Shown here piece by piece: positions 1 through 35,361 of a DNA stretch of 35,361 nucleotides (within the stretch, counting starts at the first letter, position 1; each line of letters begins with the position of its first letter). Under the pieces are notes generated by a model that saw only the letters and a program-made list of their open reading frames with translations, was not told the DNA's origin and searched no databases. This DNA is from Candidatus Omnitrophota bacterium. GTDB lineage: Bacteria; Omnitrophota; 4484-213. Location of the stretch: positions 1-35,361 of the forward strand of contig JAGGUG010000044.1 in assembly GCA_021158625.1 (NCBI GenBank), in the 5' to 3' direction. Both the position numbers and the translations under genes were made by a program.

Positions 1-14
1 AAGTAATCCCTCTT

Positions 15-1562
15 ATGTACTATCCCACTAAACAAGAATTTATAAAAAAAGCAGGTGAAGGCAATTTAATTCCGGTCTGGAAAGAGATTCTTGCTGATGT
101 TGAGACCCCTTTATCTCTGTTCAAGAGATTAGATAGAGGAGGATTTTCTTTTCTGTTAGAATCTGTAGAAAAAGGAGAAAGGTGGGGGCGTTATTCTTTT
201 TTAGGGACTAATCCCTCCTTAGTGTTTAAGAGCAAGGGTCGAGAGGCAGAGATAAGCAAGGATGGAAATCTTAGGAGATTTAAGACAGACCAGCCTTTAA
301 CAGAATTAAAAAAGCTCATCTCTCAATATAAACCAGTAGAGACACAAGACCTGCCCTATTTCTGGGGCGGATTGGTGGGTTATGTAAGTTATGACAGTGT
401 GCGCTTTTTTGAGCCAATTTTAGCCACCGGCGACAAGAATATTGACGATTTCAATCTCCCCGACATCTTTTTTATCCTTGCCGATGAGGTTCTCATCTTT
501 GACCACCTCGAGCAGAAGTTCAAGATTGTAGTTAATGCCGATATAGCAGAAGAGAAAAGAGAGGAGGTGCCAGAAGACAGATTAAGAAAAATATATGAGC
601 AGGCGACCAAAAGAATTGAACAGATTATTCAGGAAATAGGCAAACCTCTAAGAGAAAAACCGCTTCCACTTTCTCCTAATTTAAAAAGAGAGGATTGGAA
701 AAGCAATTTTTCTCAAGAAGGATTTAAAACGGCAGTCAGTAAAGCAAAGGAGCACATCCTCCAAGGGGATATAATTCAAGTTGTTCTTTCGCAGAGATGG
801 GAAAGAGAACTTGATTGTTCGCCTCTGAATATCTACCGCGCCCTGCGCTGCATCAATCCCTCGCCCTATATGTTTTACCTGAATTTTAAAGAGGTAAAGC
901 TAATCGGCTCTTCGCCGGAAATCCTGGTGCGTTCTCAGGGTGGGAAAGCAGAGCTGAGGCCAATCGCCGGCACCCGTCGGCGAGGCGAAGACCCGGCGGA
1001 AGACGCAGAGTTAATCAAGGAGTTATTAAATGACCCTAAAGAAAAGGCCGAGCACATTATGCTGGTGGATTTGGGCCGAAATGACCTTGGGCGGGTCTGC
1101 GAGTACAACAGTATTTCTATCCCGGAGTTAATGGTCATTGAAAAATATTCTCATGTGATGCACATTGTCTCTCAATGTGAAGGGAGATTAAGAAGGGATA
1201 AAGATGTCTTTGATTTGTTTAAAGCCTGTTTTCCGGCCGGCACTGTGAGTGGTGCTCCTAAGATAAGGGCGATGCAGATAATTGAGGAGCTGGAGAAAAA
1301 CAAGAGGGGACCTTATGCCGGGGCAGTAGGCTATTTTGGTTTTTCAGGGAATCTGGACTCCTGTATTGCCATCAGGACAATATTGGTAAAAGACAGCAAG
1401 GTTTATATCCAGGCCGGGGCAGGTATTGTCGCTGATTCTCAGCCGGAAAGGGAATATAAGGAGACGATAAATAAGGCCGAGGCGATGAAAGAGGCGGTAG
1501 AGATGGCGAGAGAATGGGAAGTTAAAATCACAAATTCCAAATCACAAACAAATTCCAATTGA
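15..1562 (+). CDS. trpE: Anthranilate synthase component I / chorismate-binding enzyme
   Basis: 515 aa ORF with chorismate-binding motifs (IAGTRRRGEDPAEDAEL, HIMLVDLGRNDLGRV, FPAGTVSGAPKIRAMQIIEELE, AGAGIVADSQPEREYKET). The C-terminal tail KITNSKSQTNSN is encoded by a 7-nt repeat array. Confidence 0.95.
   Translation: MYYPTKQEFIKKAGEGNLIPVWKEILADVETPLSLFKRLDRGGFSFLLESVEKGERWGRYSFLGTNPSLVFKSKGREAEISKDGNLRRFKTDQPLTELKKLISQYKPVETQDLPYFWGGLVGYVSYDSVRFFEPILATGDKNIDDFNLPDIFFILADEVLIFDHLEQKFKIVVNADIAEEKREEVPEDRLRKIYEQATKRIEQIIQEIGKPLREKPLPLSPNLKREDWKSNFSQEGFKTAVSKAKEHILQGDIIQVVLSQRWERELDCSPLNIYRALRCINPSPYMFYLNFKEVKLIGSSPEILVRSQGGKAELRPIAGTRRRGEDPAEDAELIKELLNDPKEKAEHIMLVDLGRNDLGRVCEYNSISIPELMVIEKYSHVMHIVSQCEGRLRRDKDVFDLFKACFPAGTVSGAPKIRAMQIIEELEKNKRGPYAGAVGYFGFSGNLDSCIAIRTILVKDSKVYIQAGAGIVADSQPEREYKETINKAEAMKEAVEMAREWEVKITNSKSQTNSN
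1525..1559. repeat. Heptad array AAATCAC-AAATTCC-AAATCAC-AAAC-AAATTCC at the trpE 3' end
   Basis: Consecutive 7-nt units read directly; overlaps the last codons of trpE. Confidence 0.75.
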
Positions 1563-1618
1563 CCCTGTTAAATGCCGCTTCGTGGCAATTTCCCTCTGGC
1601 GGAATTATTTAACAGGGT
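1562..1618. repeat. Palindromic element, ACCCTGTTAAAT / ATTTAACAGGGT ends
   Basis: Perfect 12-nt inverted termini (1562-1573, 1607-1618); starts at the trpE stop codon. Confidence 0.85.
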
Positions 1619-1664
1619 GAACCCAAACAAAAAATAACAAAAAAATGCTTTTAAGTAGTTGTTT

Positions 1665-1706
1665 TTGGTCATTGGTTATTGTAATTTGGTGCTTGGTGCT
1701 TGGAAT
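1665..1706. repeat. Heptad array TTGGTCA-TTGGTTA-TTGTAAT-TTGGTGC-TTGGTGC-TTGGAAT
   Basis: Six consecutive in-register 7-mers; reverse-complement family of the array at 1525-1559. Confidence 0.9.
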
Positions 1707-1741
1707 TTCTCAACTTTGACGAATGCCAAAGTTGAGTTAAG

Positions 1742-2329
1742 ATGATTTTAGTAATTGATAACTACGATTCCTTTGTTTATAACTTAGTGCAGTATTTAGG
1801 AGAGTTTGAGAAAGAAATTATTGTCCGGCGCAACGATAGGATTAGTCTCGGCGAGATTAGAAAGCTCAAGCCACAGAAGATTGTTCTCTCTCCGGGCCCG
1901 GGAAGACCCGAAGAGGCAGGGATTTGTAAAAGAGTAATAAAGACCTTTAGCAAGGAGATTCCTATTTTAGGGGTTTGCCTGGGCCATCAATGTATTGCCG
2001 AGGCATTTGGTGGGAGGGTAGTCTTGGCGGAAAAGGTAATGCACGGAAAGACCTCTCTGATTTATCATAATCAGAAAGGAATCTTCCGCAATATCCAGAA
2101 TCCCTTTGTTGCCACCCGCTATCACTCCTTGATTGTCCAAAAAGAATCTCTCCCCGATGTTTTAGAGATCATCGCCCAAACCGAGAAAGATGAGATTATG
2201 GGATTAAAACATAGAGACTATCTAACATGGGGTCTCCAGTTTCATCCCGAGTCCATATTGACAAAAGAAGGAAAGAGGATACTGAAGAACTTTCTTAATG
2301 TAAATGAAGCCCAAACTTATGGAGCTTAA
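1742..2329 (+). CDS. trpG: Anthranilate/aminodeoxychorismate synthase glutamine amidotransferase
   Basis: Class I GATase: LSPGPGRPEEAG, GVCLGHQCIAEAFGG, LQFHPESILT. Confidence 0.95.
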   Translation: MILVIDNYDSFVYNLVQYLGEFEKEIIVRRNDRISLGEIRKLKPQKIVLSPGPGRPEEAGICKRVIKTFSKEIPILGVCLGHQCIAEAFGGRVVLAEKVMHGKTSLIYHNQKGIFRNIQNPFVATRYHSLIVQKESLPDVLEIIAQTEKDEIMGLKHRDYLTWGLQFHPESILTKEGKRILKNFLNVNEAQTYGA

Positions 2330-2463
2330 GCGAACATAAGTTTGCTGGCTAAATTTACCCAGCACTAATTTTTCAAAGATGTCTTTAACCAAAGCAGAAA
2401 ATTAGTGCTGGATTCAATTCCACCATACAATTTAGTCTCCTTGCAGTCGCCTAAATTGTGGTG
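2313..2463. repeat. Multi-hairpin repeat element, copy 1
   Basis: Hairpin A AAACTTATG(2313-2321)/CATAAGTTT(2335-2343); palindrome B CCAGCACTAATTTT(2359-2372)/AAAATTAGTGCTGG(2398-2411); hairpin C CACCA-TA-CAATTTAG(2421-2435)/CTAAATTGTGGTG(2451-2463). Confidence 0.8.
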
Positions 2464-2483
2464 TCATTGAAGGAGGAAGTATT

Positions 2484-3719
2484 ATGCCCAAGATTTATCT
2501 TATTGATGTTACTAATCGTGATGGAGTGCAAACCTCTCGTTTAGGATTGGCAAAATTAGAAAAAACGATGTTGAATATCTTTCTTAACGAAATGGGGATT
2601 TACCAGAGCGAATTTGGCTTTCCAGTAACCAGACACGAAACCAATTACTTAAATGCCAATCTGGAATTGGCAAAGATGGGAGTGCTAAAGCCAATAATTT
2701 TAGAGGGATGGATAAGAGCGATAAGCGAGGATGTCCAGAAGGCAGTTACTTTAACCCGAGTAGAGCATCTCAATCTCTCTATCTCTACTTCTTCGCAAAT
2801 GATTAGGGGCAAGTTCCAGGGGAGAAAGACAAAGAAAGATATTATCCAGATGATGACTGAGGCGGTAGATTTAGCCCGAGAGAAGGGGATAAAGACCATT
2901 GGGGTAAACGCGGAAGACGCCTCGCGCACCCAAAAGGATTATTTAATAGAATTTGCCCTGGCCGCCAAAGAGCACGGAGCAGATAGGATTAGATATTGTG
3001 ATACACTGGGTTATGATAACCCTTTTACCATTTATGAAAGGGTTCGTTTACTGGCCGAGAAGGTTCAGATTCCTATTGAACTGCACTGTCATAATGACCT
3101 GGGAATGGCTGTTGCCTGTTCGGTTGCCGGGGCAAAAGCGGCTATTGATGCCGGCGTAGATGCCTATATAAATACTACCGTAAATGGAATAGGAGAAAGA
3201 GCCGGGAACGCCGATTTGGTTTCCGTGATACTGGCAATCAAATATTCCAGCGGCTTTAAGAATAAGTATATTCTGGATGAGAGGATTGACCTCTCTAGGG
3301 CATGGAAACTGGCTAAGTATGCTGCCTATGCCTTTGGTGTGCCCATACCTGTGAATCAGCCTGGTGTGGGCGCTAATGCCTTTGCTCACGAATCAGGGAT
3401 CCACGCTGATGGGGCACTAAAAGATAGGCGCAATTATGAACTCTATGATTTTGAAGAATTAGGGCGGGGAGAGCCGGAGATTGTAGAAACCGGCCGAAAG
3501 ATAACCGCCGGCGAATACAGTGGCATCAAGGGCTTCCGCAATGTCTATGAGCGACTGGAGATAAAGTTTAAGAACGACAAAGAGGCATCTGATATTTTGG
3601 AATTGGTGCGTTACGCCAATGTGCATACCCAGAAGCCCTTAACCGAAGATGAACTGAAGTTTATCGCCAGATACCCGGACATCGCCAAAAAGATATTTAC
3701 AATGAAACCACTGAATTAA
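2484..3719 (+). CDS. Homocitrate synthase / alpha-isopropylmalate synthase family (NifV-like)
   Basis: DRE-TIM metallolyase fold signatures: LIDVTNRDGVQTSR, LHCHNDLGMAVACSVAGAKAG-like, NTTVNGIGERAGNADL, HESGIHADG. Confidence 0.85.
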   Translation: MPKIYLIDVTNRDGVQTSRLGLAKLEKTMLNIFLNEMGIYQSEFGFPVTRHETNYLNANLELAKMGVLKPIILEGWIRAISEDVQKAVTLTRVEHLNLSISTSSQMIRGKFQGRKTKKDIIQMMTEAVDLAREKGIKTIGVNAEDASRTQKDYLIEFALAAKEHGADRIRYCDTLGYDNPFTIYERVRLLAEKVQIPIELHCHNDLGMAVACSVAGAKAAIDAGVDAYINTTVNGIGERAGNADLVSVILAIKYSSGFKNKYILDERIDLSRAWKLAKYAAYAFGVPIPVNQPGVGANAFAHESGIHADGALKDRRNYELYDFEELGRGEPEIVETGRKITAGEYSGIKGFRNVYERLEIKFKNDKEASDILELVRYANVHTQKPLTEDELKFIARYPDIAKKIFTMKPLN

Positions 3720-5084
<1,365 letters not shown>

Positions 5085-5120
5085 TAAGAAGGAATTTTTG
5101 CATTCCTTGTAATTCTGTTT

Positions 5121-5792
5121 ATGTTCAAAATAGTTTTAGCCACTAAAAATCTGAATAAAAAAAGAGAAATAGAGGAGATAATTAGATTAAAAGATATTTA
5201 CCCTGTTAAGTCCCCGCCAAGGCGGGGAGCGGCAAAGCCGCTATTTAACGGGGTAAGGTTCTTATCTCTCGCTGATTATCCCTCTTTTCCTGAAATAGAA
5301 GAGGACGGGAAAGATTTTAGAGAGAATGCAATAAAGAAGGCTTTAGCCACGGCCAATTTTACTCAGGAACTTGCTTTGGCTGATGACTCCGGCTTAGAAG
5401 TAGAAGTATTAAAAGGGGAACCGGGAATCCATTCAGCCCGCTTCGCTGGTGAGAAAAAAGACGATAGAGCGAACATCAAAAAACTCTTGGAGCTATTAAA
5501 GGGCGTTCCTCAAGAAAAACGCCAGGCTAAGTTTAGATGCGTGATTGCTCTGGCTAAACCAGGAAGAGTGATTAAAGTAGCAGAAGGGGTTTGTAAAGGG
5601 TTTATTACCTTTGAACCGAAAGGGAATTTTGGCTTTGGGTATGACCCGGTTTTCTTCCTGCCTTCTTATAATAAGACATTTGCGGAGTTGGACCCGCAAA
5701 TAAAAAACCAAATCAGTCATCGAGCAAAGGCGATAGAGAAAATAAACCAATCATTGCAAAATATAAAATTAGCATTGCGAAATGCAAAATGA
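5121..5792 (+). CDS. rdgB: XTP/dITP (non-canonical purine NTP) pyrophosphatase carrying an in-frame palindromic insertion
   Basis: MFKIVLATKNLNKKREIEEI, EEDGKDFRENAIKKALATA, ALADDSGLEVEVLKGEPGIHSARFAGE, GFGYDPVFF; extra segment YPVKSPPRRGAAKPLFNGVR. Confidence 0.93.
   Translation: MFKIVLATKNLNKKREIEEIIRLKDIYPVKSPPRRGAAKPLFNGVRFLSLADYPSFPEIEEDGKDFRENAIKKALATANFTQELALADDSGLEVEVLKGEPGIHSARFAGEKKDDRANIKKLLELLKGVPQEKRQAKFRCVIALAKPGRVIKVAEGVCKGFITFEPKGNFGFGYDPVFFLPSYNKTFAELDPQIKNQISHRAKAIEKINQSLQNIKLALRNAK
5200..5254. repeat. Palindromic element inserted in-frame in rdgB
   Basis: ACCCTGTTAA(5200-5209)/TTAACGGGGT(5245-5254) with two internal hairpins: CCCCGCC-aa-GGCGGGG (5212-5227) and AGCGGC-aaa-GCCGCT (5228-5242). 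Confidence 0.9.
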
Positions 5793-5848
5793 AAAAACAA
5801 TTCTTAGGATTATTCATTTTAAAGTGCTAATTGATAATTTTGCATTGA
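5751..5848. repeat. Imperfect long inverted repeat at the rdgB 3' end
   Basis: ATTGCAAAATATAAAATTAGCA ... TGCTAATTGATAATTTTGCATT; encodes the RdgB tail LQNIKLALRNAK. Confidence 0.6.
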
Positions 5849-5851
5849 TTC

Positions 5852-5929
5852 CGGGATGTAGCGCAGCTTGGTTAGCGCGCCTGGTTTGGGACCAGGAAGT
5901 CGCCAGTTCAAATCTGGCCATCCCGACCA
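5852..5929 (+). tRNA. tRNA-Pro (anticodon UGG), CCA encoded
   Basis: Acceptor CGGGATG/CATCCCG, D stem GCGC/GCGC, anticodon arm CCTGG-TTTGGGA-CCAGG, T arm GCCAG-TTCAAAT-CTGGC, ACCA end. Confidence 0.95.
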
Positions 5930-5948
5930 ATTATTACAACAATATATA

Positions 5949-6599
5949 ATGAAAATAGTAGAAAGACAGAAAGCCATAGAATTAAGAGAGAAAGGTTTGA
6001 CTTATAGTGAGATTAGGCAGCGTTTAGATATCTCTAGGGGTTCCCTTAGTTTATGGTTACACGACATTCCTTTTGTTCTAAGTGAGAGGAGACGTAATAG
6101 ACGAAGACTAGCTAGTTTTCGCAATAGTCAAGTATTACATAAACGGAAAATCCAAAGAGTTTCTCAGATTATGAGAGCAGCAAAAGAAGAGATGCTAAAT
6201 ACAAAACTTGATGAATTAAAGTTGCTTGGAGCTATGGCATATTGGACTGAAGGCTCTAAGACAAGAGACAGCTTAGTAAAAATTACCAATTCTAATCCAG
6301 ACTTTATTAAATTTGTTCTCAAATGGCTGCGAGAAATTTGTGGTGTATCTGAAAAGAAATTACGAGTTCATCTGCGCATACATGGTGATTTAAACAAAAA
6401 AGAAGCAGAGCAATATTGGTCAAAAATAACCGGAATTCCTTTGAATAGATTCTATAAGACAACTTACAAAATAAGTGCTTCTAACGGTAAACGGTATAAT
6501 AAGCTTAAATATGGAATTGCTAGTATAATAGTATGTGACACAAATTTATTCTATAGAATTATGGGATGGATTGAGGGTATGGTCGAAAGGATAAAATAG
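5949..6599 (+). CDS. HTH protein with a possible LAGLIDADG-like C-terminal domain
   Basis: N-terminal HTH (AIELREKGLTYSEIRQRLDISRGSLSLWLHDI) and a LKLLGAMAYWTEGSK...VKITNSNPDFIKFVLKWLREICG segment. The ATG at 5949 lies after the tRNA; the ORF-track start lies inside the tRNA. Confidence 0.6.
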   Translation: MKIVERQKAIELREKGLTYSEIRQRLDISRGSLSLWLHDIPFVLSERRRNRRRLASFRNSQVLHKRKIQRVSQIMRAAKEEMLNTKLDELKLLGAMAYWTEGSKTRDSLVKITNSNPDFIKFVLKWLREICGVSEKKLRVHLRIHGDLNKKEAEQYWSKITGIPLNRFYKTTYKISASNGKRYNKLKYGIASIIVCDTNLFYRIMGWIEGMVERIK

Positions 6600-6636
6600 A
6601 CTATTCTACTCTTGGGTCTTAAGACAAATATCAGAA

Positions 6637-6669
6637 AGGTCGGCGGTTCGAATCCGCCCGCCCCGACCA
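6637..6669 (+). pseudogene. Orphan tRNA 3' fragment (variable loop, T arm, acceptor 3' strand, CCA), probably Pro-like
   Basis: AGGTC-GGCGG-TTCGAAT-CCGCC-CGCCCCG-A-CCA; no matching CGGGGCG 5' acceptor, D arm or anticodon arm upstream. Confidence 0.8.
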
Positions 6670-6768
6670 TTCCTTGCAGATTTGCGCCGAAGGTGAGATT
6701 TGGTAGAGAATGGACAGGGTCTATTTCGCTTTGAGCAGTTTGCCCGAAGCAAATTGCGTCCTGAGTTT

Positions 6769-7713
6769 ATGCAAAATCTAATTGTTTCCTCTGCTCCCCA
6801 TATTCACTGTCGAGATTCCACAAGGAAGGTAATGTGGTCGGTAGTTGTTGCCTTAATCCCGGCCGGGATTGCCGCCGGCATTTTCTTTGGAATAAGAGCC
6901 TTAGAGATTATCTTTATCTCGGTGGTCTTTGCGGTAGTATTTGAGTTCTTGATCCAGAGACTCAGAAGACAGGAGATTACTGTTCTTGACGGGAGTGCTG
7001 TAATCACCGGGATTCTTTTGGCCTTTACTCTTCCTCCTACTGTTCCGCTCTGGCTGCCGATAGTGGGCGTATTTATCGCCATTGTTTTTGGAAAACAGAT
7101 CTTTGGCGGATTAGGAAATAATATCTTCAATCCAGCATTGGTTGGACGGGCTTTTCTGGTTGCTTCCTGGCCAAATCTGATGAGTAGGTGGGTAGCACCA
7201 TTTAGTTATCGTATGGATGCAGTTACCTCGGCTACGCCCTTAGCGTTAATTAAAGGAAACGAAACAATAAGCGGACATTTTTCTTATTGGAATCTTTTTA
7301 TGGGTAACTGTGCAGGGTGCCTGGGAGAAACCTCGGCTTTGGCTTTGCTATTAGGAGCGGGTTTTCTCTTTTATAAAAGGTATATCACCTGGCATATACC
7401 TCTTACTTATATTCTTAGTGTCGGGTTATTAACCTGGCTCTTGGGCAGAGAGGGTTTATTTAGTGGTGATTTTCTCTATAATATCCTTGCCGGTGGTTTA
7501 ATGTTAGGAGCGTTGTTTATGGCTACCGATATGACCACTACTCCCCTCGCTAATAAAGGAAAACTCATCTTTGGCCTGGGTTGCGGATGTATTACGGCTC
7601 TCATTCGGCTTAAGGGAGGCTATCCAGAGGGAGTTTGTTATTCTATTCTGCTTATGAATGCGTTTACGCCCTTGATTGATAAACTAACCACTAACCGAGC
7701 GCACACTTCATAG
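6769..7713 (+). CDS. rnfD: Rnf electron transport complex subunit D
   Basis: Multi-TM protein with NIFNPALVGRAFL, flavinylation-type DAVTSATPLALIK, and GLGCGCITALIRLKGGYPEGVCYSILLMNA. The ATG at 6769 is favoured over the TTG at 6700. Confidence 0.9.
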   Translation: MQNLIVSSAPHIHCRDSTRKVMWSVVVALIPAGIAAGIFFGIRALEIIFISVVFAVVFEFLIQRLRRQEITVLDGSAVITGILLAFTLPPTVPLWLPIVGVFIAIVFGKQIFGGLGNNIFNPALVGRAFLVASWPNLMSRWVAPFSYRMDAVTSATPLALIKGNETISGHFSYWNLFMGNCAGCLGETSALALLLGAGFLFYKRYITWHIPLTYILSVGLLTWLLGREGLFSGDFLYNILAGGLMLGALFMATDMTTTPLANKGKLIFGLGCGCITALIRLKGGYPEGVCYSILLMNAFTPLIDKLTTNRAHTS

Positions 7714-7741
7714 CTGGGTTGGTGTAATTTCTGGTTTTAAA

Positions 7742-7776
7742 AGCTTGTAACCTGAAGCTTGTAGCTTGCAGCCTGT
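7742..7776. repeat. Heptad array AGCTTGT-AACCTGA-AGCTTGT-AGCTTGC-AGCCTGT between rnfD and rnfG
   Basis: Five in-register 7-mers ending 3 nt before the rnfG ATG. Confidence 0.88.
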
Positions 7777-7779
7777 AAT

Positions 7780-8391
7780 ATGTTTAAAAAAGGACTAATT
7801 TTGGGAATAATTTCTTTTGTTGCCGCTGTTTTGCTTTCGTTTACCTATATCTTAACCAAGCCGATTATTGCCCAACAGAGCTTAAAGAGTGAAGAGGAGG
7901 CTATCTCTGCATTTTTGCCCAATGTAGATAGAATAGAAAAGATAGAAAAGGAAGGAAAGGTTTGCCCCGTTAGAAAAAACCATATTCGTAAAGGTGAGGA
8001 TGACAAAGGGGATTATAAAGAGAGAGAGGGGGAGGATGAGGGTCGTAAGTTTTCTAACGGGGTTTATTATAAATGCTATAGCCAGGGCAAATTAGTCGGT
8101 TATGCACTCATTGCCTCTGCTTCTGGTTACAGCAGTGAAATCAAAGTGATGATAGCCCTGGATAAAGATAAAGTAATAAAAGGAATTAAGATTTTGGAGG
8201 AGAAGGAAACACCGGGATTGGGGTCAAAGATTAGCGATGATTACTTTACAGGACAGTTTAAAGATAAGAAAGCCGGGGAACTAATATTAGGAGAAAGTAT
8301 TGAAGCAATTAGTGGAGCAACTATTTCTTCCAGAGCAGTGATAGAGGCGGTAAAGAAGGAAGTGGAGAGATTTCAAATCGTCAATCGTTGA
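7780..8391 (+). CDS. rnfG: Rnf complex subunit G (FMN-binding), with an in-frame palindrome-flanked insertion
   Basis: N-terminal TM, KILEEKETPGLGSKI, FMN attachment motif SGATISSRAVIEAVKK. Confidence 0.9.
   Translation: MFKKGLILGIISFVAAVLLSFTYILTKPIIAQQSLKSEEEAISAFLPNVDRIEKIEKEGKVCPVRKNHIRKGEDDKGDYKEREGEDEGRKFSNGVYYKCYSQGKLVGYALIASASGYSSEIKVMIALDKDKVIKGIKILEEKETPGLGSKISDDYFTGQFKDKKAGELILGESIEAISGATISSRAVIEAVKKEVERFQIVNR
7965..8062. repeat. Palindrome-bounded insertion in rnfG
   Basis: Perfect 13-nt inverted repeat CCCCGTTAGAAAA (7965-7977) / TTTTCTAACGGGG (8050-8062). Confidence 0.88.
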
Positions 8392-8514
8392 AGGGTAGCG
8401 TAGCTGGAAACGGTAATCGGTTATCGTTGAACGTAAAAAAACGCAACCATCCGATGTCCAATGTTTCGAGTTACGCAACCGATAGACGTAAGACGAAATA
8501 TTAGATTTGGTTTT

Positions 8515-9135
8515 ATGAAAAGGTTCGCAAAAGGCATTTTTAAGGAAAATCCTATCTTTGTTCTGATGATTGGACTCTGCCCGGTGCTGGCAATAACTAC
8601 TTCTGTGGCTAACGGTTTGGGAATGGGATTACCGGTTACTTTTGTGCTTTTGGGTTCAAACACAATTGTTTCTTGTTTAAGAAAGTTTATTCCTTCTGAA
8701 ATAAGACTGCCTTGTTTTATTGTGATTATTGCCTCTTTTGTTACCATTGTTGAACTTTTGCTCAAGGCGTTTTTCCCTGCTCTCAATAGAAGTTTGGGAA
8801 TATTTGTTCCCCTGATTGCTGTGAACTGTATTATATTGGGAAGAGCAGAGGCGTTTGCCTTTAAGAATTCAGTTTTTCAATCTGTTATCGATGCTTTAAC
8901 AGTGGGGGTAGGATTTACTTTTGCTTTGTTGATAATCTCTTTAGTCAGGGAGATTTTGGGTAGCGGAGAGCTCTTTGGCTTTCGCATCCTCCATTTTCAG
9001 CCGGCTCTGTTCTTTGCCTTTCCGGCTGGAGCCTTCTTGATAATCGGAATGTTGATGGGGATACTGAACCTTGGCAAGAATTATACTCGCCCTGCGGGCA
9101 AGTCCCCTAAGCCAAGGTTCAGAAAATTCCAATGA
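8515..9135 (+). CDS. rnfE: Rnf complex subunit E
   Basis: MKRFAKGIFKENPIFVLMIGLCPVLAITTSVANGLGMGL, VPLIAVNCIILGRAEAFA. The C-terminus runs into a palindromic repeat. Confidence 0.9.
   Translation: MKRFAKGIFKENPIFVLMIGLCPVLAITTSVANGLGMGLPVTFVLLGSNTIVSCLRKFIPSEIRLPCFIVIIASFVTIVELLLKAFFPALNRSLGIFVPLIAVNCIILGRAEAFAFKNSVFQSVIDALTVGVGFTFALLIISLVREILGSGELFGFRILHFQPALFFAFPAGAFLIIGMLMGILNLGKNYTRPAGKSPKPRFRKFQ
9064..9122. repeat. Palindromic element at the rnfE 3' end
   Basis: CTGAACCTTGGC (9064-9075) / GCCAAGGTTCAG (9111-9122), with an inner GCCC-TGC-GGGC hairpin. Confidence 0.85.
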
Positions 9136-9241
9136 CCAATTTTCAGATCCCAATGAAATCCCGATTTTCTAAACCCAAAACAGAAGAAAAGATACTTGGG
9201 GTTTGGGATTTGGTTGGGCATTGGGGCTTGGGCATTGAGGT
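9126..9241. repeat. Inverted pair of heptad arrays between rnfE and argJ
   Basis: ATTCCAA-TGACCAA-TTTTCAG-ATCCCAA-TGAAATC (9126-9160) opposed by TTGGGGT-TTGGGAT-TTGGTTG (9196-9216) and TTGGGGC-TTGGGCA-TTGAGGT (9221-9241). Confidence 0.85.
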
Positions 9242-9253
9242 TTTTTAAAAGCA

Positions 9254-10465
9254 ATGAAGACAATCTCTAAGAACATAGTCCCTCGAGGATTCAAATTTGC
9301 CGGAATACACTGCGGGATAAAGAGAAAAAAGAAAGATTTAGGGTTGATTTATTCCGATACTCCGGCAGTGGCGGCAGGTCTCTGGACTACTAACAAAATG
9401 CAGGCTGCGCCGATTCAGATATGCAAGAAAAATATCGAGAACAAGATTCAAGCAATAATTGTAAACAGTGGAAACGCCAATTGCGGTTTGCGCCAGGGGA
9501 GGAAAGATGCACTTTTGATAAACGAATGGGTTGGTCGAGAATTAGGGATTAACCAGGAATGTATTCTGCCTGCTTCTACAGGGATTATCGGTATTCCTCT
9601 GCCAATAGATAAGATAAAAAAGAGGGTTTCCTTTTTGGTTAGAGAGTTAAAAGAGGAGAGCGATGATTTTGCCGAGGCAATTCTGACCACCGATAAAGTG
9701 AGCAAACAGGTGGCTTTGGAATTGAAAATAGGGGGTAAAGAGGTTATAATCAGCGGAGTAGCCAAAGGGTCAGGGATGATTTCACCAAAAATGGCAACAA
9801 TGCTCTGTTTTGTTACTACCGATATTGATATTGATAAAGCGCTCCTTAAGGATTGCTTAAAAAAGGCCGTAGAGAATTCATTCAATCAGATTACTATTGA
9901 CGGCGAGATGAGCACCAATGATACAGTCTTATGTCTGGCAAATGGGAGAGCGGGGAATAATAAGCTTCAAGCTGCAGGCCTCAGGCTGCAGGCTGAAAAA
10001 GAAGAAAATAGAAATTTAGAAAAGTTTCAAGAGGGTTTAAATTATGTCACTGCTTATTTGGCAAAGGAGATTGTCAAGGATGGAGAAGGGGCAACTAAGC
10101 TTATTGAAATAGAGGTTCAGGGAGCAAAAAAAGAGGGAGATGCCGAGAAGGTTGCCCGCCGAATTGCCAACTCCAATCTGATTAAAGCAATGTTCTACGG
10201 CGAAAGCACTAATTACGGCAGAATAGCCGCGGCTATCGGCGCTACCGGCGTTGATTTAAAAAATGTGGATATTCATTTAGTCGGCAATAAAAGTAAAATA
10301 AAGATTTTTAAACAAGGATACTTTATAAATGTAGACGAAGGACTCTTAAAAAAAATCTTAGAAGAAAAGGAAATGAAACTAAAGGTAGATTTAAACAAAG
10401 GGAATTTTTCTGAGAAACTCTTGACCTGCGATTTATCCGAGGAGTATGTAAGAATAAATAAATGA
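9254..10465 (+). CDS. argJ: Glutamate N-acetyltransferase / amino-acid acetyltransferase (ArgJ)
   Basis: VNSGNANCG, AKGSGMISPKMATMLCFVTTD, TIDGEMSTNDTV, DGEGATKLIEI; extra segment NNKLQAAGLRLQAEKEENR. Confidence 0.95.
   Translation: MKTISKNIVPRGFKFAGIHCGIKRKKKDLGLIYSDTPAVAAGLWTTNKMQAAPIQICKKNIENKIQAIIVNSGNANCGLRQGRKDALLINEWVGRELGINQECILPASTGIIGIPLPIDKIKKRVSFLVRELKEESDDFAEAILTTDKVSKQVALELKIGGKEVIISGVAKGSGMISPKMATMLCFVTTDIDIDKALLKDCLKKAVENSFNQITIDGEMSTNDTVLCLANGRAGNNKLQAAGLRLQAEKEENRNLEKFQEGLNYVTAYLAKEIVKDGEGATKLIEIEVQGAKKEGDAEKVARRIANSNLIKAMFYGESTNYGRIAAAIGATGVDLKNVDIHLVGNKSKIKIFKQGYFINVDEGLLKKILEEKEMKLKVDLNKGNFSEKLLTCDLSEEYVRINK
9963..9997. repeat. In-frame heptad array in argJ (AGCTTCA-AGCTGCA-GGCCTCA-GGCTGCA-GGCTGAA)
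   Basis: Five in-register 7-mers (35 nt), inverted relative to the related family at 7742-7776. Confidence 0.85.
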
Positions 10466-10473
10466 AACTTGGC

Positions 10474-10690
10474 TTTGCGGAGCAGGAAGTGCTTCGCAAA
10501 TTTGTTAGTTGAATTTCCCAGCACTAATTTTCATAGAAAGCAGTGATTATTTTGTCTAAGGTTATAATTCTGTTCAATTCATAGATTAATCTTGTGTCTC
10601 AAAAATTAGTGCTGGGTTCCTTGTCTGCCAAAGTCTTGGCGACGGCGGAAATGCGCACAGCAACTTACGTTCACTATTGTTCCGTAAGTT
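10474..10690. repeat. Multi-hairpin repeat element, copy 2 (inverted relative to copy 1)
   Basis: Hairpin TTTGCGGAGCA/TGCTTCGCAAA (10474-10500); palindrome CCCAGCACTAATTTT (10517-10531) / AAAATTAGTGCTGGG (10602-10616); hairpin AACTTACG (10662-10669) / CGTAAGTT (10683-10690). Confidence 0.8.
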
Positions 10691-10703
10691 ATGAACTTAT
10701 TGA

Positions 10704-11543
10704 ATGAAAAAAATAATTGAAAAAGCCGATGTCTTGATCGAAGCCCTGCCCTATATCAAAAACTTTCGCAACAAAATCTTTGTGGTAAAGTATGGTGGTA
10801 GCGCAATGATGGATAGGGAAAGAGGAAAAACCATTTTACAGGATATTGTGTTTATGAACTATGTGGGTATAAAGGTAATGGTAGTTCACGGTGGTGGGTA
10901 TTTTATCAATCAGAGTTTAAAGAAGAAAGGTAAGCAGTCTAAATTTGCTAACGGATTAAGAGTGACAGACAGGGAGACAATAGAGACAGTGATTTCTACC
11001 CTAAGGAAATTAAACGAGCAGATTGTGGAAGAAATTAAGGGATTAGGAGGAGAATCGGTGGGGGTAAATGGCGAAGATGTTTTTAGAGTGAGTCCCCACA
11101 GGGCAGAGATTGGTTTTGTAGGAGAAGTAGAATCTGTAGATAGCCACGAGATAAACAAACTTTTGGAAGAGAAGAAAATTCCGGTAATTTCTCCCTTAGG
11201 AAAGAATAGCCAGGATGTTTACAATATTAACGCCGACCAGGCCGCTGCTGAGATTAGCTTAGAGCTCAGAGCAGAGAAATTAGTCCTGCTCACCGATGTG
11301 CTCGGGATTTTAGCCGAAGAGAATAAAGAAAGTTCTTTAATCTCCACACTCCATATTAAAGAGGTAAACAGTTTAATTAAAAGAGAAATTGTTACCGGTG
11401 GGATGGTTCCCAAGGTTCAGGCTGGTGTGAAAGCCTTGCAGCACAAGGTAAATAAGGTGCATATTATTGATGGCAGGATAAAACACTCTCTACTTTTGGA
11501 GATATTTACTGACCAGGGAATTGGGACGGAGATAGTAAAATAG
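10704..11543 (+). CDS. argB: Acetylglutamate kinase
   Basis: FVVKYGGSAM, VVHGGGYFIN, ADQAAAEISLELRAEKLVLLTDVLGI, TGGMVPKVQAGVKAL. Confidence 0.96.
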   Translation: MKKIIEKADVLIEALPYIKNFRNKIFVVKYGGSAMMDRERGKTILQDIVFMNYVGIKVMVVHGGGYFINQSLKKKGKQSKFANGLRVTDRETIETVISTLRKLNEQIVEEIKGLGGESVGVNGEDVFRVSPHRAEIGFVGEVESVDSHEINKLLEEKKIPVISPLGKNSQDVYNINADQAAAEISLELRAEKLVLLTDVLGILAEENKESSLISTLHIKEVNSLIKREIVTGGMVPKVQAGVKALQHKVNKVHIIDGRIKHSLLLEIFTDQGIGTEIVK

Positions 11544-11613
11544 TTGCCAGTCACCAGTCTCCAGTTACCAGTGGTTTTTCTGGTGACTTGGTGACCTGGT
11601 AACTGGTGACCTG
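11544..11613. repeat. Inverted pair of heptad arrays between argB and argD
   Basis: TTGCCAG-TCACCAG-TCTCCAG-TTACCAG (11544-11571) opposed by CTGGTGA-CTTGGTGA-CCTGGTA-ACTGGTG. Confidence 0.85.
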
Positions 11614-11618
11614 ATGTT

Positions 11619-12797
11619 ATGACTACCAAAGAAATCGCCAAACTATATGAAAAGTATGTCCTTCCTACCTATAGCCATCTTCCTTTGGCTTTGGTAAAGG
11701 GAAAAGGGGTTAAGGTCTGGGATGTCCATCAAAGAAAGTATCTTGATTTTTTTTCGGGCTGGGGAGTAAGTAATTTAGGACATTGTCACCCAAGAGTTGT
11801 AAACGCTCTCAAAGACCAGGCAAGAAAACTTCTTCACATTCCCAACAATTACTATGGCCTCTTGCAGGCAAGGTTAGCCCGGGAGATTTCTGAGGCTTCT
11901 TTTGGCGGCAAGGTCTTCTTCTGCAACAGCGGCGCAGAGGCAAACGAAGCGGCGATTAAATTTGCCCGTAAATATGGTAGAGGAGAGAGATATGAGATTA
12001 TCTCAATGCTCAAATCTTTTCACGGAAGAACGCTCGCAACTCTAACCCTGACCGGTCAGGAGAAATATCACTTAGGATATAAACCTTTGCCCAGCGGATT
12101 TAGATATGTTCCTTTTAATGATATCAAAGCAGCTAAGGAGGCAATAAATGAAAAGACAATTGCCATAATCTTAGAGCTCATTCAAGGAGAAGGAGGGGTA
12201 AATATTGCTGATGAGGATTATATAAAAGAATTGCGTCAGATTTGCAGCGAGAAGGATATTTTGTTAATTTTTGACGAAGTGCAAACAGGGATAGGAAGAA
12301 CCGGAAGATTGTTTTGTTATCAACATTACGAAGTAAAGCCGGATGTTATGCTTTTAGCAAAGGGCTTGGGGGGTGGTGTTCCCATTGGAGCAATAGTGGT
12401 AAAAAAGGAGCTCGCCGATATCTTTTCGCCGCATTCGCACGCCTCTACTTTTGGCGGGAATCCCCTGGTATGCAAAGCCGCCTTAGCCGTATTTAAAGCA
12501 ATTAAAAAGGAAAAATTATTAAAAAATGCCGTAGAGATGGGTGCTTATCTAAGAGAAAAATTAGAAGGTTTAAAAAAGAAATATTCTTTTATTAAAGAGG
12601 TTCGCGGGAAGGGCTTGATGTGGGCTGTAGAGTTAAGTATTGAGGGAGGAGAAATTGTCCGGGCCTGCCTTGAGAAGGGCTTGCTTATTAATTGCACCCA
12701 AGATAAAATTTTAAGAATTATGCCTCCCTTGGTGATAAAGAAAAAAGATATTGATAAAGGGCTCGGGATTTTGGATGAAGTCTTAGCAGCTTCTTAG
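11619..12797 (+). CDS. argD: Acetylornithine aminotransferase
   Basis: PLP class III aminotransferase: NSGAEANEAAIKFARKYG, SFHGRTLATLTLTGQ, LIFDEVQTGIGRTG, HASTFGGNPLVC. Confidence 0.94.
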   Translation: MTTKEIAKLYEKYVLPTYSHLPLALVKGKGVKVWDVHQRKYLDFFSGWGVSNLGHCHPRVVNALKDQARKLLHIPNNYYGLLQARLAREISEASFGGKVFFCNSGAEANEAAIKFARKYGRGERYEIISMLKSFHGRTLATLTLTGQEKYHLGYKPLPSGFRYVPFNDIKAAKEAINEKTIAIILELIQGEGGVNIADEDYIKELRQICSEKDILLIFDEVQTGIGRTGRLFCYQHYEVKPDVMLLAKGLGGGVPIGAIVVKKELADIFSPHSHASTFGGNPLVCKAALAVFKAIKKEKLLKNAVEMGAYLREKLEGLKKKYSFIKEVRGKGLMWAVELSIEGGEIVRACLEKGLLINCTQDKILRIMPPLVIKKKDIDKGLGILDEVLAAS

Positions 12798-12832
12798 CGA
12801 CAAAAATCGAGCCTTTATCCTCCGGGGGTCCT

Positions 12833-13717
12833 ATGAAAAATCTAATTTCTATAAAAGATTTAAGCATTGAGGAAATAGAAAAGATTTTCTCTCTGGCCAA
12901 TGAGATAAAGAAAAAGCCGCACAAATTTAGCCGGTATCTCAAGGGAAAGTCTTTTGCCCTTATTTTTCATAAGCCCTCTTTGAGAACACGGGTGTCCTTT
13001 GAGACCGGGATTTTTCAATTGGGGGCAAAGGCAGTTTACTTAGAGGAAGAGATTGGATTTTCTAAAAGAGAACCGGTGAAGGATATCGCCCGGGTTTTAT
13101 CGCGCTATGTAGATGGGGTTATTATTAGAACATTTTCGCATCAGCTCCTTCTTGATTTTGCTAAGTATAGCACTGCGGCGGTAATAAACGCCCTTACCGA
13201 TTCATTCCACCCCTGCCAGGTTCTCTCAGACCTTTGGACTATCAGAGAAAAAAAAGGTGAATTAAGGAAGGTAAAGATTGCCTATGTTGGCGATGGGAAT
13301 AATGTTTGCAATTCTCTGATTTATGGTTGCCTCAAGACAAAGGCGAATTTACGGATTGCTACTCCTGCGGGATATGAACCGAGGATATCAATCCCCGCTC
13401 AGAACTTAGAAATTAGAATTATGAATGACCCTGAGGAGGCAGTGAAGGATGCCGATATTATCTATACCGATGTCTGGACAAGTATGGGGGAAGAAGGAAG
13501 AGAGGATCGCAAAGAGATTTTTCAAAATTTTCAGGTAAGTAAAAGATTGGTTAATTATGCAAAGCCGGACTGCTTGATTATGCACTGCCTACCTGCCCAT
13601 CGGGGAGAGGAAATCACTGATGAGGTAATTGAGGGGAGAAACTCTATTGTTTTTGAGCAGGCAGAGAATCGCCTTTATGTCCAGAAGGCAATATTAATTT
13701 CATTAGACATACTATAA
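12833..13717 (+). CDS. argF: Ornithine carbamoyltransferase
   Basis: KPSLRTRVSFE, HPCQVLSDLWT, YVGDGNNVCNSL, MHCLPAHRGEEI. Confidence 0.95.
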   Translation: MKNLISIKDLSIEEIEKIFSLANEIKKKPHKFSRYLKGKSFALIFHKPSLRTRVSFETGIFQLGAKAVYLEEEIGFSKREPVKDIARVLSRYVDGVIIRTFSHQLLLDFAKYSTAAVINALTDSFHPCQVLSDLWTIREKKGELRKVKIAYVGDGNNVCNSLIYGCLKTKANLRIATPAGYEPRISIPAQNLEIRIMNDPEEAVKDADIIYTDVWTSMGEEGREDRKEIFQNFQVSKRLVNYAKPDCLIMHCLPAHRGEEITDEVIEGRNSIVFEQAENRLYVQKAILISLDIL

Positions 13718-13766
13718 AAAATAGGTATGTCCGATGAGATAATCGAAGATTATATCAGGAGAACAG

Positions 13767-14918
13767 ATGAAGAAAGTAGTTTTAGCCTATTCTGGCGGTT
13801 TGGATACCTGTGTCTCTATAAGATGGCTTAGAGATAAGGGCTATGATGTCCTTGCTCTCCTTGCCGATTTAGGACAGAAAGCCAATTTCGAGCTCCTCAA
13901 AAAGAGGGCAATCTCGGCCGGGGCAGAAAAGGTTTATGTCTCTGATTTAAAGAAGGAATTTGTCCAGGATTTTATCCTGCCCAGTTTAAAGGCAGAAGCG
14001 GTTTATGAGGATTATCTTTTAACCACCGCTTTAGGGAGACCTCTAATTGCCAAAGAGGTTGTTAAAATTGCCCACAAAGAAAGAGCAGACTATGTTGCCC
14101 ACGGATGCACCGGGAGAGGAAATGACCAGGTTCGCTTTGAACTCTCCTATAAGATGTTAGACCCTCGTTTAAAGGTTATTGCCCCCTTGCGCGAATGGGA
14201 ATTTAACTCAAGAGAAGAAGAGATTGAGTATGCTAAAAAGAATGGTATTAGTTTGGATCTTAAAAAGAGTGTCTATAGCATTGATGAAAATCTCTGGGGG
14301 GTGAGTATTGAATGCGGAGAATTAGAGGACCCCTATAATGAGCCATCTGCCAATGCCTGGCAGATTGGTGCTCTGAGAGAGATTTCCAAACCTACTTATC
14401 TGGAGATTTATTTTGATAGAGGTATTCCGACTGACCTGAATAATAAAAGGATAGATACCCAGGAGCTAATTGTCAGGCTAAATAAAATAGGTGGAAAATA
14501 CGCTATTGGCAGAAAGGACTTGATTGAAGACAGAATTGTGGGAATTAAATCCCGCGAGCTCTATGAAGCCCCGGCAGCAGAGATTCTTTACAAAGCCCAT
14601 CACGCTTTAGAGAGCCTGATTTTGGATAAACAAACCCTGAATTTCAAGCACCTGATTTCTTTGAAATATGGCGAACTTATTTATAGTGGACTGTGGTTTT
14701 CTACCCTAAGAGAAGCATTAAGCAGATTTGTTGATTTTACCCAGGAGAAGGTGCAAGGGACTGTTCGGATAAAGCTCTCCCCGGGAAATTGCGAGATAGT
14801 CGGTAGGAAATCAAGATATGCTTTGTATAAAAAGGAATTGGCTACCTATGGCAAAGACAGCAAATTTGACCAGAAGGCCGCTGAGGGATTGATAAAGATT
14901 TTGGGAATGGGATATTAG
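13767..14918 (+). CDS. argG: Argininosuccinate synthase
   Basis: VVLAYSGGLDTCVSIRWL, GCTGRGNDQVRFE, SIDENLWGVSIECGELEDP. Confidence 0.96.
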   Translation: MKKVVLAYSGGLDTCVSIRWLRDKGYDVLALLADLGQKANFELLKKRAISAGAEKVYVSDLKKEFVQDFILPSLKAEAVYEDYLLTTALGRPLIAKEVVKIAHKERADYVAHGCTGRGNDQVRFELSYKMLDPRLKVIAPLREWEFNSREEEIEYAKKNGISLDLKKSVYSIDENLWGVSIECGELEDPYNEPSANAWQIGALREISKPTYLEIYFDRGIPTDLNNKRIDTQELIVRLNKIGGKYAIGRKDLIEDRIVGIKSRELYEAPAAEILYKAHHALESLILDKQTLNFKHLISLKYGELIYSGLWFSTLREALSRFVDFTQEKVQGTVRIKLSPGNCEIVGRKSRYALYKKELATYGKDSKFDQKAAEGLIKILGMGY

Positions 14919-14935
14919 GAAAGTTGACAGTAGGC

Positions 14936-14970
14936 AGTTGGTAGTAGGTAACTGTAGATTGACTTCCGGA
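14936..14970. repeat. Heptad array GACAGTA-GGCAGTT-GGTAGTA-GGTAACT-GTAGATT between argG and argH
   Basis: Five in-register 7-mers. Confidence 0.75.
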
Positions 14971-14978
14971 GGCACAAA

Positions 14979-16361
14979 ATGACTACAAAAAAAATGTGGG
15001 GCGGGAGGTTTAAAAAAAAGACCGATTCGGATGTAGAAAGGTTTACTAAATCAATAGATTATGATTATAAATTAGCTAAATATGATGTATATGGTTCTTT
15101 GTTGCATGTATTCGTATTAAATGCGTGTGGATTTTTAACAAAGGAAGAGGAAAAAAGTATGTCTAATGCTCTTCGTAAGATATATAATGATATTGTAAGT
15201 GGGAAGTTTAAGTATAATAAAAGGAGTGAAGATATTCATACTGATATTCAAAATAAAGTAGAGAAAGAAGTTGGTCCTTTATCTCTGAAACTGCATACAG
15301 CAAGGTCAAGGAATGACCAGGTTCTTTTTGATTTAAAGCTTTTTTGCAGAGATGAATTACTTTATGTTGGGAAATTATGCAAAGAATTGCAGAATTCTAT
15401 ATTGGAAATTTGCGAAGAACATAAAGAAACATTTATTCCCGGCTATACGCATTTGCAGCATGCCCAGATTGTTCGTTTAAAAGATTATTTAGGAAGCTAC
15501 GCCGAGATGTTCAAAAGGGATCTGGATAGATTAGATAATACGAGAGAAAGAATAAGATTGACTTTGGGTTCGGGGGCCCTTGCCGGCACGCCTATTGGTT
15601 CTACTTTGTATCAGGAAATGGCGAAAAAATTTGTTCGGGAACATAAAGAGTTAAAAGAAATTTTCAGCACAGAACATATTGACAAAGTTTCAAATACATT
15701 GGATACGGTTAGCGATAGAGATTTTGTTATTGAAGTTTTATCGGTATTATCAATAATGGGTATGCATTTATCAAGATTTGCCGAGGACCTAATTATTTGG
15801 TCAACAAAGGAATTTGGTTTTGTGGAGATTGATGACGCCTTTGCTACCGGGAGTTCTCTGATGCCCCAGAAGAAAAATCCGGATGTTCTTGAATTAATAA
15901 GGGCCTATACTGGAACCCTGTATGGCAATCTAATGAGCGTTTTGACAATGATGAAAGGACTGCCGCTTACTTATAACCGGGATATGCAGTTGGATAAACC
16001 GCCATTGTTTAGTTCATTTGAAATAATAGAACAAGAGTTAAAAATTTTCCCCAAGCTTATAAAAACACTAAAGTGGAATAAAAAAACTATTGAAAAGGCA
16101 ATAGAAAACGATGAAACCCTGTATGCTACAGACCTTGTTTATTATCTTATCAAAAAGGGTATTGCGTTTAAGCAGGCGCACGACATTATTGGAAAATTGA
16201 TTAAATTTTCTTTAGATAGCAGCAGAAAGATAAAGGAAATGAGCAATATAGAGTTAAAGAGATTTTCTGACAGATTGAAACAGGAAGAGATAGTTAAATT
16301 GCTGGATCCTGAGACATCGGTTAAATCAAGAGAATCGGTTGTTAGAACAAGCAATGTCTAA
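14979..16361 (+). CDS. argH: Argininosuccinate lyase
   Basis: MWGGRFKKKTDSDVERF, HTARSRNDQVLFD, TGSSLMPQKKNPDVLELIRA. Confidence 0.95.
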   Translation: MTTKKMWGGRFKKKTDSDVERFTKSIDYDYKLAKYDVYGSLLHVFVLNACGFLTKEEEKSMSNALRKIYNDIVSGKFKYNKRSEDIHTDIQNKVEKEVGPLSLKLHTARSRNDQVLFDLKLFCRDELLYVGKLCKELQNSILEICEEHKETFIPGYTHLQHAQIVRLKDYLGSYAEMFKRDLDRLDNTRERIRLTLGSGALAGTPIGSTLYQEMAKKFVREHKELKEIFSTEHIDKVSNTLDTVSDRDFVIEVLSVLSIMGMHLSRFAEDLIIWSTKEFGFVEIDDAFATGSSLMPQKKNPDVLELIRAYTGTLYGNLMSVLTMMKGLPLTYNRDMQLDKPPLFSSFEIIEQELKIFPKLIKTLKWNKKTIEKAIENDETLYATDLVYYLIKKGIAFKQAHDIIGKLIKFSLDSSRKIKEMSNIELKRFSDRLKQEEIVKLLDPETSVKSRESVVRTSNV

Positions 16362-17673
16362 TTTTAAATACAAAAGAAATCAACTATACTGCGAGGCTGT
16401 TCCTCTAAAGCAGATTGCTGAGAGCGCAGGGACACCTGTTTATATCTATAGCTATCAAAGTTTAGTTGGTAGATATAAGGAGTTAAAACAAGCATTTGCT
16501 TCTGCTCATCCACTTATCTGCTTTTCGGTAAAAGCAAATTCCAATCTAACAATTTGCAAGGTGCTTAGCGAGCAAGGAGCAGGTCTGGATATTGTTTCCG
16601 GGGGCGAACTTTATCGAGCAAAAAAAATCAAAGTCGATCCCAAAAAGATTGTTTTTGCCGGTGCAGGAAAAACAGAAGAAGAGATAAGAGAGGCGATTAA
16701 AGCAAAGATTTTGCTTATCAATGCCGAATCAGAACAAGAAGTAGAAGAGATTGATAGGATTGCCGGCGAATTAGGAAGGAAGATACGGGTTGGCTTACGG
16801 ATAAATCCTGATGTTCCCGGCGGAGGGCATCGCTATATTCAGACAGCCAAAGAAGAGAATAAATTCGGGATTTCCTTAAAAGAAGCAAAAGAGCTCTTTT
16901 TAAAGAAAGAGAAATTTTCCCATCTGAATATTTGCGGAATTCATTTTCATTTGGGTTCACAGATAACTACACCTCAGCCTTTTGTGAGAGCATTAAAAAA
17001 AATTGTTCCTTTAATCCAGGAACTCAAAAAGAAAGGAGTAGAGATAAGTTATTTAGACATTGGCGGCGGATTTTTTGGAGTGGCTAATAAATTTGCTCGG
17101 GCGATTCTGCCTTTGGTAAAAGGCTTAGAGATAAACCCCGTTAGAAGTAAGTCCCGATTTATGGGGACTGCTCCGGCTGAACATCAGGGGACTTCTAACG
17201 GGGTAAAATTAATATTAGAACCGGGGAGATTCTTGACAGCCGAAAGCGGGATTTTGCTGACCAAGGTGCTTTATATTAAGAAAAGAGAAGAGGGCAAAAG
17301 ATTTATTATTGTAGACGCCGGAATGAACGACTTTATTCGCCCTGCTTTGTATAACGCGTATCACGAGGTTATCCCTGTTGTCCGAAAACCGCTCAACCCT
17401 CAACCCTCAACCCTCAGCGATGTTGTCGGGCCGGTTTGTGAAAGTGGAGATTTCTTTGCCAAAGACAGAAATTTACCTTTGCTAAAAAGCGGAGACTTTT
17501 TGGCAGTAATGGAGAGTGGAGCCTATGGATTTGTAATGGCTTCTAATTACAACTCCCGTCCCCGCCCGGCTGAAATTTTAGTAAAAGAAGATAAATTTTA
17601 TCTGATTCGGGAAAGAGAAAGATATAGAGATTTAATCCGTGGAGAGTTAACTATGGAGGGTAGCCCTCCATAG
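16354..17673 (+). CDS. lysA: Diaminopimelate decarboxylase with an in-frame palindromic insertion
   Basis: CFSVKANSNLTICKVLSEQGAGLDIVSGGEL, GIHFHLGSQI, YLDIGGGFF, VVGPVCESGDFFAKDR; extra segment INPVRSKSRFMGTAPAEHQGTSNGVK. The ORF track start is 16339. Confidence 0.94.
   Translation: MSNFKYKRNQLYCEAVPLKQIAESAGTPVYIYSYQSLVGRYKELKQAFASAHPLICFSVKANSNLTICKVLSEQGAGLDIVSGGELYRAKKIKVDPKKIVFAGAGKTEEEIREAIKAKILLINAESEQEVEEIDRIAGELGRKIRVGLRINPDVPGGGHRYIQTAKEENKFGISLKEAKELFLKKEKFSHLNICGIHFHLGSQITTPQPFVRALKKIVPLIQELKKKGVEISYLDIGGGFFGVANKFARAILPLVKGLEINPVRSKSRFMGTAPAEHQGTSNGVKLILEPGRFLTAESGILLTKVLYIKKREEGKRFIIVDAGMNDFIRPALYNAYHEVIPVVRKPLNPQPSTLSDVVGPVCESGDFFAKDRNLPLLKSGDFLAVMESGAYGFVMASNYNSRPRPAEILVKEDKFYLIRERERYRDLIRGELTMEGSPP
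17135..17204. repeat. Palindromic element inserted in-frame in lysA
   Basis: Perfect 14-nt termini ACCCCGTTAGAAGT (17135-17148) / ACTTCTAACGGGGT (17191-17204); inner hairpin AGTCCC/GGGACT (17150-17169). Confidence 0.92.
17392..17419. repeat. In-frame heptad array CTCAACC x3 plus CTCAGCG in lysA
   Basis: Direct reading; encodes PLNPQPSTLS. Confidence 0.9.
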
Positions 17674-17677
17674 TTAA
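17647..17677. repeat. Perfect 14-bp palindrome with 3-nt loop spanning the lysA stop codon
   Basis: TTAACTATGGAGGG-tag-CCCTCCATAGTTAA. Confidence 0.9.
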
Positions 17678-17684
17678 TTAAGAA

Positions 17685-18674
17685 ATGCAGAGAATAAATT
17701 TCGTAAAAGCAGTTGCTTCGGGGAATGATTTTATAATTATTGATGCTACTCGCTACCCGCTACCCGCTACCCGTCTTTATAAAAAACTTGCTAAAGAACT
17801 TTGTAAAAGGAAATTTGGAATTGGCGCAGATGGACTCTTATTAGTTGAGCCCTCTCAGAAGGCAGATTTCAGGATGCGCATTTTTAATCCTGACGGCAGC
17901 GAAGCCGAGATGTGCGGGAATGGAGCGCGCTGTGCGGCACTACACGCTACACGCAAAAGAACACAAGAAAAAAAAATAAAAATAGAGACGAAGGCAGGAA
18001 TTGTAGAGGCGGAAATTCAAACCCGCTACCCGCAAAATATAAAGATAAAAATGCCGCAACCTAAAAATTTTAAACTTGATATTCCTCTAAAAATTGACAA
18101 CAAAAGCATATCAGTGAGTTTTGTTAATCTCGGTGTCCCACACGCAGTCGTCTTTGTTAAAAATTTAGAAAAAGTTGATGTTCAGAATTTGGGCAGAAAG
18201 ATTCGCGAGCATCAAGAATTTCAGCCCGAGGGAACAAATGTTAATTTCGTCCAGGTATTGACTGGCGAGACTGTCCGCATCAGGACTTACGAGCGTGGCG
18301 TAGAGGAGGAGACGCTTTCTTGCGGCACGGGGAGCGTAGCCGCTGCGATTATCGCAGAGCGCAAAGCGCAGAGCACAAAGCGCAAACTACCCCGAACAGC
18401 CCCGAACAGCCCCGAAGGGCAAGCCTACGGGGCAGGCAAGACTACGGGACAGGCAGAGCACAAAATCAACCCCGTGGGAAATTTTGCTAAGAACTCTCTG
18501 AATTCCAAAGGTGTATCTCACATAGCAAAGGTGATTTCTAAGAGGGTCAATGTGCACACACAAGGAGAAATATTAAAGGTTTATCTCGATGAGCAATTGA
18601 AGGATGTGTATTTAGAAGGAGAGGCGAGGATTATTTATTTTGGCAGTATAGTTAACGCAACAAAACAAGTCTGA
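17685..18674 (+). CDS. dapF: Diaminopimelate epimerase with several repeat-derived segments
   Basis: AVASGNDFIIID, FNPDGSEAEMCGNGARCAA, EEETLSCGTGSVAAA; long extra segment between the catalytic CGTGS region and VNVHTQGE. Confidence 0.93.
   Translation: MQRINFVKAVASGNDFIIIDATRYPLPATRLYKKLAKELCKRKFGIGADGLLLVEPSQKADFRMRIFNPDGSEAEMCGNGARCAALHATRKRTQEKKIKIETKAGIVEAEIQTRYPQNIKIKMPQPKNFKLDIPLKIDNKSISVSFVNLGVPHAVVFVKNLEKVDVQNLGRKIREHQEFQPEGTNVNFVQVLTGETVRIRTYERGVEEETLSCGTGSVAAAIIAERKAQSTKRKLPRTAPNSPEGQAYGAGKTTGQAEHKINPVGNFAKNSLNSKGVSHIAKVISKRVNVHTQGEILKVYLDEQLKDVYLEGEARIIYFGSIVNATKQV
17746..17773. repeat. In-frame heptad array CTACTCG + CTACCCG x3 in dapF
   Basis: Direct reading; encodes ATRYPLPATR. 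Confidence 0.9.
18354..18388. repeat. In-frame heptad array GCAGAGC-GCAAAGC-GCAGAGC-ACAAAGC-GCAAACT in dapF, followed by AACAGCCCCG decamers
   Basis: Five in-register 7-mers, then a GC-rich repeat with CCCCGAA/TACGGGG segments at about 18389-18455. Confidence 0.82.
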
Positions 18675-18700
18675 CTTAAAATGTTACATTAAATAGTAAA

Positions 18701-19906
18701 ATGCCACACTTTAATTCTATTCCTGAGATAATTGAAGACCTCAAAAAGGGCAAAATCGTTATCGTTGTTGACGATGAAGCCCGCGAAAATGAGGGCGACC
18801 TCATTACCTCTGCCCAGTATATCAGCAAAGAAAAGATTAATTTTATGGCTAAATATGGCCGAGGATTAATTTGTCTGCCCATCATCGGAGAGCGTCTTGA
18901 TGAATTAAATCTTGGGCCAATGGTTTCTCCCAATACTGAGCATTTAAGAACCGATTTTTCGGTTTCTGTGGATGCCAGGAAGGGAATTACCACCGGAATT
19001 TCTGCTGCTGACCGGGCAAAGACAATAAAAACAATTCTGAATAAGAAGACAAAACCGAAGGATTTGACAAAGCCAGGTCATATCTTCCCTCTGCGGGCAA
19101 AAGCAGGAGGGGTTTTGGTGCGCGCTGGGCACACAGAAGCGGCAGTAGACTTAATGAAATTAGCCCATTTATTTCCAGCGGGTGTGATCTGCGAGATTAT
19201 GAACGAAGACGGAACAATGGCGCGCACACCCGAGCTATTCAAATTTGCCCGGAGGCATAAGCTGAAACTCTGCACTATTGCTCAGCTCATAAAATATAGA
19301 CGTCGCTCAGAGAAATTGATTAAAAGGGTAGTAGAAAGCAACCTTGTTAATGCTTATGGTAAATGGCGGCTTTTCGCCTATGAATCTATTTTAGATAAAG
19401 AGACCCATATTGCTTTGGTTATGGGCAAGTTTAACAAAAAGGAGGAGGTCCTGGTAAGGGTGCATTCGCAGTGTCTGACCGGCGATGTCTTTGGCTCTTT
19501 TCGCTGTGATTGTGGAGAGCAATTACATAAGGCAATGGAAGAGATTGCCAGAGAAAAGCGGGGTGTGGTTCTTTATCTGCAGCAAGAAGGAAGAGGGATT
19601 GGTTTACTGAATAAATTAAAGGCATATGTTTTACAGGATAAAGGCTTGGATACTGTAGAGGCAAATAAAAAATTGGGGTTTAAACCCGATCTGCGGGATT
19701 ATGGCATTGGCGCCCAGATTCTGGCAGATTTAGGATTGAAGAAGATAAAATTATTGACTAATAATCCGCAAAAAGTAATCGGTTTAGCGGGATATGGTTT
19801 AGAGATAAGCAAATGGATTCCTTTAGAAATCAAGCCCCATTTTTTTAATAAGGCTTATCTTAAAACAAAAAAGGAAAAGATGGGGCATAAACTCAGAAGG
19901 GTGTGA
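18701..19906 (+). CDS. ribBA: Bifunctional 3,4-DHBP synthase / GTP cyclohydrolase II
   Basis: [28 protein letters not shown] (RibB part); [35 protein letters not shown] (RibA part). Confidence 0.96.
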
Positions 19907-19916
19907 CAAAAAATAC

Positions 19917-19944
19917 TTGACAAAAAATGAAAATATGACATAAT
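19917..19944 (+). promoter_or_regulatory. Candidate sigma-70-type promoter for the merR/pil operon
   Basis: TTGACA (19917-19922), 16-nt spacer, CATAAT (19939-19944), upstream of the gene at 20028. Confidence 0.5.
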
Positions 19945-20027
19945 GTATGTATCAATATCTACCATTATATGTAGCACTTGTTATATGTGTTAAGGGTTAA
20001 TCACAAAAAGATTGAAGGAGATTTATA

Positions 20028-20288
20028 ATGGAGTCGGAAGTGAAGAGGTTGATTTCTGCAAGAGAAATTCAGGTTAAATATCATATTTCTCTTTCTAGTG
20101 TAAACTATTACACTAATTTAGGACTCCTGCCTGTTGCGGGTAAGCGAGGGAATAAGCGATTATATGACCCAGACCTCATAAGAAAGAGAATGAAAGAAAT
20201 CCACAGACTTAAGCGCGAAGGTTTTCCTCTTCGGTTGATACAACGCCACTTTCTTTCTTCTTCCGAAGAGATTTTTCCAGTGGGTTGA
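20028..20288 (+). CDS. Small MerR-type HTH regulator
   Basis: ISAREIQVKYHISLSSVNYYTNLGLLPVAGKRGNKRLYDPDLIRKRMKEIHRLKREGFPL; preceded by GGAG. Confidence 0.75.
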   Translation: MESEVKRLISAREIQVKYHISLSSVNYYTNLGLLPVAGKRGNKRLYDPDLIRKRMKEIHRLKREGFPLRLIQRHFLSSSEEIFPVG

Positions 20289-20342
20289 ATTTTAAAGATA
20301 GTTATATAGTTTTGTGCAGTTTAGTAAGATGTGAGGGGAATA

Positions 20343-22040
20343 ATGAGAAAGAAAGGAACCGTTTCCTCGAGAGAACCTCTTCCTGCAGGGATAGATATCG
20401 GCAGTTCTGGCATCAAGTTAGTCCAGTTGGCTCTGAATTCGCAACAAGGATTAGAGATTATCCGGCTTGATCAAGCCCAATACAAAGAGGTAAACCAGGG
20501 GCTTGAGCCGAACGCCAGAAAGATAGAATTGTTGAGGAGGTTGGTGGAGCGGAACAAAATAGGACCGGCGGTGGTAACTTCTCTTTCCATCGATGAACTC
20601 CAGTTCTATAACCTGACTTTACCTTCTATGCCCAGACAGGAACTTTCGGAAGCGGTGCGCTGGAAGATAGAGGAGCTTTTGCCCCCTCATATGCAGATAG
20701 AGCAGGTAGAATTTGATTTTTTTATCCTAAATGAGAAGGAGAGTTTTGAGGTCAAGAGTCAGATAAGTGTACTTGCGGTGGTGGCGGCCAGGGCTGTGGT
20801 CGAAGAGAAGATTAATCTCCTGCAGGAGGTGGGGCTTAAACCTGTGGCGATAGAAGCCGCTCCTTTTGCTCTGGTTGGCTTCAGCCCTAAGATTTCTCGG
20901 GATGACAGGGAAGTAGTGGTGTGGTTAGACCTTGGCGCCGAGCGCACCTCTATGGTTGTTACAAAAGGAAGCAAAATATACTTTTGCCGTAGATTGGCTG
21001 TCAATTCTAACCAGCTCACAAGGGCGATCCTCGAGCATCGTCACTTGGAATGGAACAAGGCAGAAGAACTAAAGATTAAGTGCGGACTTTCTTCAGAGAA
21101 CCTTAGCCAATCTGAAGAAGATAAAACTACATCGCTCTATCTACCTATGGTTTCTACTCTTGAGAACTTGGTAGCTGATATAGAACATTCTTTCAAATAT
21201 TTTTCATATCAAATAACCCAATCTCGAGTGACAAAGTTTGTTCGTGTAGTCCTTAGCGGAGGTGGTGCCAACCTTAAAAATTTACCTCAATTTTTGAGTG
21301 AAAAATTAGAAGCCCCGGTCGAACTTGCCAATCCCTTCAGCGGTCTTAAAATCTCCGAGGAGATTTATAGCCAAAGAGGAGAATTCCTCCAGGCCCCAAG
21401 TGGTTTTGCTCTCGCTTGTGGTTTGGCAGCGAGAGATGTAGATAAAGAGGGTTTCCGTCCGAATCTGGTGCCCAAAAAGGTGGCTAAAGGTTCCAGATTC
21501 TTTTTCTTTGAAAGGGTTTTCCAGAAAACTTTACAGAAGAAGGGGATGCGAATTGGATTATGTATAGCCTGCGCTTTTTTAGTAATTGTGGGATTTCAAT
21601 TAGGTAAAGTAGAACTTTATAAGCGCAGAGTGAATTCAGCCCGAAGGCAAGTTCAGTTAGTCAAGGCCGACTTGCGACGACTCCAATCCCAGCAATTTAA
21701 GCTCGCCGAGAAACAAGCCGAGTTTCAAGATAGGAAATCAAAGTTAGAAGCCCGGCTAAACTTGTTGAAGGTATCCAGACGTCATCCTGAAGAATTCTCC
21801 AGGGTCTTAGCGGAAGTTGCCACCCTTATCCCCGAAGAGATATGGTTGAAGAAATTAATCTACTCTGAGCAAAAGCTTACTATAACTGGCTCTACTTTTG
21901 ATATACAATTGGTAGCGGAATTGATAAAAAAGTTGGAAGCCTCCCCGGATTTCTTTAACCCTGTGTTTAATTATACCCAGAAGGAACCCAAGAAAGAAGG
22001 AACCTATGATTTTGAGATAACCGTGGAGGTAAAACCATAG
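20343..22040 (+). CDS. PilM-PilN fusion (type IV pilus inner-membrane platform; GspL-like architecture)
   Basis: N-terminal PilM/FtsA-like ATPase (AGIDIGSSGIKLVQL, VWLDLGAERTSMVV, VVLSGGGANLKNLPQFLSE), then a TM segment, coiled coil and PilN-like domain (IPEEIWLKKLIYSEQKLTITGSTFD). The ORF track start is 20331. Confidence 0.85.
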   Translation: MRKKGTVSSREPLPAGIDIGSSGIKLVQLALNSQQGLEIIRLDQAQYKEVNQGLEPNARKIELLRRLVERNKIGPAVVTSLSIDELQFYNLTLPSMPRQELSEAVRWKIEELLPPHMQIEQVEFDFFILNEKESFEVKSQISVLAVVAARAVVEEKINLLQEVGLKPVAIEAAPFALVGFSPKISRDDREVVVWLDLGAERTSMVVTKGSKIYFCRRLAVNSNQLTRAILEHRHLEWNKAEELKIKCGLSSENLSQSEEDKTTSLYLPMVSTLENLVADIEHSFKYFSYQITQSRVTKFVRVVLSGGGANLKNLPQFLSEKLEAPVELANPFSGLKISEEIYSQRGEFLQAPSGFALACGLAARDVDKEGFRPNLVPKKVAKGSRFFFFERVFQKTLQKKGMRIGLCIACAFLVIVGFQLGKVELYKRRVNSARRQVQLVKADLRRLQSQQFKLAEKQAEFQDRKSKLEARLNLLKVSRRHPEEFSRVLAEVATLIPEEIWLKKLIYSEQKLTITGSTFDIQLVAELIKKLEASPDFFNPVFNYTQKEPKKEGTYDFEITVEVKP

Positions 22041-22050
22041 AGAAGAAAAT

Positions 22051-22911
22051 ATGTTCGAGAAGTTAGCAAACTTTAAGAAGTTAACAACGAGAGAGAAGAT
22101 CCTGGTTATAGGCTTGGTCCTGGTTGTGGGGGTTAATTTGTATATTCAGCTCATCCACAAACCCATCTCTAAGAGGCTTAAGAACTATAGATTTCAACTC
22201 TTGAAGACAAAGGGAAAACTTGAAGAGCTTGAGTCCAAACTCCCCGATTTAAGAAAACAGAAGGACGATATCAATTCTATGAAGGTTGAATTCAAGAAGA
22301 TGGAAGAACATATCAAAGAAATGGAGAGAACCCTTCCTGGCCGGGGGCAGACTACTCAGTTCTTAAAGGAGCTAACTCGTGAGGCCAGCGGTCTGAATAT
22401 TGAGCTAACTTCCATCAGGCAGAAGGTCGAGCGGTACGGAGATTATTCTCGACTCTTCGTGGAACTCAAATTCAATGCCTCTTATGGAGATATAGTAAAC
22501 TACATTCGGAACTTGGAGAGCATTTCGCCTTATTTGGCTGTGGAGAAGATGGAGGTCTCGGAACCTAAAAAGATGGAAGAGAAAAGCACAGTGCAACTTG
22601 CGCTCTCGGTATTGTTGGGCGAGGCTTATCTTCCCGAGTCCTTCAAAGCGCCTCCTGAGGGTCCACCCGTCAAGGTAAGTAGAGATATATTTATCTCCTC
22701 AAGAGGTCCTGTTTCGAGTGCAAAAATTCAAGTCAGCGAGCTTAAATTGATGGGTGTGACCTGGCGAGGAGAAAGATCCACCGCAATAATAAATAATGAG
22801 GTAGTCAGGGTAGGCGATAAGGTAGGTAATCTAAGAGTCAAGCAGATACTATTAGAATCAGTTACCCTGACAGATGGGCGAGAGGATTTTGTCTTATCAA
22901 TTGAAAGATAA
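22051..22911 (+). CDS. PilO-like protein with C-terminal PilP/GspC-like domain
   Basis: TM, coiled coil and PilO core (ELTREASGLNIELTSIRQ...YGDIVNYIRNLESISPYLAVEKMEV), then LKLMGVTWRGERSTAIINNEVVRVGDKVGNLRVKQILLESVTL. Confidence 0.78.
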   Translation: MFEKLANFKKLTTREKILVIGLVLVVGVNLYIQLIHKPISKRLKNYRFQLLKTKGKLEELESKLPDLRKQKDDINSMKVEFKKMEEHIKEMERTLPGRGQTTQFLKELTREASGLNIELTSIRQKVERYGDYSRLFVELKFNASYGDIVNYIRNLESISPYLAVEKMEVSEPKKMEEKSTVQLALSVLLGEAYLPESFKAPPEGPPVKVSRDIFISSRGPVSSAKIQVSELKLMGVTWRGERSTAIINNEVVRVGDKVGNLRVKQILLESVTLTDGREDFVLSIER

Positions 22912-22947
22912 AAAATAGAAGCGGAACAACACTAATCTAAAGGCGAA

Positions 22948-22976
22948 TCAACGCTGAGGGCCTAAATCAGCGTTGA
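22948..22976 (+). other. Intergenic hairpin between pilO and pilQ
   Basis: Perfect TCAACGCTGA / TCAGCGTTGA with 9-nt loop; no U tract. Confidence 0.7.
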
Positions 22977-23008
22977 GAGGCACTTCTATTTAAAAAGGAG
23001 ATAGTGCT

Positions 23009-24844
23009 ATGAAATCAAAAATTATTAGTAAAAACAGGGCGAGGGTTGTGATTATCTTATTTATTGTTGCTCTCTTTCTAACAACCCCACTTGAGAATAT
23101 CAAGTATGCTTACGGAGATGAGAAGGTTTCTACCGGTGGAGAAAGTTCTTCTTTAGCAGGAGAGAAGTCTGCCACCGTGAGTGGCGTTGCTCTCCCAGGC
23201 GTGGCTCACGCCACGCGTGTTGAGTCTTTGGAAGAACGCTTGAAGAAGAAAATTTCTCTTGATTATAAGGATGCTGATCTCCACAGCGTGCTGCGCTCCA
23301 TAGCCTGGACATATGGGCTCAATTTGGTTACCTCTCCTGATATCAAGGGCAAGGTGACCATAAGTTTACAGGATGTGACCATAGAGGAAGCGCTGGATGC
23401 AATTCTCGCTATAAATGGGCTCACTTACACAAGGCGTAAAGACATCATCTTTATAGCCCCGGGCGACTCCGAGATGGTAGAGATAAAAAACGAAGTTGTC
23501 TTTCTTAAATATATCGCTGCCGGGGAAGCGCAGAATCTTTTAAGAAGAGCTCTTTCACCCAAGGGGGATATAAAAATAGATGAGTTGTCAAATAGCCTGA
23601 TAGTAAGCGATTTCTCTAGCAATATAGCGAAGTTAAAAGAGCTCTTGGGAAAGATAGATGTAGCTCCCACCCAGGTTTTGATTGAAGCAAAGATAGTAGA
23701 TATGACCTCAACCGATTTAAGAGCGTTGGGTGTTAAATGGGATGCGGACTATTCCCCGGGACATGGTATCTTTGACAGGTCTACCAAATACCCTGAACGG
23801 CTGAAAGGCACGATAGATATGACTGAGGAGTCTGCCGGCCTGAGCGGAGGGCAGCTGACCATAGATACCTTTACCCTGAAACATCTTACGGTCACCGCTA
23901 CAATAGATGCCCTGGTGAAGAATGGAAAAGCCAATCTTCTGGCAAGTCCCTCCATTGCTGTCTTGAATGGTCAGGAGGCCCGAATCATAATCGGCGAAAG
24001 ATATCCCTATAAGGAGCGTACCCAGACCGCCACGGGCACCACCGAGACAACAAAGTTTGTGGATATTGGAACCACTCTCAGGGTGACCCCTCAGGTCAAC
24101 GAGGATGGTTACATCACTATGAGAGTCCATCCCGAGGTATCTTCATTATACGCTTCTCTCGATGCAGGACCAAGGATCACCACCCGCGAAGCCGATACCA
24201 CCGTGAGAGTGAAGGAAGGAGAAACTCTGGTTATAGGAGGGCTGATTAAACAGAAGGACAACCGCTCCCGCGGAAAAATCCCCATCTTTGGTGATATTCC
24301 CCTAATCGGATTTCTATTCTCCCGAAGCGAAAGGGATATGGAACAGAAGGAATTGGCGGTATTTATAACCCCCCGGATATTAAGGTCCAGAAAGGAGATG
24401 GAACTCCTTAGCAAGGAGAAGGTCGCCAGGGAAGAGGTATATGTGACCTTGGAGAAAACTGCGCAGCTTTCAATTGTATCCAGGTTATTTAAAAAGGCGA
24501 ATAACCTGGATAAGGGTTACGGACTGGCGAGCCGCAGAAAGAGTGAGCAATTCAGAAAGGCTCAGGCTTTGAGTTTGTTTGAGCACATCTTTACTGAATT
24601 CCCCGACAGTGAGAAGGCTCCGGAGGCGAAGTTTCGGGCAGGAATGATATATTACAGAGACCTGAAGGATTATAAGAAGGCAAAAGATATTTTCTCCCGG
24701 GTAATCTCTGATTATCCAGAAAGCCCCTTCGCAACAAAGGCTAAGTATTATCTTCGCAAAATGGAACCCAAGAAACCTGAGAAAAGAAAAAAGATAAAAC
24801 GGAGACTAAAACCTGACTTAGAGCCCACCTGGAAAATAAAGTAG
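23009..24844 (+). CDS. pilQ: PilQ-type secretin with C-terminal TPR extension
   Basis: ISLDYKDADLHSVLRSIAWTYGLNLV, secretin core (VLNGQEARIIIGERYPY, VKEGETLVIGGLIKQ, IPIFGDIPLIGFLFSR, ELAVFITPRIL), then TPR-like ALSLFEHIFTEFPDSEKAPEAKFRAGMIYYRDLKDYKKAKDIFSRVISDYPES. Confidence 0.9.
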   Translation: MKSKIISKNRARVVIILFIVALFLTTPLENIKYAYGDEKVSTGGESSSLAGEKSATVSGVALPGVAHATRVESLEERLKKKISLDYKDADLHSVLRSIAWTYGLNLVTSPDIKGKVTISLQDVTIEEALDAILAINGLTYTRRKDIIFIAPGDSEMVEIKNEVVFLKYIAAGEAQNLLRRALSPKGDIKIDELSNSLIVSDFSSNIAKLKELLGKIDVAPTQVLIEAKIVDMTSTDLRALGVKWDADYSPGHGIFDRSTKYPERLKGTIDMTEESAGLSGGQLTIDTFTLKHLTVTATIDALVKNGKANLLASPSIAVLNGQEARIIIGERYPYKERTQTATGTTETTKFVDIGTTLRVTPQVNEDGYITMRVHPEVSSLYASLDAGPRITTREADTTVRVKEGETLVIGGLIKQKDNRSRGKIPIFGDIPLIGFLFSRSERDMEQKELAVFITPRILRSRKEMELLSKEKVAREEVYVTLEKTAQLSIVSRLFKKANNLDKGYGLASRRKSEQFRKAQALSLFEHIFTEFPDSEKAPEAKFRAGMIYYRDLKDYKKAKDIFSRVISDYPESPFATKAKYYLRKMEPKKPEKRKKIKRRLKPDLEPTWKIK

Positions 24845-24925
24845 AGGGATGCTTAGGGAGGCTCTTATGTTTCCTTATAGTCCCTATGAATGCCATAACG
24901 AGAGTGACCCGCGAGGAGTAAGAAA

Positions 24926-27157
24926 ATGAAAAAGAACAAAATAATATATTTATTCTTTCTCGGTCTACTAATTTCTCTTTTAGGAGATTTAAGGTCAGTC
25001 TACGCGCTGGATGAGCAACCTACTCGCCTCGCTGAGTCGGCGCTTGTCTCGGGGCGCTCGCCTCTCGGCGAAGCCGAGGAAAATCAGGGGAAGCGGGTTA
25101 AACAATCCACAAGCGTAAGTGAGGCAATGGCGCATTACAATTTGGCTAAGAAGTATTTTTTATCCGGAGAGTATACAAAAGCCCGCCAGGAATTTGGCTT
25201 AGCCGCCCAATTAGATCAGAGTAAACGCAAGTCCGTTTATCGCCTTTCCCGGATGTATCTAAAGAAAATTGAGGAATTAGAAAAGAAGAGGAAACAGACA
25301 GAGGCGAGAAAGAGATGGGAAAAGATGAGGGCGGAGAAGTTAAGAAAGCAAGCCGAACTCAAAGCCAGGCGCGAAGCAGAAAGGAAAGCCAGACAGGAAG
25401 CCGCGCAGAGGGCTAAGGAAGCCACACAAAAGAGAAGAGCTGAAGTTAGAGCCAGGAAGGAAGAGCTCAAGAACTACTATACCAAAGGCAAAATCCATTA
25501 TCACAAAGGACAATATCAAGAGGCGATTGAGGAATTTAAGAAAGTTTTAAGTTTAGACCCAGAACATAAGGCAGGGAGATATATTGAGCTTTCCTTGAAG
25601 GCGATTGAAAAAAGAAAGCAGAGAAAACTTTTAGCTCAGAAGAAGGCAGAGCAACAAGCCAAGAGACAAGAGGAAGTGAGACCTCCCTCTCAAGAGCGGG
25701 AGGTTAAACCGGGCGAGAAAGAAAGTCTGAAGGAAGAAATAGAGCGACTTAAGCGTCAGATTGAAGAAGAAAATACTCGACTTAGGCTCGAGATAGAGAA
25801 ATTGAGAGAATCCCAGGAAAAGGCAAAGGAAAGGGAGTTGAGGCCAAAGGTTGAGGGGATGTTAGCGAAAAAGGAGGCCTTGGCTCTGGAAGAAGCAAAA
25901 TTAAAGGCATTCGTTGCGGGTCTTCAGAAGCTTGAAGCCAGACAGAGGAGACTTAAGCGGGAGGCCGAAGTTAGGATGAGTTTTAACAAAAAGGAGAGAC
26001 TCAAAGCAAGGGAAAGAAGAATAAGAGAAGAAGAGGCTAAGCTTAAGCTCAAACTCAAGGAAGAAAAGAACGCTCTCAGAGCCCGGCTTGAAGATGAATC
26101 AAAAAGAAAATTGAACTCTCTCCTTGAGGAAAAAGAAATTTTTTTCATTAATCAACTTGAAGAATACAAGCGAATACTCCAGGAGAAAGAAATTCCCTCT
26201 GTGGTTCAATTAAAAGAGAAAAAAAAGAAGATTTGTGCCCAATTGGCAAGTCTCCAGGAAGAGAAAAAGAGGCTTGAAGAGCTAAAACGCTCAAGGGCTG
26301 AACTAAGGAAAAAATTAGAAAGGAAATTCCAGCGACAGATTAAAGAGAAACTCACTCCCGGGCCCTCACTTCGGGTTGAAGTTAAAGAGGAGGATGAAGA
26401 ACTCAAAGCCAATTTGACAGCTGTTAATGAGAAGATAAAAAGGGTAGAGAAGATAAAGAAAGAGATAGAAGAGGAGTTACTGAATGAGGAGAAGAAACAG
26501 CAGAAGCAGAAGGAAAAGGCTCTGAAGGAAGAGAAAGCGCGAATTAAGCGAGAGTTTGAAAGGCAAAAGACTCGATTGGCTCTTGAGTTCCAAAAGGAGT
26601 TAAAGGCAAATTTTCAGACCCGGCTTAAGGCTCTGGAAGCAGACCGTAGGACCAAAATTGAGTCAATCTTAAAAGAGGAAGAAAAAAAAGAGAAGTTGGC
26701 TTCTGAATCAGAAAAGAAGTTACTTCAGGCGATTCTCAGAAAGTTAGGAGAGGTTAAACAACAAAGAGTTCAGGCCCAGGATAGACTTAAGGTCATTGAA
26801 ACTCTACGAAGAGAGCTTGAGGCACAGAGGAAAGCCGAACTCAAAGCCAGGCGCGAAGCAGAAAGGAAAGCCAGACAGGAAGCCGCGCAGAGGGCTAAGG
26901 AAGTAGAAGCCCCACCCATAGAACCCCCGGCCGGGGAATACTTAATAAGCGAGGGCGATACATTAGAGATCTTTGTTTACCTTCCTGACCTTCCAGAAGA
27001 AGTCAGCGTCAACTTGGATGGCGAGATTTCCTATCCTCTAATTGGCACGCTCCAGGCGAAAGGAAAAACCATAGACCAATTAAAGGAAGAAATCAGTGAG
27101 AGATTATCTCAATTTATAAATAATCCCTATGTCTCATTAACGATAAAAGGAAAATAG
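24926..27157 (+). CDS. Exported TPR / long charged coiled-coil protein with C-terminal Poly_export (Wza-like) domain
   Basis: Signal peptide; TPR segments (AMAHYNLAKKYFLSGEYTKARQEFGLAAQLD, KGKIHYHKGQYQEAIEEFKKVLSLDPEH); a long K/E/R-rich helix; C-terminus EYLISEGDTLEIFVYLPDLPEEVSVNLDGEISYPLIGTLQAKGKTIDQLKEEI. Confidence 0.8.
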   Translation: MKKNKIIYLFFLGLLISLLGDLRSVYALDEQPTRLAESALVSGRSPLGEAEENQGKRVKQSTSVSEAMAHYNLAKKYFLSGEYTKARQEFGLAAQLDQSKRKSVYRLSRMYLKKIEELEKKRKQTEARKRWEKMRAEKLRKQAELKARREAERKARQEAAQRAKEATQKRRAEVRARKEELKNYYTKGKIHYHKGQYQEAIEEFKKVLSLDPEHKAGRYIELSLKAIEKRKQRKLLAQKKAEQQAKRQEEVRPPSQEREVKPGEKESLKEEIERLKRQIEEENTRLRLEIEKLRESQEKAKERELRPKVEGMLAKKEALALEEAKLKAFVAGLQKLEARQRRLKREAEVRMSFNKKERLKARERRIREEEAKLKLKLKEEKNALRARLEDESKRKLNSLLEEKEIFFINQLEEYKRILQEKEIPSVVQLKEKKKKICAQLASLQEEKKRLEELKRSRAELRKKLERKFQRQIKEKLTPGPSLRVEVKEEDEELKANLTAVNEKIKRVEKIKKEIEEELLNEEKKQQKQKEKALKEEKARIKREFERQKTRLALEFQKELKANFQTRLKALEADRRTKIESILKEEEKKEKLASESEKKLLQAILRKLGEVKQQRVQAQDRLKVIETLRRELEAQRKAELKARREAERKARQEAAQRAKEVEAPPIEPPAGEYLISEGDTLEIFVYLPDLPEEVSVNLDGEISYPLIGTLQAKGKTIDQLKEEISERLSQFINNPYVSLTIKGK
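25350..25421. repeat. 72-bp direct repeat, copy 1 (second copy 26832-26903)
   Basis: Identical nucleotide text encoding AELKARREAERKARQEAAQRAKE. Confidence 0.92.
26832..26903. repeat. 72-bp direct repeat, copy 2
   Basis: Identical to 25350-25421 by reading. Confidence 0.92.
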
Positions 27158-27214
27158 CGTTATAGCGTAATAAAGTTATAGATTTCAACTCAATAACCCA
27201 ATAACAAAGAAAGA

Positions 27215-27275
27215 CCCTTATTTACCCTTATATTCCCTTATTCACCCTTATTTAGCCTTATTAAAATAAGGGGAG
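27215..27275 (+). repeat. CCCTTAT array with exact 10-nt period, ending in an AATAAGG hairpin
   Basis: CCCTTATTTA-CCCTTATATT-CCCTTATTCA-CCCTTATTTA-GCCTTATTAAAATAAGG. Confidence 0.9.
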
Positions 27276-27303
27276 ACAATAACCCAATAACACAATAACG
27301 AGT

Positions 27304-28521
27304 ATGCCTACTTTCACTTACAAAGCCCGAGATAGCTTTGGTGAACTTATCAGTGGGGCTATAGAAGGTGACAATAAGAAAGCCGTAGCCAAGAGCCTTA
27401 ACAGATTGGGTTATAGTGTTATCCAGATAAGCTTGCAAAAATCACTCCAACCAATCCTCACAGATTTTATCAAGGGTTTTCGTCCCATAAGTAAACAAGA
27501 AATAACCGTCTTTACCAGACAATTGGCTACCCTTAGTCGTTCGGGGATGGCTATATCCCCGGCTCTTTCCATAGCGTGTGAGCAGACCACCAATCCTAAA
27601 TTTCGCCTTATCTTAGGGGATGTGGTTAATCATGTCCAGGGGGGTATGAGCCTCTCAGAAGCCCTCTCAAAATATCCTGAGGTTTTCTCGGATCTGTTTG
27701 TAAATATGGTCAAAGTGGGGGAGACAGGTGGGATTTTAGATAAGGTCCTGGATAGACTGGTTACCTTAAGCACTCAGGAACTCGAAAGGAACACGCGCAT
27801 AAGATCAGCATTAATCTATCCTATAGTTCTGGTAGCTGTTGCCTTCTTGGTAGTAAATTTTCTTCTAATAGGAGTTCTTCCGAAGTTTGTTGCTGTATTT
27901 AGGGCATCTCAGGCGAGATTACCGCTGCCCACCCAGCTTATTCTGAGTTTTAGTTGGATTTTGAGGCATCTGTGGTTACCTCTATTGATTGGTGTGGGGT
28001 GCCTCGCAGTTTGGTTTAAGAGGTACATAAAACAACCTGCAGGAAGATACAGGTTTGATTCGAAGGTTTTAAAACTACCCCTGTTTGGTAAACTTTATAC
28101 TAAAATAATGATATCCCGTTTTACAGGTGTCCTCTCAGCGCTCATCGCCTCAGGAGTTCCCCTGCTTCAAGCCCTGGGCGTTGTGGAGAAGACCATTACC
28201 AATATGGTCATCCGCCGCATAGTTCAGAATATACGCACCTCCATCACTGAAGGACAATCTCTGGCCGGAGCATTTAAGACCAGTGGTTTCTTCCCGCCTA
28301 TGGTTGTCCAGATGATATCGGTAGGAGAAAAGACGGGCAAGCTCGATGAAATGCTTCGGGATATTTCTTCTTTTTATGACCCGGAGATAGAATACACGAT
28401 TAGAAATCTAACTACCCTCTTAGAACCATTTATGTTGTTAGCAATGGGGGCTATGGTTGCCTTCATCGCTTTGTCGGTGTTATTACCGATATTCAACTTG
28501 ATTAAAGTGTTCCGGGGATGA
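27304..28521 (+). CDS. pilC: PilC/GspF-type inner-membrane platform protein
   Basis: MPTFTYKARDSFGELISGAIEGDN, FTRQLATLSRSGMAISPALSIACEQ, VKVGETGGILDKVLDRL, MISVGEKTGKLDEMLRDISSFYDPEIEYTIRNLTTLLEP. Confidence 0.95.
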   Translation: MPTFTYKARDSFGELISGAIEGDNKKAVAKSLNRLGYSVIQISLQKSLQPILTDFIKGFRPISKQEITVFTRQLATLSRSGMAISPALSIACEQTTNPKFRLILGDVVNHVQGGMSLSEALSKYPEVFSDLFVNMVKVGETGGILDKVLDRLVTLSTQELERNTRIRSALIYPIVLVAVAFLVVNFLLIGVLPKFVAVFRASQARLPLPTQLILSFSWILRHLWLPLLIGVGCLAVWFKRYIKQPAGRYRFDSKVLKLPLFGKLYTKIMISRFTGVLSALIASGVPLLQALGVVEKTITNMVIRRIVQNIRTSITEGQSLAGAFKTSGFFPPMVVQMISVGEKTGKLDEMLRDISSFYDPEIEYTIRNLTTLLEPFMLLAMGAMVAFIALSVLLPIFNLIKVFRG

Positions 28522-28523
28522 GT

Positions 28524-28806
28524 ATAACCCTTATTTTCCGGGGATGAGTATGACCCCTATTTACCCTTATAGTCCCTTATTCTTTATTGAGGAAAACCCT
28601 TATTTAATAGAAGTCCCTTATTAAGAGAAAACCCTTATTTACCCTTATTTAATAAGAATCCCTTATTAAGAGAAAACCCTTATTTACCCTTATAGTCCCT
28701 TATTGAGGGAAGACCCTTATTTACCCTTATTTAATAGAAGTCCCTTAATTCGTCCTTATTGAAAATGAAAGAAAGACTTTATTCGCCCTTATTCACCCTT
28801 ACGCCA
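28524..28806 (+). repeat. CCCTTAT array (10/17/18-nt units) upstream of the first prepilin gene
   Basis: About 14 CCCTTAT units counted by eye, all on the + strand. Confidence 0.9.
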
Positions 28807-28808
28807 CT

Positions 28809-29264
28809 ATGAACGCAATAATGAAGAAAGGTTTTACTTTACTCGAGCTTCTAATCGTAATAAGTATAATCGCTATCCTCGCAGCTACGATGATTCCCAA
28901 CTTTATCGGCTTCGATGCAGAAGCAAAACTTGCTGCTACTCAAAGCAACCTTAATACCCTCCGCACTCGCATTGTTCTCTTTAGAACTAAAGAGGGACAT
29001 TATCCCGAAACTCTGGAAGAACTATTAGAGACCACCTATAGCGATATGGGAATAGAACGGCCATATCTGGATAGTATACCTGTGGAGTTCATCTCTTCAA
29101 AGCAGGGAAATGCTGATGTTGAGAACCAGACTTCCGAGGACCCCCTACCCGGAGACGGCGGCTGGGTCTATTTTGTAGACAAAGCAAAAGTAGTTATAGA
29201 CTGGGATATGCCCCTCGATTCAAAATGGGGAAAGTACGAGGGGGAGGTGCCATCGGAATGGTAG
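28809..29264 (+). CDS. Type IV prepilin (major pilin/GspG-like)
   Basis: MNAIMKKGFTLLELLIVISIIAILAATMIPNF, class III signal with G|F cleavage site and E5. Confidence 0.92.
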   Translation: MNAIMKKGFTLLELLIVISIIAILAATMIPNFIGFDAEAKLAATQSNLNTLRTRIVLFRTKEGHYPETLEELLETTYSDMGIERPYLDSIPVEFISSKQGNADVENQTSEDPLPGDGGWVYFVDKAKVVIDWDMPLDSKWGKYEGEVPSEW

Positions 29265-29287
29265 TTCGTTATTGTTATAAACGAAGA

Positions 29288-29337
29288 ACCCTTATTTACC
29301 CTTATTTTCCCTTATCTTCCCTTATTAAAACTAAGGG
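29288..29337 (+). repeat. CCCTTAT array with terminal hairpin
   Basis: CCCTTATTTA-CCCTTATTTT-CCCTTATCTT-CCCTTATTAAAACTAAGGGG. Confidence 0.85.
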
Positions 29338-29355
29338 GAGACAATAAATGACGCA

Positions 29356-29712
29356 ATGAACACAATAACAAACAAGGGGGTTGTGCTGTTAAGCGTTGTA
29401 ATTATTCTGCTGACCATAACCTTAATCGGTGGAAGCCTTGCCGCCTTTTTATCATCGGTTAATATCTCAACGTGCAATATAGCCGACCAAACAAAGGCGC
29501 TATACCTGGCTGAAGCAGGCATTGCTCATGCGATTCATAATCTCCGCACCGAGGCAGGAGAGGGTGGCATCCTGGATAAGACGATTGGACCCATTACTCT
29601 TGGAGAAGGAACCTATCAGGTTTCAGTGGATTTTGCCCAATCGCTGATAACCTCAACCGGGGAGGTGCGCGGAACAAGGCGAACACTCCAGTTTCAGTAT
29701 AAACCCCTATAG
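29356..29712 (+). CDS. Prepilin-like protein, PilX/GspK-like N-terminus
   Basis: MNTITNKGVVLLSVVIILLTITLIGGSLAAFLSS...LYLAEAGIAHAIHNLR (AEAG motif). Confidence 0.75.
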   Translation: MNTITNKGVVLLSVVIILLTITLIGGSLAAFLSSVNISTCNIADQTKALYLAEAGIAHAIHNLRTEAGEGGILDKTIGPITLGEGTYQVSVDFAQSLITSTGEVRGTRRTLQFQYKPL

Positions 29713-29745
29713 CGTTATAGGGTATAGTGTTATAGACGAAGACCT

Positions 29746-29956
29746 TTATTTTCCCTTATTTACCCTTATTTAATAGAAGTCCCTTATTAAGAGAAAACCC
29801 TTATTTAATAAGAATCCCTTATTGAGGAAAACCCTTATTTACCCTTATAGTCCCTTATTGAGGAAAACCCTTATTTACCCTTATTTGATAGAAGTCCCTT
29901 AATTCGTCCTTATTGAAAATGAAAGAAAGACTTTATTCGCCCTTATTCACCCTTAC
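29746..29956 (+). repeat. CCCTTAT array upstream of the third prepilin
   Basis: About 11 units; the 3' part is a near-copy of 28673-28820. Confidence 0.9.
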
Positions 29957-29962
29957 GCCACT

Positions 29963-30379
29963 ATGAACGCAATAACAAATAAAGGTTTTACCTACATCGA
30001 GCTTCTAATAACCCTGGTGATAATGGCGGTTTTGTTTGTCCCGATGATGCAAGTATTTTCCCATTTCCTCCATTCCACCGTGGTATCCCAGGATTTCATA
30101 ACCGCAACAAATTTAGCCAGATGGGAGATGGAGCGGGTCAAAAATCTGAATATGACCAAAGCCCAACTTAGAGAAGCGGGCGATAGCATATATCCGTCGG
30201 GTGAACCGCTTGAGATGAATAATGCAAAGTGGCGGATAAGCAGAAAGGTATTCAAAGAGACTGATCCTCTGGAGGTTCGTGTTTCTGTCTTCCATGACGG
30301 TGAACCCGACAGGCCCCTCGTGACCCTGGTGACGCTAATTGAGGATACGATTTGGGAGGAAATTCGCCCATTGGAATAA
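29963..30379 (+). CDS. Prepilin-like protein (PilV/GspI-like)
   Basis: MNAITNKGFTYIELLITLVIMAVLFVPMMQVFSHFL. Confidence 0.82.
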   Translation: MNAITNKGFTYIELLITLVIMAVLFVPMMQVFSHFLHSTVVSQDFITATNLARWEMERVKNLNMTKAQLREAGDSIYPSGEPLEMNNAKWRISRKVFKETDPLEVRVSVFHDGEPDRPLVTLVTLIEDTIWEEIRPLE

Positions 30380-30382
30380 AGA

Positions 30383-30520
30383 TGTTCCCTTATTCACCCT
30401 TATCAAGGAAGATCCTTATTTTCCCTTATCAAGGAAACTCCCTTATCAAAGGAAGTCCCTTATCAAAGGAAGCCCCTTATTTTCCCTTATCAAGGGACCC
30501 TTATTCACCCTTATCAAACC
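30383..30520 (+). repeat. CCCTTAT / CCCTTATCAAAGGAAG array
   Basis: About 9 units on 10- and 17-nt spacing. Confidence 0.9.
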
Positions 30521-30531
30521 AAGAGGCAGAA

Positions 30532-31746
30532 ATGGTCTATCAACCCAAAGACCCCTTAGGTTTTACCCTAATTGAGCTACTGATTGCTATCGCCATATCG
30601 GTAGTAATTAGCGCGGCGATATACTTCAGTCTGAGTAGTGCCCTGGAGAGCTGGGGATATTCCCGGGACCATCTTGCTCTTCAGAAGGTTATTTCAGAGG
30701 TTATGGACGAAGTTGCGGACGGGACCTTCAGAGCATATGGACTAAAAGACAGTTTAGAAATACTATCAGCGAGCGGGACAAAGATAGAGTTTGTCCCCCC
30801 CTGGACCGACGATACCCATATGTTTATCTCTGGTGACCTAATTTATACCTTGAACCGTCGACCCAAGCCCGGGTCGGCAGTGCCAGTTGGAGAGGTTAAA
30901 TTCCCCGGCTCAGATGAGTATCGAACCATACCCGTAACTCTTGTTGAAACAGAATTTATAAAAGAACCTCAGGTTAAGATTGGCTTGGTGCCGCCTGAAG
31001 GGAGCCAACTTCGCTTTACCTACCATCCTGACCCCAAAACAAACCCCGATACAATAAAGACTATCTGGTGGGACCCGGAGGAGCAACAACTCTATTCAGA
31101 GGATATAGATGGGATAGAGAATATCTCTAGGAACCCTCTTGGAGTAAAGCTCACCGATTTTCGCCTGCGATACTACGATAACGCAAATAACCCGGTAGGC
31201 GACCAGGGCGGGCTCGACCAGAATACTCTGCTGACGGTCACCGGAATCGAGGTATGGATGAAGGCTGAACTTGGCCAATATTCACAAGAATTAGTGAGTT
31301 TCGTAAACCTGCGCAATTCACCAATGCGTAAAGGTTTCCTGACTTTAAGAGAAGGCACTAAATTTCCCATTCCTGACAGCCACAACATCCACACCCTTTT
31401 ATTGACCAACTTTTCGGGTGTAGGGAATCTGGACGAACTTCAGCTTGAAGCCACTCCATCCACAGGAAAGAGCTGGGGGGTAACTATAAAGTTTTCAAAA
31501 ACGGGTTCAGCTAAAGCCATAATAGAGACTCTTATTATAGAATATCCACCTGGCCATTCCATCTATACTGAACACCCTCGCTCAAGCGTTGAGCTGGGAT
31601 TGGATCTGCTTACCCTGGGTGCCAATGGCCTCTATGACTACGATGACGACCCGGACATCGAGGACTTTGTCCTGCTGAAGGATGAGGTGGTATTAGAGGT
31701 GAAGAGGATGGATATCGAAGGTGCCGGGCTTTTCGTTAGACCATGA
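30532..31746 (+). CDS. Prepilin-like protein (PilW/GspJ-like)
   Basis: MVYQPKDPLG|FTLIELLIAIAISVVISAAIYFSLSS. The ATG at 30532 is favoured; the longer ORF from 30352 translates the array. Confidence 0.85.
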   Translation: MVYQPKDPLGFTLIELLIAIAISVVISAAIYFSLSSALESWGYSRDHLALQKVISEVMDEVADGTFRAYGLKDSLEILSASGTKIEFVPPWTDDTHMFISGDLIYTLNRRPKPGSAVPVGEVKFPGSDEYRTIPVTLVETEFIKEPQVKIGLVPPEGSQLRFTYHPDPKTNPDTIKTIWWDPEEQQLYSEDIDGIENISRNPLGVKLTDFRLRYYDNANNPVGDQGGLDQNTLLTVTGIEVWMKAELGQYSQELVSFVNLRNSPMRKGFLTLREGTKFPIPDSHNIHTLLLTNFSGVGNLDELQLEATPSTGKSWGVTIKFSKTGSAKAIIETLIIEYPPGHSIYTEHPRSSVELGLDLLTLGANGLYDYDDDPDIEDFVLLKDEVVLEVKRMDIEGAGLFVRP

Positions 31747-31750
31747 AAAG

Positions 31751-32045
31751 ACCCTTATTGAAGGAAGACCCTTATCAAAGGAAGTCTCTTATCAAGGGAA
31801 GCCCCTTATTTCCCCTTATCTCCCTTATTCACCCTTATCAAGGAAACTCCCTTATCAAGGGAAGACCCTTATCAAGGAAAAACCCTTATCTTCCCTTATT
31901 TTCCCTTATTCACCCTTATCCAAGAAAGTCCCTTATCAAAGGAAGACCCTTATCTTCCCTTATTTTCCCTTATCAAGAGACCCTTATCAAAGGAGGACCC
32001 TTATTTTCCCTTATCAAGAGACCCTTATTCACCCTTATCAAACCA
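31751..32045 (+). repeat. Long CCCTTAT / CCCTTATCAAGGGAAG array
   Basis: More than 20 units counted by eye, directional, 10- and 17-nt spacing. Confidence 0.92.
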
Positions 32046-32055
32046 AGAGGCAGAA

Positions 32056-32610
32056 ATGGTCTATCAACCCAAAGACCCCTTAGGTTATAAGAAGCTCCTG
32101 ACCTGGAAACAGGCCGGCGAGATTTATCACAAGACAAAAGATTTTACCAAGAAATACCTCAATAGAACAACAGATAGAAGATTAATTGCTCATATGGATG
32201 ATTCCGCCCGGTCAGTTCAACGTAATATAGAAGAGGGTTATAAAAGGGCAACGACAAAGGAGTATGTTGAATTTCTTGGTTTCTCCCGCGCCTCTTTGGA
32301 AGAATTGAAGGGGGATGTTGAGGAGTTGAAAAGGGAATGGAAAGAAGGGGTAAGATGGGTCGATAAAGGGAAAATAGAGGAGTTGTTGGACCTTATTTAT
32401 GGCGAAGATTGTATGATGGGCAGGCAGATTGCATCTCTGGAGAGGAAGATGGTAGAGGAGAAGACTCTGCCGCAGAAAGAGATGATAATGAGAAGTTGGA
32501 AATTGGATAAATTGAGAGAGAAAAAGTTCTGGAGGTCTATTAAAGATAAATTTGGGCTTGAGAAGGATGAAAAAGGGAGGATAAGAAAGAATGATGATGA
32601 GAAAGAATAA
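32056..32610 (+). CDS. Four-helix-bundle protein (23S rRNA IVS-encoded family) with a pilin-derived N-terminus
   Basis: LLTWKQAGEIYHKTKDFTKKY...DDSARSVQRNIEEGYKRATTKEYVEFLGFSRASLEELKGDVEEL is typical of this family; preceded by MVYQPKDPLG. Confidence 0.82.
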   Translation: MVYQPKDPLGYKKLLTWKQAGEIYHKTKDFTKKYLNRTTDRRLIAHMDDSARSVQRNIEEGYKRATTKEYVEFLGFSRASLEELKGDVEELKREWKEGVRWVDKGKIEELLDLIYGEDCMMGRQIASLERKMVEEKTLPQKEMIMRSWKLDKLREKKFWRSIKDKFGLEKDEKGRIRKNDDEKE

Positions 32611-32619
32611 GGAACAGAT

Positions 32620-32820
32620 TTCCCCTTATTTACCCTTATTAAGGAAACTCCCTTATCAAAGGAAGTCTCTTATCAAGGGAAGACCCTTATCAAGGAAAAA
32701 ACCCTTATCTTCCCTTATTTTCCCTTATTCACCCTTATCAAAGGAAGTCCCTTATCAAGGGAAGCCCCTTATTTTCCCTTATCTTCCCTTATCAAGAGAC
32801 CCTTATTCACCCTTATCAAA
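32620..32820 (+). repeat. CCCTTAT array upstream of the exported protein gene
   Basis: About 14 units. Confidence 0.9.
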
Positions 32821-32833
32821 CCAAGAGGCAGAA

Positions 32834-33343
32834 ATGGTCTATCAACCCAAAAACGCAATAACTCCCGCCTGCCGGACGGGCAGGCAAAAACGCAATAACC
32901 CAATAACAAATAAGTGGCTATCAGTATTATTATTAGTGGTCTTCAGTGTCCTTTTCGCTACGGTTGCCTGTGCTGACGAAAAGGTATGGAGTGCTGGCGG
33001 AGATGAAACGACCTGGAGCGACGACGACAACTGGTTTCCGGCCGTTGAACCCAACAGTGAAGACGATGTCACCATAGATATGGAGGATGCCTCTGTTACT
33101 TGCACCGAGACCTTTAAAGCAAAGTCTATCGTTGTGGGTGGCAGAACGAGTTCGACCCTTACCAGCAACAACTTTGTCTACGGAACAGTAACGCCCGATT
33201 CGGCATCTGATGTGGCATTAGACAATAAAAAGGGCGGCACGATTATCCTGAAGGGTGCTGGAACGCTCACCCTGGGAGGTCAATATAGGAGTTCAGAAGA
33301 ATCTCTCATCTCCGAGCCGAGCTTTATGTTCTGGGTAAAGTAG
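32834..33343 (+). CDS. Small exported protein, probably beta-rich surface protein
   Basis: MVYQPKNAIT...NKWLSVLLLVVFSVLFATVACA|DEKVWSAGGDETTWSDDDNWFPAVEPNSEDDVTID; signal-peptide-like segment. Confidence 0.6.
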   Translation: MVYQPKNAITPACRTGRQKRNNPITNKWLSVLLLVVFSVLFATVACADEKVWSAGGDETTWSDDDNWFPAVEPNSEDDVTIDMEDASVTCTETFKAKSIVVGGRTSSTLTSNNFVYGTVTPDSASDVALDNKKGGTIILKGAGTLTLGGQYRSSEESLISEPSFMFWVK

Positions 33344-33385
33344 AAGCGGATCTCCGCGGATAGCGACGCAGAAAGACGCGGATAG
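33342..33385. repeat. Left flank repeat of the GxxExxY gene
   Basis: AGAAGCGGATCTCCGCGGATAGCGACGCAGAAAGACGCGGATAG, inverted relative to 33787-33819. Confidence 0.7.
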
Positions 33386-33389
33386 AATA

Positions 33390-33797
33390 ATGGGAAAGTT
33401 ACTATATGAAAAGGAGTCGTACGAGATACGCGGCGCGTGTTTTGCAGTTTGGAAAGAATTCGGCAGTGCTTTTAAAGAGACAGTAATTGAAAAAGCCTTG
33501 GCAAAAGAGTTTAAGGAGAGAGGATTGTCTATAGATCGCCAGAAACGGATAGATATATTCTATAGGGATGAAAAAGTGGGCGTTTATATTCCAGATTTTG
33601 TAATAGATAATAAAATTATTATAGAGATTAAGGTTAAACCTGTATTGATTCAAGAAGACAGGCGACAGTTTTGGCATTACCTTAAAGGTTCTCATTATCG
33701 TCTTGGGTTTTTGGTCAATTTCGGTACGAAGAAACTTGAGATTGTTAGGAGGGTATATGATTCTGCGCGCACAAGATATCAGCGTATATCCGCGTAG
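33390..33797 (+). CDS. GxxExxY family protein (PD-(D/E)XK-like)
   Basis: ESYEIRGACFAVWKEFGSAFKETVIEKALAKEFKERGL...VGVYIPDFVIDNKIIIEIKVKP...QFWHYLKGSHYRLGFLVNFGTKKLEIVRRV. Confidence 0.9.
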   Translation: MGKLLYEKESYEIRGACFAVWKEFGSAFKETVIEKALAKEFKERGLSIDRQKRIDIFYRDEKVGVYIPDFVIDNKIIIEIKVKPVLIQEDRRQFWHYLKGSHYRLGFLVNFGTKKLEIVRRVYDSARTRYQRISA

Positions 33798-33819
33798 ATA
33801 TCCGCGTCTATCTGCTTCT
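33787..33819. repeat. Right flank repeat of the GxxExxY gene
   Basis: TATCCGCGTAGATATCCGCGTCTATCTGCTTCT; its reverse complement begins AGAAGCAGATAGACGCGGATA. Confidence 0.7.
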
Positions 33820-33848
33820 AAATAACCCAATAACAGGAGGTAAAAGCG

Positions 33849-35361
33849 ATGAAAAAGAAAATTTGGATGTTGGTGTTAATAGCAATGGTCATCTTACTTG
33901 GCGTCCACTATCTTTACGCCGGCCAGCTCCTCTTTGACGGTGTTCCCGTGGACATCACCACGACCGACAATGAGGACCTGGTCATTGTCCCCGGCAGTGG
34001 TGGTAATACTCAAATAGGCGATGCCACCGGCGCAAATACCCACGCCACCTCAAACGACGATTTGCATGTGACAGGCGTTTTAGAAACCGACGGTGTCCTT
34101 TATTCTGACTCAGGCATAATTTCAGGTTCCACCATCCGCTCGGACACCGACTCAACAGATTCGCTCGGTTCAAGCTCAACTGCCTGGTTGAACCTCTATG
34201 TAGATTCAGTCAAGACTGTATCCGGCACGAACCTTATTCTTCTCCCAACCTCGGCATATACCATAATCGGCGATGCTGGCTCAGCAGGCCATGTCTCAGC
34301 CAACGACGACCTCTTTGTATCAGGCGCTTTGGAGGTTGACGGCACAATCTACGCAGACGGCGCGATTACCGCTGGGTCAAATATCATTTCCGATACCGAC
34401 TCAACCGACTCGCTCGGTTCCTCTAATATCGCCTGGTTGTACCTCTATGTAGATACTATCTCCACAACATCAGGGACAGACCTTTCGTTATCTCCAGCAT
34501 CAGGAAGCGGCGTGGATGGCTCGGTAACCCGTTCTGCCGCAACAGGTAACGAAATTGCCTACGACCTCGCCGCCACTGTAGAGAAAGCCTCGGGAGACTT
34601 TACCGGCCTCAGACTCAATGTCACAGATACCGCCTCACCCGGGCTGCTTAAACTGCAAGACCTGCAAGTCGGGGGGACTTCCATATTGCAGGTTTATGAA
34701 GACACAAACTCTGCCAACTATGGCCGTCTATCAGTCGGCTCTGCCCCCTGGGATGGCGAAGCATCAGGACACTTTGTTGGCTCCTCAGACGGCACCCAGA
34801 TTGCCGTAAATGCACCGGATACCTTTACCGGAAATCTTATTGACTTACAAGTCGCCGGTGTTTCCAAATACAAAGTTAGTTATGAGGGTATAGTTACCCA
34901 GGTTGGCTCCCAGACCGTTACTGGAAATATCGTTCCCTCGGCAGATTCAGAGTATAACCTCGGCTCAACCTCGGCTGCCTGGTTGAATCTTTATGCCGAC
35001 AATATCAAGACAGTGAGCGGCACGAACCTTATTCTTCTCCCAACCTCGGCATATACCATAATCGGCGATGCCGGCTCAGCAGGCCATGTCTCAGCCAACG
35101 ACGACCTCTTTGTCTCCGGAGCCGCAGAAGTCGACGGCACCCTCTACGCCGATGGCGGAATAACCGCCACCACTGTAAATGCCACCACCTTTGATACCAA
35201 TGTTGCTGCTGCCGGCCTCACTCTCTCCGGGACGACCCTTGCTGCTGACGGCACCGATACCGACATCAACATCGCGATTACCCCCCAGGGCGCAGGCGAG
35301 GTGGATATCAGCAAGGTCGATATCGATGGCGGGACTATTGACGCGACAACCATCGGGGCGA
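33849..35361 (+). CDS. Large repetitive exported surface/fibre-like protein, 3' truncated by the window edge
   Basis: ATG at 33849 after AGGAGG; signal peptide MKKKIWMLVLIAMVILLGVHYLYA; frame stays open to 35361 (at least 504 codons). Missing from the ORF track, apparently because it has no stop in the window. Confidence 0.85.
   Translation, partial: MKKKIWMLVLIAMVILLGVHYLYAGQLLFDGVPVDITTTDNEDLVIVPGSGGNTQIGDATGANTHATSNDDLHVTGVLETDGVLYSDSGIISGSTIRSDTDSTDSLGSSSTAWLNLYVDSVKTVSGTNLILLPTSAYTIIGDAGSAGHVSANDDLFVSGALEVDGTIYADGAITAGSNIISDTDSTDSLGSSNIAWLYLYVDTISTTSGTDLSLSPASGSGVDGSVTRSAATGNEIAYDLAATVEKASGDFTGLRLNVTDTASPGLLKLQDLQVGGTSILQVYEDTNSANYGRLSVGSAPWDGEASGHFVGSSDGTQIAVNAPDTFTGNLIDLQVAGVSKYKVSYEGIVTQVGSQTVTGNIVPSADSEYNLGSTSAAWLNLYADNIKTVSGTNLILLPTSAYTIIGDAGSAGHVSANDDLFVSGAAEVDGTLYADGGITATTVNATTFDTNVAAAGLTLSGTTLAADGTDTDINIAITPQGAGEVDISKVDIDGGTIDATTIGA
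34224..34318. repeat. 95-bp direct repeat in the surface protein gene (second copy 35019-35113)
   Basis: GGCACGAACCTTATTCTTCTCCC...GACGACCTCTTTGT, one mismatch, offset 795 bp (265 codons). Confidence 0.9.

What the first reader, a model, noticed from the sequence alone, without database searches (positions are those of the whole stretch)
5200..5254. RPE-like palindromic element inserted in-frame in rdgB, in the same reading phase as insertions in rnfG and lysA
Seen directly: rdgB carries ACCCTGTTAA...TTAACGGGGT enclosing two GC-rich hairpins, read as YPVKSPPRRGAAKPLFNGVR. The other two carriers read CPVRKN...KFSNGVY (rnfG) and NPVRSKSR...TSNGVK (lysA). The left arm is always read as P-V-[K/R] and the right arm as N-G-V, so the phase is conserved. 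Known RdgB proteins run directly from the first strand/helix to the LSL-DFP segment, so the extra ~20 residues look inserted. In-frame palindromic insertion in housekeeping enzymes is described for Rickettsia palindromic elements; I know of no such description for this sequence family. The T in the left arm would pair G-U in RNA, consistent with selection on a folded form.
Basis: partly seen in the sequence, partly recalled or inferred. Interest (0 to 1): 0.88.

Follow-up and report, generated by a model that had tools for sequence, protein, structure and literature searches.

The report
Protein-coding mobile palindromes across bacterial phyla
A short mobile DNA palindrome has jumped, without breaking the reading frame, into this bacterium's rdgB and dozens of other housekeeping genes, and the same unnamed element family occurs in many unrelated bacterial phyla.

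Summary
rdgB (5121-5792) carries a 55-nt palindrome at 5200-5254 that adds 57 nt in frame. Orthologues in the same genus and family lack it. It belongs to a large family: 45 strict copies in this genome versus 0 for a reversed-pattern control, 20-30 in near relatives, and copies in about ten phyla.

Type B (ACCCCGTTAGA arms) duplicates its target: TNNA-[CCCC…GGGG]-TNNA. Type A (ACCCTGTTAAA arms plus two covarying hairpins, as in rdgB) usually has TNNA on one side and a fixed TGAA on the other. Its hairpins are swapped or inverted at orthologous sites. Both add L+2 nt, so copies with L≡1 mod 3 keep frame. Hosts include atpG, dnaE, dxs, holB, ksgA, murG, nusB, infB and pyrD. Two of three phases are used; the third holds a stop. 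In 39 prepilin genes of 24 Omnitrophota genomes the arm rebuilds the GFTLxEL motif.

Best reading: a non-autonomous, MITE-like element with an unknown mobiliser. It works like Rickettsia palindromic elements but is not one of them.

The parts
5121..5792 (+). rdgB (XTP/dITP diphosphatase), host of the element
   Evidence: NCBIfam NF011397 E 2.4e-75, above cut-off; the match starts after the insert
5199..5255 (+). 57-nt in-frame insertion in rdgB: T + 55-nt type A element (5200-5254) + A; two GC hairpins; adds 19 residues
   Evidence: empty orthologues G001, G003, G004; filled with other hairpins in G002
7964..8063 (+). type B element in rnfG, 100 nt; duplicated TT on both sides (target TTTA); adds 102 nt = 34 residues
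   Evidence: empty site in G001: GGGTTTATTATAAATG; rnfG by TIGR01947
7780..8391 (+). rnfG, host gene
   Evidence: TIGR01947 E 9.9e-32
17135..17204 (+). type B element in lysA, 70 nt, flanked by AA/AA (target TAAA duplicated); adds 72 nt = 24 residues
   Evidence: the best PDB LysA match (2p3e) breaks between query residues 242 and 284, the stretch that holds the insert
16339..17673 (+). lysA, host gene
   Evidence: TIGR01048 E 1.2e-142
1562..1618 (+). type A element, 57 nt, between trpE and the next ORF; its first base completes the trpE TGA stop
18469..18514 (+). possible decayed copy in dapF (46 nt, read NPVGNFAKNSLNSKGV) inside a ~52-residue stretch absent from G001 dapF
   Evidence: arms have 2 and 3 mismatches, so uncertain

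Best explanation
The rdgB segment is one copy of a non-autonomous, MITE-like mobile palindrome. The arms are terminal inverted repeats, and an enzyme encoded elsewhere (not identified) inserts the element at a TNNA site. Type B leaves TNNA on both sides, as a staggered cut and repair would. Type A keeps TNNA on one side and carries a fixed TGAA on the other, and its two hairpins are afterwards exchanged or inverted in place. Each insertion adds L+2 nt. The arms contain a stop in only one of three phases per strand, so a copy with L=1 mod 3 is a translatable 10-35-residue linker in two of three phases. Purifying selection removes insertions that break genes and leaves in-frame ones at tolerant sites: protein loops, gene ends, and the leader of prepilins, where the arm plus duplicated TTTA re-creates the GFTLxEL cleavage motif. 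Shown: sequence family, target duplication, empty sites, frame preservation, covariation, in-place hairpin turnover. Inferred: the enzyme, translation of the linker, and neutrality.
For: Copy number with a zero reversed-pattern control. Type B flank duplication in 61 of 87 copies (23/30 and 38/57) against about 7 of 30 and 9 of 57 by shuffling; left -2/-1 equal right +1/+2 with z 8.6 and 7.8, all other offsets far lower. Clean empty sites in rnfG and at G002 L101. Orthologous empty genes differ by exactly L+2 for SpdSyn, HcyBio, dnaE, dcd, exbB and atpG; ribF (L=56) gains 57. Host families confirmed. Copies between long same-strand open runs are in frame in 41 of 56 cases, about 19 expected by chance. 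Covariation of 27 type A copies: 59 double-change cells versus 19.4 shuffled, 0 of 500. 39 prepilin insertions, 0 in control.
Against: No kb-sized member with a transposase was found: 10 candidate arm pairs flank unrelated genes, and the lone arms examined in a 3.8-Mb genome of another phylum mostly have a degraded mate within 30-300 nt. Type A lacks a simple target duplication, so it may move differently from type B. No expression or proteomic data exist. Single-sequence AlphaFold of RdgB failed (pLDDT 39).
Confidence: 0.84

Rival explanations
1. The extra residues are ancestral, family-specific protein loops that happen to be encoded by palindromic DNA; nothing was inserted.
For: The inserts are translated in frame in intact genes, and one type A site (rdgB) is shared by G000 and G002.
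Against: The same DNA sits in unrelated genes and between genes. Orthologues lack it with flanks intact. Target duplication is present.
Confidence: 0.02
2. The hairpins are skipped by the ribosome, as proposed for byp elements of yeast mitochondria (from memory), or removed from the mRNA, so the protein lacks the linker.
For: Strong hairpins inside open reading frames of essential genes.
Against: Skipping or splicing would not require L+2 to be a multiple of three or an open phase, yet in-gene copies keep both. The ascertainment favours open copies, but the empty-site comparisons do not depend on it.
Confidence: 0.04
3. REP/BIME-type palindromes moved by a Y1 transposase (RAYT).
For: Type A has two hairpins, no target duplication and one fixed tetranucleotide end, as in single-strand transposition; RAYT genes occur in G000-G002.
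Against: RAYT genes in G001 and G002 are flanked by their own, different REP (ACTTNCAC...GTGNAAGT). Y1 genes do not track element number: G046 has 11 Y1 genes and no element; G004 has 1 strict copy and no Y1. Type B has a clean duplication.
Confidence: 0.12
4. Integron attC-like recombination sites: the arms contain GTTRRRY and RYYYAAC-like heptamers.
For: GTTAAAT and ATTTAAC in type A arms fit the heptamers (read from the sequences).
Against: The order is inverted relative to attC; type B GTTAGAA breaks the consensus; copies are single and dispersed, not cassette arrays; a target duplication exists.
Confidence: 0.02

Closest known systems
Rickettsia palindromic elements (RPE) and related protein-coding palindromes
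   Same: Short palindromic dispersed repeats inserted in frame in unrelated housekeeping genes, adding a linker peptide (described in PMC10969869).
   Different: RPEs are ~150 bp in 10 families in Rickettsia (PMC10969869). Here L is mostly 31-115 nt, the arms and host phyla are different, a TNNA target duplication is resolved, two phases are used, and hairpins turn over in place.
Bacterial MITEs (Correia, ERIC, BOX, RUP)
   Same: Non-coding, terminal inverted repeats, target duplication, many copies, no own transposase.
   Different: Family spans about ten phyla, no parental insertion sequence found, and an unusually clear in-frame and prepilin pattern.
REP/BIME with RAYT
   Same: Hairpin repeats in mosaic and tandem arrangements.
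   Different: No tetranucleotide-tagged REP; RAYTs present have their own different REPs; type B duplicates its target.
Mitochondrial double-hairpin elements and byp elements
   Same: Type A anatomy (outer stem plus two hairpins); presence inside genes.
   Different: Bacterial; frame is preserved, so translated rather than bypassed.

Membership tests
Rickettsia palindromic elements | in-frame insertion of a palindrome in many unrelated genes | tested here: met
   about 50 in-frame copies; hosts by NCBIfam/Pfam
Rickettsia palindromic elements | host is Rickettsiales and sequence belongs to an RPE family | tested here: not met
   hosts found are Omnitrophota, Patescibacteria, Planctomycetota and others; direct alignment with RPE consensus sequences was not done
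Rickettsia palindromic elements | length ~150 bp | tested here: not met
   mostly 31-115 nt here; ~150 bp for RPE (PMC10969869)
MITE | terminal inverted repeats, no coding capacity, many copies | tested here: met
MITE | target-site duplication | tested here: met
   type B: TNNA duplicated, 61/87; for type A, including the rdgB copy, not met
MITE | parental transposon with same ends | tested here: inconclusive
   none found in stretches examined; only parts of genomes could be read
REP/RAYT | Y1 transposase flanked by the same repeat | tested here: not met
   RAYT flanked by a different palindrome; one type A copy lies beside that REP in G002
Integron attC | RYYYAAC...GTTRRRY order in cassette arrays | tested here: not met
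   order is GTT...AAC, dispersed single copies
Known Rfam families | match to a curated RNA family | tested here: not met
   only a tRNA at 5852-5926 at gathering threshold

The most novel reading that the evidence does not exclude
A single, ancient or horizontally spread family of protein-coding palindromes, moved by an undescribed enzyme that uses TNNA targets, recurrently builds new in-frame linkers in essential proteins across bacterial phyla. Its type A form is additionally rewritten in place by exchange of whole hairpin modules, a route of protein change not previously described.
Probability: 0.35. Interest if true: 0.88.

Novelty: new variant of a known kind. Interest (0 to 1): 0.77.

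Why it matters
In-frame protein-coding palindromes are best documented in Rickettsia, where a MITE review calls their frequency unusually high and their contribution unexplored (PMC10969869). Here an unnamed family with simple sequence rules (arms, TNNA, L≡1 mod 3) occurs in about ten phyla and sits inside dnaE, atpG, infB, dxs, murG, holB and similar genes. Because the rules are explicit and near relatives provide empty sites, the questions of how such insertions are tolerated, how often they occur and which enzyme makes them become directly testable. The recurrent prepilin insertions are natural replicates of one event. Practically, automated annotation will contain many unexplained 10-35-residue inserts that this family explains.

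Tried and rejected
Single conserved phase: rejected. RNA wobble as evidence for selection on RNA: 6 G·T against 6 A·C, rejected. RAYT as mobiliser: own REPs differ and distribution does not match. attC: heptamer order reversed. Autonomous element between distant arms: 10 candidate arm pairs flank ordinary genes; lone arms in a delta-proteobacterial genome mostly have decayed mates nearby. Phage vehicle: 2 hits in 2.9 million viral contigs. Literature for the arm sequences: no relevant paper; no Omnitrophota or Patescibacteria paper on such palindromes found. AlphaFold of RdgB without alignment: pLDDT 39, unusable. The in-frame enrichment is partly ascertainment, because out-of-frame copies do not appear as long open frames; and the empty sites were added for that reason.

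Full report
Observation. The window is a contig of a 1.18-Mb genome in 128 contigs. The phylum is Omnitrophota: genome G001, assigned to the same genus, coincides contig by contig in length and match position with records titled Candidatus Omnitrophota CSMAG_2090. rdgB is confirmed by NCBIfam, with the match starting after the insert. In PDB RdgB chain 3tqu, residues 4-29 align before the insert and 30-197 after it, so the insert has no counterpart.

Empty sites for rdgB. G001 reads …AAAGATACGGAGTTC…, G003 …AAGAATGTGCATTTT…, G004 likewise without the segment. G000 reads …AAAGATATTT[55 nt]AAGGTTC…; the difference from G001 is 57 nt. G002 has a 61-nt element at the same base, with flanks 95-98% identical but different hairpins.

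Family. The pattern arm-N8-68-arm occurs 45 times in this genome, 28, 30 and 20 times in G001-G003, and 0 times when read backwards. They come from Patescibacteria, Omnitrophota, Planctomycetota, Desulfobacterota and relatives, Cloacimonadota, Bacteroidota, Stahlbacteria/WOR-3, Nitrospinota, Calditrichota and Riflebacteria. The last three have one strict copy each, so they are weaker. Of 93 strict copies, 77 have T at -3 and A at +3. My estimate (not a tool result) of chance matches for the whole collection is below ten.

Two types. Type B has GTTAGA arms. Bases -2/-1 equal +1/+2 with z 8.6 and 7.8 and nothing comparable at other offsets. Because the element begins with A and ends with T, this is best read as a 4-bp duplication: TNNA-[CCC…GGG]-TNNA. 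rnfG shows it cleanly: G001 GGGTTTATTAT, G000 GGTTT[E]TTATTAT. Type A has GTTAAA arms and two inner hairpins and shows no duplication. In SpdSyn the empty site GGTCTATTC becomes GGTCT[E]GAATGC; in HcyBio GAAGTAAATTAT becomes GAAGTTC[E]AAATTAT. One side therefore keeps the target and the other carries TGAA (or TTCA). exbB and atpG look like TT/TT instead, so type A is not uniform, and rdgB itself has TT on one side and AA-G on the other.

Structure. For 27 type A copies of 58 nt the three-helix structure is 98.2% paired (89.0% shuffled), with 59 double-change cells (19.4 shuffled) and 0 of 500 shuffles as high. Sliding the partners destroys it. The hairpins vary while keeping their pairing.

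Turnover. At orthologous sites type A hairpins differ: rdgB 55 vs 61 nt, nusB 52 vs 61, pilM 61 vs 55, and atpG in reversed hairpin order, with flanks largely conserved. holB is identical in G000 and G002. Two type B pairs differ only by a few substitutions. Type A also replaces the inner part of a different palindromic repeat in G001.

Genes. Hosts with family matches include rdgB, rnfG, lysA, atpG, holB, ftsA, dxs, a spermidine-synthase fusion, pilM, a GGDEF regulator, dcd, ksgA, ribF, nusB, HcyBio, mnmA, dnaE, uvrD, an amidohydrolase, lpxB, pcm, exbB and murG (the ftsA and holB matches are below the NCBIfam cut-offs). In other phyla they include an AIR synthase-like protein, an amidase (gatA-like), infB, ksgA, pyrD, DNA polymerase I and carB. 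In-gene copies have L≡1 mod 3 in 49 of 51 cases against 103 of 177 elsewhere. That contrast is partly ascertainment. Taking all copies lying between same-strand open runs of at least 60 codons, 41 of 56 join in frame, of which 33 are open throughout. The remaining cases include copies at gene ends.

Phase. Phase 1 reads xPV[KR]…[FS]N[GR]V (35 copies), phase 0 reads T[PL]L[EN]…LTG (16). Phase 2 meets TAA or TAG in the arm.

Prepilins. The pattern of a type B right arm followed by a GFTLxEL-coding stretch occurs 39 times in 24 of 386 Omnitrophota genomes, with 0 reversed controls. Of 22 read, 16 have an element with L≡1 mod 3, giving …GF-TPLE…LTG-FTLIEL…. The duplicated TTTA plus GGGG rebuilds G-F-T, so the insert lengthens the leader and should leave the mature pilin unchanged. 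This is inference from the known prepilin peptidase motif.

Mobiliser. Not found. Y1 transposases have their own repeats and do not track the element. No transposase-bearing copy was found. Viruses hardly carry it.

Conclusion. It works like RPEs and MITEs; it is not a member of the RPE families on host or length. No prior description was found in the open-access library searched, which is not proof of novelty.

Noticed in passing
window 17685-18674 (dapF): About 52 residues (233-284) absent from G001 DapF, containing NPVGNFAKNSLNSKGV (possibly a decayed element copy) and repeated CCCCGAACAG / CTACGGGACAGG filler.
   Followed up: partly
window 27192-32860: Dense array of a short CCCTTAT-type decamer between and inside pilin-like ORFs, translated in several ORFs (e.g. 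31721-32090, 32591-33343).
   Followed up: no
L046, L006, L009 (own genome): A second palindromic repeat, TTAGTTGAATTT[ACCC-stem...GGGT]TCAATGCGTTCA, with variable but self-complementary stems; in G001 its inner part is a type A element.
   Followed up: partly
L345, L098 (G001:C42, G002:C32): RAYT genes bounded by their own REP (ACTTNCAC...GTGNAAGT); in G002 a type A element lies directly next to one REP copy.
   Followed up: partly
L013, L040, L046: An element nested inside another element (58 nt within an 87+ nt copy), in three near-identical copies.
   Followed up: no
L385-L388 (G058, a delta-proteobacterium): Longer type B copies of 195-270 nt with GC-rich internal repeats; this genome has over 100 arms on each strand.
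   Followed up: partly
window 5852-5926: A tRNA gene (anticodon reads TGG by eye); ORF 5868-6599 in the ORF list begins inside it.
   Followed up: no
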